A DNA stretch of 64,000 nt from Niallia sp. XMNu-256 (GTDB taxonomy: Bacteria > Bacillota > Bacilli > Bacillales > Cytobacillaceae): positions 3,264,501 to 3,328,500 of the forward strand of contig NZ_CP137636.1 in NCBI RefSeq assembly GCF_036670015.1, written 5' to 3'. The position numbers and the translations under genes were made by a program. This document shows, piece after piece, positions 1-64,000 of this stretch. The notes under the pieces are model-generated. The model saw only the letters and a list, made by a program, of their open reading frames with translations. It was not told the DNA's origin and did no database searches. How positions within the stretch are numbered: the stretch's first letter is position 1; each line of letters opens with the position of its first letter.

Positions 1-404
1 TCATCCTTCTCCCATACTCCTTCACTACCACTTTTTACTCCAGCCGAAGGCATCTTAACAATAATTTCCACTTCATTATAATCAGAATAGTAAGGAGATG
101 GTTTTACAACAGCTTCAACATAGACATCTTTGGTTATACTTAAACCTATTTCTGACAATACACCACATTCATTAACTGTACTAATATTTGTCCAACAACC
201 ACTCTTTTGAAGAGCAGAAATATTATTTTGTCTAACTTTTTCCATCATTTCCTGTGCAACATAAGCTATTTCCGTTTCTTTCTCCTGCCTAATTGTTCGA
301 GTAAAAGTTCCAGTCATAATCGTTAGTAACGGAACAATGATTAACCCCGCTATTACAACCGCTACTAGTAATTCTACTAATGTAATACCTTTCTCATTTG
401 TCAC
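1..404 (-). CDS. Type IV prepilin-like (minor pilin) protein, 3' end cut by window
   Basis: At least 134 codons are visible and the C-terminus lies beyond the window edge. The start is a GTG at 404, preceded by AGAGGTGAT at good spacing; the ATG a few bases upstream is out of frame. The N-terminus MTNEKG then ITLVELLVAVVIAGLI is a class III (prepilin) signal: a short charged leader, Gly at -1, Glu at +5 and a hydrophobic helix. This would be processed by the prepilin peptidase encoded immediately upstream, only 12 bp away, so the two are cotranscribed. The visible globular part has two cysteines (in SGCW and NECG). It is probably a minor pilin or pseudopilin of a type IV pilus; the exact subunit cannot be named. 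Confidence 0.85.
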   Translation of the reverse strand, partial: MTNEKGITLVELLVAVVIAGLIIVPLLTIMTGTFTRTIRQEKETEIAYVAQEMMEKVRQNNISALQKSGCWTNISTVNECGVLSEIGLSITKDVYVEAVVKPSPYYSDYNEVEIIVKMPSAGVKSGSEGVWEKD

Positions 405-416
405 TAGACATCACCT

Positions 417-1166
417 CTACCAAAAGCTTATATACCATTCTAATATTTCAACCCCATAGACATAAGCCACTAGAGTTCCAACTAAGATAGAGGGGCCAAA
501 GGCAATCGGCTGGCCTCTTTTCACTTTTCCTGTCATCAAAAGAAAAACCCCGGCAATTGCACCAACAAAGGACGCAAGGACGAGACTCATGACAGTAAGG
601 AGAGGGCCTAATGCCACACCAATGGCTGCATATAATTTTATATCTCCCCCGCCCATGCCTCCTTTACTGACAATTGCAAGGAATAGTAGTAATAAAAACC
701 CTACGGCACCACCGAGAAGATAGTACCAAATTGGTTCTGTACCGATAAATAAACGAGAAATGATTAATAGTCCAAGCATAGGTAATGTGACAATATCTAA
801 AATTAATTGTTCACGAATGTCTGTTAAGACTGAGATTACTAAAAGTATCGTTAATAGAAAAGCTGGGACTAGTTCAAGTGATAATCCAACATTTTTGTAA
901 ACGAAGAAAATAGAAGCTGCTGTTAATAACTCTCCAAATGGATATAGTGATGAAATTGAACTTTTACAATAACGGCATTGTCCTTTTAGAAATACATAAC
1001 TAAGTACGGGAACTAAATCAAGTGCATGGAGTTGGTGGTTACAATTTACACAATGGGAAGGCGGGAAGGCAATTGACTCTTTTTTTAATAATCGAATGGC
1101 AACGACGTTAAGGAAACTACCTAAAACTATTCCAACTATGACTACAAAAATATCGATTATTAGCAT
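417..1166 (-). CDS. comC: Prepilin leader peptidase / N-methyltransferase (A24 aspartic protease)
   Basis: This polytopic membrane enzyme cleaves and N-methylates type IV prepilins at the Gly-1 bond. The N-terminal cytoplasmic domain has the two-pair cysteine motif CVNC...CRYC. The two catalytic aspartates are in LTDIREQ and in the GxGD motif GMGGGDIKLY. Several hydrophobic segments follow. The frame is open to 1184, but GAAGGGAGGAG lies just before the ATG at 1166, so that ATG is taken as the start (249 aa). It lies between the major pilin and a minor pilin. B. subtilis comC also follows folC, so this gene holds the comC position but is embedded in a pilus operon. It may serve competence pseudopilins as well as pili. 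Confidence 0.92.
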   Translation of the reverse strand: MLIIDIFVVIVGIVLGSFLNVVAIRLLKKESIAFPPSHCVNCNHQLHALDLVPVLSYVFLKGQCRYCKSSISSLYPFGELLTAASIFFVYKNVGLSLELVPAFLLTILLVISVLTDIREQLILDIVTLPMLGLLIISRLFIGTEPIWYYLLGGAVGFLLLLFLAIVSKGGMGGGDIKLYAAIGVALGPLLTVMSLVLASFVGAIAGVFLLMTGKVKRGQPIAFGPSILVGTLVAYVYGVEILEWYISFW

Positions 1167-1202
1167 AATATCTCCTCCCTTCAACTTAATAATTATGTAA
1201 TT

Positions 1203-1241
1203 AAAAGGCTGTCGCCGCCATGAATGACGCGACAGCCTTTT
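1203..1241 (-). terminator. Strong hairpin between pilin and prepilin peptidase genes
   Basis: A perfect 13-bp inverted repeat (AAAAGGCTGTCGC / GCGACAGCCTTTT) with a 13-nt loop lies between the pilin stop and the peptidase start. The stem is flanked by A/T on both sides. It could be a leaky intrinsic terminator or a 3'-end stabilising hairpin that makes pilin mRNA more abundant than the downstream genes. Confidence 0.7.
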
Positions 1242-1256
1242 AATTTATTTATAAAT

Positions 1257-1667
1257 TTATTTAGTACAAGCGGTAGTAACAACACTTTCCCCTTCTACTA
1301 TTGTCACTTTACCTCCAGATAAGGAAAAATCCGTAGCTTTACAATCACCAAATTTTTCAGGTTTAGGAACTTCAGCTATGAATGGACCACCTTTATTTGT
1401 TTCGCCACTTTCAGCACTTTTTAGCGTAGTTAAATCAGTTGGATTTTCACCATTCATAAAATTATAACGATTGACTGCATCTTGTAAAATAGATAAATTT
1501 TGTGTGTTTGTGTTTTTCGCAGCGTCAACCCTATTATTCATTACTGCTGGTATCGCAATAGCCGCAATTATCCCCAAAATAACAATTACAACAAGCAACT
1601 CAATTAGCGTTAAACCTTTCTGATTTTTAGTAAACTTCATTTTTGTGTTCAAAAGTTTCTTAATCAT
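1257..1667 (-). CDS. pilA: Major type IV pilin (PilA-like)
   Basis: The product is a 136-aa prepilin. A basic leader of 18 residues ends in QKG18 and is followed by LTLIELLVVIVILGIIAAIA, a typical N-methylated pilin helix with Glu at mature position 5. The globular part is about 95 residues and has a cysteine pair (C109, C134) that could close a C-terminal disulfide loop. The start is ATG at 1667 with AAAGGGGG nine bases upstream. The gene follows a structured leader containing a c-di-GMP-II-like aptamer and a terminator, and it is the first gene of the pilus unit. It is longer than ComGC and has the layout of a pilus-fibre subunit, so a pilus role is preferred over competence pseudopilin; this is inference. 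Confidence 0.88.
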   Translation of the reverse strand: MIKKLLNTKMKFTKNQKGLTLIELLVVIVILGIIAAIAIPAVMNNRVDAAKNTNTQNLSILQDAVNRYNFMNGENPTDLTTLKSAESGETNKGGPFIAEVPKPEKFGDCKATDFSLSGGKVTIVEGESVVTTACTK

Positions 1668-1730
1668 TTGAACATTCCCCCTTTATTTTTCTCTATATTT
1701 CTTTTTTAAGAGTATTTCAATCTCTTAAAT

Positions 1731-1779
1731 ATAAAAATAGCCCTTACAACATGTATACATATACACAATCTGTAAAGGC
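1731..1779 (-). terminator. Riboswitch expression-platform terminator
   Basis: On the minus strand GCCTTTACA pairs with TGTAAGGGC over nine positions (one G-U), and the stem is followed by TATTTTTAT. It sits between the aptamer and the pilin gene. The first three bases of the 5' arm (GCC) are also the 3' end of the aptamer, so aptamer closure and the terminator probably exclude each other. Confidence 0.8.
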
Positions 1780-1843
1780 CGGTTGCACCAACTGCTCCAA
1801 ATGACTCAGGTGCCCAAATACAAGTCATTCTTCATAACATCCA
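1777..1843 (-). promoter_or_regulatory. Class II cyclic-di-GMP riboswitch aptamer (candidate)
   Basis: Read on the minus strand, the element has the hallmarks of the c-di-GMP-II family. A stem AATGACT/AGTCATT encloses a loop containing TTTGGGCACCTGAG. The loop CACC pairs with a downstream GGTGC to make the pseudoknot, which runs straight into GCAACCGGCC. The known family has the same order, UUGGGCAC, then a stem closing strand, then GUGCAACCG. The partner strand of the closing helix P1 is not clear to me. Overlap of the 3' end with a terminator fits a ligand-on switch controlling the pilin gene. A covariance-model search with Rfam RF01786 would decide it. Confidence 0.83.
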
Positions 1844-1868
1844 ATAATTAATATTAGGTTAGAATTAT

Positions 1869-1896
1869 TTTATATTAACACCGACAAAGTTAGCAA
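1869..1896 (-). promoter_or_regulatory. Candidate sigma-A promoter of the pilin operon
   Basis: A -35 TTGCTA (1891-1896) and a -10 TATAAA (1869-1874) are separated by 16 bp. Transcription would begin near 1862, about 20 nt before the aptamer. Confidence 0.45.
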
Positions 1897-2168
1897 GCGT
1901 TTTTAATACTATTTTCCTATTTTTTGACAAACTTTCTAAATTTACTCATTTAATCTACTATCATTGTACCATGTGTTTTAACAGGAAGAAAGTATAATCT
2001 TTCAGTATCAGAACTTCTAAATATGTAGGCTTTTAGGCTCTAATCCTTGATAAAATGAGGGATTTACTTTAGATTTATGCATTTTATTACCTGTGATTAA
2101 TCATCGAATCAGACAAACTTTTGTCACATTCAACAAATGACTTTATGCCCCTTTCGAGAACCTTTGAC

Positions 2169-2208
2169 AAAAAAATAGCCTACGCAAGATATCATCCTTG
2201 AGTAAGCT
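2169..2208 (-). terminator. Terminator of the DsbA-like gene
   Basis: A stem of twelve positions with one mismatch (AGCTTACTCAAG / CTTGCGTAGGCT) is followed by a run of seven T on the minus strand. It separates the Dsb gene from the pilin promoter region. Confidence 0.8.
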
Positions 2209-2256
2209 TTTAAGTATTTTGAAATAGTTTATTAATAAGTTCCTAACTTCTACTTG

Positions 2257-2949
2257 TCATTTTTCACTAACAGGGACCTTAATCCGATCATCTTCTTTAA
2301 TATCCCCATTTAGGATTTGCTCAATTTCGTCTAAGTTAAAAGCATCGTACACTTTAATGCCGTTAATATATAAGGTAGGGACAAATTCGACACCTAAATT
2401 TTTCGTGTATTTACGTGTGAGTGAAATGGGATCAGGATTGTTCTTCTCTAGTTCTTGCACACTAACCTCTACTCCGAAATCTTTCAGTGTCGTTTGAATG
2501 TATTCTTCCGTTCCCCAACCTTCGCTAACTGCTTCCTGGGCCATTAGAAGCTGAAGATCATATAGCTTTTGAGGGTGATTTTTTTCTATAAAGTAGTCGA
2601 CATGGGACAATTGCAATGAGGTTTGGTCTAATACCACAATAGGTTGGCCGACATAATAGCCTTTACCTGTATCTAGATATTTTTCCTTAATCACTGGTAG
2701 GATTTCTGCCATCCATTTATGACACCATATGCATGAATAGTCAAAAGCTAATACAAACGAATTTTCAGCTTTTTCATCTCCTAGCTTGACCTTATCGTTT
2801 ACATCGAGTTCATACTTTTTATAAATATACTCTTCATATTTCGTATCATCATTTAGTTGAGCAGTTTCTTTCTCTTTTGTGTCACTTTGCTGGCATCCTA
2901 CTAGAAACAAAATCATCAGCATAGCTAGTGCGATTCCCACTCGTTTCAT
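2257..2949 (-). CDS. DsbA/BdbD-like thiol-disulfide oxidoreductase lipoprotein
   Basis: The 230-aa product has a lipoprotein signal peptide (MKRVGIALAMLMILFLVGC, lipidated Cys19), so it should be anchored outside the cytoplasmic membrane. The thioredoxin-fold redox site is C73-I-W-C76 in FDYSCIWC. The conserved cis-proline segment is in FVPTLYING near residue 192. DsbA-like (thioredoxin_4) proteins oxidise or isomerise disulfides in exported proteins. The gene has its own terminator and lies immediately upstream of the pilin promoter. Both visible pilins carry paired cysteines, so pilin folding is a plausible but unproven client. B. subtilis does not have this gene between folC and comC. Confidence 0.82.
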   Translation of the reverse strand: MKRVGIALAMLMILFLVGCQQSDTKEKETAQLNDDTKYEEYIYKKYELDVNDKVKLGDEKAENSFVLAFDYSCIWCHKWMAEILPVIKEKYLDTGKGYYVGQPIVVLDQTSLQLSHVDYFIEKNHPQKLYDLQLLMAQEAVSEGWGTEEYIQTTLKDFGVEVSVQELEKNNPDPISLTRKYTKNLGVEFVPTLYINGIKVYDAFNLDEIEQILNGDIKEDDRIKVPVSEK

Positions 2950-3152
2950 TAGACAACAATCCTTTCTAGTAATATATCAAACATCATTTTATTAAAAAAA
3001 CATTTGGAGGTTTCTGTACTTGAAATAAAGCAATTAACCTTAAATTTTACTTAATAATTCATAGTATCATAGTTTACAAAGCTCCATTAAAAATTGTTTG
3101 AAAGTTCATGTAATGTTCATTTTCAAAGTTTATTTTTAATGACGACTGAAAG

Positions 3153-3198
3153 AAAAACTGCCATCCATAGGATTACGATCAATCCCATGAATGGCAGT
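3153..3198 (-). terminator. folC terminator
   Basis: ACTGCCAT pairs with ATGGCAGT, extended by further pairing inside, followed on the minus strand by TTTTTC. It lies just after the folC stop and ends the valS-folC transcript. Confidence 0.85.
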
Positions 3199-3237
3199 CA
3201 ATAAAATTTATGATTTTTCAGCAATATGGCCGCGCAG

Positions 3238-4545
3238 CTATTTAGCTAATTGACCCTTGATAAACGGCTTCACTTCCGAAATAAAATAAAGCGATCCCGT
3301 GACGACAAATATTTCATCAGAATTCAATGATTGAAGTTCTTCTGTAATTGCTTGTTTCCAATCGGCATTATGATGTTTATTTTTATTTTTGCTCAATTGG
3401 TATAAATCTTCTACTTTGGATGCGCGTGGGTATTCGAATGTAACAAACGTAAGCTTGTCTGCCACTTCATCTAGTTTATGAATCATTTTATCTAAACTTT
3501 TATCCGCTAGAGCTGAGAAGATGATGTTCTTTTTCTTTGAAGGATAGCGATGGTTAAGCTCATCTACTAAAGCATTGACCCCCTCTTCATTATGGGCGCC
3601 ATCAATCACAACAAAAGGCTCCTGTGACAGGACTTCAAACCGTCCTGGCCAATAGGCACTTTTGAGTCCTTCTCGAATTTGACCTTCCTCCATGTTAAAA
3701 TCATGTTTTTTCCCTAAAATATGTGCCGCTTTTACAGCAAGAGCTGCATTTTTCGTTTGATGTTTACCAAACATGGATATTTCAAGATTGGCTAAAGTGG
3801 TCTCAGCGTCCTTCCATGTAAAGGATTCCCCTGTAGGTACTGACACATGATCCTGAATGTGAATGTCCCGGTCTAATAAAAACGCAGGAACTTCTAGTTC
3901 ACGAGCCCGACTCAGAATTACATCTTGAGCGTCAGGTTGATCAACCGCAGTAACTAAACTTGTCCCTTTCTTGATAATTCCTGCTTTTTCAAAGGCAATT
4001 TCCTTGTAGGTGTCTCCAAGAAATTGGACATGATCCAACCCGATGTTTGTAATAACCTCAAGTAAAGGTTTGATAACATTCGTAGAATCAAAGCGTCCAC
4101 CTAAACCGACTTCAAAGATAGCGATATCTACTGGGTGAAGCTCAGCAAAGTAATAAATCGCCATTGCGGTAATGATTTCAAATTCTGATGGTCCACCTAG
4201 TTCTGTTTCCTCTAGTTCTAGTGATAACGGATAAATCACATTCACTAGTTTAATGATGTCCTCATCAGGGATTGGCTGACCATTTACACTGATTCGCTCA
4301 TTAAATTGTTCAATATATGGGGAGGTAAACGTTCCTGTTTGATAGCCAGCACTTTCTAGAATCGAACGTAAATAAGTCACGGTTGAGCCTTTTCCGTTTG
4401 TTCCACCGATATGTACACATGTTAATTTATTTTCTGGATGGTTTAACTTTTCCAACATCCATTCCATTCGCTTTAAACCAGGTTTAATTCCAGCTCTTAA
4501 CCTAGAATGGATCCAATGTAATGCCTCATCATATGTCTGAAACAC
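3238..4545 (-). CDS. folC: Folylpolyglutamate synthase / dihydrofolate synthase
   Basis: This cytosolic Mur-ligase-family enzyme adds glutamates to folates and can make dihydrofolate from dihydropteroate. The P-loop is in HIGGTNGKGST (about residues 46-56). The second ligase signature ITNIGLDHVQFLG and the C-terminal domain with VIDGAHNEEGV are present. Length is 435 aa, normal for FolC. The start is GTG at 4545 with GGAGAG upstream. It directly follows valS (68 bp) in the conserved valS-folC order and is probably cotranscribed with it under the Val T-box. Confidence 0.95.
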   Translation of the reverse strand: MFQTYDEALHWIHSRLRAGIKPGLKRMEWMLEKLNHPENKLTCVHIGGTNGKGSTVTYLRSILESAGYQTGTFTSPYIEQFNERISVNGQPIPDEDIIKLVNVIYPLSLELEETELGGPSEFEIITAMAIYYFAELHPVDIAIFEVGLGGRFDSTNVIKPLLEVITNIGLDHVQFLGDTYKEIAFEKAGIIKKGTSLVTAVDQPDAQDVILSRARELEVPAFLLDRDIHIQDHVSVPTGESFTWKDAETTLANLEISMFGKHQTKNAALAVKAAHILGKKHDFNMEEGQIREGLKSAYWPGRFEVLSQEPFVVIDGAHNEEGVNALVDELNHRYPSKKKNIIFSALADKSLDKMIHKLDEVADKLTFVTFEYPRASKVEDLYQLSKNKNKHHNADWKQAITEELQSLNSDEIFVVTGSLYFISEVKPFIKGQLAK

Positions 4546-4613
4546 AGTTGTTATCTCTCCTTAAATACAAAGTAGGTGAGGGCCCCGAGGTGGAGCCCCC
4601 ACAGGGAATAAAT

Positions 4614-7259
4614 TTATTCCCCTTTTAGTTCGTTTAAACGCTCTTGTACAGCTGCTCGTTTTTCCGTGTAATCTTTCTCTTTCGCTCGTTCTTCTTCGAT
4701 CACTTTTTCCGGTGCCTTTTTCACGAAGCCTTCATTACTTAATTTCTTTTGAACGCGCTCTACTTCTTTATTCAGCTTGTCTAGCTCTTTTTCTAGACGG
4801 GCAATTTCCTCATCTAAGTTAATCAGCCCTTCTAACGGCAGGATAATTTCTGCACCTGTAACAATGGATGTCATTGCTTTGTCAGGGATTGCCACTTCTG
4901 TTGACAGAACTAATTCTTCTGGATTACAGAAGCGTTCTAAGTACGCTTTATTTTTCTCTAAAGTTGCTAGAACGTTTTGATCTTTCGCTTTTACAATCAT
5001 TTTGATTTTCTTGCTTAACGGTGTATTTACTTCTGCACGGCTGTTTCGGACAGAGCGAATAATTTCAACGAGAAGCTTCATTTCTTCCGCAGCTTTAACA
5101 TCTGTTAAAGAGTTGTCTACTACAGGCCATTTTGCTACTGTAATGGACTCCCCTTCGTGTGGCAAGTTTTGCCAAATTTCTTCCGTAATAAATGGCATGA
5201 ATGGGTGCATTAAGCGCATAATGTTATCTAACACATACGCTAAAATGGAACGAGTTGTTTTCTTCGCTGCCTCATCTTCCCCATATAGCGGAAGTTTCGC
5301 CATTTCAATATACCAATCACAGAAATCATCCCAAATGAAGTTATAAAGAACACGGCCCACTTCACCGAATTCATAACGGTCTGAAAGTCTTGTAACATGC
5401 TCAATCGTTTCATTTAAACGAGTTAAAATCCATTTATCAGCAACAGATTTTTCACCTGTTAAGTCGATTTCTTCATATTTCAAGCCATTCATGTTCATTA
5501 ATGCAAAACGAGAGGCATTCCAAATCTTATTCGCAAAGTTCCAAGTCGATTCAATTTTTTCCATGCTAAAACGTAAGTCTTGACCTGGTGATGAGCCTGT
5601 TGATAGGAAGTAACGTAGGGAATCAGCGCCATATTGGTCAATTACATCCATTGGATCGATTCCATTTCCTAACGATTTACTCATTTTTTTGCCTTCTGCA
5701 TCACGAATTAAACCATGGATAAGAACGTCTTTGAATGGACGCTCGCCAGTAAATTCAATTCCTTGGAAAATCATGCGAGATACCCAGAAGAAAATAATAT
5801 CATAACCAGTTACTAACGCATCTGTAGGGTAGTAACGTTTAAAATCAGCTGCATTTTCATCTGGCCAGCCTAAAGTTGAAAATGGCCAAAGCGCAGAACT
5901 GAACCATGTATCTAACACATCATTATCTTGTTCCCAGTTTTCAAGATCAGCAGGTGCTTCCGTGCCTACATAGACTTCACCTGTTTCTTTATGATACCAG
6001 GCCGGAATTCGATGGCCCCACCATAACTGACGAGAGATACACCAGTCACGAATGTTTTCCATCCAGTGTAAATACGTTTTTTCAAAACGGTCTGGAACAA
6101 AGTTTACTTTACCTTCCTGCTTTTGTAGCTCTATCGCTGCATCCGCAAGTGGCTGCATTTTGACGAACCATTGTGTAGAAAGGTATGGTTCAACAACTGC
6201 CCCACTTCGTTCGGAATGTCCCACCGAGTGCAAGTGATCTTCAATTTCGAAGAGTACGTCTAGATCTTGTAAATCTTTAACGATCTGCTTGCGGCATTCG
6301 AAACGGTCCATGCCTTGATATTTGCCAGCATTCCCATTCATTGTTCCGTCTTCGTTCATGACTAGTACTCGTTCTAAATTGTGACGATTACCGATTTCAA
6401 AGTCATTCGGATCATGAGCTGGTGTAATTTTAACTGCTCCTGAACCAAATTCCATATCAACATAATCATCTGCCACGATCGGGATTTCACGGCCAACAAT
6501 TGGAAGCTTAACGGTTTTACCGATTAGATGTTTGTAGCGCTCATCCTCAGGGTGAACGGCAACTGCTGTATCTCCAAGCATCGTTTCAGGACGTGTTGTT
6601 GCAATTTCAATCGATCCAGAACCATCTGTTAAAGGATAGTTCATATGATAGAACGCACCTTGAACATCTTTATAAATCACTTCAATATCAGAAAGTGCTG
6701 TTTTTGTTGCAGGGTCCCAGTTAATAATATATTCTCCACGGTAAATCAGACCTTTTTCATAAAGCTTTACAAACACTTCGTTTACGGCTTTTGAAAGGCC
6801 TTCATCCATCGTAAAGCGTTCACGCGTATAATCTAATCCAAGACCAAGTTTTGCCCATTGTTGACGAATAAAACCAGCATATTCCTCTTTCCAAGCCCAT
6901 GTTTGTTCTAGGAATTTTTCACGGCCTAGGTCATAACGGCTTTTGCCTTCTTCACGTAGCTTGGCTTCTACCTTTGCTTGAGTCGCAATCCCCGCGTGGT
7001 CCATTCCTGGTAACCAAAGAACATCATAGCCTTGCATCCGCTTCATTCTTGTTAAAATATCTTGCAGGGTTGTATCCCAAGCATGTCCTAAGTGAAGCTT
7101 TCCTGTTACGTTTGGCGGTGGAATTACGATGGTGTATGGTTGTTTATTTTCATCATCTTTTGCTTCGAAAAACTTCCCGTCTAACCACCATTTATAACGA
7201 CCTTGTTCAATTGCCTTCGGGTCATATTTTGTTGGCATTGTTAATTCATTTTGTTCCAT
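4614..7259 (-). CDS. valS: Valyl-tRNA synthetase
   Basis: This class I aminoacyl-tRNA synthetase charges tRNA-Val and edits misactivated Thr. The HIGH-type motif [15 protein letters not shown] is near the N-terminus and [12 protein letters not shown] near residue 530. The CP1 editing domain lies between them, and a C-terminal coiled coil (about residues 815-880, rich in E, K and L) is typical of bacterial ValRS. Length is 881 aa. The gene is preceded by a T-box leader with a GUC valine specifier, which would raise expression when uncharged tRNA-Val accumulates. Confidence 0.98.
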
Positions 7260-7288
7260 TCTTTCTGTCCTCCTCGTATTTTAAGCAA

Positions 7289-7560
7289 TAAAAAAACTCC
7301 CTCGTCATAAAAGGACGAATGGAGCTTGAGTTCGCGGTACCACCTTTTTTCCAGCAAAAAATAAACCTTGCTGGCACTTAAATCGATAACGGCTGTTCCG
7401 TCTTTTACTACTAAAAATCATTCACCTTGTTGGATGAAGGTTCATTTGTTCGCAAAAGAAGCTCCAGGGCGACTTCCAATGGTTCTGCCTAGAAACCTTC
7501 CAGCACTGGTCTCCTCTCTTTGAAGCAAAAGTCACTGTACTCTTCCCTATCAACGCTATT
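7289..7560 (-). promoter_or_regulatory. T-box leader, valine specifier (GUC), of valS
   Basis: The antiterminator T-box reads GGTGGTACCGCG (plus strand 7332-7343). The terminator is a long stem at 7289-7326 (ACTCCCTCGTC paired with GACGAATGGAG) with a run of T on the minus strand. The specifier context is GGAA-GTC-GCCCTGGAGC, placing the Val codon at 7471-7473. Uncharged tRNA-Val binding should favour read-through into valS-folC. Confidence 0.95.
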
Positions 7561-7745
7561 ATGTAATGGATTCTACACTAATACTTATACTACCGAAAAA
7601 ATGGCTATGTCGTCAATAAGGATAACCTTATTTTTTGTCGATTATACTTATACTCGGCCATTAATTTAAGGTGAAAATCATCAAGCACCCATCACCCAAA
7701 TGTTTCATAACATAATGATAAGCGAAATGGAAGGAGTTGAGGTCC

Positions 7746-7934
7746 TTGAAACGATATAATCCTTATACGCTCCCACCTTGGTTAAGAAAGACGAGAAGTG
7801 TCTGCCAGCAATTTATTATTCCTTTTAGTGTTTTTCAAGGAATACGAGCACTTCTCCTGCCTACGACTTTTGATATTCTCTTGTTAGCGATTTTTATTAT
7901 TATTGCCATTGCTTTTCATCTTGAGATGATTTAA
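7746..7934 (+). CDS. Small membrane protein of unknown function (62 aa)
   Basis: This plus-strand ORF opposes all its neighbours. GGAAGGAG lies nine bases before the TTG at 7746, so that start is preferred over the in-frame TTG at 7737. The protein begins MKRYNPYTLPPWLRKTRS (basic, proline-rich) and ends in a strongly hydrophobic stretch (about residues 38-57, FDILLLAIFIIIAIAF), one probable membrane helix plus a weaker one before it. A hairpin terminator follows at 7982. I do not recognise the family. Confidence 0.6.
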   Translation: MKRYNPYTLPPWLRKTRSVCQQFIIPFSVFQGIRALLLPTTFDILLLAIFIIIAIAFHLEMI

Positions 7935-7981
7935 TGATTGTTGAGAATGGTTAATGTAGAATCTAAAAGCTTACGTAAATG

Positions 7982-8010
7982 GCCCGGAATGCTAATCATT
8001 CCGGGCTTCT
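7982..8010 (+). terminator. Hairpin terminator, probably bidirectional, overlapping the ysxE stop
   Basis: A perfect 10-bp stem (GCCCGGAATG / CATTCCGGGC) with a 5-nt loop is followed by TTCTTCTTG on the plus strand. The ysxE stop codon lies in the loop. It probably terminates the small plus-strand gene and may mark the 3' end of ysxE. Confidence 0.65.
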
Positions 8011-9041
8011 TCTTGTTGCTGTTCTTGTTGCTGTTGTATTTTTTTATGCCTTTCAATTTCATCAATTCGGGAAACGACATATTCAATATTTTTTAATAGC
8101 CAGAATTCCCTTTGCAGTTTTTTGACAGCCCTTCGTTCATGCCTTTGTCTCTTGTTTCCTTCGCGAAACAGTCTCTCAGAAGTCTTGATGATAAAAGAAG
8201 GTTGTGCTAAATAGCTAAGAAACAACCCCATTTCCTCATCTTGAAACGGAAAGTATTTAAAATACGTGTAAAGCCATTCGACTAACTCTTCCGATTCCTT
8301 TGGAAATCCCCTCAATGTTTTTACCATGAAAGGCAGTAAGTCATGAATCGGAGAGCCTATTGATGTTTTTTCGAAGTTACTAAAATAGCCGTAGCCTTTT
8401 TCATCAAAAAGGAAATGGTCATTAGATAACTTCCCATGGATAATGACAATTCGAGCTTTGTCCTTCTCTTTTGTCGCTTCATACCATTCATTCAATTTTC
8501 GTTTTGAAAAAGTCAATGCATGCTTAATCGTCGGATAATAAGTACAAAACAATAATTCAAATGGAGACATGTAGATTTTTCTTTCATATTCTCCCAGCAG
8601 TTCATTGATAAGTGCTTCTTCTCTCTCCAATTCCTCGATGGACTTATCAAAATGTGCCTTTCGATGCTCTTTATTCACCTTCACTTCACGTGCAGACAGA
8701 GTATGAAGCCTTGCCAGCTCACGAAATAATTTCGAATGATCCCCTTTTTCCGCATTAGCGAGCCATGGCATTAAATAATACAATTGATGGTTATAGAGGA
8801 TCCCGTATCGACCATCTAAAGTGGGATAAATGGGAACAATCCGGTTGTATCCAGACTGATAAAGCGATTGAACATACCGGATAAAATCGATTCCCTGATT
8901 CGCATCAATTTTTTTTAACGCATAGACCCCTTGATTTGTATAGACCTTCGTAACCTTACCAAGGGATTCGATAAATGTGGGGGTAAGCCCGTAATTTTGT
9001 AAAATAGCTGTTACCGTTTGGTTACTAGTAGAGTCTCTCAT
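7992..9041 (-). CDS. ysxE: Spore coat-associated kinase-like protein YsxE
   Basis: The 349-aa protein has the CotS/YsxE kinase-like (aminoglycoside phosphotransferase-type) fold. YALKKI near the N-terminus is the nucleotide-binding lysine region. IIHGKLSNDHFLFD stands where the catalytic loop would be (HGKLSNDH in place of the usual HxDxxxxN), so activity may be altered. It directly follows spoVID, as in other Bacillus genomes where the pair belongs to the mother-cell coat programme. The C-terminus is low-complexity (IQQQQEQQQEEARND). The start ATG has AGAGGGAT upstream. Confidence 0.88.
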   Translation of the reverse strand: MRDSTSNQTVTAILQNYGLTPTFIESLGKVTKVYTNQGVYALKKIDANQGIDFIRYVQSLYQSGYNRIVPIYPTLDGRYGILYNHQLYYLMPWLANAEKGDHSKLFRELARLHTLSAREVKVNKEHRKAHFDKSIEELEREEALINELLGEYERKIYMSPFELLFCTYYPTIKHALTFSKRKLNEWYEATKEKDKARIVIIHGKLSNDHFLFDEKGYGYFSNFEKTSIGSPIHDLLPFMVKTLRGFPKESEELVEWLYTYFKYFPFQDEEMGLFLSYLAQPSFIIKTSERLFREGNKRQRHERRAVKKLQREFWLLKNIEYVVSRIDEIERHKKIQQQQEQQQEEARND

Positions 9042-9068
9042 TTGATCCCTCTGTCCTGATTGGGGATT

Positions 9069-10448
9069 TTACCTTTGTGATTGTGGAACAGGAATGTATA
9101 GGACTTGCCCCTCATAAATATCTTGATTCAACTCCATTTGATTCACTCTTTGAATCTGTGTTACTGGAACCTCATAGCGTTCAGAGAGAACCTCGAGGGT
9201 ATCCCCGTTCTGCACGATACACATTCTTAGTTTAGTAAGCTCCTCCTCATCTTTACGGGCAAAGAATTCTGAGAGTGTGATGGACTGCTTATTTTTTAAC
9301 TTTTTGCCAGGTTTCTTTTTCCCTTTTGTTGGAGCCGGCTCTTCTTCATGCTCGAGCATTTCCTCATTTTCCTCTGGAGACTCTGCTTCTACTACGGGTT
9401 GTTCTTCCACATTTTGTTGAGGAGTAAAAGTGATTTCAGGAACAGCCTCCTTTTTAACCTCCTCTTGAAGGATAGGTGCCTCTACAATCGGCGTTTCCTT
9501 TCTTGGTTCCTCATAAACTGTCTCTTCAAGAACTGGAGATTCTTCAACAGATGGACCTTGATCAGGTATTTCTAGCTCAGGTGTTTTAGCTTCTGCCTTT
9601 ATTGATTCTTCTCGGTTATTTTCATCCTGAATGAGGGAAATTTCCGGGTATTTTTCCTCAAAGGATTGGAATCCCGTAAATTCTTCGACTTTCTCTTCCT
9701 CTGGAGGTGTTTTTCTAGCCTCTACTTCAAATGGTTCATATTCTTCGTCTATCTCATCAGGAATTTCTGGCTTGGAAAAAGCCTCTACTTCCTCATTTAA
9801 ATCTTCCGTAATTCTTTCCTCTTCATATGGCTTGTAAACTTGATTAATATCAATCTCAGGAATTTCTGATTCAGGTCTTTCATATGGTGCAAACCCTTGT
9901 AGATCATCTCTGAACACTGGTTCATGATCCTCGACTTCCTCGATCTCTTCAATTCCATCGATTTCAACTTCAACGGGTTCCTCTTCTTCATGAAATTGCT
10001 GTTGTTCCCCATAAAGGCCAATAATCATCAAATCGGCGGTCAATCGTAAACAACTTTTTTCTGGAAAAGCATAATCAAACGTTTCGACCGTGACATCAAT
10101 GGCGTCTAAATTTCGAATCCGATTTTTCGGGATTGTTACCTCAACGGGAAATTGATGGGTAAAGGCATAAATTCCCTCATCTTCTCTTAACTCTACTAGT
10201 TGAACAGACCTTGGATTTTTATTAAAAAAGTCAAAGTCTTCATCTTCTTCTATAACCGAAATTTCCTCACGATTATATTCACCTGTTAACTCCAGAGATC
10301 CTTTTATCGTTATATATTGATCGCTCTCTTGAATGGTAATATCGGGATCAAGTGAGATCGAGAGTAAATCATCTACTTCCTGTCCTTTTTGAAACCAAAC
10401 GGATTCCTCTAATGAAAATCGTAAATAAGATTGATTACCATGTGACAA
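9069..10448 (-). CDS. spoVID: Spore morphogenetic protein SpoVID
   Basis: SpoVID links the spore coat to the forespore surface during encasement. The N-terminal domain (about 1-150, beginning SHGNQSYLRFSLEESVWF) matches the family. The middle (about 165-380) is highly acidic and proline/glutamate-rich. The C-terminus carries a LysM domain (MCIVQNGDTLEVLSERYEVP to the end), the part known to bind lipid II/peptidoglycan. Length is 459 aa; the middle region varies in length between species. The start is TTG at 10448 after GAAGGGAGGAG. Its downstream partner is ysxE (27 bp gap). Confidence 0.93.
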   Translation of the reverse strand: MSHGNQSYLRFSLEESVWFQKGQEVDDLLSISLDPDITIQESDQYITIKGSLELTGEYNREEISVIEEDEDFDFFNKNPRSVQLVELREDEGIYAFTHQFPVEVTIPKNRIRNLDAIDVTVETFDYAFPEKSCLRLTADLMIIGLYGEQQQFHEEEEPVEVEIDGIEEIEEVEDHEPVFRDDLQGFAPYERPESEIPEIDINQVYKPYEEERITEDLNEEVEAFSKPEIPDEIDEEYEPFEVEARKTPPEEEKVEEFTGFQSFEEKYPEISLIQDENNREESIKAEAKTPELEIPDQGPSVEESPVLEETVYEEPRKETPIVEAPILQEEVKKEAVPEITFTPQQNVEEQPVVEAESPEENEEMLEHEEEPAPTKGKKKPGKKLKNKQSITLSEFFARKDEEELTKLRMCIVQNGDTLEVLSERYEVPVTQIQRVNQMELNQDIYEGQVLYIPVPQSQR

Positions 10449-10594
10449 AGCGACTCCTCCCTTCTATTACATCACGTTAATCACCATGTCAATTACACTT
10501 TATGAATAGAAAGAAGGATTTATGATTTATCACTAAAAAAAACGGATGTTTTAGGAGGGATGGAATTTGAGTGGGATTGGGGCTTTTTACCAAG

Positions 10595-10678
10595 ATACGA
10601 GTAAAGAGTGGGAAAATACGAGTAACCTGCAGAAAAATACGAGTAAACCCTCAAAATATACGAGTAAGGTCTCTTATT
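10595..10678 (+). repeat. 21-bp tandem repeat, four units
   Basis: The decamer ATACGAGTAA occurs at 10595, 10616, 10637 and 10658, exactly 21 bp apart, with unrelated or A-rich 11-bp fillers between copies. The 300-bp gap between hemL and spoVID otherwise holds only the hemL terminator. A 62-codon plus-strand frame runs across it and reads as a heptad repeat (KIRV...), but it has no convincing ribosome binding site, so I treat it as non-coding. Confidence 0.8.
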
Positions 10679-10736
10679 AGAGAAAATATCGCTCATTTTG
10701 TTAACTCAGAAGCTTTATTTTTAATTTTTAGACGCC

Positions 10737-10777
10737 AAAAAAGCCAGTCCTTCCCCTAATAAAGGGAATACTGGCTT
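10737..10777 (-). terminator. hem operon terminator downstream of hemL
   Basis: GCCAGTATTCCC pairs with GGGGAAGGACTGGC on the minus strand, followed by TTTTTT. Confidence 0.85.
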
Positions 10778-10792
10778 CATTAAAGACGATAT

Positions 10793-12082
10793 TTACTTTT
10801 TATACTTAGAAAACGCGATTTCAACGGCATGAATCGTCTTGTCTAGATCTTCATCACTATGCTCTGTTGATAAGAATAATCCTTCAAATTGAGAAGGCGG
10901 TAGGAATACACCGTTATCAGCCATTTCTTTATAATACTGAGCAAAGAAGTTCAGGTCAGATGTTTTTGCACGGTCGTAATCGATCACCTCTTCATTTGTA
11001 AAGAAGAAGCCAATCATTGAGCCCGCACGGTTAAATGTAACCGGTACACCGTACTTTTCGGCTGCGGCTGTAATTCCTGCCTGCAACTTGTCACCTTTTC
11101 GTTCAAATTCTGTATAGTCTTCCGGTTTTAATTGGCTGATCGTTTCATAGCCAGCCGTCATTGCAAGCGGGTTACCTGATAAAGTGCCAGCTTGATAAAT
11201 CGAACCGCTTGGTGCTACTTTTTCCATGATTTCAGCTTTACCACCGTAAGCACCAACTGGCAGGCCCCCACCAAGTACTTTTCCAAGACAGGTTAAGTCA
11301 GGAGTAATTCCAAAGTAACCTTGTGCACAGTTATATCCAACACGGAAGCCAGTCATGACTTCATCAAAAATTAATAGGGCGCCATGCTCACTTGTTAATT
11401 CACGTAAACCAGCTAAAAATCCAGGCTGTGGCGGAACAACCCCCATATTTCCTGCAACAGGTTCAACAATCACAGCTGCAATATCTTTTCCATATTGTTC
11501 AAAAGCATATTTCACTCCGTCTAGATCATTATAGGCTACTGTTAACGTATTTCTAGCCACTCCCTCAGGAACGCCTGGGCTGTCTGGCAAGCCTAATGTA
11601 GCAACACCCGAACCCGCCTTAATGAGTAAAGAATCTGAGGCGCCATGATAACAGCCTTCAAATTTTAAAATTAAATTTCTTCCCGTATAGCCTCTTGCTA
11701 AGCGAAGGGCACTCATTGTTGCCTCTGTCCCTGAGGATACCATGCGGATCATTTCAATCGATGGCACACGTTCTTTTACTAAGTTGGCCAGTTTGTTTTC
11801 CATCAGAGTTGGCGCCCCAAAGCTAGCACCCATCTCTGCCACTTTTTTGAGCCCTTCGACGACACGATCATTCGCATGTCCTAAAATAAGCGGTCCCCAT
11901 GATAAAACATAGTCGATATATTCATTGCCATCAATATCGTAAATCTTTGAGCCTTTTCCTCTTTCCATAAAAATCGGATCCATGTTAACGGATTTAAAAG
12001 CTCGTACTGGACTATTTACTCCACCTGGCATTAATGTTTTCGCTTCTTGAAAGGCTTCGATTGAACGATCATAAGAACGCAT
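10793..12082 (-). CDS. hemL: Glutamate-1-semialdehyde 2,1-aminomutase
   Basis: This PLP-dependent enzyme converts glutamate-1-semialdehyde to 5-aminolevulinate in the C5 pathway of heme synthesis. The N-terminal [12 protein letters not shown], the PLP-site segment [11 protein letters not shown] and the lysine in [17 protein letters not shown] are all as expected for HemL. Length is 429 aa. It is the last gene of hemAXCDBL, with the operon terminator just downstream. Confidence 0.97.
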
Positions 12083-12119
12083 ACAATCCCTCTTCTCTAT
12101 GTATTATATTTTGGTATTC

Positions 12120-13097
12120 TTATTTTTCATTTAACCAACGTGCAGCATCTTTTGCATGATAGGTAATAATTAAATCAGCACCCGCACGCTTCATTCCCGT
12201 CAACATTTCCATGACAACAGATTTCTCATCCACCCAGCCGTTGGCACTTGCTGCTTTAACCATCGAATATTCACCGCTCACATTATAGGTAACAACCGGA
12301 ACATTAAACTCGTTTCGGACATCACGGACAATATCAAGATAAGGCATCCCTGGTTTCACAATGAGGAAGTCAGCCCCTTCTTCAACATCAGACTCTGCTT
12401 CACGGAACGCTTCCAGACGGTTGGCCGGATCCATTTGATATGTTTTACGGTCACCAAATTGCGGGGTACTTTCGGCTGCATCACGGAATGGACCATAGAA
12501 AGCAGAAGCATATTTGACAGAATAAGACATAATTGGAATATGAGCAAACCCTGCTTCATCCAATCCTTGACGAATCGCTGCAACAAACCCATCCATCATA
12601 TTAGATGGTGCAATAATATCTGCCCCTGCCTTTGCTTGACTAATCGCCGTATCCGTTAATAATTTAAGGGATGGATCGTTTAACACTTGGTCCCCTTCAA
12701 TCATGCCACAATGCCCATGACTTGTGTATTCACAAAGACATGTATCAGCCACAACAAGTATATTAGGATACTTTTCTTTGATTAAGCGTGTAGCTTCTTG
12801 GACAATGCCATGATCGTGAAAAGCACCTGTTCCACATTCATCCTTTTCAACAGGAATTCCAAATAGAAGAACAGATTGAATTCCGAGTGATGCCACTTCA
12901 TCCATTTCCTCTGTTAGTCGGTCTAATGAGTATTGATAAATACCTGGCATCGAGGAAATTTCATTTTTAATGTTTTCGCCTTCAATAACAAAAATCGGGT
13001 AGATGAAATCTTCGACTCTAACATGGTTTTCTCGTACTAATGATCGCATTGCTGCATTACGACGTAACCGACGATGGCGTTTAAACTCTAAACCCAT
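12120..13097 (-). CDS. hemB: Delta-aminolevulinic acid dehydratase (porphobilinogen synthase)
   Basis: HemB condenses two 5-aminolevulinate molecules to porphobilinogen. The cysteine-rich metal site [14 protein letters not shown] indicates a zinc-type enzyme. The two Schiff-base lysines lie in [18 protein letters not shown] and [14 protein letters not shown]. Length is 325 aa. The start ATG at 13097 follows TTTGGAGGGA. It lies between hemD and hemL in the conserved hem operon. Confidence 0.97.
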
Positions 13098-13157
13098 TTG
13101 TATCCCTCCAAAGATTGTTTTTTTAAAATAGTCTTCCCCTGCATTAATCTTCTCCTT

Positions 13158-13943
13158 TTATAAATCGGGAGACGTCTGCTGTATGTAGTTTGCTACTTCC
13201 TTTAGCATTTCCTCAACTGTATAGACAGCCGGAACGATCGAAACGGGTAGAGCATAACTCTCCGCCCTTTTTTTCGCTATAGGGCCGATACAAGCAAAAA
13301 GCAGGCGATTCAGTTCATCCGCTAGATCATTTTTTTGAATGACCTCCATAAAATGATCCACTGTAGATGGGCTTGTAAAACAAACGATATCTAATTCATG
13401 CTGCTGAATGGTTTTAGCTAAAAGGGCTTTGCTTTCAGGTGGAAAATAGGTTCCATAAACAATGATTTCATCTACAATCGCACCTTTTTCTGTTAACTTA
13501 TTACCAATATACGTTCGGGCCAAATTTCCTTTGGGAATCAATACTTTCATCCCTTTTTGAATCATAGAGTCAAATTCGACAACAAACGCCTCGGCCACAT
13601 ATTCCGTAGGAACGAAATCCACTTGAAGTCGTTTTTCAGTCAAGGCCCTTGCTGTTTTTTCACCAATTGCAGCGATTCTGTTAAATTGAGAGAGAGAAAC
13701 TCCTGGATAAGACAGGAAGGTTTCCACTGTCACATTACTTGTAAAAATTACCCAATCATACGATTGTAAATTATGTATCACATTCTCTATCTCAGTTGTC
13801 ATTTTAACTGGTTGGAATGCTAGTAATGGGATTTCAACAGGTTCCCCACCCAACCTTTTGACAAACTTAGAAAAAGATTTAGCTAATTCTTTTTCGCGTG
13901 GAACTAAAACGCTTTTATTTTCTAAGGGATGAGAGGAGCTCAT
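13158..13943 (-). CDS. hemD: Uroporphyrinogen-III synthase
   Basis: HemD cyclises hydroxymethylbilane to uroporphyrinogen III with inversion of ring D. The family is poorly conserved. Recognition rests on operon position, length (261 aa) and typical segments such as [27 protein letters not shown] and [14 protein letters not shown]. The start overlaps the hemC stop by 4 bp, consistent with translational coupling. Confidence 0.93.
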
Positions 13944-14875
13944 TCACTCTCAAGCTCCTCTTTCACCTGATCCATTAAGTCTTTCGCACCTAATTCGATT
14001 AAGTTTTCTGCTAGTTTTTCCCCAAGTTCTTCCGGATTTTGTCCAACAGCCTGATCTCTTAGGATCGTTTTTCCATCAGGTGATGCAACAAGACCAGTTA
14101 AAACGACTTCATTATTAGAATTAATCTCGGCAAAGCCAGCAATTGGAACTTGGCACCCGCCTTCCATTTTATCTAAGAAGGATCTTTCAGCCCTAACCGT
14201 TTGACTTGTCTCAACACTATTAAATTTACGAAGTAGTTCTAGTAGTTCTTCATCACTGCCTCGACATTCAATAGCAAGTGCACCTTGGCCTACTGCTGGT
14301 AGACATAAATCTGGATCAAAGAACTCTGTAACTGTCTCCGAAGTCCAGCCCATTCTAGCCAACCCTGCTGCAGCTAAAATAATCGCATCATAGTCTTCTG
14401 TTTTTAATTTTTCAAGTCTTGTATCAATATTTCCCCTAATCCATTTAATCTCAATATCAGGACGTTTTGCAAGGAGCTGTGCACTTCTTCTTAACGAACT
14501 AGTTCCGACAACTGCACCTGGTTTTAAGTCTTGAAATTTAATATGTTCTTTAGAAATAAAGGCATCACGATAATCTTCCCGTTCAGGAATACAACCAATG
14601 ACAAGTCCTTCCGGGAGAACAGCTGGCATATCTTTCATACTATGAACAGCCATGTCGATCTCTTTATCAAGCATAGCTTGTTCAATCTCTTTCACAAATA
14701 ATCCTTTTCCTCCCACCTTTGAAAGGGTGACATCTAAAATGCGGTCACCTTTTGTAACAATTTCTCTGATTTCAAATTCATAGGAAGGATCTAGTTTTTT
14801 CAACTGTTCGATCACCCATTTTGTTTGGGTCATTGCTAACTTACTACGTCTAGAACCAACAATAATTTTTCTCAT
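13940..14875 (-). CDS. hemC: Porphobilinogen deaminase (hydroxymethylbilane synthase)
   Basis: HemC polymerises four porphobilinogens on its dipyrromethane cofactor. The cofactor cysteine is in [11 protein letters not shown]. Active-site segments [10 protein letters not shown] and [11 protein letters not shown] are present. The frame extends upstream to 14938, but the family N-terminus [14 protein letters not shown] begins at the ATG at 14875, preceded by TTGGAGG, so that start is used (311 aa). Confidence 0.97.
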
Positions 14876-14905
14876 GCTAGGCCTCCAAGGTGTTTTTAAT
14901 AGGTT

Positions 14906-14931
14906 GAAAAGAAAGCGCCTCCGCTTTTCTA
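14906..14931 (-). repeat. Short fragment of a dispersed GAAAAGCGGAAGCGCC-type repeat
   Basis: On the minus strand the bases after the hemX stop read AGAAAAGCGGAGGCGC. This resembles the end of the longer repeat between leuB and leuC (29808-30036). It abuts the hemX stop codon and is partly palindromic, so it may act as an intercistronic hairpin. Confidence 0.45.
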
Positions 14932-15759
14932 TAACCAAATATGAAATGATGATAGATTTCCAATTAGGAAAAAGTTAATTAATAAGATGAGAAAGGCAGC
15001 GACATTCCACATCGCTAGCGCTTTTCCAGCCATTCCTTTGCGGATGCGGAAATAAATATAAATACAATAGACAACTACGACTAAGATAGAGCCTATTACC
15101 TTTGGGTCAAACCAGGGAACGAAAGGCAACTTTATATGAGCCCATTGTACACCAAGAATGACTCCAATCATTAGAATCGGAACCCCAATGATATTCAATA
15201 CATAGGAAAATTGTTCAAGTTTCGATAAATCTGCAATTCTCCATAAGCGCTTTCCCCACTTTTTTTGTTTGAGTAAATTATATTGGATTAAATATAGAAT
15301 AGACGAAACAAACGAAAGAGAAAAGGCGCCGTATGACAAAATAGCGGCTGTAATATGTATAAGAAGAAGCTCAGATACTAGTTGTTCGGCCAGAACAGTA
15401 GAACCAATTTGTTCTGGTGCAAATGTATGTATGACAATTACAATAAATCCAATGATGTTCGTAAAAAAGACGATAAAGTCAACCTGTCTTATAGAATTAA
15501 TAATAAGCGAGAAAGTAATCAAGACCCATACATAGAAATAAAGCCCTTCAAAAATGGTTAAAATCGGAAATCGTCCTTTCTCAACCATATAATAATACAA
15601 TGAGAAAGACTGGAGGAGCCATACAAATAAAAGTAACCAGAAGGCAGTGCGATTTGCCTTCCGGTTGTGGTGTAGAAAATCAATAAAATATAGCAATACA
15701 CTTGTTGCGTATAAAATAACCGTTAGCTCTTGCAGCCGAGGTATTAACGTATCCAGCAT
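14929..15759 (-). CDS. hemX: HemX, membrane protein affecting HemA level
   Basis: The 276-aa integral membrane protein has about eight hydrophobic segments and belongs to the CcsA/ResC-like cytochrome c assembly superfamily. In B. subtilis HemX lowers the cellular concentration of HemA. It lies between hemA (14 bp gap) and hemC in the canonical order. The start ATG at 15759 is preceded by a GAGG-containing site. Confidence 0.93.
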
Positions 15760-15773
15760 ATAATAACCTCATT

Positions 15774-17120
15774 CTATGATTGAAAAACCGGCTTAGAGGT
15801 ATGAATAATAGCAGTTTTTTCTTTTGCCGTTTCCGCAAATTTTTGTTTTTCAACTTGCTCTTCAATATTAAAGATACTCATAAAGAATTTTAAGTTTTTA
15901 TCCCGATCTTTTGAGCCAGCTAATTCCTTCACTTGTAAGATTGGATCTTTCAGCATTTGATTAATGATACTTTTTGTATGTTTATTAAGCACTTTCATTT
16001 CCCGTTCCGATAAATCGGGTAATTTGCGTTCTAGGCTTTTCATCGTTTCGGCTTGAATACCTAAAGCCTTCTCACGGAGTGCGGAAATCACCGGAACGAC
16101 TCCTAGCATATTCAACCATTGCTTATATTCAACAATTTCCTCTTCGATCATCAGCATGATTGCTTCTGCCGCTTTTTTACGTTCTTGTAGGTTCGCTTGT
16201 ACAATTCCTTCTAAATCGTCAATATCATAAAGGAATACACTGTCAAGCTCAGCAATGGCTGGATCCAAATCACGAGGAACAGCAATATCTACCATAAATA
16301 ATGGTTTGCCTTTACGCTGTTTCGCTGCTGCCTCAACCACTTCTTTTGTTAGGATAAAATCCTGTGCACCAGTCGAACTAATTAAAATATCAGCATCAAT
16401 AAGTGCGGATTCAAGCTCATTTAATGATTTCGCTTGTCCATTAAAACGAGAGGCAACCTTTTCTGCTTTTTCATAAGTACGGTTTAAAACCGTAATTTTC
16501 GTTGCACCACTGCCTTGAAGATTTTGGATTGCCAATTCGCCCATTTTACCTGCGCCTAAAATTAACGTATGTTTGTTCTCAATCGATCCGAAAACCTTCT
16601 TAGCTAATTCTACCGCCGCATAGCTTACAGATACTGCATTTGCGCCAATATCTGTGTTTGAATGTGCCTTTTTTGCTAAGGTAATAGCTTGTTTAAATAA
16701 TTGATTAAATACCGTACCAATTGTTCCTTCTTCCTGTGCTAGTAAAAAGCTTGAACGAACCTGTCCCAAAATTTGAGTTTCTCCGAGAACAAGTGAGTTT
16801 AACCCACAAGTAACCTTAAAGAGATGTTCCATCGCACCGTCCACTTCATATATAAACAGAAAAGGCGTAAATTCCTCCTTTTCTATTTGAAACCATTCTG
16901 AAAGAAAATCCTTAATATAATATCTGCCCGTATGAATTTGATCAACCACTGCATAAATTTCCGTCCGATTACAGGTTGATAGGATTACATTTTCAAGAAT
17001 ACTTTTCTTTTCTTTTAACTTCTTCATTGCATCCCCTAATTGTGACGGCTCAAATGTTAACCGTTCCCGAATTTCTACTGGGGCTGTCTTGTGATTAATT
17101 CCAACAACAATAATATGCAT
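15774..17120 (-). CDS. hemA: Glutamyl-tRNA reductase
   Basis: HemA reduces glutamyl-tRNA to glutamate-1-semialdehyde, the first committed step of heme synthesis. The N-terminus [21 protein letters not shown] and the catalytic cysteine in LSTCNRTE are diagnostic. The NADPH-binding segment [12 protein letters not shown] and a C-terminal dimerisation domain follow. The frame is open to 17150, but the conserved N-terminus begins at the ATG at 17120 with AAGGGGG upstream (448 aa). A structured repeat at 17157-17330 probably falls in its 5' leader. Confidence 0.97.
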
Positions 17121-17156
17121 ATTACTTATTAACCCCCTTAAAAGATGCATAAAGTC

Positions 17157-17330
17157 AAACTTCCATCAGTGAGTGTTCTTTCACACTGATGGTTAGTCAC
17201 GCAGAGCCTGATTGATTTATCTAAGGGCTAAAGCCCAAAGATAAATCTTATTTCACCAATCGGAGCTTTACGGGGAGTTGATCCCCCAATCTTAAAGTGG
17301 GGGCTTACTGCCCGTTAAGCCTGATAAATA
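17157..17330 (-). repeat. Structured dispersed repeat, copy A, upstream of hemA
   Basis: This segment matches the reverse complement of 41294-41476 upstream of recQ. Shared blocks include GATTTATCT...AGATAAAT enclosing GGCTAAAGCC, GTCACGCA and AAACTTCCATCAGTG. Copy A folds as three hairpins: CCCCC/GGGGG, GATTTATCT/AGATAAATC with an inner GGGCT/AGCCC, and CCATCAGTG/CACTGATGG. It lies 36 bp before the hemA start in the same orientation as copy B relative to recQ. The 250 bp beyond it up to the next gene are AT-rich with no feature I can support. Confidence 0.75.
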
Positions 17331-17577
17331 CCTATATACATTGTATCATGTAAGCTCGTTATTATTTTTAGTAATTGTGAACATATATTGAAAACATTTC
17401 TAACGTGCTTAAGTTAAGAAAAGAAAAAATTTCCTAATAAGTAAATCGTTTATATTTAGTAGTATGGTAATATAGTTAAGAAAGTATGATTATTTATGTC
17501 TTTTTTTAGTTCTTCCTCTGTACAATATCAAAAAAACTTTGATTATTCAAGAAATCAACACTGGAAGGATGGAGAGG

Positions 17578-18063
17578 TTGAATCATTATCGTTATTTCTC
17601 AGGGATTATTTTATTAGGCTTTGGTATCTACTTTTTTGGGCAGCAAACAAATATCACTCTATTAAATGAATATCGAACATGGCCGACTCTTCTAATCATT
17701 GTTGGTCTTGCTTTACTTGCACAAGGGTATAAAGGACAAGAATATGAGGTGATCCTGCCTGGGGTGATTGTAGCGGGATTTGGGTTTCATTTTCATGTTG
17801 TTGAACGCTTTTCAATTTGGCCTGATGCTAGTGGAGCATTAGTTTTATTCATTGCTCTTGGATTAGTTCTACGCTATCAAAAGACAGGAAATGGCCTCAT
17901 ACAAGGGATTATATTTTTAGCGATCGCAGGATTAATCATTTTCTATGACAACCTCTTAAGCTGGTTGGGATCATTAGGAAACAATGTTGATGCGATTATC
18001 CAATATTGGCCGCTTCTCCTCATGATCCTAGGAATTTATTTATTATTTATTAAAAAGAAGTAG
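17578..18063 (+). CDS. LiaF/LiaI-like polytopic membrane protein (YsxD position)
   Basis: The 161-aa product has five or six hydrophobic segments and repeated WP-containing motifs (TWPTLLIIVG, IWPDASGALV, YWPLLLMILG) seen in the LiaI/LiaF-type transmembrane domain. The start TTG at 17578 has GGAAGGA at 8-nt spacing; the frame is open upstream to 17539. It is transcribed opposite to hemA and engB. B. subtilis has the membrane protein gene ysxD in this gap, so this may be its counterpart; function is unknown. A strong terminator follows at 18106. Confidence 0.75.
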   Translation: MNHYRYFSGIILLGFGIYFFGQQTNITLLNEYRTWPTLLIIVGLALLAQGYKGQEYEVILPGVIVAGFGFHFHVVERFSIWPDASGALVLFIALGLVLRYQKTGNGLIQGIIFLAIAGLIIFYDNLLSWLGSLGNNVDAIIQYWPLLLMILGIYLLFIKKK

Positions 18064-18105
18064 ATGGAGAGATGGTTTGAACTTGTCCTAAGTTCCTATG
18101 AATCC

Positions 18106-18153
18106 AAAAAAGCACGATCTTAGAAAGGAAAGTTATCTAAGATCGTGCTTTTT
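18106..18153. terminator. Bidirectional terminator between the LiaF-like gene and engB
   Basis: A long perfect stem (AAAAAAGCACGATCTTAGA and its complement, loop of 10 nt) gives a U-tract in both directions and serves the two convergent genes. Confidence 0.92.
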
Positions 18154-18158
18154 ATTTT

Positions 18159-18773
18159 TTAATTCTCGGACAAGAGATCTGATTCATCAGTTCCCATATA
18201 GCTTTTAAATACAGACCAAGCTTCATCTTTACCATAGCCTGTTTCGGAAGAGAAAAGGATAATCTTGTCATTTGGGTCTAGGTTTAATGTTTCTTTTGTA
18301 ATCTTAATATGCTTTTGCCATTTTGATTTCGGTATTTTGTCTGCTTTTGTATTTATGATGATGCATGGAATTTCATAATGCTTTAAAAAGTCGTACATCA
18401 TTACGTCATCAGCTGTAGGGGGATGACGTAAGTCCACAATTAACACAACTGCTTTCAACTGTTCCCGACTTGTCAGATATGTCTCAATCATCTTCCCCCA
18501 TGCGGCTCGTTCTGACTTAGAAACTTTCGCATACCCATACCCAGGTACATCGACAAAATAAAAATTTTCATTAATCAAGAAAAAGTTTAATGTCTGTGTC
18601 TTTCCAGGTTTGGAGGACGTTCGGGCAAGACTCTTCCGGTTAAGCATCTTATTAATAAAAGAAGATTTTCCTACATTGGAACGGCCAGCTAAGGCAAATT
18701 CCGGCAAACCACCTTCAGGATATTGCTCAGGCTTTACAGCACTTATTACAATATCAGCACTTGTTACTTTCAT
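18159..18773 (-). CDS. engB: Ribosome biogenesis GTPase EngB/YsxC
   Basis: This essential GTPase acts in late 50S subunit assembly. G1 is [12 protein letters not shown]3 is DVPGYG, and G4 is NTKADKIP. Length is 204 aa. The start overlaps the lonA stop by one base, consistent with coupling to lonA, which precedes it in the transcript. Confidence 0.96.
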
Positions 18774-21097
18774 TATTGCTCCCCACTTCTTAACGCTTCT
18801 GATAATACTTGGTCCACATGAGAAACAAAAACAAACTCCAAATCCTGTCTTACACTTTCCGGAATATCGTCTAAATCTTTTTCATTTTCCTTCGGACAGA
18901 TAATTTTCGTAAGTCCCGCTCTATGAGCACTTAGCGTTTTCTCTTTTAATCCACCAATTGGCAATACCCGGCCACGCAGCGTAATTTCACCCGTCATCCC
19001 AATTTCTCTGCGGATAGGTCTTCCTGTTAATGCAGAGGCCAATGCGGTTGCCATCGTAATTCCTGCAGATGGACCATCTTTTGGAACGGCTCCTTCTGGA
19101 ACGTGGATGTGGACATCATTTTTCTCATGAAAATCTGGGTCAATGCCAAGCTCTTCAGCTTTGGAACGGATATAACTGAATGCCGCTTGCGCAGATTCCT
19201 TCATGACATCGCCTAATTTACCGGTTAAAACTAATTTGCCTTTTCCAGGTGATAGAGACACTTCGATTTGCAATGTATCTCCGCCAACTGTTGTATAGGC
19301 AAGGCCTGTTGCAACGCCCACTTGATCTTCCTGTTCTGCTTGACCATAGCGGAAAAGGGTTTTTCCTAAATATTCTTCAACGTTTTGCTCCGTGATCACT
19401 ACTCGTTTTTTCTCACCAGCAACAATGATTTTCGCTGTTTTGCGGCAAATGCTCGCTAATTTCCGTTCAAGGCCACGGACTCCCGCCTCACGAGTATAAT
19501 AACGGACAATTTTTTGAATGCCATCATCACGAATTTGAAGCTGTGCTTTTGTTAAGCCATGTTCTTTAATTTGCTTAGGTAGTAAATGATCTTTAGCAAT
19601 ATGAATTTTTTCCAATTCTGTGTATCCAGCAATTGTAATAATTTCCATACGGTCACGTAAAGGCCCCGGAATGGTTGCTAAATCATTAGCGGTTGCAATA
19701 AACATAACCTTAGATAGATTATACGTTTCTTCAATGTAGTGGTCGCTGAAGTTATGATTTTGCTCTGGATCTAACACTTCTAATAAAGCAGCAGATGGAT
19801 CGCCACGAAAATCCCCAGACATTTTATCAATTTCATCTAATAAAAAGACAGGGTTGATCGTGCCCGCTTTTTTCATTCCTTGAATAATTCGTCCTGGCAT
19901 TGCTCCAACATAAGTTCGTCTATGACCGCGAATCTCTGATTCATCGCGCACCCCGCCAAGTGAAATACGAACAAAATTACGGTTTAGCGATGTGGCAATC
20001 GAGCGAGCAAGACTTGTTTTTCCTACTCCCGGAGGCCCTGCGAGACAAAGGATCGGTCCCTTTAAGGAGTTCGTAAGCTTTTGAACAGCTAAATATTCCA
20101 GCACTCGCTCTTTTACTTTTTCTAACCCGAAATGGTCACGGTTTAGGATCTTTTCTGCTTTTTCAATATTAATTTCATCAGCCGTAGCCTTTGACCAAGG
20201 CAATGCAATTAACCAATCAAGATAATTGCGAATGACAGCACTTTCTGCAGAGCTTGAAGGAACTTTTTCGTAACGATCTAATTCTTTTAACGCGGCATTT
20301 TTGGCATGTTCAGGCATTCCTGCTTGTTCAATTTTCTCAGTTAGCTCCGCAACTTCACCCGTTTTGCCGTCTTTATCGCCTAATTCTTTTTGAATCGCTT
20401 TCATCTGTTCACGCAAATAGTATTCTTTTTGCGTTCTTTCCATTGATTTTTTCACGCGTTGACCGATTTTCTTTTCTAGATTTAAGACTTCTTTTTCATT
20501 ATGAATGATCTCAATCACGCGATTCATGCGATCCTTGATATTGATTAATTCTAAAATGTCTTGTTTTTCATTTAGCTTTAACGGTAAGTGAGAAGCTATG
20601 ATATCAGCCATTCGGCCTGGTTCTTCTATATCACTTACAGATGAAAAAGTCTCAGCAGAGATTTTTTTCGAAATTTTTATGTATTGTTCAAAGTATTCTA
20701 GCATCGTTCTCATTAATGCTTGATCTTCCGGATCTACCGACGGATCATCTTCATGAGTTTGTAGTTTTACTAGAAAATAATCGGGTTCGTCTAAGAATTC
20801 AACAATTTCGCCCCGTTGCAAGCCTTCAATTAATACCCTTATCGTCCCATTCGGAAGCTTGAGCATTTGTTTGACCTTTGTTAAAGTACCAACCTGATAT
20901 AAATCCTCTTCTATCGGTACATCAACAGATAGGTCCTTTTGTGTCGTTAGAAAAATTAGATGATTATCAACCATCGCTTTTTCCAGAGCTTGAACGGATT
21001 TGTCACGCCCAACATCTAAATGAAGAACCATTGTTGGGTAAACTAACAAGCCTCGCAAGGGTAACAAAGGAACGATGATTTCCTCATTGTTTGCCAT
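18773..21097 (-). CDS. lonA: ATP-dependent protease LonA
   Basis: This cytosolic AAA+ serine protease degrades misfolded and regulatory proteins. The N-terminal substrate domain begins [14 protein letters not shown]. Walker A is [11 protein letters not shown], followed by Walker [10 protein letters not shown]. The catalytic Ser is in [13 protein letters not shown], with the paired lysine in [14 protein letters not shown]. Length is 774 aa. It is upstream of and coupled to engB. Confidence 0.97.
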
Positions 21098-21125
21098 AAC
21101 CTCACACCTCCATATACATTAAAAA

Positions 21126-21397
21126 TCAAATTCGCTCCGTCGAATTTGCGCCCGGATTTTATCACGCTTTAGAATGCCACATCCTGTGGCTTTCTCCTGA
21201 CTAGGACGTCCTGTCCGTCGTCGAGCTTGCTCGATAAATTTCTCTTAAAAAATCCGTGGCATCCGCCGGAGGCTTAACTTCATTCAGAGAACCCCATGCT
21301 GAATTAGAAAACCTTTTGCATTCATCTCCACTTATAGAAGTAGAGGACTTCTGACTTCTGTACCTGTCGCAAGCTATCGGTTGCTGAATAAAGTTAA
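21126..21397 (-). repeat. Palindromic dispersed repeat, copy 1 (longest)
   Basis: It starts with TCAAATTCG-N7-CGAATTTG, contains CATCCGCCGGAGGCTT followed by CTTCATTCAG, and ends TTGCTGAATAAAGTTA. Related copies are at 26483, 43741, 50046 and 62000. This copy has an additional ~90-bp internal block (about 21160-21250) missing from the others. It fills most of the 458-bp gap between lonA and lonB. Confidence 0.85.
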
Positions 21398-21497
21398 ATT
21401 AGTTTATTAAACAATTTTATCGTATTTAAGTTACCATGTCTAATAAGGTGGCTGCTCATTTTACATCTTGAAATACTATATGATGATAATATTTATA

Positions 21498-21542
21498 CAA
21501 AAAGAAACTTCACTTTGCCTGCAAAGCTACAAAGCGAAGTTT
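21498..21542 (-). terminator. lonB terminator
   Basis: AAACTTCGCTTTG pairs with CAAAGTGAAGTTT (one mismatch) and is followed by CTTTTTG on the minus strand. Confidence 0.8.
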
Positions 21543-21555
21543 ATATGGAAAATAA

Positions 21556-23223
21556 TTATATACTTTCTCTTTCTCCTACATCAATGGAGGCAGAACGGGA
21601 TTGATTGCCTGTAAATTCTTTGTTTAGCGAGATTTCAAAGACTTCATTGATATGGGTAACAGGAATAATCTCAATCCCTTCAATTTCATTTAAAACGGAT
21701 TGCATGTTTTCCTTTGGGATAATGACCTTATTGACACCAGCATCTCTCGCCGCCTTGACTTTCGGGTATACCCCGCCAATTGGCTTAACATTCCCATGGA
21801 TACTAATCTCACCCGTCATAGCCACTTTATTATTAACTGGGAATTTGTAAATAGCTGAATAGATCCCCGTTGCCATAGCAATTCCCGCTGACGGCCCATC
21901 AATCGGAACTCCGCCTGGGAAATTAACATGAATATCATAATCATGTGCCGGCACACCGAGTGTACGTAATACAGTGATTACATTCTCTATCGATCCTTTT
22001 GCCATACTTTTGCGGCGAATCGATTTACTTCGATCCCCCATACTTTCTTCTTCTACAATTCCTGTAATATTGATGGTTCCTTTATCTTTTGCAGGAATCA
22101 CGGTTACTTCAATTTCTAGTAGTGAGCCTGTGTTTGGTCCATGGACTGCAAGACCATTGACCAATCCCACTTGCGAAAAGCCGGTCACCTTTCGTTCTAA
22201 TCTTGGTGTTAATTGACTTGAATGAACTAACCACTCAATATCTTCTTCTTTTATGTATGAGCGTTCTTCAGTAATAGCAAGACCTGCGGCTAATTGAATC
22301 ATATTAACCGCTTCACGTCCATTTCGAGCATAGGACGATAAGATTTCAAGTCCTTTTTCACTGATTTCTAAGTTAACTTTATCAGCCGCTTTTTTTGCAA
22401 CAATGGATATTTCTTCTTGAGATAATTCTCTAAAAAACACCTCCATACAACGGGAACGTATTGCAGGTGGAATTTCACTTGGCGTTCTAGTCGTAGCTCC
22501 AATTAAGCGGAAATCGGCTGGTAAACCATTTTTAAAAATATCATGAATATGATTAGGGATTTGTGTATTTTCCTCGCTATAATAAGCACTTTCCAAAAAG
22601 ACTTTACGATCTTCCAATACCTTTAATAGTTTATTCATTTGGATGGGATGTAATTCTCCAATTTCATCAATAAATAATACTCCGCCATGTGCATTTGTCA
22701 CTGCTCCTTGTTTGGGTTGTGGAATTCCTGCTTGTCCCATTGCACCAGCACCTTGATAAATAGGGTCATGAACCGATCCGATTAAAGGGTCCGCGATTCC
22801 CCTTTCATCAAATCTTGCTGTTGTTGCATCTAACTCAACAAAAACAGATTCAGATTTAAAGGGAGACTTTTGATTTTTCTTTGCTTCTTCTAACACAAGA
22901 CGAGCGGCTGCCGTTTTCCCTACTCCCGGAGGGCCATATATAATGACATGTTGTGGGTTCGGTCCACATAACGCTGCTTTTAATGATTTGATTCCATCTT
23001 TTTGCCCGACAATATCATCGAAAGTAGATGGCCGAACCTTTTCAGATAAGGGTTCACTTAAGGAAATATCGCGCATTTTCCGTAATTGGTCCATTTCCTT
23101 TTTTGATTCACGATCTATGGTCACTTTTTGCGTGCGTTGATTCTTAAGTAAGTTCCAGAAGTATAAACCAATAACTACACCAAAAAATAACTGGATAAAG
23201 ATTACTATCCCGGTCCAACTCAT
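21556..23223 (-). CDS. lonB: Lon-like protease LonB (sporulation)
   Basis: The 555-aa membrane-anchored Lon paralogue has an N-terminal helix (about residues 3-24, GIVIFIQLFFGVVIGLYFW) and lacks the large Lon N-domain. Walker A is [13 protein letters not shown]. The protease serine lies in PIDGPSAGIAMAT, with the catalytic lysine in GGVYPKVKAARDAG. B. subtilis LonB is made in the forespore under sigma-F. A matching promoter is visible upstream at 23263-23292. Gene order lonA-lonB-clpX is conserved. Confidence 0.96.
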   Translation of the reverse strand: MSWTGIVIFIQLFFGVVIGLYFWNLLKNQRTQKVTIDRESKKEMDQLRKMRDISLSEPLSEKVRPSTFDDIVGQKDGIKSLKAALCGPNPQHVIIYGPPGVGKTAAARLVLEEAKKNQKSPFKSESVFVELDATTARFDERGIADPLIGSVHDPIYQGAGAMGQAGIPQPKQGAVTNAHGGVLFIDEIGELHPIQMNKLLKVLEDRKVFLESAYYSEENTQIPNHIHDIFKNGLPADFRLIGATTRTPSEIPPAIRSRCMEVFFRELSQEEISIVAKKAADKVNLEISEKGLEILSSYARNGREAVNMIQLAAGLAITEERSYIKEEDIEWLVHSSQLTPRLERKVTGFSQVGLVNGLAVHGPNTGSLLEIEVTVIPAKDKGTINITGIVEEESMGDRSKSIRRKSMAKGSIENVITVLRTLGVPAHDYDIHVNFPGGVPIDGPSAGIAMATGIYSAIYKFPVNNKVAMTGEISIHGNVKPIGGVYPKVKAARDAGVNKVIIPKENMQSVLNEIEGIEIIPVTHINEVFEISLNKEFTGNQSRSASIDVGERESI

Positions 23224-23262
23224 ATTTTTCCCTCCTGCATATTAGTACTTGATGATATATGC

Positions 23263-23292
23263 TAGTATCTCCCTGTACAGGTAGGATTAAAC
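23263..23292 (-). promoter_or_regulatory. Candidate sigma-F promoter of lonB
   Basis: The -35 GTTTA (23288-23292) and the -10 GGAGATACTA (23263-23272) are 15 bp apart. The -10 fits GGNNANANTR at every defined position and the -35 fits GYWTA. The lonB start is 40 bp downstream. Confidence 0.7.
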
Positions 23293-23314
23293 CAATTTTC
23301 TAGTCGGATTGACA

Positions 23315-23359
23315 ACAAAAAAGGCACAGGAGATCATCTTTTGACCTCTTGTGCCTTTT
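23315..23359 (-). terminator. clpX terminator
   Basis: GGCACAAGAG / CTCCTGTGCC stem followed by TTTTTTG on the minus strand, between clpX and lonB. It isolates lonB from clpX transcription. Confidence 0.85.
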
Positions 23360-23373
23360 ATTAAAATCGTGCA

Positions 23374-24648
23374 TTAAGCAGAAGTTTTACGTTTTTCTTC
23401 AATAACCGTACCATCTTTTAGCACTAACTTTGGCTCGCTATTATTAATGACCGTCTCAGCCGTGATAATACATTTTTGGATATCATCCCTTGATGGAAGA
23501 TCATACATAAGATCTAACATGATCCCTTCAATAATGGAACGCAATCCACGAGCACCGGTTTTTCTCTCGATCGCTTGCTTTGAGATTTCACGCAATGCGC
23601 CTTCTTCAAACTCTAGTTCTACATTATCAATTTCTAACATTTTTTGATATTGCTTCACTAACGCATTTTTCGGCTTTGTTAAGATTTCAATTAAAGCTTC
23701 TTCATCTAATTGATTCAGACTAGCAATAATTGGTAAACGTCCAATGAATTCAGGGATTAAACCAAAGCGTAATAAATCTTCTGGTAAAACCTTTGTTAAT
23801 AGATCTTTCGTATCAATTTCTTGTTCTTTCACATCTGAACCAAATCCGATGACCTTTTGACCTAGACGACGTTTAATAATTGTTTCAATTCCGTCGAATG
23901 CACCACCACAAATGAATAAAATATTGGTTGTGTCGATTTGAATGAATTCTTGATGTGGGTGCTTTCTTCCACCTTGAGGAGGAACACTCGCTACCGTTCC
24001 TTCAAGGATTTTTAACAATGCTTGCTGTACACCTTCACCTGAAACATCTCTTGTAATTGAAGGATTCTCAGATTTACGAGCAATCTTGTCAATCTCATCA
24101 ATATAAATGATTCCTTTTTCAGCTTTTTCTACATCATAATCAGCCGATTGGATTAGTTTAAGCAAGATATTTTCAACATCTTCTCCAACATATCCAGCTT
24201 CTGTTAATGAAGTCGCATCAGCAATTGCAAATGGTACATTTAAAATACGAGCAAGCGTTTGAGCAAGTAACGTTTTCCCGCTACCAGTCGGCCCAATCAT
24301 GGCAATATTACTTTTTGCCAATTCCACTTCATCAATTTTGCTATTAGAATTAATTCGTTTGTAATGGTTATATACGGCTACAGATAATGATTTCTTTGCT
24401 TGATCTTGTCCAATAACGTAATCATCTAGAATTTCACGAATTTCCGCAGGCTTTGGTACATCCTTGAATTCGATTTCTTCTTCAGTACCTAGTTCTTCTT
24501 CAACAATTTCAGTACATAATTCTATACATTCATCACAAATATAAACTCCTGGTCCTGCAACTAGTTTTCGAACTTGTTCTTGTGTTTTGCCACAGAATGA
24601 ACATTTTAATTGTCCTTTTTCGTCGTTAAATTTAAACAATCTTTTCAC
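23374..24648 (-). CDS. clpX: ClpX, ATPase subunit of ClpXP
   Basis: ClpX unfolds substrates and feeds them to ClpP. The N-terminal zinc domain has CSFC and CDEC cysteine pairs ([10 protein letters not shown]...[10 protein letters not shown]). Walker A is [12 protein letters not shown] and Walker B is [10 protein letters not shown]. The pore/RKH-type segment GGRKHPHQ is present. Length is 424 aa. It lies downstream of tig, as in B. subtilis, separated by 380 bp that include the tig terminator. Confidence 0.98.
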
Positions 24649-24951
24649 CCCTTGAATGACTTTTGGAAGTATCTATAAATCAATCGGATAAACGCTTTAA
24701 GAGAATTACCACCTATTTACTGAATTGTAACACATTTTGTGAATATACAGGAAATAATATAGCTTGCTTGAATGCCCTTTTTAAAGGGGGTCTCGGTTCA
24801 CATTCTTTTATTATGTATGTATATGTAATTGTTATTTACCCTGATTTTTAATCAGTTACTACCAATATGTAATTTTTATTTTATAAGTTATTTCCTGTTA
24901 CACAAAACATTTAGGTGATTGCCCTTATTATATGTGTTTTTCCTATTATAT
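24649..24951. other. AT-rich intergenic region upstream of clpX
   Basis: No gene with a ribosome binding site is visible on either strand. The region must contain the clpX promoter, but I cannot assign it confidently. Confidence 0.5.
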
Positions 24952-24985
24952 AAAACAAGGCACGATGAAAATCGTACCTTGTTTT
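24952..24985 (-). terminator. tig terminator
   Basis: AAAACAAGGTACGAT pairs with ATCGTGCCTTGTTTT (one G-U position), with a T-rich tail. Confidence 0.85.
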
Positions 24986-25028
24986 AATTTTACTTATTAT
25001 ACCCTTTTTAAAGAGAAAAAACAAAAAA

Positions 25029-26324
25029 TTAATCTTGCTTTTCAACAGTTTTACTGTTCTCAACAAGGAATTGAACGGTTTTTCTAGCTTGAACGTCACC
25101 TTTTACTGCCTCAAGATTTCCAAGTGCAGCACGGATGTTTTCAACTGTCATGTTGTACATTTTTGACATTTTTTCCAATTCTTCATTGATTTCTTCTTCT
25201 GATGCTTCAATGTTCTCAGCTTTCGCAATCGCTTCAAGTGTTAAGCTGCCACGAACACGTTGCTGTGCTTCTTCTTTCATTTGACCACGTAAGTCTTCTT
25301 CGCTTTGACCTGAGAATTGGAAGTATAACTCAAGGTTTAAGCCTTGCATTTGAATACGTTGTTCAAACTCTTGAAGCATACGATTTACTTCATTTTCAAT
25401 CATTACTTCTGGAACATCAACTTCAGCATTTGCAGTAGCTTGTTCAACTACAGAATCTTGAATATGGTGTTCTTCTTCATGTTTCTTGTCATGCTCTAAA
25501 CGGTTTTTAATTTTTTCTTTTAATGCATCTAATGTTTCAACTTCGTCATCCACATCTTTTGCAAACTCGTCATCAAGTTCAGGAAGTTCTTTTCCTTTAA
25601 TTTCATGAACCGTTACTTTAAATACAGCAGGCTTACCAGCTAATTCAGCTGCATGATATTCTTCTGGGAAAGTAACTTCAACATCTTTAGATTCACCTGA
25701 ACCAACCCCAACTAACTGCTCTTCGAAACCTGGGATAAATGAATTAGAACCTAATTCTAATGAATAGTTTTCTGCTTTGCCGCCTTCAAATGCTTCGCCG
25801 TCTACAAAGCCTTCAAAGTCGATAACTACTGTATCGCCTAGCTCAGCTTTTCCATCTTCTTTAACAACAAGTTCAGCTTGTCTTTCTTGAAGAGTTTTAA
25901 TTTCGTTATCAACATCTTCATCAGTAACAGTTGTATCGAACTTCTCTACTTCAAGTCCTTTATATTCACCTAATTTAACTTCAGGTTTAACAGTTACTTT
26001 TGCTGTAAAAATAAAGGATTTACCTTTTTCAATTTGCTCAACATCGATTTCTGGTTGATCAACAGGCTCAATTCCAGTTTCATCGATAGCATTTGTATAT
26101 GCTTCTGGAAGCATAATATCAATCGCATCTTGGTATAATGACTCAACACCAAAACGTTTTTCAAATAATGCACGAGGCATTTTCCCTTTACGGAATCCTG
26201 GTACGTTTACTTGTTTTACTACTTTTTTGAATGCAGCGTCAAGGCTTTCATTCACCTTTTCTACATCTACTTCTACTGTTAGAACCCCTTGGTTCCCTTC
26301 TAGTTTTTCGAATTTAGCCGACAT
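25029..26324 (-). CDS. tig: Trigger factor (ribosome-associated chaperone, peptidyl-prolyl isomerase)
   Basis: The N-terminal ribosome-binding domain carries the signature region [19 protein letters not shown]. The FKBP-type PPIase domain is in the middle ([20 protein letters not shown]), followed by a helical C-terminal chaperone domain. The frame is open to 26345, but GGAGGG lies inside that extension and the conserved N-terminus [10 protein letters not shown] begins at the ATG at 26324 (431 aa). Confidence 0.97.
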
Positions 26325-26482
26325 ACTTACTTTTCCCTCCAACAAACAATTTCATTTGCTATCACTAGTAAAATTACATATATATGCAAAGATCTAGTCA
26401 TAATCTATTTTAGATGAATATTTTCACACAAAGCAACCACTACATTATACCATATGTTCGCTCTGTTTCAACAGTCTAATTA

Positions 26483-26656
26483 ATCAAATTCGCCTACCGA
26501 ATTTTTAGCGTGACTGCTCGGATAAATACAATAATATTATCGTGGCATCCGCAAGTGATTAAGCTTCTCTGTCAGGTTTGTCCCCGACTTATAGGACTGA
26601 AAACTTCTGTACCTGTCGTAAGCTCACGGTACAAATGCCTTTGCTAAATGAACTTA
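26483..26656 (-). repeat. Palindromic dispersed repeat, copy 2
   Basis: It begins TCAAATTCG-N6-CGAATTT, contains GTGGCATCCGC and CTTCTGTACCTGTCG (shared with copy 1), and ends TTTGCTAAATGAACTTA. The final TTA is the complement of the ysoA stop codon TAA. The rest of the 330-bp gap between tig and ysoA is AT-rich, without a recognisable gene. Confidence 0.75.
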
Positions 26657-27664
26657 AAGATATTTTTCAACTCTCTTAATAAATTCAAGAGCTTTTTCTA
26701 CCTCTCTATCGTCTGCATCATAAGTGTCTATCACTTTATCGATTGATTGACGACTTCCATAATACTCGTTCCCTATATAATGAAAGGCAGCTCCCCATGC
26801 TTGGATAGATAGTTCCTCAAGTACAAAGGGATAGATGAGAAAAAAATGTCTCTCTATTAATGTTTTTATATTATCGTAAAGAATCGGGTCTTCGTCCTCC
26901 AGTACATCACTTATGACCACTAGTAACTCGGTCACTCTTTCATTTTCTGTTAGATGCACCATACGGTCAGGGACAATTGTAATAAGCTTTCCGAATTTCT
27001 CAATGTCTACAGGATGGTCATAATTCTGTTCTTTTAATACATTGAGAATTAAAGTTTTTAAAAAAGGGTCTCCCTCATATGACTTTAAATACTGTTTGAT
27101 CTCCTCTTCATAACGCTTAATTGGCTGATGGCTTAACTGGGATGCAATCAGCACCTGCTCTTGCGGATCGTGATATTGATAGAGATCCAGAGAACCTAAT
27201 GGTGACTCATCCTCAAAATCAATTTTCTCCACTTCGGTTTTATTCTCGATCATTTTTTCACTTAAATGTAATAATCGTTCGAAATGTTCTTGTTTATGGT
27301 AGGGAATACGACTTTCTTTCAAAAGTAGATTAATTTCTTCTACCACTTGCTCATGTTGACTTTTTTGGACGAGAAGCATTAGATAAATATCTAATGTTTC
27401 CATTTCGTCGCCAATGCCCTCTTGAAGCATGTGATGGGCTAAGTCGACGGCCTGTTCCACTCTACCAGAATCGAAATAGGCTAGTAATAAACCAATATAA
27501 CTATCATGATTTTCAGAGTCAAGTTCGATACTCTGTTGGAATAAATCAATTGCCTCATGATAGTTTTGGGATTGTAAATTCTCTAATCCTCTCTCCAATA
27601 ATCTTTTTTCAAGCCCTGGAAACTGAATTACTTTGCTCTGCTTGATTTCATGTCCCTTACTCAT
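26654..27664 (-). CDS. ysoA: TPR-repeat protein YsoA
   Basis: The 336-aa cytosolic protein has tetratricopeptide-type helices near the N-terminus (LERGLENLQSQNYHEAIDLF, then DSYIGLLLAYFDSGRVEQAV) and a helical remainder. The position between tig and leuD matches B. subtilis ysoA. The frame is open to 27760, but the start ATG at 27664 (MSKGHEIKQSKVIQFPG) has AAAGGGTG upstream and fits the family. Molecular role unknown; TPR proteins usually mediate protein contacts. Confidence 0.85.
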   Translation of the reverse strand: MSKGHEIKQSKVIQFPGLEKRLLERGLENLQSQNYHEAIDLFQQSIELDSENHDSYIGLLLAYFDSGRVEQAVDLAHHMLQEGIGDEMETLDIYLMLLVQKSQHEQVVEEINLLLKESRIPYHKQEHFERLLHLSEKMIENKTEVEKIDFEDESPLGSLDLYQYHDPQEQVLIASQLSHQPIKRYEEEIKQYLKSYEGDPFLKTLILNVLKEQNYDHPVDIEKFGKLITIVPDRMVHLTENERVTELLVVISDVLEDEDPILYDNIKTLIERHFFLIYPFVLEELSIQAWGAAFHYIGNEYYGSRQSIDKVIDTYDADDREVEKALEFIKRVEKYL

Positions 27665-27743
27665 AGATATACACCCTTTATTTCCCACCATTAATATCTT
27701 TGTAAGTGTAGCATAATGGAAAAAATAAAGTAAACTGAAATTA

Positions 27744-27774
27744 GAAAAACCCATTTGCAATAAATGGGTTTTTC
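27744..27774 (-). terminator. ilv-leu operon terminator
   Basis: AAAAACCCATTT pairs perfectly with AAATGGGTTTTT around a short loop, just after the leuD stop. It could work in both directions. Confidence 0.88.
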
Positions 27775-27783
27775 AAGTCTCTA

Positions 27784-28377
27784 TTATTTTAGCACTGGAT
27801 GTGCTTCTTCATAGTTTGAAATTTTGTCATCCAATTGAAGAGTAATTTCGATTTCATCCCAACCGTTCACAAGCATCTTTTTCCAGTAATCAGAAAGAGG
27901 GAAAGATGCTTTAAAGCCTTTATCATCAGAAACTGTCGCTTCTTCCACGTCAACAGTTAATTGATATGGTTGATTTTTAGCAGCTTCTAGTAAGTATTCG
28001 ACTTTGTCTTTATCTAATTGGATTGGTATCATCCCATTTTTTAAGCAGTTTTGATTAAATATATCTGCGAAAGACGGGGCAATTACAGCTTTGAATCCGT
28101 AATCTTGTAACGCCCATGGAGCATGTTCACGTGATGACCCGCACCCAAAGTTGTCATTAGCAACTAAAATGGAAGCTCCTTGGTTTTCTGGTTGGTTTAA
28201 CTCAAATTCTGGGTTTGGTGAACCGTCTGCAAGATAACGCCAATCATTAAATAAGAAACGGCCAAAACCTGTTTTTTCGACTCGTTTTAAAAATTGCTTT
28301 GGAATGATTTGGTCAGTGTCTACATTAACCCGGTCTAAGGCTACCGCCTTACCTGTATGTGCTTTAATTCCGCTCAT
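27784..28377 (-). CDS. leuD: 3-isopropylmalate dehydratase small subunit
   Basis: LeuD forms isopropylmalate isomerase with LeuC and carries the swivelling domain that completes the active site. The motif ILVANDNFGCGSSREHAPWAL is nearly diagnostic for the family. Length is 197 aa. It is the last gene of the ilv-leu operon, 13 bp after leuC. Confidence 0.97.
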   Translation of the reverse strand: MSGIKAHTGKAVALDRVNVDTDQIIPKQFLKRVEKTGFGRFLFNDWRYLADGSPNPEFELNQPENQGASILVANDNFGCGSSREHAPWALQDYGFKAVIAPSFADIFNQNCLKNGMIPIQLDKDKVEYLLEAAKNQPYQLTVDVEEATVSDDKGFKASFPLSDYWKKMLVNGWDEIEITLQLDDKISNYEEAHPVLK

Positions 28378-28390
28378 GAACCTTTCCCCC

Positions 28391-29794
28391 TTACCCTACT
28401 ACTGATGTTTTACGGATATCTACAAATTTTCCATGAATCGCTGCATTTGCCGCCATAGCTGGACTTACTAAGTGAGTTCTTGCTCCTGATCCTTGTCTGC
28501 CCTCAAAGTTACGATTTGAAGTAGATGCACAGTGTTCACCAGCAGGAACAATGTCATTGTTCATACTTAAACACATACTACATCCAGCATCGCGCCATTC
28601 AAAACCAGCTGTAACAAAAATTTGATCTAATCCTTCTTGTTCAGCTTGCTTTTTCACTTGTTGTGAACCTGGTACAACTAAAGCGCGAACAGATGGGTGA
28701 ACTTTTTTGTCTTTTGCTACTTCTGCCGCTGCTCGTAAGTCCTCGATACGAGAGTTTGTGCAGGAACCGATAAAGACATGTTGAATTTCAATATCTTCAA
28801 TTTTCTGGCCTTCTTTTAAGCCCATATATTGAAGGGCACTTTCTAAAGCTCTACGCTCAGTTTCATCTTTACACTCGGCTAAAGTAGGAATGCTTTCGCT
28901 GACTTTTGAAGTCATCGATGGATTTGTACCCCAGCTAACCATTGGTTCAATGTCATTCGCATCAATGACAATTGTTTTGTCATAAACAGCATTTTCATCT
29001 GAGGCAAGTTCTTTCCATGCAGCCACGGCTTCATCAAAGTTTTTCGGCGCGTACTTTCTTCCTTTTATATAGGAGAAAGTCGTTTCGTCTGGAGAAACTA
29101 GACCCGCTCTTGCTCCACCCTCAATTGACATGTTGCAGATCGTCATGCGTTCTTCCATACTCATGTTGCGAATCGCTTCACCGCAATATTCAATGACATG
29201 ACCGGTTCCAAAACCAATTCCATGTTTTGCAATAACATAAAGAATGACATCCTTTGAAGTCACACCTTCTTGTAAGCTTCCATTGATTTCAAGTTTTAAT
29301 GTTTTTGGTTTTGATTGCCAAATCGTTTGCGTTGCTAGTACGTGTTCTACTTCACTTGTTCCGATTCCAAATGCTAAGGCACCAAAGGCACCATGTGTAG
29401 ATGTATGGCTGTCCCCACAAACGATCGTTTTTCCCGGTTGGGTTAAACCAAGTTCAGGGCCAATGACATGGACAATCCCTTGTTCTGGGCTGTCAATTCC
29501 AGCTAATGGAACTCCAAATTCCTTACAGTTTTTCTCTAGTGTTGTCATCTGGTTTTTAGCAACCTCATCATCAATGATATGACGATTTATCGTTGGAACA
29601 TTATGATCCATTGTCGCAAAGGTTTTATCTGGGCGTCTAACTTTACGGTTTTTCATTCTTAGTCCCGAGAATGCTTGTGGTGATGTCACTTCATGAACTA
29701 AATGCAAATCAACATATAGTAAATCTGGTTTACCTTCTTCTTGATGAACGATATGCTTTTCCCAAACTTTATCAATAACTGATTTTCCCATCAT
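28391..29794 (-). CDS. leuC: 3-isopropylmalate dehydratase large subunit
   Basis: This [4Fe-4S] aconitase-family enzyme interconverts 2- and 3-isopropylmalate in leucine synthesis. Cluster cysteines are in [13 protein letters not shown] and [11 protein letters not shown]. The substrate motif [14 protein letters not shown] is present. Length is 467 aa. Two adjacent ATG codons follow AGGGGGG; either could be used. A 230-bp dispersed repeat lies immediately upstream, inside the operon. Confidence 0.97.
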
Positions 29795-29807
29795 AATCCC
29801 CCCTAAA

Positions 29808-30036
29808 TTGAAAAGCGGAAGCGCCTTGTCCAGCGACGTATGGACTGACTTGCACAGGATGTGCTGACATCGACGTTTGCAACAGGACGTTGCAGCTTTT
29901 TAGTCGATGTTCCTCCCTCTGAGATAAAGGAAAACACGATGAACACGTAGTGTGAATCGATGTTGACGCAATCGTTGCGGAAGGATGGGAAGTCCACTAG
30001 TCGCTAGGCGTTGGAGCTAGACTGTTCTCTTTTATA
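29808..30036 (-). repeat. Dispersed GC-richer repeat between leuB and leuC
   Basis: The ends read GAAAAGCGGAAGCGCC and GGCGTTGGAGCTAGAC on the plus strand. Both are characteristic of a repeat common in Bacillaceae intergenic regions. The interior holds several inverted repeats (for example CATCGACGTTTGCAAC with GTTGCAG... and ACATCGA/TCGATGT). Base composition is clearly richer in G+C than the flanks. The small minus-strand frame across it is not considered a gene. Confidence 0.75.
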
Positions 30037-30125
30037 TCGTCAATAAAGCCTCAAGCTTTAGATTATTCACATTAATATAATGATAGATTCAAAGATTCAA
30101 AATAACAATGTATGATCATTTCCAA

Positions 30126-31199
30126 TTATGCTAAAGCAGCTTTAACCTGTTGGACCATTTCAGTTGTAGACACCTTTGTCTTACCTTCTGACATTAAGTC
30201 TCCCGTTCTATAGCCTGCATCTAGCACGGCATTAACGGCTTTTTCAATTGCATCGGCCTCTTCTTGTAAGCCAAATGAAACTCGCAGCATCATGGCTGCT
30301 GATAGAATCGTAGCTAATGGATTTGCGATGTTTTTACCTGCAATATCTGGGGCTGAACCATGAATCGGCTCGAATAAATAAGGGCCATTTTCTGAAATAC
30401 TTGCGGATGGCAGCATGCCAAGTGATCCAGTTAGAACGGAAGCTTCATCACTTAAAATATCTCCAAACATATTTTCCGTTACGACCACATCAAATTGTTT
30501 AGGATTCCGAACTAATTGCATCGCTGCATTATCAACCAACATATGTTCAAGTGTTACATCCGGATAATCTTTGCTGATTTCGATGGCAACTTCTCTCCAC
30601 ATCCGGCTTGACTCTAAAACATTTGCCTTATCAACAGAAGTCACTCTTTTGCTTCTCGTTTTTGCTAATTCGAACGCTTGTTTAATCACTCGTTCAATTT
30701 CATAACGTTCATAATATAATGTATCGACAACTACTTCTTTGCCTTCTACCTCTCTACGTTCGCTCGGTTTTCCAAAGTAAATTCCTCCAGTTAATTCCCG
30801 AACCATTAGCATATCCACACCTTCGATAACCTCTTTACGAAGCGGTGATGAATCTGCTAGACTAGCAAAGTAAGCAGTTGGGCGTAAGTTAGCGAATAAA
30901 TTTAATTCTTTACGAATTTTTAATAACCCTTGTTCAGGACGAAGATGAACCGGTAGTGTTTCCCATTTAGGACCACCTACAGCTCCTAGAAGAATCGCAT
31001 CGCTTTCTTTGCATAGGCTGATGGTTTCGTCTGGTAATGGTACTCCTGCAGAATCAACGGCAGATCCTCCGATTTCCCCATATGTAAATGAAAATTGGTG
31101 ATTGTAGCGTTCACCTATTGCTTGTAAAATTTCAATCGCACCCTGAATGACTTCTTTACCAATTCCATCCCCTGGCAATACTGCGATTCGCTTCTCCAT
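30126..31199 (-). CDS. leuB: 3-isopropylmalate dehydrogenase
   Basis: LeuB oxidatively decarboxylates 3-isopropylmalate with NAD+. The N-terminus [30 protein letters not shown] and the Asp-containing [13 protein letters not shown] are characteristic. The frame runs to 31286, but the start ATG at 31199 has GGAGGG at ideal spacing and begins the family sequence (357 aa). It sits between leuA and leuC. Confidence 0.97.
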
Positions 31200-31293
31200 T
31201 GTCAATCCCTCCGTCATATCTCTTACTAATGTCGTTGTTTTCATTAGAACATTTTTTATATTCGATTTTTTAAACAGGGCTGACATTATTTAG

Positions 31294-31327
31294 AAAAACT
31301 GACAATAGCCTTTAAGCTACTACTGTC
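31294..31327 (-). terminator. Hairpin in the leuA-leuB gap
   Basis: GACAGTAGT / GCTATTGTC stem (including G-U pairs) followed by AGTTTTTC on the minus strand. It could be a partial terminator or mRNA-processing structure within the operon. Confidence 0.45.
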
Positions 31328-31360
31328 TCAACTTTTCTATATAAGTCAGCCCGATGTATT

Positions 31361-33920
<2,560 letters not shown>

Positions 33921-34027
33921 TTATCATAGTTTTATATATTTTTAGAATTATTTATACAATCATTTCTTAGATTACCTATTTGGAGATATTATTAATACTT
34001 TGCCAAGTAGGAATAGGAAACGATGTG

Positions 34028-34543
34028 TTATACAATATTAAGTTTCTGAGTGCCATGGATTTGCATTCCTCTTGGAAATGCAGTTGTACCAGTTCTTGCC
34101 ATTTCTTTAATTCCAAATGGTTTAATCAATTCAATAAAGGCTTCAATTTTATCAGTTTCACCTGTAATTTGGATCACAATGCTATCTTTACTTACATCAA
34201 CAATTGATGCCCGAAACGGTTCAATCAATGAATAAATTTCATTCCGTGTATTCGGTAAAGTTTGAACTTTAATGAGTGCCAACTCACGGGATACAATCGA
34301 TTGATCGGTGATATCAATCACCTTTAAGACATCGACTTGTTTGTTTAATTGCTTTGTAATTTGCTCAATAATGTTCTCATTTTCTACTTGAACAACACAG
34401 GTAATTCTAGAAACACCTTCATGTTCTGTAGGCCCTACCGAAATACTGTCAATATTATAATTTCTTTTTGAAAATAAATTGGTAATTCGGTTCAGCACGC
34501 CTGGTTGATTAAGAACGGTTAAACTAATAATTCTTTTAATCAT
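34028..34543 (-). CDS. ilvN: Acetolactate synthase small (regulatory) subunit
   Basis: The protein has an N-terminal ACT domain ([30 protein letters not shown]) that binds valine for feedback control, and the usual C-terminal extension. The ATG at 34543 gives 171 aa, matching the family, and overlaps the ilvB stop by 8 bp with GGAAGGTG inside ilvB. The gene is called ilvH or ilvN in different species. Confidence 0.96.
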
Positions 34544-36269
34544 TTGGCTTAACACCTTCCATCTCATGTAGTCCTTTTCCTGGTGCGATCATTGGATATA
34601 CACATTCTTTAGGTTCAACTCTAAAATCTAGTAAAACAGGCTCATCGTTGTGTAGTACTTCGTTTAAAATCGTATCTGCCTCTTCATTCGTGTTGATTTG
34701 ATAGCCTTTAATTCCATATGCCTCCGCTAATTTCACGAAATCCGGCTGACTAGGAATCAAGCTATGTGAGTAGCGTTCTTCATAGAATAACTCCTGCCAC
34801 TGTCTAACCATTCCAAGTGATTGGTTATTAATGATTACCATTTTGATTGGCAATTTGTGTTCACTAATTACTTGTAGTTCTTGTAAACACATTTGGAACC
34901 CGCCATCACCTGAGAACATAACAACTGTCTCATCCGGAGCCGCAAGCTGAGCTCCAATACTTGCTGGGAGCCCAAAGCCCATTGTACCAAGACCACCAGA
35001 TGTTACCCATTTATCCGCTTTGTTGAAACGGTAATATTGTGCAGCCCACATTTGGTGCTGACCGACATCTGTTACAACAATCGCTTCACCGTTCGTTTTT
35101 TCATAAATCATTTCAAAAACTTTTTGCGGCTTGATATATCCTAAATCTGAATTTTCATTATAGAAGTAAGGATACTCTTTATTCCATTGATTGATTTGTT
35201 CCACCCACTCTTGATGTACAGGAGGTTTTCCGTCTTGACTAATTAATTGTTTCAACGCTTCTTTTGCATCTGCTACAACTGGAATGGTCGTTGGGATATT
35301 TTTCCCAATTTCAGCTGGGTCAATATCAATGTGAGCCACCGTTGCATTTGGTGCAAAGTGTTTTAGATTTCCTGTTAATCGGTCATCAAATCGAGCACCG
35401 ATATTAATTAGAAGATCTGCTTCATACATCGCCATGTTTGCGGCGTAACAACCGTGCATTCCACCTAGACCGATAAATAATTCGTGATCCGCTGGGAAAC
35501 CGCCTAAGCCAAGCAATGTGTGAACAACCGGAATTTGTTGTTGTTCTACATAATTTTTCAATTCTTCTGTCGCTTTTGAGTGAAGAACACCTGCACCTGC
35601 TAAGATAACAGGCTTTTTCGCCGAGCTTACCGCTTCAGTTAACTTACGGATTTGTAAATAATTAGGAACAGTCTTTGGTTGATAACCTGGAAGATTCACT
35701 TCTTGATCATCTTCCTTATAATTAACCTTACCGGTTGCAATATCTTTCGGAAAATCAATTAATACCGGACCCGGACGACCTGATGAAGCAATATAAAATG
35801 CCTCTTTAATAATTCGAGGGATATCTTCAATGTTACGCACCTGATAATTATGCTTCGTAATCGGTGTTGTAATTCCTAGAACATCCGCTTCTTGGAATGC
35901 ATCTGATCCGATTAAACTAGTAGCAACCTGGCCTGTGAAGATTACCATTGGTAGTGAATCCATCATTGCATCCGCAATTCCCGTTACCAAATTAGTTGCT
36001 CCTGGTCCAGATGTCGCAATCACCACTCCTGGTTTACCAGTAATTCGTGCATAACCCTCTGCCGCATGAATTCCACCTTGTTCATGACGTGGTAAAATAT
36101 GGCGAATCTTCGTATCATAGATTGAATCATATATAGGTAAAACAGCACCACCTGGGTAACCAAAAATAACTTCTACATTTTCTCTTTCCAACGCCTTAAT
36201 AAATAGTTCAGCCCCACTAACCACTTGTTGCTGGTTTTCAGTGTTGGTCAAGGCAGTTTTCTGCAACAT
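34536..36269 (-). CDS. ilvB: Acetolactate synthase large (catalytic) subunit
   Basis: This ThDP- and FAD-dependent enzyme forms acetolactate or acetohydroxybutyrate. The N-terminal [14 protein letters not shown] contains the region of the catalytic glutamate ([15 protein letters not shown]). The ThDP-binding motif is [12 protein letters not shown]...[12 protein letters not shown]. Length is 577 aa. The ATG follows GAGGAGG. It is the first gene of the ilv-leu operon, after a Leu T-box. Confidence 0.97.
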
Positions 36270-36294
36270 GGATTATACCTCCTCTTTAATAGAA

Positions 36295-36460
36295 ATGCGC
36301 AAGCGCCTTCGGAACAAAAACCCTTTTGTTCCTGCGAAGCACCTCAAGGAAACTTTCCTTGATGCTAGCTCCGTCAGCATAAGACGAGTAGGCTAGAAGT
36401 TTGTTTCTCACCTTCTAGACCGATTGACTTATGACCCAAGAAGAGTCAGGCGCTGAGCAA
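36295..36460 (-). repeat. Dispersed repeat between the T-box terminator and ilvB
   Basis: The ends contain GCGCAAGCGCCTT and AGTCAGGCGCTGAGC. Inside are inverted repeats such as GAACAAAA/TTTTGTTC and TCAAGGAAA/TTTCCTTGA. The AGCGCC...GGCGCT ends suggest a relative of the leuB-leuC repeat, but the interior differs. It would be transcribed as part of the ilvB 5' untranslated region. Confidence 0.6.
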
Positions 36461-36475
36461 AACTTTTGAAAAATA

Positions 36476-36785
36476 TAAAAAGCCCTTTCATCCCTAATCA
36501 GCCAGTTTAATAGCTAAGGGATGAAAAGGCTTTGAGAACCTGTTCCACGGTACCACCCTCGTTTACGCAAAAAGCGTACACTCAAGAACAACTTAGTTGT
36601 TCGTTTTGGTAACGAGTGTCGTACACTCGGCTTATCTTAATAAACAAATTGTTGTTCAGATAAGCATTCAGAGGTGAGTTCATTTAATACGCGATTCACC
36701 GGTTCCCAGCTACCCCGGCTCTCTTGGCAATCAAACGTAAGAAATTACTTGTCCTCTTCATCACTTTTTCTTAATAGTAAGTATA
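36476..36785 (-). promoter_or_regulatory. T-box leader, leucine specifier (CUC), of the ilv-leu operon
   Basis: The T-box reads GAGGGTGGTACCGTGG. The specifier context is GAA-CTC-ACC (codon at 36676-36678). The terminator is AAAGCCTTTTCATCCCTTA paired with TAGGGATGAAAGGGCTTT (36476-36533) plus a T run. Uncharged tRNA-Leu should induce the operon. The region 36786-37054 beyond it is AT-rich, with no gene I can support. Confidence 0.93.
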
Positions 36786-37054
36786 TGTCCAGAAAGAATA
36801 ATAATGTTTTAAATTTTCAAGCGAATTTGTTTGAAGGTCGCTTTGAAATTTGGATTAACTTGTTTGTTGAAATCATCTTACGCTTAATTTTCAAAGTAGT
36901 CAAGGCCAAACAAAAAAATTATTTAAAATAGACAGAAATCACAAACTGTTGTATCCGTTTACATTCTGGTAGTATCAATGTTTGGATAACTATAAATTTT
37001 TTATTATTTTTTAAAAAAGTTTGGATGTTATGGATACAATCATGATTTTTAGAC

Positions 37055-37088
37055 AAAAAAATAACTCACCCAAAAAGTTAGGTGAGTT
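37055..37088 (-). terminator. tRNA-Arg terminator
   Basis: AACTCACC / GGTGAGTT stem followed by ATTTTTTTG on the minus strand, just after the tRNA 3' end. Confidence 0.88.
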
Positions 37089-37107
37089 TATATACTGATA
37101 TGTATGA

Positions 37108-37184
37108 TGGCGTCCCAGGAGAGATTCGAACTCCCGACCGTACGCTTAGAAGGCGTATGCTCTATCCAGCTGAGCTACTGGGAC
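37108..37184 (-). tRNA. tRNA-Arg (anticodon UCU)
   Basis: The acceptor stem GTCCCAG/CTGGGAC, D-arm AGCTCAGCTGGATAGAGC, and T-arm with GGTTCGAATC-type sequence (GGGAGTTCGAATCTCTCC) form a standard cloverleaf. The anticodon loop CTTCTAA between TACGC and GCGTA gives UCU, reading AGA. The CCA end is encoded (37108-37110). It matches the solitary tRNA-Arg near ilvB in B. subtilis. Confidence 0.97.
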
Positions 37185-37285
37185 ATTTTTTCAAGAACCA
37201 AGAACAATAATTATTATATTTCCTTTAGATTAGATTGTCAACTGTTATTGAAATATTTTAATCCAATAGGTCCTTTCTCTACCGT

Positions 37286-37801
37286 TTATTCTTGGTAGAG
37301 AAAGGTTTGTGTTAATCCTGGTAGTTCACCTTTTTCAAGGTCAAAAATATGAAGTTGGTATTCTTTTTCACCCATATCCAGGATTACATAAGTTTTTTCT
37401 ATTCTTCCACGCGGCAACCGAATACTTCCTGGATTGATAAAGAGGATTCCTCGATCCATTTCAGCACCTAAATAATGAGAATGACCAAAGCAAACAATGT
37501 TAGCTCCGACTTCTTTCGCTTTGTAGGCAATGTTCATGAGGTTCGACTTTACAGAATACTTGTGTCCATGAGTAATAAAAATCGTCTTATTACCGACATT
37601 TTCCAAAATTTCCTCTAAAAGTCTTTCATCAAAATCACAATTTCCTCCCACAACGACATAATTTTTCATTGCAGGATGATCAGGTTCTAATTCGGAATCC
37701 CCACAATGAATGAATAATTGAACTTCATTCTGGTGTTTTTCGTATATTTTTTCCAGTTCACTCGTTAAGCCATGACTATCACTAACAATTAGGACCTTCA
37801 T
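37286..37801 (-). CDS. ysnB: YfcE/MJ0936-family metallophosphoesterase YsnB
   Basis: The 171-aa calcineurin-like phosphodiesterase has the metal-ligand motifs VSDSHG, HCGDSE, GNCD, THGHKY and GHSHY in order. Family members hydrolyse phosphodiesters; the natural substrate is not established. It follows rdgB (ysnA) as in B. subtilis, but with a 197-bp gap that holds an inverted-repeat element. Confidence 0.9.
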   Translation of the reverse strand: MKVLIVSDSHGLTSELEKIYEKHQNEVQLFIHCGDSELEPDHPAMKNYVVVGGNCDFDERLLEEILENVGNKTIFITHGHKYSVKSNLMNIAYKAKEVGANIVCFGHSHYLGAEMDRGILFINPGSIRLPRGRIEKTYVILDMGEKEYQLHIFDLEKGELPGLTQTFLYQE

Positions 37802-37833
37802 TTTTGATATCCTTTCTAGAAATCATTTCTTAA

Positions 37834-37918
37834 GGCTCTTTTCTCAGACATTGTTGCTTATAGTATAAAAACTTAGTTTTTTACTGTGTATCAAGGTTTA
37901 TCAGAAGAGAAAAGAGCT
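37834..37918. repeat. 85-bp element with inverted GGCTCTTTTCTC ends
   Basis: GGCTCTTTTCTC (37834-37845) and GAGAAAAGAGCT (37907-37918) are inverted repeats matching at 11 of 12 positions, enclosing an AT-rich centre with AAAACTTAGTTTTTT. It looks like a small non-autonomous repeat; only one copy is seen in this window. Confidence 0.5.
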
Positions 37919-37998
37919 GCAAACTGAATTCAAAGCCAGGCAAAAGCTATGTCCACGTTAAAATTGGCCTTTAAATTTTAACAACAAACTTTACGAAA

Positions 37999-38601
37999 TC
38001 AGCTTTTCTTAAAAAGTTCAGTTAGCTGTGTTTCCAATTTTTTCATCGCAACTGCCCGATGACTGATTTGATTTTTCTCTTCCGGGGTTAGCTCAGCCAT
38101 TGATTTTTCCATAGATGACACATAAAAGATCGGATCGTATCCGAAACCGTTTGTCCCTCTTCTTTCAAAGAGGATCACCCCTTCACAAGTTCCATTGACG
38201 ATTATTGTAGGCTTTCCTGGTTGAGCTACTGCAATCGCACAATAAAACCTGGCACCACGGTCTTTTTCTGGAACTTCCGCCATTTCCTTTAGTACTTTAT
38301 CATTATTGGCCTCATCGTTCTTATCTTCTCCTGCATAACGCGCAGAATAAACACCAGGCCTGCCATCAAGTGCATCAATCACCACACCTGAATCATCTGC
38401 GATTACGACTTCATTAAACTTTTTACAAATGGCCTCCGCTTTTAAAATTGCATTTTCTTCAAATGTTTCACCTGTTTCCTCGACATCATCAATCGCCGGG
38501 AAATCCAACAGTGTTTTAACTTCTACACCATATGGTCCCAATATCTTTTGAAAGTCTTTTGCCTTTCCGGCATTTTTAGTTGCGATGATCACGCTTTTCA
38601 T
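37999..38601 (-). CDS. rdgB: dITP/XTP pyrophosphatase (RdgB/HAM1)
   Basis: This house-cleaning enzyme hydrolyses non-canonical purine NTPs to prevent their incorporation. Signature segments are [39 protein letters not shown] and [11 protein letters not shown]. Length is 200 aa. B. subtilis has rph immediately upstream (sometimes fused in other Firmicutes), but here gerM precedes it. Confidence 0.95.
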
Positions 38602-38765
38602 GTTGAATCTCCTTTAATAGTGGTTGGTTAGTTGGCTAGTTAGTTAGGCTTTAACTTTTCTAACCAACTAAAAGCTACCAACTAGCAGTTAATACAAAAA
38701 GAACAAGAGTCGGCATCCCTGCCCACCCTTTCGAATTGATCTTTTTATATTATATCAAAAAACTG

Positions 38766-39845
38766 TTAATAACTACCAGTGTTTACTTTTTCCGGACGTG
38801 AGACTGGTTCCGTTATTTTTTTGCCCTCTTCATCCATTAGTTCCGCTTTACCATTTACTGTCACTGCTACACTTTCAATACCAGGTTGTTCTGTTAAAGA
38901 TAGGACAAGTGTATTTAATACATGTTCAGAAATCTTCTTTTCCTCAAAACTACTATAAATGGATTCATCGAAATTAAGTGTTACTTGGCCATCTTCTACC
39001 TTTGCCTCGTCTATTAATTTAGCCTCTGATCTAAATTCATTTAATAGATTTGAGGAAACGCCAGGACCATCAATAAGCTCGTTCACAGCAGCTGTAATAT
39101 TGTCGTCGATGGAATTACTCACACGTTTTGTAACAGGAACATAATAATAACTATCCTTCTCTCCGCCAATAAAATAAACCGTAACTGGTTTTGTATTGGT
39201 TAAGTCTGCAACATGTGATGTATCCAAGTTAATCCCATCTTTTCTAGATAACTCGGTATTAATCGGTGTTCCATTTACGGGCATTTCTTCAAGCGGATGC
39301 CCGTTCAGTTGCAATTTAACCTTATCTATTGAATCAAACTGAGTTAACGTCCATGTGATGGATTGAAGAATTTTCTCCTCATCCTCTGCTTGATACTCTT
39401 TAAATTCATTTGAAAAATCAACCGTCGCTACCTTATCCTTCACATTGACACTTAACTTTGTATCCGCAGGGATCACGGCTTGGAATCCATTTGGAAGCAT
39501 TTCCGTTATAGGTCCATTTTTCACCAGATATTCCAGTGCAAGTGTAGCAATCGATTCTGTTTTTGGCAAATCAATTGTTTGCGGCACAACATAGCCATTT
39601 TTATCAATCAAATAAAGTTCTGTTTTAATTGTTTCCTCAACGGCTTTTTCATCTGTTTCCTTTGTCACTTCTTCTTCAGCCTCTTGTTCTGTCACTTCCA
39701 CGTCTTCGTCCGTATAAGTTACATCTTGAGGCGGATCAATTTTTACCGCTTTATCATCTCCACCTATAAGCCCACAACCGGATAAAAATAAAGCTGTACC
39801 TACAACACATAATGCTAATGTAATCTTATATTTTGACTTAGGCAT
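38766..39845 (-). CDS. gerM: Germination/sporulation lipoprotein GerM
   Basis: GerM is needed for sporulation and germination and is part of the SpoIIQ-SpoIIIAH-associated channel apparatus. The lipoprotein signal (KITLALCVVGTALFLSGC) is followed by an acidic linker (about residues 40-70) and two GerMN domains, the first with PLEEMPVNGTPINTELSRKD and the second with VTVNGKAE near the C-terminus. The ATG at 39845 has GGAGGGA upstream; the longer frame to 39878 is less likely. Length is 359 aa. Confidence 0.92.
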   Translation of the reverse strand: MPKSKYKITLALCVVGTALFLSGCGLIGGDDKAVKIDPPQDVTYTDEDVEVTEQEAEEEVTKETDEKAVEETIKTELYLIDKNGYVVPQTIDLPKTESIATLALEYLVKNGPITEMLPNGFQAVIPADTKLSVNVKDKVATVDFSNEFKEYQAEDEEKILQSITWTLTQFDSIDKVKLQLNGHPLEEMPVNGTPINTELSRKDGINLDTSHVADLTNTKPVTVYFIGGEKDSYYYVPVTKRVSNSIDDNITAAVNELIDGPGVSSNLLNEFRSEAKLIDEAKVEDGQVTLNFDESIYSSFEEKKISEHVLNTLVLSLTEQPGIESVAVTVNGKAELMDEEGKKITEPVSRPEKVNTGSY

Positions 39846-39967
39846 AATAAATCCCTCCAAAGACAGTTTGTACTTCATATATACGAGCTGTTTATAAAAA
39901 TTAGACCGTCTTTGGACAAAAATATGTAATAGCCAAAAAATAGAACCTCACTACCATCCTGAGATTC

Positions 39968-40771
39968 TTAAGATAATTTAATAGATACCACTTTTTCCGT
40001 TGGTTCTTCTAGCCAGTCTGAAGCAATTTTTGAGAACATTTTTTTCGATCCTGTTGTATAAAAAATATGTTCTGCATCTGATTCTCTATCCTCTATGTTT
40101 AATAAGCCACTATGGAAAAGAATTGTACTAACCTCTCTTGCTGTTTCTTCCCCTGAGCTTATCACTTTCACACTATTGCCCATCACATTTTGGATGACGG
40201 GTTCTAATAACGGGTAATGCGTGCAACCTAGAATTAATGTATCAAGTCCTTTATCCTTGAGGGGATGTAAGGTTTCCGCTACAATTTTTTCCGCCACATG
40301 GCCCGCATACTCCCCACTTTCTACAAGGGGAACAAATTTAGGGCAAGCCAACGATGCCACTTTTGCTCTTTTATTGATTTGTTTCAATGCTTTTTCATAG
40401 GCAGCACTTTTGACTGTACCTACCGTGCCAATAACACCAATTTGGCGATTTCGCGTAGCCTTAATCGCAGCCCTTGCCCCAGGATGAATCACTCCAAGAA
40501 CGGGAATAGATAGTTCATGTCTGATTTCATCAAGTACAACGGCGGTTGCGGTGTTACAGGCAATGACTAACATTTTAATATTCTTTTCTAGCAAAAACTT
40601 CGTCATCTGCCATGTAAAAGCTTTTACTTCTTCCACAGGCCGCGGCCCATATGGACAGCGGGCTGTATCACCTAAATAGATAATTTGTTCGTTTGGCAGC
40701 TGGCGCATAATTTCCTTAGCGACCGTTAAACCACCTACGCCCGAATCAATAACTCCAATTGGTCTTTTCAA
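39968..40771 (-). CDS. murI: Glutamate racemase
   Basis: It makes D-glutamate for peptidoglycan. The two catalytic cysteines are in [12 protein letters not shown] and [14 protein letters not shown]. The N-terminal [16 protein letters not shown] and the [11 protein letters not shown] region are typical. Length is 267 aa; B. subtilis names this position racE. It precedes gerM in transcription and lacks ysmB between them. Confidence 0.96.
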
Positions 40772-40897
40772 GCTTACCTTCTCCTACTACTATAAGATAC
40801 AAAATTGCCCTTCCTATTTTCTATCTTTTTTATATATAATTCAAGAACAATTATATTACATATACATTTCTAATTGTAGTAAGCCCGAAAAGTATTT

Positions 40898-40927
40898 AAC
40901 TGGTATCCTGTAAACAGGATACCAGTT
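40898..40927 (-). terminator. gerE terminator hairpin
   Basis: AACTGGTATCCTG / CAGGATACCAGTT perfect stem with a short loop directly after the gerE stop. The downstream tail is only moderately T-rich. Confidence 0.7.
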
Positions 40928-40931
40928 AATT

Positions 40932-41156
40932 CTAAAGCTTTAGCTCTCCCATACGAAGGAGCTCAATAACTGCTTGAGAACGCCCCTTTACGCCTAATTT
41001 TTGCATGGCATTTGAAATGTGGTTTCGAACTGTTTTCTCGCTGATAAATAATTCTCCCGCGATTTCTTTTGTTGTTTTATCTTGTACTAACAGTTCAAAG
41101 ACTTCTCTCTCCCGTTTGGTGAGTAATGGCTTGTGAGTATAATCATTCTCCTTCAA
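40932..41156 (-). CDS. gerE: Late mother-cell transcription regulator GerE
   Basis: The 74-aa LuxR-type helix-turn-helix protein is made only of the DNA-binding domain ([20 protein letters not shown] ... [20 protein letters not shown]). GerE modulates late sigma-K-dependent coat genes. The start is TTG after GGAGGG. A good sigma-K promoter match lies upstream, in keeping with known regulation. Confidence 0.97.
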
Positions 41157-41220
41157 GTATTGTAACCCTCCTTGCCTCTGCCAGCTATAAACTGCGGGAT
41201 GGGTATATATTTAGTCACGA

Positions 41221-41248
41221 TATCTTATGTGAGAATCGCTGTTATAGT
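41221..41248 (-). promoter_or_regulatory. Candidate sigma-K promoter of gerE
   Basis: The -10 CATAAGATA (41221-41229) fits CATANNNTA exactly. The minimal -35 AC (41247-41248) is 17 bp upstream. gerE begins 65 bp downstream. Confidence 0.7.
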
Positions 41249-41293
41249 GACTATCTTTATCAAGGTTTGAGTAAAATGGGTATTTGTCATTAA

Positions 41294-41476
41294 TTATAAG
41301 GCTTAACAGGCTGTAAGACCCTACCTCAAGACTCTAAGTATTATTAAAAGATAGGTGGGAGATCAACTGCTGAAATAAAATTTATCTTTGGGCTTTAGCC
41401 ATTAGATAAATCAATCAGGCATTGCGTGACTCCCCCTCAGTAGGTGATGTTAGAAAATCCACTGATGGAAGTTTCC
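41294..41476 (+). repeat. Structured dispersed repeat, copy B, upstream of recQ
   Basis: It matches copy A at 17157-17330 in the opposite chromosomal direction. Conserved blocks are AAGGCTTAAC, AAATTTATCTTTGGGCTTTA, AGATAAATCAATCAGGC, GCGTGACT and CACTGATGGAAGTTT. It is 84 bp before the recQ start and occupies about half of the 400-bp gap between gerE and recQ. Confidence 0.75.
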
Positions 41477-41559
41477 CTTTATAGGTATATCAAAAACAGT
41501 CTTATCAAAGAGGCATGTTCAATGGTAAACTAGTATTAATTACAGAGAGGTGAATTCAA

Positions 41560-43692
41560 TTGATAACTGAAGCTAAAACCGTCTTACAGGAATATTTTGG
41601 GTACAGCGATTTTAGAAAAGGACAGGAGGAGATCATCGGAAACATTTTTAATCGAAAAAACACACTTGGTATTTTGCCAACAGGTGGTGGAAAATCGCTC
41701 TGTTTTCAAATCCCAGCTCTTCAATTCCCAGGAACTACAATCGTTATTTCCCCGCTCATTTCACTTATGAAAGACCAAGTGGATGCTTTAACCGCTTCTG
41801 ATATTCCAGCTACTTTTATTAATAGCTCCATCAATCAAGCAGAACTCAATGATCGAATTACCCGTATTCGACAAGGTGCTTTCAAACTTGTATATGTAGC
41901 TCCCGAACGTTTTGATTCTGATTATTTTGTTGATGTGTTAAATTCAATCGACATCCCTTTAATCGCCTTTGATGAGGCGCATTGTATCTCACAATGGGGA
42001 CATGATTTTAGACCAAGCTACCGCTCGATTGTCACTTCCTTACAGAAAATAAATCAAAACCCTGTGATTGTTGCATTAACCGCCACAGCCACTGCCAATG
42101 TGGCACAAGATATCCAGACATTATTGCAAATCCATTCTGACGATACATTTCAAACAGGATTTGCCCGTGAAAATTTATCCTTTCACGTGATGAAAGGCGT
42201 AAATAAGCGGGACTTTATTGTGAACTATCTTCGTCAGCATCCGAAACAATCTGGAATTATATATACTTCTAGTCGAAAAGAAACAGATGGATTGTATAAC
42301 TTTTTATCACTCCAAGGCTTTTCAGCCGCAAAATATCATGCCGGCCTTCGGGAAGAAGAGCGTAAAGATGCCCAAGATCAATTTGTCTATGATGAAAAGG
42401 AAATCATGATTGCGACAAATGCCTTTGGGATGGGGATTGATAAATCCAATGTTCGATTTGTTATTCATTATAATTTACCGAAAAATATTGAAGCCTATTA
42501 CCAGGAAGCAGGACGGGCAGGACGGGATGGAGAAGAAAGTGAATGCTATTTGTTATTCTCCAAACAGGATATTCAATTACAAAAGTTTTTGATCGAAGAA
42601 AGTCATCTTAATTATGAAAAGCGAGAACAAGAATATCATAAACTGAATCAAATGGTCAGATACTGCCATACAGAGGAGTGTCTTCAATCATATATTATTC
42701 ATTACTTTGATGAAAACAGCCCTGAAATGACTTGTCGTAAATGCAGTAATTGTCTCGATCATCGGGAAAAAGTGGACATCACCCGTGAAGCGCAAATGAT
42801 TTTTTCTTGCTGTAAACGGATGGGAGAACGATTTGGCGCTACATTAATTGCACAAGTGTTAAAAGGTTCAAATCAAAAAAGAATCCGCGAACTAGGATTT
42901 CAAGAACTATCAACCTATGGCTTATTACGAACGTATAGAGAAAAAGATATTGTAGATATGATTAATTATCTGCTTTCAGAAGATTATCTGCTTTTAACAG
43001 ACGGAAAATATCCAGTTATTAAAATTGCCCCAAAAGCCGTCGCTGTTCTTAAAGGAGAAGAAACCGTCTCGATGAAAAAGTCTGTTACACCTGTTATCGA
43101 GTCAAATGCACAGGAGGAAAATCAAGACTTATTTGAAACTCTTCGCCTTCTTCGAAAACAAATTGCAGCTGAGGAAGGGGTACCACCTTTTATCATTTTC
43201 TCTGATACAACCCTTAAAGAAATGAGTCGATATTTTCCAGTTGATGAAGCTTCGATGCTCGGCATAAAGGGTGTTGGTCAAGCGAAGTTTTCTAAATACG
43301 GGCAAGCCTTTATTGATAAAATAAAGGAATTTGTTGAAACACATCAAATTCAAGTTGCTCCTATCCAAATTTCAAGAGACGATGATAGAGACAATAGCCA
43401 GCCAAGTCACCTCATTTCCTACGAGTGGTATATTAACGGAAAAACGATAGAGGAAATCGCCAAGGAACGAAAGTTATCAAAAATAACGATTCAAAAACAT
43501 ATTCTACGAAGTGCTGAAGAAGGTCATGAATTAAATTGGGACGAAATTTTTAATAAAGATACAGAGATTAAAGTTTTAGAAATCCTCAGTGAAATGGAAA
43601 CCGACAAACTTAAACCGATTTGGGAAGCTTTAAATGGAGAAGTCGACTATTTTGTTATTCAAGCGGTTATTTGTAAGAGTCAAATGACTTAA
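41560..43692 (+). CDS. recQ: RecQ-family ATP-dependent DNA helicase
   Basis: The 710-aa SF2 3'-5' helicase has Walker A PTGGGKSLCFQIP, the DEAH box FDEAHCISQWGHDFRP, and motif VI EAGRAGRDG. The RecQ zinc-binding cysteines are in CHTEEC and CRKCSNC. An RQC winged helix follows, then an HRDC domain (about 520-600), and an extra C-terminal helix-turn-helix domain (about 625-700, YEWYINGKTIEEIAKERKLS). The start TTG follows GAGAGGTGA. It is encoded against the surrounding genes and occupies the place of ysmA between gerE and sdhB. Confidence 0.94.
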   Translation: MITEAKTVLQEYFGYSDFRKGQEEIIGNIFNRKNTLGILPTGGGKSLCFQIPALQFPGTTIVISPLISLMKDQVDALTASDIPATFINSSINQAELNDRITRIRQGAFKLVYVAPERFDSDYFVDVLNSIDIPLIAFDEAHCISQWGHDFRPSYRSIVTSLQKINQNPVIVALTATATANVAQDIQTLLQIHSDDTFQTGFARENLSFHVMKGVNKRDFIVNYLRQHPKQSGIIYTSSRKETDGLYNFLSLQGFSAAKYHAGLREEERKDAQDQFVYDEKEIMIATNAFGMGIDKSNVRFVIHYNLPKNIEAYYQEAGRAGRDGEESECYLLFSKQDIQLQKFLIEESHLNYEKREQEYHKLNQMVRYCHTEECLQSYIIHYFDENSPEMTCRKCSNCLDHREKVDITREAQMIFSCCKRMGERFGATLIAQVLKGSNQKRIRELGFQELSTYGLLRTYREKDIVDMINYLLSEDYLLLTDGKYPVIKIAPKAVAVLKGEETVSMKKSVTPVIESNAQEENQDLFETLRLLRKQIAAEEGVPPFIIFSDTTLKEMSRYFPVDEASMLGIKGVGQAKFSKYGQAFIDKIKEFVETHQIQVAPIQISRDDDRDNSQPSHLISYEWYINGKTIEEIAKERKLSKITIQKHILRSAEEGHELNWDEIFNKDTEIKVLEILSEMETDKLKPIWEALNGEVDYFVIQAVICKSQMT

Positions 43693-43701
43693 CATCAATG
43701 G

Positions 43702-43733
43702 AAAAGCCTGCACTCAATTGTGCAGGCTTTTTC
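43702..43733. terminator. Bidirectional terminator after recQ
   Basis: AAAAGCCTGCAC / GTGCAGGCTTTTT stem with an A run on one side and a T run on the other, downstream of recQ. Confidence 0.9.
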
Positions 43734-43740
43734 GATTGAA

Positions 43741-43927
43741 TCAAATTCGTCCCACCGAATTTGCGCCCGGGTTTTTATCGATCTCGCTCGATAAAATACC
43801 TTTAAAACTCCGGGGCATCCGCCGGAGGCTTCCTTCATTCAGCTAGGTTGAACCCCCATTGAATCAGAAATCCCTTTTCTACACTCATCTCTCACTTACA
43901 GAGGGAGACTTGTGCTGAATGAAGTTA
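43741..43927 (-). repeat. Palindromic dispersed repeat, copy 3
   Basis: It begins TCAAATTCG-N6-CGAATTTGCGCCCGG and has CATCCGCCGGAGGCTT and CTTCATTCAGC. It ends GTGCTGAATGAAGTTA, whose last three bases are the complement of the sdhB stop codon. The GATTTTATCG/CGATAAAA-type inner palindrome is also kept. Confidence 0.85.
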
Positions 43928-44683
43928 TTGGTCACTTCCAAAGAAGTTTTTAAAGGATTGGAATGTTGCATCCCGATTTAATGCAGCAATTGACGTTGTT
44001 AATGGAATTCCTTTTGGACATGCTTGAACACAGTTTTGTGAATTCCCACAGTTTGCTAGTCCACCATCTCCCATAATCTCTTCAAGACGCTCTTCTTTAT
44101 TCATTGCACCAGTTGGGTGGGCGTTAAAGAGACGAACTTGGGATAATGGGGCAGGTCCAATAAAGTTTGACTTGCTATTTACATTTGGACAAGCCTCTAA
44201 ACAAACGCCACATGTCATACATTTTGAGAGTTCATATGCCCATTGACGCTTTCTTTCTGGCATACGTGGTCCAGGGCCTAAATCATAGGATCCATCAATT
44301 GGAATCCATGCTTTTACTTTCTTCAATGAATCAAACATTCGGCTTCTATCGACTAATAAATCACGTACTACCGGGAATGTTCTCATTGGTTCTAAGCGAA
44401 TGGGTTGTTCAAGCTGGTCTACGATTGCGGAACACGATTGTCTTGGTTTCCCATTAATAATCATTGAACATGCACCACAAACTTCCTCTAGACAGTTCAT
44501 CTCCCATATAACAGGTGTTGTTTTTTCCCCTTTTTTATTCACTGGATTACGACGAATTTCCATAAGTGCTGCAATGACATTTAGGTTTGGACGATATGGG
44601 ACTTCAAACTCCTCTTGATAAGGTGCTGAGTTCATATCATCTTGCCGGGTAATAATAAATGTTACGGTCTTTTGATCAGCCAT
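43925..44683 (-). CDS. sdhB: Succinate dehydrogenase iron-sulfur subunit
   Basis: SdhB transfers electrons from the flavoprotein to the membrane anchor in complex II. The [2Fe-2S] ligands are in CLEEVCGACSM plus a later Cys (RQSC). The [4Fe-4S] and [3Fe-4S] ligands are in CMTCGVCLEACPN and CGNSQNCVQACPKG. Length is 252 aa. It is the last gene of sdhCAB. Confidence 0.97.
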   Translation of the reverse strand: MADQKTVTFIITRQDDMNSAPYQEEFEVPYRPNLNVIAALMEIRRNPVNKKGEKTTPVIWEMNCLEEVCGACSMIINGKPRQSCSAIVDQLEQPIRLEPMRTFPVVRDLLVDRSRMFDSLKKVKAWIPIDGSYDLGPGPRMPERKRQWAYELSKCMTCGVCLEACPNVNSKSNFIGPAPLSQVRLFNAHPTGAMNKEERLEEIMGDGGLANCGNSQNCVQACPKGIPLTTSIAALNRDATFQSFKNFFGSDQ

Positions 44684-44759
44684 CCCTATTTCCCCTCTTT
44701 TTACTTTTGTTTTTTTCTTAACGGTTTATGACCTTGTTAAGTTTCTCCCTATTGCCTTA

Positions 44760-46517
44760 TTAATTAGCCTTACTCTTCGTATAGTCACGTTTCCGTGGTT
44801 TAATTAATGATACATCTACATCTTCATAGTGGAATTCTGGTGCTTTATCACTACCAACAAATTTAGCCATTGTTGTTTTCATGAATTCCTCATCGTTACG
44901 ATCTGGGAAATCTGGTTTGTAGTGTGCTCCACGACTTTCATTACGATTGTATGCACCAATTGTAATAACACGAGCTAATTGAATCATATGTTCAAGTTGA
45001 CGAGTGAATGTTGCCCCTTGGTTGCTCCATTTAGCTGTATCATTGATATTAATATTTTTATAACGTTCTAGTAGCTCTTGTAATTTTTCATCTGTTTTTA
45101 ATAGTTTGTCATTGTATCGTACAACAGTCACATTGTCAGTCATCCATTCGCCTAGCTCTTTATGTAGAACATATGCATTTTCGGTACCATCCATTGACAT
45201 GATGTTATTCCATTTTTCCTGTTCATGTTGAACTTGTCTATCAAAAATAGTAGATGAAATTGCATCTGAGCTCTTCTCTAATCCATTAATATACCGTACC
45301 GCACTTGGTCCAGCAACCATGCCGCCATAAATAGCAGACAATAAAGAGTTCGCTCCTAGACGATTCGCTCCATGCATTGAATAATCACATTCACCTGCTG
45401 CAAACAAACCTGGTATATTCGTCATTTGATCGTAATCTACCCATATTCCACCCATTGAGTAGTGAACCGCTGGGAAAATTTTCATTGGAACTTTCCGTGG
45501 GTCATCACCCATGAACTTTTCATAAATTTCAATAATTCCACCGAGTTTAATATCTAATTCATGCGGATCTTTATGGGAAAGATCCAAGTAAACCATGTTT
45601 TCGCCGTTAATACCAAGCTTTTGGTTTACACAAACATCAAAAATTTCCCTTGTTGCAATATCCCTTGGAACGAGGTTTCCATAGGCAGGATATTTTTCCT
45701 CTAAGAAATACCATGGTTTTCCATCCTTGTAAGTCCAAACACGTCCACCTTCACCACGAGCTGATTCACTCATTAAGCGCAGCTTGTCATCACCAGGAAT
45801 TGCGGTTGGGTGAATTTGAATAAATTCCCCATTTGCATAATAAGCACCTTGTTGGTAAACAATCGATGCAGCAGAGCCTGTATTAATGACTGAGTTTGTT
45901 GACTTACCAAAGATAATTCCCGGACCGCCTGAAGCAATGATGACCGCATCTGATAGAAATGATTGTATTTGCATTGTTTGTAGGTTTTGCGCGACAATCC
46001 CACGGCAAACTCCATCATCATCTTTAACGATTCCGAGAAATTCCCAACCTTCATATTTTGTCACTAATCCATCTACTTCATATCTTCTTACTTGCTCATC
46101 TAATGCATAGAGCAATTGTTGACCTGTTGTTGCCCCTGCGAAAGCGGTCCGATGGTGTTGAGTTCCGCCAAAACGACGGAAATCGAGTAAACCTTCAGGT
46201 GTTCTGTTAAACATAACTCCCATCCGGTCAAACAAGTGTATAATTCCCGGTGCCGCTTCACACATTGCTTTAACTGGTGGTTGGTTAGCTAAGAAATCTC
46301 CCCCATAGACCGTGTCATCAAAGTGCTCCATCGGGGAGTCCCCTTCACCTTTTGTATTTACGGCTCCATTTATACCACCCTGTGCACAAACAGAGTGAGA
46401 ACGTTTAACTGGTACAAGTGAAAAAAGATCAACTGATGTACCTGATTCTGCCATTTTCATTGTTGCAGCTAGCCCCGCAAGGCCTCCTCCAACCACTATT
46501 ACTTTTCCTTTTGCCAT
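44760..46517 (-). CDS. sdhA: Succinate dehydrogenase flavoprotein subunit
   Basis: SdhA oxidises succinate to fumarate. The FAD-binding dinucleotide fold IVVGGGLAGLAATM is at the N-terminus. The covalent-flavin histidine region is HSVCAQGGINGA. Active-site and substrate segments (HPTAIPG, SARGEGGRVW, HGANRLGANSLLSAIYGG) are present. Length is 585 aa, middle of the operon. Confidence 0.97.
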   Translation of the reverse strand: MAKGKVIVVGGGLAGLAATMKMAESGTSVDLFSLVPVKRSHSVCAQGGINGAVNTKGEGDSPMEHFDDTVYGGDFLANQPPVKAMCEAAPGIIHLFDRMGVMFNRTPEGLLDFRRFGGTQHHRTAFAGATTGQQLLYALDEQVRRYEVDGLVTKYEGWEFLGIVKDDDGVCRGIVAQNLQTMQIQSFLSDAVIIASGGPGIIFGKSTNSVINTGSAASIVYQQGAYYANGEFIQIHPTAIPGDDKLRLMSESARGEGGRVWTYKDGKPWYFLEEKYPAYGNLVPRDIATREIFDVCVNQKLGINGENMVYLDLSHKDPHELDIKLGGIIEIYEKFMGDDPRKVPMKIFPAVHYSMGGIWVDYDQMTNIPGLFAAGECDYSMHGANRLGANSLLSAIYGGMVAGPSAVRYINGLEKSSDAISSTIFDRQVQHEQEKWNNIMSMDGTENAYVLHKELGEWMTDNVTVVRYNDKLLKTDEKLQELLERYKNININDTAKWSNQGATFTRQLEHMIQLARVITIGAYNRNESRGAHYKPDFPDRNDEEFMKTTMAKFVGSDKAPEFHYEDVDVSLIKPRKRDYTKSKAN

Positions 46518-46588
46518 TTGTGACTCACTCCTTAAGTCTTCAATCCATCGTACATCTATTATTCTATTAAAATATATTTACTTTTCTA

Positions 46589-47197
46589 TTATACGAAAGC
46601 TAAAATAGCACGAACACCAATAATTGATAAAACAACAAAGAATCCCATCGTTGCATAAGTGGAGATTTGTTGTGATCTAGGTGTTACAGTGATCCCCCAA
46701 CTAACAAAGAAAGACCATAGACCATTTGCAAAGTGAAACACCGCACTTACAATACAAATGATATAAAACCAAAGCATCGCTGGATTAGAAACGATATCTG
46801 CCATCATATCAAAACCAACTTCAGCCCCAAACGCAGCGGCAATTCTTGTTTCCCATACATGCCACACTATAAAGATCAATGTAATAACCCCTGTGATCCG
46901 TTGAAGGACAAACATCCAATTTCGGAAAGTCCCATATCTGCTTACATTGTTTTTTGCCGTAAATGCAATATAAAGTCCATAAATCGCATGATATAAGATT
47001 GGCAAATAAATAACAAAGATCTCCAAAAAGATTAGGAATGGAAGATTTGTCATAAATCCAACTGCTTGGTTGTAGGCCTCCTCTCCTTGTGTTGCAAAGT
47101 GATTCACGACTAGATGCATGGTAAGGTATATACCTACCGGAATAACACCTAGTAATGAATGCAGTCGGCGGTTAAAAAATTCTCGATTCGCTGACAT
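46589..47197 (-). CDS. sdhC: Succinate dehydrogenase cytochrome b558 subunit
   Basis: This diheme membrane anchor of the Bacillus type has five predicted membrane helices. Likely axial histidines are in LHSLLGVIP, MHLVVNHF, ILYHAIYG and FIVWHVWETR. The family N-terminus MSANREFFNRRLHSLLG begins at the ATG at 47197 after AAGGGGG (202 aa). It is the first gene of the sdh operon. Confidence 0.95.
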   Translation of the reverse strand: MSANREFFNRRLHSLLGVIPVGIYLTMHLVVNHFATQGEEAYNQAVGFMTNLPFLIFLEIFVIYLPILYHAIYGLYIAFTAKNNVSRYGTFRNWMFVLQRITGVITLIFIVWHVWETRIAAAFGAEVGFDMMADIVSNPAMLWFYIICIVSAVFHFANGLWSFFVSWGITVTPRSQQISTYATMGFFVVLSIIGVRAILAFV

Positions 47198-47539
47198 TAC
47201 CAAAATACCCCCTTAGTTTTTTAAAGTGAAACCGGCAATAAATTTCATACTGCCTTAAATTGAACAACCGCTCACTTTCAGAAAATAAAACTTTTCACTT
47301 TTCTTAAAATAATGTGACAATTCCATTTTACCCTCATCTATTTAGAGCGTCAAGATAACGGAATCAATAAATATCAATATTTATTGAATTTTTCCAAAAT
47401 AATGTCATCCGTTTCCTTTTTATATTCTTATTACGGCTCGTAAAATGTTACCACTATTTTTTCTATTTCTTTTTTAAACTAAAACCACTTAATGTATCTA
47501 AATTTGTATATAATAGACTTATTGAAAGTGGGGAATACG
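47198..47539. other. Divergent promoter region between sdhC and yslB
   Basis: The 340-bp AT-rich region must carry promoters for the sdh operon (minus) and yslB (plus). On the plus strand TATAAT lies about 30 bp before the yslB start. No ORF or strong hairpin is seen. Confidence 0.5.
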
Positions 47540-47986
47540 ATGAGTGAAATGTTAGAAGTTAAAGAACAAGAAACCTTATCTGAAACGGTTCCAGTATTTG
47601 GGTATGAATTGATAAGAGAGGTACTACTTCCCGATATTTTAGGAGAGGAAACTCCTAAAATATTATATTGGGCAGGTAAGAACCTAGCCCGTAAATATCC
47701 ATTGAAGTCGGCGTCTGAGATCATCACTTTTTTTAAACAAGCTGGTTGGGGAGACTTAAGAGTAGTTAAAGAGTCGAAAAATGAACAAATATTAGAGCTT
47801 TCAAGTGAAATGATTGTTAACCGGATGAAAACGAATGGGAAGACGACTTTTCAATTAGAGGCAGGGTTTTTAGCCCAGCAATATGAAGGGCAAAAACAAG
47901 TGATTACCGAAGCATTCGAACATCCAAAAAAACGTTCGGCTAAAGTGCAATTTACAATTAAATGGGACATGAAGGATTTCGCATAA
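47540..47986 (+). CDS. yslB: YslB family protein (DUF2507)
   Basis: The 148-aa soluble protein contains the motif FGYELIREVLLPDILG...ILYWAGKNLARKYPL typical of YslB/DUF2507, a 4-vinyl-reductase-like (V4R/heme-NO-related) fold family. The position next to sdhC agrees with B. subtilis. GTGGGG precedes the ATG at 47540; the longer frame from 47492 lacks such a site. Function unknown. Confidence 0.88.
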   Translation: MSEMLEVKEQETLSETVPVFGYELIREVLLPDILGEETPKILYWAGKNLARKYPLKSASEIITFFKQAGWGDLRVVKESKNEQILELSSEMIVNRMKTNGKTTFQLEAGFLAQQYEGQKQVITEAFEHPKKRSAKVQFTIKWDMKDFA

Positions 47987-47989
47987 TAG

Positions 47990-48035
47990 AAAAAGCTCTA
48001 GATAAGGGGGACCCTTGTCTCTAGAGCTTTTTTTT
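47990..48035 (+). terminator. yslB terminator
   Basis: AAAAAGCTCTAGA / TCTAGAGCTTTTTTT stem-loop with a long T run on the plus strand; the mirrored A run could also stop transcription from uvrC. Confidence 0.9.
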
Positions 48036-48152
48036 CGTTTCGTCTCAATATTTGTTCCTTGCTAGACTAAAAGAGGAACGATTCTTGCTTTCGTTCCCTT
48101 TTGCTATATGTGCCTTGCATTATGAGAACAAATCCCTTGCGAATTGAGTTCA

Positions 48153-49925
48153 TTATTCCTTCAACTTATCGATTAATTCTTCTGCAACCTTTTTTGGCAA
48201 GCCTGCCGCATGTAGTTCTTCCGCATTGGCTTCTTTTAGCTTTTTCACGGAACCGAAATGCTTTAACAACATTTTCTTTCGCTTTTCACCAATTCCCGGA
48301 ACTTCATCAAGAATCGATTGAAAAGCTGATTTTCCTCTTAACTGTCGGTGGAAAGTAATGGCAAAGCGGTGAACTTCGTCTTGGATTCTTTGCAATAAAT
48401 AAAATTCTTGGCTATTACGTGCGAGTGGCACAGTTTCGAGCGGATCGCCAAATAATAATTGCGAAGTTCTGTGTTTTTCATCTTTAGCAAGCCCTGCAAT
48501 TGGGACTTCAAGCCCTAATTCATTTTCAAGCACATCTCTAACCGCTTCAATATGACCTTTCCCGCCATCAACAATAATTAAATCTGCCAATGGCAGACCC
48601 TCTTTTAGTACACGACTATATCTTCTCCTGACCACTTCACGCATTGATTCGTAATCGTCCGGGCCTTGAACCGTTTTAATTTTATACTTACGGTACTCTC
48701 GCTTCTCTGGTTTACCGTCAATAAAAACAATCATGGCTGATACAGGATCTGTTCCTTGAATGTTGGAGTTGTCGAAAGCTTCAATTCGGTGTGGCGTATA
48801 AATTCCCATTTCTTCACCTAGTCGTTCAACAGCTTTAATCGTCCGTTCTTCATCCCGTTCAATGAGAGAGAATTTTTCCTGTAAAGCAATGCTAGCATTT
48901 TTCCCTGCTAGTTTGACAAGGTCCTTTTTTTGTCCTCGCTGTGGCTTCAGAACCTTTACTTGCAAAAGTTGTTCAGCCAAATCAACAGAAATCGTATCAG
49001 GAACTAGCACTTCTTTAGGTTTAAAATGGTTCTCTTTTGCATAAAATTGACCGAGAAACGTCAACATTTCCTCCTCTGGCTCTTTGTAAAGAGGGAACAT
49101 CGAAACATCCCGTTCAATGAGCTTTCCTTGCCGTATGAAGAAGACTTGGACACACATCCAGCCTTTGTCATAGGCGTAGCCAAATACGTCCCGATCCGTA
49201 AAGTCATTTGCGGTCATTTTTTGTTTTTCCATTGTTGCTTCAATATGAGCAATTCGATCCCGATATTCTTTTGCCCGCTCAAAGTCAAGCTCTTCAGCCG
49301 CAGCGGTCATTCTTTCGGACAATTCGTTTTTGATTTCTTTATATCCACCGTTTAAAAAACGGGTAATTTCGTCAACAATTTTTTGATATTCTTCTTGTTT
49401 CACTACATTGACACAAGGGGCTAAACATTGATCGAGGTGATAATACAAACAAACGCGATCAGGAAGGGTTGAACATTTTCTAAGTGGATAAATTCGATCT
49501 AATAATTTTTTCGTTTCATTTGCAGAATGAACGTTTGGATAAGGTCCAAAATATTTGCCTTTATCCTTTTTAACCTTCCGTGTTGTAATCAATCTTGGGT
49601 GTTTTTCTGATGTTAATTTAATAAAGGGGTAGCTTTTATCATCCTTTAACATCACATTATATTTTGGATCATACTTTTTGATCAAATTCATTTCTAAGAT
49701 AAGGGCTTCAATTTCAGATGAGGTAACAATATATTCAAAGTTCTCTATCTCATTAACAAGTCTAAGTGTTTTTCCATCATGGGAGCCTGTAAAATAAGAT
49801 CGGACTCGGTTCTTAAGTATTTTGGCTTTTCCTACATAAATGATCGTGCCCTGCCTATCCTTCATTAAGTAACACCCAGGCTGGTCTGGCAAAAGGATTA
49901 GTTTATTCTTAATAATATCGTTCAT
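48153..49925 (-). CDS. uvrC: Excinuclease ABC subunit C
   Basis: UvrC makes both incisions in nucleotide excision repair. The N-terminal GIY-YIG nuclease is [24 protein letters not shown] domain ([20 protein letters not shown]) and the RNase H-like C-terminal nuclease ([29 protein letters not shown]) follow. The protein ends with helix-hairpin-helix motifs ([17 protein letters not shown]). Length is 590 aa. lysC, which is between yslB and uvrC in B. subtilis, is absent. Confidence 0.97.
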
Positions 49926-49990
49926 TGGGTGCCCTCCTTATCTCTATCTATTTTAGGGGCTGTAGCGGGGTGTTCGCAAGCATTTTATAT

Positions 49991-50021
49991 GAAAAACCCA
50001 TAGCCAAATTTAGCTATGGGT
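49991..50021 (-). terminator. trxA terminator
   Basis: ACCCATAGC / GCTATGGGT stem followed by TTTTTC on the minus strand. It lies beyond the repeat copy that abuts the trxA stop. Confidence 0.87.
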
Positions 50022-50045
50022 GTCATTTGTTAGGAACGAACATAA

Positions 50046-50154
50046 TCAAGTGTGCCTTGGCATCCTTGCGTCTCAGATTTTATTACGTTCGATAAAATCT
50101 GACATTCGCCTTGGCATTTCCTTTATTCAGCCGTACTTTAGCTGAATGAAATTA
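50046..50154 (-). repeat. Palindromic dispersed repeat, copy 4 (short, divergent)
   Basis: It retains AGATTTTAT...ATAAAATCT, a GGCATTTCCTTTATTCAGC block and the end TAGCTGAATGAAATTA. The final TTA is the complement of the trxA stop codon. The left palindrome and GC-rich block are degraded compared with copies 1 and 3. Confidence 0.65.
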
Positions 50155-50466
50155 GATATGTTGTTGTAAACGTTCTGCAAGAGCTTCTTTTGGTTGGAAG
50201 CCAATTACTTTATCTACTACTTCACCGTTTTTAAGGATTAGTAATGTTGGAATACTCATAACTCCAAATTTACCCGCAGATTCAGGATTTTCATCTACGT
50301 CCACTTTTACAATTTTTACTTTATCGCCGATTTCTCCATCTAATTCTTCTAGAACTGGAGCAATCATTTTACAAGGTCCGCACCATGGTGCCCAGAAATC
50401 TACTAATACTGTGCCAGAACCAGTTTCATTTGAAAAAGTCTGGTCTGTTGCATTTACAATGGCCAT
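50152..50466 (-). CDS. trxA: Thioredoxin
   Basis: The 104-aa cytosolic disulfide reductase has active site [11 protein letters not shown] and the cis-proline segment [11 protein letters not shown]. It reduces ribonucleotide reductase, peroxiredoxins and other proteins. The ATG is preceded by GAGGA. It is adjacent to uvrC as in B. subtilis; the xsa and etf genes expected upstream are missing. Confidence 0.98.
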
Positions 50467-50600
50467 TCACATTTCCTCCTCGTGATACATAAGAATTCAA
50501 AAAAAGTATATCATCGTTTTCTTTAAAGTGCTAATAATAAGCTCGAATCTAATATACCCATTTAGTGTAACTTTATTCCTCCATTTTAACAAGGAGAGCC

Positions 50601-52298
50601 TTATTCGCCTTTATTGTCCTCGTCTAATTTTGCTATTTCTTCGTCAATTAAAACTCTCCGCAGTATTTTTCCAATGACTGTTTTTGGTAACTCACTGCGA
50701 AATTCATATACTCTTGGAACTTTATAGGATGCTAAATGCCTTCTAGAAAATTCATCTAACTCTTCCTCGGTTACATGATGGCCTTCTTTTAACACAATAT
50801 AGGCTTTAACGGTTTCACCACGATAAGGATCTGGAATTCCAGCGACAACCACTTCTTGAATGGCTTGATGTTCGTATAGAACTTCTTCAACCTCACGAGG
50901 ATATATATTAAATCCACCTGCAATAATCATATCTTTTTTCCGATCAACGACATAAAAATAACCTTTTTCATCCATATATCCTAAATCCCCAGTTAACAGC
51001 CAATCATCCCGAAAAATTCGGTTTGTTTCCTGTGGGTGATTCCAATAACCTTTCATAATTTGCGGCCCTTTCACTGCAATTTCTCCAATTTCACCTGCAG
51101 GCAAGATCTCTTCATTATGGAGTGAAAATATAACAGCATCTGTATCTGGCCACGGGACACCAATACTCCCTTTCACTCTTTGCCCCCACAAAAAATTAGC
51201 ATGGGTGACAGGAGATGCTTCTGTTAACCCATAACCTTCAACCAGTTTTCCACCGGTAGTATCTTCAAATTTTTGCTGAACTTCAATGGGTAGGGCTGCT
51301 GAGCCGCTTAGACATGAATCAATGGATGATAAATCATATTTGCTTAACTTGGGATGATTAAGAAGTGCAATATAAATGGTTGGGGCACCTGGAAATAGGG
51401 TAGGTTTTTGTTTGTGAATGGTTTTCAATGTGGTTTCTGCATCAAACTTGGGCATTAATACCATCTTATTAGCTTGCATAATCGCATAGACCATTAAGGT
51501 CGTTAATCCATATACATGAAAAAATGGGATGACACCAAGAATAATTTCCTCCCCTTTTTTACATTTGTAAAGCCATGCCGAACACATCGTTCCATTAGTT
51601 ACTAAATTCTTATGAGTTAACATAGCTCCTTTCGGCCAGCCAGTTGTTCCACCTGTATATTGGATGAGGGCAATATCTTCGTCAAATTTTATCTCATATT
51701 CCAATAATGCTCGTTTTTTTCTTTTTAAAATTTCGTTTAACAAATGGTTTTGACCTTCATGTTTTACATTAACAACGATTCCATATTGTTTTTTCTGGAT
51801 AAATGGATAGATGAGATTTTTTGGGAAGGGGAGAAAATCCTTAATAGCGGTTACAATGACATGCTGCAAACTTGTTTGGGATTTAATCTTTGAAACTCTT
51901 GGAAATAGAATGTCCAATGTAATAATGATTTTAGCCTCAGAGTCTTTCATTTGATATTGCAGTTCTCGTTCGGTATAAAGCGGATTCGTTTGTACGACGA
52001 TTCCACCAGCCATCAAAACTCCATAAAAACAAATAACGGCTTGAGGTACATTTGGTAACATGATTGCGACTCGATCGCCTTTAACAAGTCCAATATCTTG
52101 CAGATAGACTGCTAGCCGCTCGGCCGCTTGATAAAGATACTGAAAGGTATATTCTTTTCCTAAAAAGTGAACCGCTACTTTATTAGGGAATTCGCTCGCG
52201 GATTCTTTCAAAAAAGCATGTAATGGTTGTTCGCAATATTGTAAGTGTGGCGGAATCTCTTCCGGGTATAGTTGTAGCCATGGTTTCTCACTTTCCAT
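50601..52298 (-). CDS. lcfA: Long-chain fatty acid-CoA ligase (LcfA/FadD)
   Basis: This AMP-forming enzyme activates fatty acids to acyl-CoA. The P-loop-like motif is YTGGTTGWPKGAMLTH. The acyl-AMP signatures VEGYGLTEASPV and WLLTGDLGYMDEKGYFYVVD are present. The catalytic lysine is in LPKTVIGKILRR. The ATG at 52298 with AAGGGAGGG upstream gives 565 aa and matches the family N-terminus (SEKPWLQLYPEEIP). In B. subtilis lcfA heads fadR-fadB-etfBA; here it stands alone next to trxA. Confidence 0.93.
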   Translation of the reverse strand: MESEKPWLQLYPEEIPPHLQYCEQPLHAFLKESASEFPNKVAVHFLGKEYTFQYLYQAAERLAVYLQDIGLVKGDRVAIMLPNVPQAVICFYGVLMAGGIVVQTNPLYTERELQYQMKDSEAKIIITLDILFPRVSKIKSQTSLQHVIVTAIKDFLPFPKNLIYPFIQKKQYGIVVNVKHEGQNHLLNEILKRKKRALLEYEIKFDEDIALIQYTGGTTGWPKGAMLTHKNLVTNGTMCSAWLYKCKKGEEIILGVIPFFHVYGLTTLMVYAIMQANKMVLMPKFDAETTLKTIHKQKPTLFPGAPTIYIALLNHPKLSKYDLSSIDSCLSGSAALPIEVQQKFEDTTGGKLVEGYGLTEASPVTHANFLWGQRVKGSIGVPWPDTDAVIFSLHNEEILPAGEIGEIAVKGPQIMKGYWNHPQETNRIFRDDWLLTGDLGYMDEKGYFYVVDRKKDMIIAGGFNIYPREVEEVLYEHQAIQEVVVAGIPDPYRGETVKAYIVLKEGHHVTEEELDEFSRRHLASYKVPRVYEFRSELPKTVIGKILRRVLIDEEIAKLDEDNKGE

Positions 52299-52321
52299 AA
52301 GGTGACCCTCCCTTAACATCG

Positions 52322-52357
52322 CAAAGCATTTCACTATTATTATATGGGCATGCTTTG
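52322..52357 (-). promoter_or_regulatory. Inverted repeat over a candidate -10 upstream of lcfA
   Basis: CAAAGCAT (52322-52329) and ATGCTTTG (52350-52357) flank a TATAAT (minus strand, 52339-52344). This could be an operator for a repressor acting at the lcfA promoter. It does not resemble the TGAATGA-type FadR box I know from B. subtilis. Confidence 0.4.
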
Positions 52358-52419
52358 TTCAAGTAGAACTGAATTAGATAGGATGGAGCGATCCCCTTCG
52401 ATAGGGTCGACTGTTTTGT

Positions 52420-52900
52420 TTTTTTGATCTCATCTCTCTTTTATGAAGACCTTTCTTGGCTTTCGCTTACTCCGTTTTAGTCTTCATTCACTTGATGAAG
52501 ACCGTTTTTCAACTTCGAGCCTGCTGTTTTGGGCTTCATCCCCTTGATGAAGACCGTTTTTCACCTTTGGCCCTGCTGTTTTGGGCTTCATCCCCTTGAT
52601 GAAGACCGTTTATTAACTTTGACCCTGCTATTTTGGTCTTCATCCCCTTGATGAAGACCGTTTTTCACCTTTGACCCTGCTGTTTTGGGCTTCATCCCCT
52701 TGATGAAGACCGTTTATTAACTTTGACCCTGCTATTTTGGGCTTCATCCCTTTGATGAAGACCGTTTTTCACCTTTGACCCTGCTGTTTTGGGCTTCATC
52801 CCCTTGATGAAGACCGTTTTTCACCTTTGGACCCTGCTATTTTGGTTCTTCATCCCCTTGATGAAGAACCATGTACACTTTTTTCTTCTTCCATTTTGGT
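52420..52900. repeat. 52-bp tandem repeat array with hairpin cores (about nine units)
   Basis: GATGAAG recurs at 52494, 52546, 52598, 52650, 52702, 52754, 52806 and 52860: seven steps, six of exactly 52 bp and one of 54. A degenerate unit at 52442 starts the series. Each junction forms a hairpin CTTCATC-CCCTT-GATGAAG. Two unit types alternate, one with TTTTTCACCTTTG and one with TTTATTAACTTTG. The array fills most of the 676-bp gap between lcfA and the tiny ORF after mutS2. Any frame across it is repetitive and has no start site. Confidence 0.95.
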
Positions 52901-52912
52901 CCTCATCTATAT

Positions 52913-52949
52913 ATACAAAAAATCCTTCATCTCTACCGATGAAGGATTT
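52913..52949 (-). terminator. Terminator downstream of mutS2 and the tiny ORF
   Basis: AAATCCTTCATC pairs with GATGAAGGATTT, followed by TTTTG on the minus strand. The inner CTTCATC/GATGAAG is the same core as in the adjacent 52-bp repeats. Confidence 0.88.
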
Positions 52950-52973
52950 GACCACCACTGCTTTACAATCCAA

Positions 52974-53051
52974 TTATAAAATCATATATATAATTCCTAC
53001 GGCCAGAAAGACAATACAACAAACGATTAATATCTTTGCCAGTTTCTCCAT
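52974..53051 (-). CDS. Tiny membrane protein candidate (25 aa)
   Basis: A minus-strand ORF MEKLAKILIVCCIVFLAVGI plus five more residues (IYMIL) starts at the ATG at 53051 with AAGGGGAG seven bases upstream. It is 47 bp after mutS2 and ahead of the shared terminator. Nearly the whole peptide is one hydrophobic helix with a short charged N-terminus. I do not recognise it; the good ribosome binding site and position in the operon support it, its small size argues for caution. Confidence 0.5.
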   Translation of the reverse strand: MEKLAKILIVCCIVFLAVGIIYMIL

Positions 53052-53097
53052 TCCGTTCTCCCCTTATTTCAGTCGGGTGCCTGATTTAGCTTCTCAT

Positions 53098-55455
53098 TTA
53101 CTTAAACTCTGCAATGGTGACACCGCTACCGCCTTCTGCTTGTCCCCCAAAGCGGATATGTTTGACAGACCGATGATTTCGTAAATATTCTTGAACCCCT
53201 TGTCTTAAAGCCCCTGTTCCTTTTCCATGAATAATCGATACATGAGGATAGCCTGCAAGAAGGGCATCATCAATATATTTCTCGACCCGTAACAAGGCAT
53301 TTTCATATCTTTCTCCGCGTAAGTCCAATTCAGGACTAACATGAAAGTCCTTGCCTTTTACACTTGCGATCACTTTTGTCTCAGCAAGCTTTGGTGTTTT
53401 AATAAACTCTAAATCTTTTTCCTCAACCTTCATTTTTAAAATTCCCATTTGAACTTGCCAAGAATCTTCCCCTATTTTATCTATAAGCGTTCCTTTTTGA
53501 TCAAAGCTTAATACCTTCACTTCGTCTCCAGGATGGAACACATGCTTTTCCTTTTTCTTTACGACTCGTTGTTTATTTTTAAGCTCTTTTGGTGCTGCTT
53601 CGGTTAAACGTTTTTGTGCTTCAATCAATTCATGCTCTTTAATTTCTGCATGTTTCTCTTGCTGCATTTTTCTTAAATCATGGATTACCCATTCGGATTC
53701 CTTTTTAGCCTTTTCAATAATGGCATTAGCTTCTTTCGTTGCCTTTTCGTATAAAGAATCCTTCTTTTCATAGTATTGGATCATTTGTTGCTGCATATCC
53801 TTATGCAGTTTTTCCGCATTTCGCAACAGATCGTGGGCTTCTTCCAGCTCTTTCTCAGCTTGGCGTTTACTTTCTTCTAATGCTGCAATCATATTTTCAA
53901 CTTGATGAGTGTCCGTACCAACAAATGAGCGCGCTGTATTGATCACACTCTCATCCAAACCAAGACGCTTAGAGATTTCAAAAGCATTGCTTCGACCTGG
54001 AACACCAATTAACAAGCGGTACGTTGGACTCAATGTTTCTACATCAAATTCAACGCTGGCATTGACCACACCTTCCCGATTATAGCCATATGCCTTTAAC
54101 TCAGGATAATGAGTTGTTGCAATCACTCTTGCACCACGGCGATTGACTTCATCTAATATTGAGATTGCCAAAGCTGCTCCTTCTTGAGGGTCTGTTCCCG
54201 CACCTAGTTCATCAAATAAAACGAGGCTGTCAAAGCTGACATTTTTTAAAATATCAACAATATTTACCATATGGGAGGAAAAGGTACTCAAGCTTTGCTC
54301 GATGGATTGCTCATCCCCAATATCCGCATGAACAGCGCCAAATACAGCCATCTCTGATCCATCTAATGCAGGTATTTGTAGCCCTGATTGAGCCATGATT
54401 GTACAGAGACCGACTGTTTTAATCGTAACTGTTTTTCCACCTGTGTTAGGACCAGTTATAACAATTGCTGTAAAATCTTTTCCTAATGTAATATCGTTTG
54501 CAACGACCTCATCAATCGGAATTAAAGGATGTCTCGCTTTCACTAAAGAAATTCGACCTTCTCTATTCATCAATGGTTTAGAGGCCTTAATTTTGCTCCC
54601 ATATCGGGCCTTAGCAAACATAAAGTCGATGTTTCCTAACACACGAACAATGATTTCCAACTCAGAGCTGTATTCGGCTGTTTGCGCAGAAAGCATCATT
54701 AAAATCCGTTCAATTTCTTGCTGCTCTTTAATCCGAATGCTTTGTAGTTCATTGTTTAATTCAACAATTGCTTGTGGTTCAATAAATAAGGTTTGCCCTG
54801 ATGAACTTTGGTCATGAATAATTCCACCATAGTGGGCTCGGTATTCTTGTTTAACGGGAATAACGAATCGATCATTTCGAATCGTCACAATCGCATCAGA
54901 TAGCATTTTCTGAGCGCTTGACGAACGAATCATACTTTCTAACCGCTCCCGGACCCGACCTTCTTTTGCACGATGCTGATTGCGTAAATGTCGCAATGTT
55001 TCACTGGCACTGTCTAAAACCTCGCCGTTATCATCAATGGCCTTTTTAATGCTCTCTTCCAATTCAGCCAGTACAATAATTTGTTCCACATAGGAAAGTA
55101 AGTATGGAATTGCTGAATTTTCCTCCGCAAAATCCTCAACAAACCGTTTAATTTGTCGGCTCACATGAACAGTGCTCGCTACTTGCATAAGTTCGTGTGA
55201 GCTTAACATCCCACCAATGACCGAACGTTTAATATGAGGACGAATATCAAATATTCCACCTAATGGAATATTTGATTTGATACGTAATATTTTAGCCGCT
55301 TCGTCAGTTTCTTCCTGTCTTTTAACGACTTCGTCAAAATCAGTAGATGGAAGTAGGTTTTCTGCTAGTTCTCTCCCTAATGAAGATGAGACGTGGTCTA
55401 GCAACTGTTCCTTTACTTTATTAAATTCCAATACTTTTAAAACACGATTTTGCAC
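53098..55455 (-). CDS. mutS2: MutS2 (recombination suppressor / ribosome rescue ATPase-endonuclease)
   Basis: The 785-aa MutS-like ABC ATPase lacks the mismatch-recognition domain. Walker A is [15 protein letters not shown] and Walker B is [14 protein letters not shown] long coiled coil (about 510-620) and a C-terminal Smr domain ([15 protein letters not shown] ... [14 protein letters not shown]) complete the protein. B. subtilis MutSB/MutS2 has been linked to recombination and to splitting collided ribosomes. It follows polX in the transcript. Confidence 0.97.
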
Positions 55456-55478
55456 GGAGTTAATTCCTCCCTTTGCTG

Positions 55479-57203
55479 TTAATCATTTCCTTTATCTCGC
55501 TCATGTAAAAAAGCAAGAAGATCATTTTTGTTCCTTGTATTTAATACAGTTGATTTTTTTAGCCAGCCTTTTTTTGCGGTTGAGACACCAATTTTCATAT
55601 GATCCAATGTTTCCCTTTTATGTGCATCTGTATTAATCATAATTTTGACTCCTGCTTCTTGCGCTTTGCGAAGATTTTCCGCTGAGAGGTCAAGTCGATT
55701 TGGATTGGCGTTAAGTTCCAATGCAGTATTTGTTTCTTTAGCTAGTTGGATTAATAAATCCATATCCACATCATAGCCATCACGTCTACCAATCTTTCTA
55801 CCTGTTGGATGGGCAATTAAATCTACATTTGCATTATACAAGGCTGTTTTTAAACGTTCCATTATTTTCTCTTTTGGCTGAGAAAAAGCGGAATGGATCG
55901 ATGCAATGACAAAATCCATTGAGGATAACAGTTCATCATCATAATCAAGCGTGCCATCTGGAAGAATATCCATTTCAACTCCAGCTAAAATTGTAAAATC
56001 ATCATACTGCTCATTAAGTCTACGAATTTCTTCTCTTTGTTTCTGTAGTCTTTCAGGGGTTAGGCCATTGGCGACTTTCAAGTATTGAGAATGGTCTGTG
56101 ATGGCCATGTACTGATATCCTTTGGCTCGGCAAGCTTCGGCCATTTCCTCAATCGTATGGGCCCCGTCACTCCAAGTAGTATGCATATGGAGATCACCTT
56201 TAATATCTTCTAACTTTATGATGTCAAGTTCTTCATTATATTCCTCGACTTCCGTCCCATCCTCTCTCATTTCTGGGGGGATTAGTGGAAGGTCGAAATA
56301 GGCATAGAACTCCTTTTCCGATTGAAAGGTTGTTACTTCTCCTGTTTCAACATTTTCAACTCCATATTCACTAATTTTCTCGCCTCGCTTTTTGGCTAGC
56401 TGTCTCATCCGAACATTATGGTCCTTTGAACCTGTAAAATGGTGAAGCGTTGTTGCAAATTCTTCAGGCTTTACTAGACGAAAATCAACCGAAACTTCAT
56501 ATTCAAACGAGAGGACGATAGAAACCTTTGTATCACCAGATGAAATAATCTCCTGAATTCCCTCTATTTTCAGCAATTGTTCCTTAACGGACTGGGGATT
56601 GTCAGTTGCAATAATAAAATCCAAGTCCCTTATTGTCTCTCTAAGTCGTCTTATACTCCCAGCTCTCGAATATTGATTCACATGCTCCATTTCTACTAAA
56701 ACCGCTTCAATTTTATCTGCGATTGGCAGCATATATGCTAGTGGCAGCCGATCTGGTTTGCCGCCAGCTTTTGCTAAAGCTTCAAGAATTTTTTCCTCTG
56801 TTTTTTTGCCAAATCCGGCTAACGTTTGGACTTTATGCTCTCGGCAAGCTAATTCTAGGTCTGCTGCATTCTCAATTTGTAATTCTTTGTAGAGCTTAGC
56901 AATCCTTTTACCACCCAATCCTTGTATTTGTAAAAGTGGAATCAGACCTTTTGGCACTTCCTCTTTTAATTCGTTTAAAACAGTGGATTGGCCTTCATTC
57001 ATGTATTCTTCAATCACTGAGGCGGTGCCTTTACCAATTCCAGGTAAACTAGTAAAGTCCGTTATTTCCTCTAGTGTATATCCGCTAGTTTCAAGTGATT
57101 GTGCAGCTTTACGAAACGCAGATACTTTAAAGGTATTTTCCCCTTTAATCTCCATATAGATTGCGATCGTCTCTAATAACCGAACCACATCTTTAATATT
57201 CAT
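55479..57203 (-). CDS. polX: DNA polymerase/3'-5' exonuclease PolX
   Basis: This family X repair polymerase has an N-terminal helix-hairpin-helix region ([30 protein letters not shown]). The nucleotidyltransferase core has aspartates in [18 protein letters not shown]-terminal PHP domain ([18 protein letters not shown]) supplies exonuclease activity. The family N-terminus [14 protein letters not shown] starts at the ATG at 57203 (574 aa), preferred to the GTG at 57218. Order cvpA-polX-mutS2 is conserved. Confidence 0.95.
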
Positions 57204-57251
57204 TGCTACTATTTCCACCTACCCGCTTTTATAACTTTTATCATTATTCCC

Positions 57252-57286
57252 TTTAAAAACAAAACTTCTCTAATGAAAGAGAAGTT
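57252..57286 (-). terminator. Hairpin after the cvpA-like gene
   Basis: AACTTCTCT / AGAGAAGTT stem followed on the minus strand by TTGTTTTT, between cvpA and polX. Confidence 0.7.
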
Positions 57287-57290
57287 ATTT

Positions 57291-57821
57291 TCACATAATC
57301 CACCAATCTCGAATGAGATTAGAAAAAACCGGTGTATGTTGTACGATTACATCCGCAAGAATTGAATTCGTCAATGGGACTTGGATACTTTCAACTGGTA
57401 GTAGAGCTCCAATAAATAATACAATAAGCAGAATTAAATAGACTTCAACAAATCCTAGAATTCCTCCAGCCCAAATATTTAGTTGTTTCAAAACCGGAAT
57501 TTGCGCAATGAAGTCTAGCATACTACCAATGATTTGCCAGACGATTTTTACAGCAAAAAAGATCACGACAAAGGCAATGGCGCGATAGTAGGCATCTTCC
57601 AAATTAACTTGATCCAATAAGAGAGATAAAGCCGATTCCCCACTAAAGTTTGGAAATGGTACCCATAGAGTAAGCTTCGGTGCCAAGTTGTCATAATATA
57701 GATACGCTACAATAAAAGCGATGATAAAACCGGTGAGGTGAAAAAACTGAAGGATAAAGCCTCTTTTTAAACCGATTAGAAACCCAAAAATTAAAATGAT
57801 AAGGATAATCAGATCTAACAT
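57291..57821 (-). CDS. yshB: CvpA family membrane protein YshB
   Basis: The 176-aa protein has four predicted membrane helices (starting LDLIILIILIFGFLIGLKRG), typical of the colicin V production protein family. The conserved N-terminal D and the G-x-K-R-G motif after helix 1 are present. Function in Gram-positives is unclear. It follows zapA by 13 bp. Confidence 0.9.
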   Translation of the reverse strand: MLDLIILIILIFGFLIGLKRGFILQFFHLTGFIIAFIVAYLYYDNLAPKLTLWVPFPNFSGESALSLLLDQVNLEDAYYRAIAFVVIFFAVKIVWQIIGSMLDFIAQIPVLKQLNIWAGGILGFVEVYLILLIVLFIGALLPVESIQVPLTNSILADVIVQHTPVFSNLIRDWWIM

Positions 57822-57834
57822 TTATTTCAATCCC

Positions 57835-58086
57835 TTACTCTTTTATTTCCTTTTCAAGCTGTTCGACTCTTTCTTGTAATTTAATTAAATCGTTTACAGC
57901 ATTAATCGCTGTTAAGACAGCTAATTTACTTGTATCGAGTGAAGGATTCATAGCGTTTATTTCTCGCATTTTCTCATCAACTATTGACGCAACTTGTCGA
58001 ATGTGACGAGTGCTTTCGGTCCCGATAATTGTATATTGAACACCATATATGTCAACCGTAATCCGGCTTTTGCTAGGCTGTGACAA
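57835..58086 (-). CDS. zapA: Cell division protein ZapA
   Basis: The 83-aa ZapA promotes FtsZ filament bundling at the division site. The N-terminal segment [26 protein letters not shown] and the C-terminal coiled coil ([17 protein letters not shown]) fit the family. The start is TTG at 58086 after TGGAGG. It heads zapA-yshB-polX-mutS2. Confidence 0.95.
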
Positions 58087-58344
58087 ATTTTTCTGCCTCC
58101 ATTCGAGAGAATCCTACAAATAATAATACCATGAAATTCGAAAAGCTAAAAGATTAACCTATATGATGTAACAACGGGGTCAGGCTATTTTAAGTTAATA
58201 TGCATGATTAGCGTTATAACAGGGCGTGACTATAGTCGAATTTGGAAGTATTTTGGCATACTACTAAAATTTATGTAATGGGGCTAAATCTGATGGAATT
58301 CCTTACTTTCCATTATAATACTTAAGTTTATATTTCTTCCCCCA
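58087..58344. other. Gene-free gap where rnhC stands in B. subtilis
   Basis: No ORF or ribosome binding site is visible on either strand. The interval includes CAACGGGGTCAGGCTATTTT and GGGCGTGAC, which look like degraded repeat sequence. The zapA promoter should be here. Confidence 0.55.
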
Positions 58345-58384
58345 GTAAAAAAAACAGATGCAAGAGTTTTAACCTTGCATCTGC
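58345..58384 (-). terminator. pheST terminator
   Basis: CAGATGCAAG / CTTGCATCTG stem followed by eight T on the minus strand, just after the pheT stop. Confidence 0.92.
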
Positions 58385-58390
58385 TTACTA

Positions 58391-60805
58391 TTAACCGCGT
58401 AATACCGCTCCAGCTTTTTCTTTAACCGCTTCTAACACTTTATCATGTGCTTTTGTAATATCTTCATCCGTTAAGGTACGAGCAGGATCGAAGTATTTTA
58501 ATGAGAATGCTAATGATTTCTTGCCTTCTTCCATATGTTCGCCTTCATAAAGATCAAATAGGTGGATTTCTTTTAACAAGTCTCCGCCAGCTTCAATGAT
58601 AATTTGTTGTAATTGTCCTGCCTCTTTGTCCTTATCCACGACAAGGGCAATGTCACGTGTTACAGACGGGAATCGTGGAATCATTTGGTAAGCAATCGGA
58701 GCCACATTGGCCTCTGCTAACGCTTTGAATGATAACTCAAACACATACGTTTCTTTAATATCATAGTCTTTTTGAGTAGAAGGATGAACTTGACCTATGA
58801 ATCCAATCACTTCTCCATGTAATAACACCTCTGCAGTACGTCCTGGGTGCATGTTTGGAATCATTGCTTGTCGATACTCCACTCCATCTAGAACGCCAAT
58901 CGCTTCAAAAACTGCTTCGATAATCCCTTTTGCTACATAGAAGTCAACTGGTTTTTTCTCTCCTTGCCATGGGTTTGCTTCCCAAAGTCCAGTGATCGCT
59001 CCAGCAACATATTCTATTTCTTCTGGAAGTTCATTGTCATCTTTTTTAAGGAATGTAGAGCCAATTTCATATAGAGCAACTGAATCCATTTGGCGGGCAT
59101 TATTGTATTTAACAACCTCTAACAGTTGCGGAATAATGCTTAATCGTAACTGACTGCGTTCTTCACTCATCGGCATGGCAAGTGTGATTGAATCACGCTT
59201 TTCTGTTGTAAATTGCGCTGCTTTTTCAGGACTTGTCAAAGAATAGGTCGTTGCTTGATAAAGTCCAGCACCTTCTAATGTATGGCGGACAACACGACGT
59301 TTTTGTTGATAGTCAGTTAAAGCACCTGCAGTCGGTGTTCCAACTGGCAATGTAGAAGGAATATTATCGTATCCGTAAAGCCTTGCCACTTCTTCAACTA
59401 GGTCTGCTTCAATCGTAATATCACCACGACGAGTTGGTATAGTTACGATAAAGGTTTCTCCTTCTACTTTTACATCAAATTGTAAAGCATTGAAAATATC
59501 AACAATTTCTTGACTGCTAATGGTTGTACCAATTGAAGTATTGATTTTATCAAGGGTAATTGAGATAACAGCTGGTTCCATACGAATTTCATTGAATTCT
59601 ACAGATCCTTCTAGAACCATTCCACCTGCATATTCCGCCATTAATTCAGCAGCTCGTTCTCCCGCTAGGCGAACTCTTTCTGGATCGACCCCTTTTTCAA
59701 AGCGAGCACTTGATTCACTGCGTAAGCCATGATCTTTTGAAGCCTTTCTCACAACAGCTCCGTTAAAATAAGCCGCTTCAATAATAACGGTTGTGGTGTC
59801 TTCAACCACTTCTGAGTTTGCTCCCCCCATGACACCAGCTAGTGCTACAGGGTCTTTCCCATTTGTAATGACTAGATGATCGGAAGAAAGCGTACGCTCC
59901 GTTTCATCAAGCGTCTTCATTTTCTCACCATCGTTTGCACGGCGAATGACAAGATCTTTAGAGCCAAGACGGTCATAATCAAAGGCATGTAATGGTTGAC
60001 CATATTCGAGTAAAATGTAGTTCGTAATATCAACCACATTGTTATGCGGGCGAATTCCTGCATTCATTAGACGGGTTTGCATCCAAAGTGGGGATGGACC
60101 AATTTTTACCCCTTTTACGACTTTGGCGATATACAATGGATTGTCTTTCGGTGCCTCCACTTTTACGCTAATATAATCAGATGCTTTTTCAGTTGATTCA
60201 CTCACGTTCACTTGAGGCCATTTTACCTCACGACCAAGAATTGCCGCGACTTCATAAGCTACCCCAATCATACTCATCGCATCTGAGCGGTTTGGTGTTA
60301 AATCTAACTCAAGAATTTCATCATCCAAGCCAAGTGCTGCTAGAGCATCCTCACCAACTACGGCATCTTCTGGAAAATTAAAAATTCCTGTTGCATATTC
60401 TTTTGCTACTAATTTTGATTCAATTCCAAGCTCTTGTAGAGAGCAAATCATCCCATGGGATTCTTCTCCGCGAAGTTTCGCTCTTTTTATTTTAAAATTA
60501 CCAGGCAGTACGGCCCCAACTGTTGCAACTGCAACTTTTTGATCCTTTCCAACATTTGGTGCTCCACAAATAATTTGCACTGGAGCTTCTTGACCGATAT
60601 CAACTAAACATTTATTCAGTTTGTCAGCATTCGGATGCTGTTCACATTCTAGAACATGGCCGATAACGACCCCTTTTAAGCCTTCACTTTTCTTTTCAAC
60701 ACTATCCACTTCAATTCCACTTAATGTAATCTTATCTGCAAGTTCTGCCGCACTGATCCCAGAAAGATCTACATACTCTTGTAGCCATTTATAGGAAACA
60801 AACAT
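58391..60805 (-). CDS. pheT: Phenylalanyl-tRNA synthetase beta subunit
   Basis: PheT is the large subunit of the heterotetramer that charges tRNA-Phe and edits Tyr. The N-terminal [19 protein letters not shown] is followed by an EMAP/tRNA-binding domain ([20 protein letters not shown]). B3/B4 and B5 domains follow, and a C-terminal anticodon-binding domain ([17 protein letters not shown]). Length is 804 aa. It follows pheS by 41 bp. Confidence 0.98.
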
Positions 60806-60846
60806 TCAATGGTCCTCCTTCAATATTTATTTAAACTTCAATTTGC

Positions 60847-61884
60847 TTATTCAAAATGATCAAATTGTTTTAAGAAACGAAGGTCATTTGTATAGAAATG
60901 ACGAATATCATCTACTCCGTACTTCAACATTGCAATTCGCTCGACCCCAATACCAAAGGCAAAACCGGAGTATTTTTTAGAGTCAAAACCTGACATTTCT
61001 AAGACGCGAGGGTGTACAATTCCACCGCCAAGAATTTCGATCCAACCTGTTTGTTTACAAACATGACAGCCTTCTCCGTGACAAATTTTACAAGATAAAT
61101 CGACTTCAACGGACGGCTCTGTGAATGGGAAGAAACTTGGACGAAGACGAATTTCACGATCTTGACCAAAGATTTCCTTTACAAATACTTCAAGCGTTCC
61201 TTTTAGATCGCTCATTGAAATGTTTTCATCAACCACTAAGCCTTCTATTTGCATAAATTGGTGAGAGTGAGTCGCATCGTCATTGTCACGTCGGTAGACT
61301 TTTCCCGGACAAATAATTTTCACTGGACCTTTGCCTTCATGCTTCTCCATCGTTCTTGCTTGAACTGGAGAAGTATGGGTACGAAGCAGGATTTCTTCTG
61401 TTATGTAAAAAGAATCTTGCATATCACGAGCTGGATGGCCTTTTGGCAAATTTAACTTTTCAAAATTGTAGTTGTCAGTCTCGACCTCGGGACCTTCTGC
61501 AACCGCATAGCCAAGCCCGATAAAGATATCTTCCATTTCTTCAATAATTCGTGTTAATGGATGGTGATTGCCTCGTTTAACAGGTCTTGCCGGTAATGTG
61601 ACATCAATAAATTCTGATGCTAACTGCTGGTTCACAGCTTCCTCTTCTAAAACTGCTTGTTTTTGTTCAATTTGTGATTGAATGTTTTCGCGAATGACAT
61701 TCACAAGAGCGCCCATTTTCGGACGTTCTTCTGGAGATAATTTCCCCATTCCACGTAATACTTCTGTGATCGGTCCTTTTTTTCCTAAATAAGCGACACG
61801 TACATCATTCAGTTCTTTCAAATTGGTTGAAGCTTCAATCTTTTGCAACGCTTCACTTTGCAATTCTTCTAAACGTTCTAGCAT
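60847..61884 (-). CDS. pheS: Phenylalanyl-tRNA synthetase alpha subunit
   Basis: This class II catalytic subunit has an N-terminal coiled coil. Motif 2 is around [21 protein letters not shown] and motif 3 around [18 protein letters not shown] CxxC-type metal-binding loop ([17 protein letters not shown]) sits between. Length is 345 aa. The operon is headed by a Phe T-box leader that is interrupted by a dispersed repeat. Confidence 0.98.
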
Positions 61885-61927
61885 GAAACAATTCCTCCTA
61901 TATTAGTTTTTTATGTTTTGATAAAAA

Positions 61928-62370
61928 ACAAAAAAACCCCGTCCCATACAAAGGGACGAGGTTTATGTATCGCGTTACCACCCTTATTAGCTTCGAATAT
62001 CAAATTCGCCCTTTTAAATTTACATCCGGATTGTACAAAATCCGTGGCATCCGCCAGAGGCTTTACTTCATTCAGCAAGACATTGAACCTATATTAAATC
62101 AGTAGATCCTTTTAGCATCCATCTTCCACTTATAGAAGAAGGAGTCTTTTGCTGAATAGAGTTAATAATCTCCACTCACTTCATTAAAAAATAACGGCTT
62201 TATACCGGAGCATTTTTCAGATCAAATAAATGATCCTCCCAATGTCGACTCAAGAGGTGAATTCGCTAGAGGCTTCCATAAAATGCTTTCAGTCACGGCA
62301 TTTATTCCCTAAATGGTCGCTAGTCCTAGTTACTAGTCTCTATCACAGTCTTTTAATTATCAAATTCTGT
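61928..62370 (-). promoter_or_regulatory. T-box leader, phenylalanine specifier (UUC), of pheST, with inserted repeat
   Basis: The T-box is AAGGGTGGTAACGCG (plus strand 61971-61985). The terminator is AAACCTCGTCCC / GGGACGGGGTTT plus a T run at 61928-61964. The specifier context GCGAA-TTC-ACC puts the Phe codon at 62259-62261. Stem I and the stem III-like CTCCGGTATAAAGCCG are at 62190-62350. Between those and the antiterminator lies a 165-bp dispersed repeat (62000-62164), making the leader much longer than usual. Confidence 0.92.
62000..62164 (-). repeat. Palindromic dispersed repeat, copy 5, inside the pheS T-box
   Basis: It starts TCAAATTCGCCC and has CCGTGGCATCCGCCAGAGGCTT and TTCATTCAGC blocks seen in copies 1 and 3. 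It ends TTTGCTGAATAGAGTTA. Its junctions fall between the T-box stem III region and the antiterminator. Confidence 0.88.
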
Positions 62371-62421
62371 ATGATTTTAAATTCTGTATTATTATAGTAC
62401 AAAATGGTTCGGGATTCAAAT

Positions 62422-63165
62422 TCATTTCCGCAAATAATACATTAAAATACCTGCTGCAATCGCTACATTTAAGGATTCACTTTTTCCATAAATTGGTATG
62501 TAGAGATTTTTTGTTGTTTTTTCCAAAAGGGCTTTGGAAACTCCTTGCCCTTCATTGCCAACAAGTAGTCCAAATTCATCAGCCGGTTCGACTTCATTGT
62601 ACGGAAGTCCCCCATCTAAAGCGGTTCCGTAAATAGGAATATTGATTTCATCAATAAAATCCTCAAGTCGTGCTTTTACAATCGGCAAATGAAATAAACT
62701 CCCTTGTGTAGAGCGAATCACTTTTGGATTGTATGGGTCTGCACACCCCTCTCCCAAAATTACCGCATCGATTCCTGCAGCATCTGCAGTTCGAATCATT
62801 GTTCCAATATTCCCGGGATCTTGTACAGAATCGATTAACAAGAATTTCTTGCCTTCCATTGATGATAAATCCACTTTAGGCTTTTGACATACGGCCATAA
62901 TTCCTTGTGGCGTTTCTGTATCACTTAATGCGATCATCACTTCATTCGTGACAACCACTACAGGGATGTCTCCATAATTCCAAGTGTGAGGGATATCCGT
63001 ATTTTCATGTAGAATCAAGTGCTGAATTAGATTCGCTTTTAGTGCTTCTTCAACTAAATGAAAGCCTTCAATTAGAAATAAACCTGATTTGTCTCTTTCC
63101 TTTTTCGTATAGAGTTTTTTCCACTCTTTAACCTGTCCATTTTTTACAGAAGTAATATGCTTCAA
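62422..63165 (-). CDS. ysgA: TrmH/SpoU-family RNA 2'-O-methyltransferase YsgA
   Basis: The 247-aa SPOUT (knotted) methyltransferase has an N-terminal substrate-binding domain (KERDKSGLFLIEGFHLVEEAL). The signature motifs are SVQDPGNIGTMIRTADAAG, LLVGNEGQGVS and YIPIYGKSESLNVAIAAGIL. It methylates rRNA or tRNA ribose; the exact nucleotide is not known from sequence. The start appears to be TTG at 63165 after GAAGGGAAG. It lies between pheS and sspI as in B. subtilis. Confidence 0.92.
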   Translation of the reverse strand: MKHITSVKNGQVKEWKKLYTKKERDKSGLFLIEGFHLVEEALKANLIQHLILHENTDIPHTWNYGDIPVVVVTNEVMIALSDTETPQGIMAVCQKPKVDLSSMEGKKFLLIDSVQDPGNIGTMIRTADAAGIDAVILGEGCADPYNPKVIRSTQGSLFHLPIVKARLEDFIDEINIPIYGTALDGGLPYNEVEPADEFGLLVGNEGQGVSKALLEKTTKNLYIPIYGKSESLNVAIAAGILMYYLRK

Positions 63166-63223
63166 TCAGGGTCTTCCCTTCTTCAAAATCTATCCATTTC
63201 CTTATTATATCGTAAGTAACAGG

Positions 63224-63230
63224 CATAATA
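63224..63230 (+). promoter_or_regulatory. Candidate sigma-G -10 of sspI
   Basis: CATAATA fits the sigma-G -10 consensus CATWHTA, 55 bp before the sspI start. The -35 at the proper distance is poor (TTATT instead of GHATR), so the call is tentative. Confidence 0.4.
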
Positions 63231-63285
63231 AAATCAAATTTAGCAATCCTAAAAATGAATTCAAAATATGATAGGAGTGTCCTTG

Positions 63286-63492
63286 ATGAACTTAAATTTG
63301 CGTAATGCTATTATTCACAATGTGACTGGTAATACCCAAGAGCAACTTGAAGATACGATTGTGGATGCAATTGGAACAGGCGAAGAAAAAATGCTGCCTG
63401 GACTAGGAGTTTTATTTGAAGTCATTTGGAAGAATTCATCTGAACAAGATAAAAGGGAAATGTTACAAGCTTTAGAAAAGGGTTTAAAGTAA
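63286..63492 (+). CDS. sspI: Small acid-soluble spore protein SspI
   Basis: The 68-aa minor SASP begins [20 protein letters not shown] and has [20 protein letters not shown] near the C-terminus, both typical of SspI. Made in the forespore and located in the spore core. The ATG at 63286 has AGGAG at 8-nt spacing; the upstream frame to 63268 includes that site and is rejected. It is transcribed opposite to ysgA. Confidence 0.95.
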
Positions 63493-63499
63493 GATGCTT

Positions 63500-63530
63500 A
63501 AAAAGCACTCTCAAATTTGAGAGTGCTTTT
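63500..63530. terminator. Bidirectional terminator between sspI and the M42 peptidase
   Basis: AAAAGCACTCTCAAA / TTTGAGAGTGCTTTT is a fully palindromic stem giving T runs in both directions for two convergent genes. Confidence 0.92.
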
Positions 63531-63535
63531 CCTTT

Positions 63536-64000
63536 TTACTCATAAGTAATCCGATCAACCGTTTCACGATCTAACTTTTTAATCACTTCGACAACAAGTT
63601 TTACAGCATTTTCAAAGTCATCCCGATGAAGCATTGCTGCATGAGAGTGGATATAACGAGTCGCGATTCCAATTGACAAGGCAGGCACACCTCTTGCTGT
63701 TACATGAATAGAACCAGCATCTGTTCCTCCACCTGGCATCGAAGTGTATTGGTATGGAATGTTCAATTCCTCCGCAGTATCAACTACTAAATCGCGTAAG
63801 CCTTTATGAGAAACCATTGATGCGTCATAAAGAACGATTTGCGGACCGTCTCCCATTTTACTCATTGCTTCTTTTTCACTGATTCCAGGTGTGTCCCCAG
63901 CAATTCCAACATCAACGGCAAAGCCAATGTCTGGATCTACTTTAAATGTAGATGTTTTTGAACCTCTTAAACCTACTTCTTCTTGGACAGCACCAATGCC
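63536..64000 (-). CDS. ysdC: M42 family aminopeptidase (YsdC-like), 5' end beyond window
   Basis: About 155 C-terminal residues are visible and the frame is open to the window edge. The segment [12 protein letters not shown] contains the M42 catalytic glutamates. [14 protein letters not shown] supplies a metal-ligand Asp region, and [38 protein letters not shown] carries the C-terminal metal site. These dinuclear-metal enzymes (glutamyl aminopeptidase/cellulase M type) remove N-terminal residues from peptides in large oligomers. The short frame starting at 63865 is only the distal part of this gene. Confidence 0.93.

Follow-up and report, generated by a model that had tools for sequence, protein, structure and literature searches.

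The 64,000-nucleotide stretch of Niallia sp. XMNu-256 DNA analysed here (the window) carries on its minus strand a class II c-di-GMP riboswitch, which probably governs a type IV pilus operon through premature termination of transcription. We base this on four features read from the sequence, namely the aptamer, its overlap with a terminator hairpin, the gene order and the conservation of all these in relatives. The riboswitch is ordinary in kind and informative in context: it presents a testable case in which a single messenger would act on the mRNA for a machine and, probably, also on the motor that assembles it.

A class II c-di-GMP aptamer ahead of pilA

A preliminary description of this locus had named a class II c-di-GMP riboswitch, with a hairpin loop and a downstream pairing partner on the minus strand, and had suggested an Infernal search with RF01786 and a look at stem covariation in homologous leaders; the elements named there are borne out by our analysis. 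cmscan, run with 4227 families over the entire window, identified RF01786 (c-di-GMP-II, the class II aptamer) at 1851–1768 of the minus strand, over the full length of the model (positions 1–84), with a score of 69.2 bits (gathering cut-off 53.5, E-value 1.9e-13). It is the only RF01786 match in a search of the whole 4.36 Mb genome. On the minus strand UUUGGGCACC sits in the P3 loop, closed by the stem GAAUGACU/AGUCAUUU, and GGUGC within the downstream GGUGCAACCGGCC pairs with GCACC of this loop to form the pseudoknot, which is invariant across nine orthologous leaders. Folded alone, with the pseudoknot omitted, the aptamer is no more stable than its shuffled versions (z +0.9); folding energy was therefore dropped as evidence, and the support comes from the covariance model and from covariation.

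For the latter we fetched 95 sites from 72 of the 193 genomes of the GTDB family and aligned 88 distinct full-length sequences, leaving out six duplicates and one truncated site. Over these 88 aptamers, 92.8% of the cells are paired in P2, 93.7% in P3, 98.9% in the pseudoknot and 54.9% in P1; for the whole structure the value is 79.0%, compared with 29–41% for slid versions. The covariation score for P1–P3 plus the pseudoknot is 0.485 versus 0.212 in shuffles. Changes on both sides were found in 24 of 27 pairs (shuffle mean 21.8, equalled by 17 of 500 shuffles), including four of the five pseudoknot pairs, the first of which is G-C in 47 sequences and A-U in 40. Judged by these comparisons the element is a genuine c-di-GMP-II riboswitch, with c-di-GMP as its predicted ligand.

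Terminator overlap and rival readings of the leader

Folding places an intrinsic terminator hairpin at 1780–1739 of the minus strand, with five U at 1737–1733. Its 5' arm (1780–1770) is the 3' end of the aptamer: the arm begins at 1780, within the conserved CAACCGGCC and inside the aptamer match at 1851–1768, and the stem ends at 1739. The hairpin has an estimated energy of -19.8 kcal/mol, which is reduced to -9.1 kcal/mol once the nine aptamer-core nucleotides CAACCGGCC are blocked; the stretch 1779–1731 folds at -18.6 kcal/mol (z -4.8), a value equalled by none of 200 shuffles. The built-in terminator scan of the tool, whose loop and stem rules are narrower, reported none at this leader. The pilin ATG lies at 1667, 64 nt past 1731. 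Thus the overlap of the 5' arm with the aptamer end and the distance of 64 nt to the pilin start are found just as the preliminary description had reported them.

The same arrangement recurs in relatives. In each of the GTDB family's 11 pilin-linked sites the first nucleotide of the 5' arm lies 5 or 6 nt into CAACCG, and blocking nine nucleotides at CAACCG in pilin-linked sites costs 32–64% of the terminator folding energy. Four further named leaders have a pilin-like gene on their 3' side: that of Halalkalibacter akibai (L136) fits the overlap scheme, its 5' arm likewise starting inside CAACCG as in the family pilin sites; that of a Tepidibacter MAG (L171) fails the U-run rule, despite a hairpin with a U-tract that is readable by eye; the terminator scheme does not fit those of two Clostridiales MAGs (L186 and L197). 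In an alignment of the nine orthologous leaders the outer stem of the terminator is paired in 91.9% of the cells, two outer pairs change on both sides, and the covariation score of the whole hairpin exceeds that of 500 out of 500 shuffles; pairs that change on both sides are no more numerous than in shuffles (239 of 500), and the alignment slid by +2 yields equally many both-side cells (14).

By the computed overlap, the terminator and the ligand-bound aptamer are mutually exclusive structures. With ligand absent, GGCCUUUACAG at the 3' end of the aptamer would pair with the downstream UUGUAAGGGCU to form the terminator ahead of pilA; with c-di-GMP bound, the pseudoknot and P1 would keep CCGGCC, the terminator would not form, and RNA polymerase would enter pilA. 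Because the terminator starts inside the aptamer 3' end, ligand binding should switch transcription on, and the riboswitch is very probably an ON switch for the type IV pilus operon at high c-di-GMP, so that a high level of the messenger would lead to pili. That ligand binding turns pili on had also been predicted in the preliminary description, and the overlap in all 11 pilin sites agrees with this direction, which is deduced from sequence. Making and breaking of c-di-GMP in this species is plausible, since the genome encodes GGDEF (6 matches) and EAL (4 matches) domains.

The function of this particular copy is possibly weakened. P1 consists here of GG/CC plus two pairs beyond a UU/UU mismatch, which leaves only two strong pairs, and its estimated duplex energy of -0.6 kcal/mol is the weakest among the 11 pilin sites (the others range from -2.2 to -6.4 kcal/mol); over the 54 sites covered by the estimate the median is -3.6 kcal/mol, with values above -0.4 in the weakest twentieth. 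Next to GG/CC, an A-U pair at position 9 of P1 is present in eight of the nine orthologues and missing only from this copy. Two or more departures from the 25 nearly invariant columns of the aptamer occur in 15 of the 88 family sites; this copy has two, a U in place of C15 and a G in place of A60. The former lies in P2 and retains a G-U pair; the latter affects a position that is A in 84 of the 88 family sites and in all eight other orthologues, in a part of the junction which we take to be near the ligand, and it may contact the ligand site. A P1 weaker than at any other pilin site, taken together with the core departures, makes weakened function possible; the preliminary description mentions neither feature. 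The changed position 60 along with the weak P1 keeps lower affinity or early decay alive as a rival reading, according to which the aptamer would bind c-di-GMP poorly and the terminator would keep the operon largely silent or let it be expressed solely through read-through. We nevertheless consider this reading unlikely. The score of 69.2 bits is far above the cut-off, and the other 23 nearly invariant columns are intact. G or U at position 60 is seen in 4 of the 88 family sites (this one included) and in 7 of 81 named sites among the matches listed, the remaining 74 having A. A weak outer P1 is common in the family, as its pairing in 54.9% of the cells indicates, and the terminator is intact.

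A different objection concerns the promoter. The candidate TTGCTA-18-TAAAAT at 1896–1867 of the minus strand, which would place the transcription start just 5' of the aptamer, has 9 of 12 consensus matches; this is no better than chance, so the promoter call by consensus was rejected, and no other promoter stands out upstream. It could accordingly be argued that transcription starts inside or below the aptamer, which would then lie outside the pilin mRNA. We regard this as very improbable, because nine orthologous operons and all 11 pilin sites retain the aptamer together with the overlapping terminator ahead of pilA, and because three pilin sites (G041, G042 and G043) have a 10/12 promoter match just upstream, albeit one equalled by 24–30 of 500 shuffles. 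Slightly less probable still is a variant with a different ligand, such as the c-di-GMP-II offshoots GAG and GCG, for which models exist (PMC9943018 and PMC12452182, from the parts available), as in a lax search of 1150–2000 the canonical RF01786 tops its clan, with two weaker clan matches overlapping it and omitted by the tool.

The pilus operon, its intercistronic hairpin and PilB

The genes downstream of the c-di-GMP-II riboswitch constitute a type IV pilus operon: Pfam and NCBIfam identify a pilin, prepilin peptidase, PilM, PilB, PilT and PilC together. The order on the 3' side of the aptamer, as read in a longer stretch of the locus (L002), is pilA, pilD, two prepilin-like genes, a gene with a weak GspK match under the cut-off, pilM, two genes in the places of pilN and pilO, pilB, pilT and pilC, all on one strand, in agreement with the type IV pilin operon of the preliminary description. 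pilA (1667–1257, minus strand) encodes a prepilin with an N_methyl signal (PF07963, E-value 7e-10; TIGR02532 over its cut-off) and is preceded by the Shine-Dalgarno-like run GGGGG at 1681–1677. pilD (1184–417, minus strand) encodes a prepilin peptidase of the A24 type (PF06750, E-value 3e-30; PF01478, E-value 8.9e-18). A minor pilin gene (404–3, minus strand) is cut by the window edge, and the operon runs on outside the window. pilM was identified by PF11104 and pilB by the T2SSE and MshEN domains of Pfam; the two genes lying between them gave no Pfam match and are called pilN and pilO from their position, with orthologues in three other operons (L239, L240 and L244). The upstream neighbours are a gene for a thioredoxin-fold protein (PF13462) and genes that we call folC and valS, putative assignments from their own sequence and from matching genes in relatives. 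The window also contains two T-box leaders, at 7562–7308 (before the gene called valS) and at 36770–36514, and a Bacillaceae-1 RNA (RF01690, 62.9 bits) at 29919–29851, all on the minus strand.

A PilB of at least 73% identity, which marks the first pilus type, is present in 11 of the 193 family genomes; the next match, at 57%, belongs to a second pilus type. The aptamer stands before pilA in nine of the 11 genomes with orthologous PilB. The other two, G114 and G159, have first-type operons without it, and neither the motif search nor the lax Rfam search of the corresponding loci (L239 and L240) found a hidden degenerate aptamer there. These two also have no minor pilin genes recognised by our search; the same is true of G125, yet G125 carries the aptamer. 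In the second type the order is pilB-T-C-A-D-M in both loci read (L241 and L242), and two genomes of this type, G042 (L241) and G043 (L057), carry an aptamer with terminator upstream of pilA, in G042 within the interval from pilC to pilA. In the other four genomes from the window's genus the best PilB match reaches only 53–57%; the first pilus type with its riboswitch was therefore either gained here or lost in them.

Between pilA and pilD folding and conservation reveal a further hairpin (1236–1208, minus strand), whose context 1198–1246 folds at -30 kcal/mol (z -10.2). A pattern of this hairpin allowing up to three mismatches occurs once in its own genome and in 7 of the 193 family genomes, with one copy each, all seven at the pilA–pilD junction; the reversed control pattern has no match in the 193 genomes. 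Altered forms are visible in the alignment of the remaining four first-type operons (G159, G186, G188 and G189), while G041 has an exact copy by the pattern, so the hairpin is present in every one of the 11 orthologous operons, including the two that lack the aptamer. A terminator rule applied after pilA finds none in G186, one of ten leaders, where the hairpin is nonetheless visible in the alignment. Searches of 299 genomes of the order added a copy between pilA and pilD in G278, which belongs to another family and is not among the RF01786 matches of the order sample. A further match in G410 has no pilus genes beside it and was taken as chance, the reversed control also giving one match in the 299 genomes. 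Among the seven pattern copies, which were chosen for likeness, three hairpin pairs change on both sides, as many as are reached in 2 of 500 shuffles. Two other assignments were rejected: a dispersed repeat, in view of the one genome copy and the one GCTGTC/GACAGC repeat in the window, and the Rfam matches at this place, which are all below their cut-offs (e.g. SR1, 29.6 bits against 45).

Our first guess was a leaky terminator favouring pilin over machinery, because many copies of the hairpin have a T-run on their 3' side; an attenuator or a stabiliser of the transcript could also be envisaged, and the conserved bulged G suggests that there is more to the hairpin than a leaky terminator. If the genes are co-transcribed, read-through past the hairpin, which would probably thin the transcript, would continue into pilD, the minor pilin genes, pilMNO, pilB, pilT and pilC.

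The product of pilB contains an MshEN domain of the c-di-GMP-binding type (PF05157, E-value 6.7e-23). Like the MshEN-type PilB/MshE ATPases, it has two tandem 24-residue motifs, RLGDLLVEASIITEQQLMDALHEQ and then RLGDQLIAMNLVSEQQIIEVLEFQ, with a five-residue spacer. The first fits the relaxed form of the published motif, whereas the second differs at one position, with N instead of the published G, A or S (PMC5013675, in its accessible part). The motif pattern is common to the four first-type PilBs read (L002, L239, L240 and L244), and RLGDLLVESG is also present at the N-termini of the two second-type PilBs. We predict that the MshEN domain of PilB probably binds c-di-GMP. Combining these elements, one can envisage a layered control, in which c-di-GMP gates transcription through the riboswitch and assembly through the MshEN domain of PilB, and the bulged hairpin is a dedicated element for the ratio of pilin to machinery; we offer this scheme tentatively, as it is rather doubtful in its entirety.

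Other targets of the class and known systems

The preliminary description had considered the class rare in Bacillaceae, a view that has to be abandoned: RF01786 matches are present in 72 of the 193 genomes of the GTDB family, in 148 of 397 genomes sampled from the order and in 88 of 398 sampled from the class (the draws overlap). A scan of named records found the core pattern in at least 119 stretches, of which 80 were listed; the records include Cytobacillus, Robertmurraya, Halalkalibacter, Sporosarcina, Oceanobacillus, Paenibacillus and many Clostridia. A motif search identified a pilin-like gene within 700 nt downstream in 8 of 81 pattern sites among the matches listed, and two more (L134 and L141) have at the pilin's place a frame of 120–121 aa with a signal outside the motif used.

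Classification of the 95 family sites by fixed rules yielded 32 with a terminator, 41 with a ribosome site using the aptamer 3' end and 22 with neither, compared with means of 6.1 terminator and 7.9 ribosome-site assignments (maxima 9 and 11) in 20 rounds of shuffling the downstream 130 nt. All 11 pilin sites are of the terminator kind. A large cluster of surface-protein sites (c0), two tested members of which have Ig-like domains (PF17936, PF12245, PF19077), is of the ribosome-site kind, with one member (G113) meeting both rules. Other targets, each a single tested example, encode a PAS-MCP protein, a Cache-PAS-GGDEF protein, a GGDEF response regulator, a PAS-GGDEF-EAL protein and a PilZ protein. 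The class II riboswitches thus form a family-wide set: those before pilus genes work through terminators, those before adhesin genes through masking of the ribosome site. At sites before surface or small secreted-protein genes (L087, L093, L073 and others) the aptamer 3' end CCCTCTTA can mask the ribosome site TAAGAGGAG, and the pseudoknot is changed to ACACT/AGTGT. We also observed overlapping tandem c-di-GMP-II aptamers before small secreted proteins in G132 and G190 (L087, 1201–1360; L119, 1201–1363), the matches sharing 8–9 nt; tandem class II riboswitches ahead of surface-protein genes have been published (PMC9481103, as far as its available text goes).

The literature accessible to us, mostly without subscription papers and in part as excerpts, contains no recognisable account of a class II c-di-GMP riboswitch before a Bacillaceae pilus operon. 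It does contain a pil operon in Bacillus sp. NRRL B-14911, reported in 2011 (PMC3244431), and a pilus cluster with an MshEN PilB in Paenibacillus thiaminolyticus, reported in 2022 (PMC9765702). Pilin riboswitches are thus known from Clostridia and pil operons from Bacillales, and the combination described here is an extension of known systems.

Among these systems, the Bc RNAs of the Bacillus cereus group resemble the present case in being c-di-GMP riboswitches of Bacillaceae, and Bc2, which precedes an adhesin gene, is an ON switch (PMC4933901, PMC6366702); they differ in their class I aptamer, non-homologous to class II (PMC12452182), and in the genes concerned (all three sources in the parts available). 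The closest counterpart is Cdi-2-4 before pilA1 of Clostridioides difficile, a member of another class of Bacillota. C. difficile 630 has four class II and twelve class I predicted sites, whereas in the present genome a single class II site was found, and a class I search, whose control was also silent everywhere, gave no match. From the available portions of PMC6200980 and PMC6366702, the class II riboswitches of C. difficile, including that of pilA1, are ON switches in all four cases. Cdi-2-4 shares with our riboswitch the aptamer class, the terminator before the pilin gene and the pilus genes that follow; its ON direction was proven by experiment, whereas here it is predicted, and partial read-through reaches the downstream pilB operon (same sources). 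Here, pilA is followed instead by the conserved hairpin and then by pilD, the minor pilin genes and pilMNOBTC. Direct control of pilus transcription by c-di-GMP, as worked out in C. difficile, would thereby be extended to Bacillus relatives.
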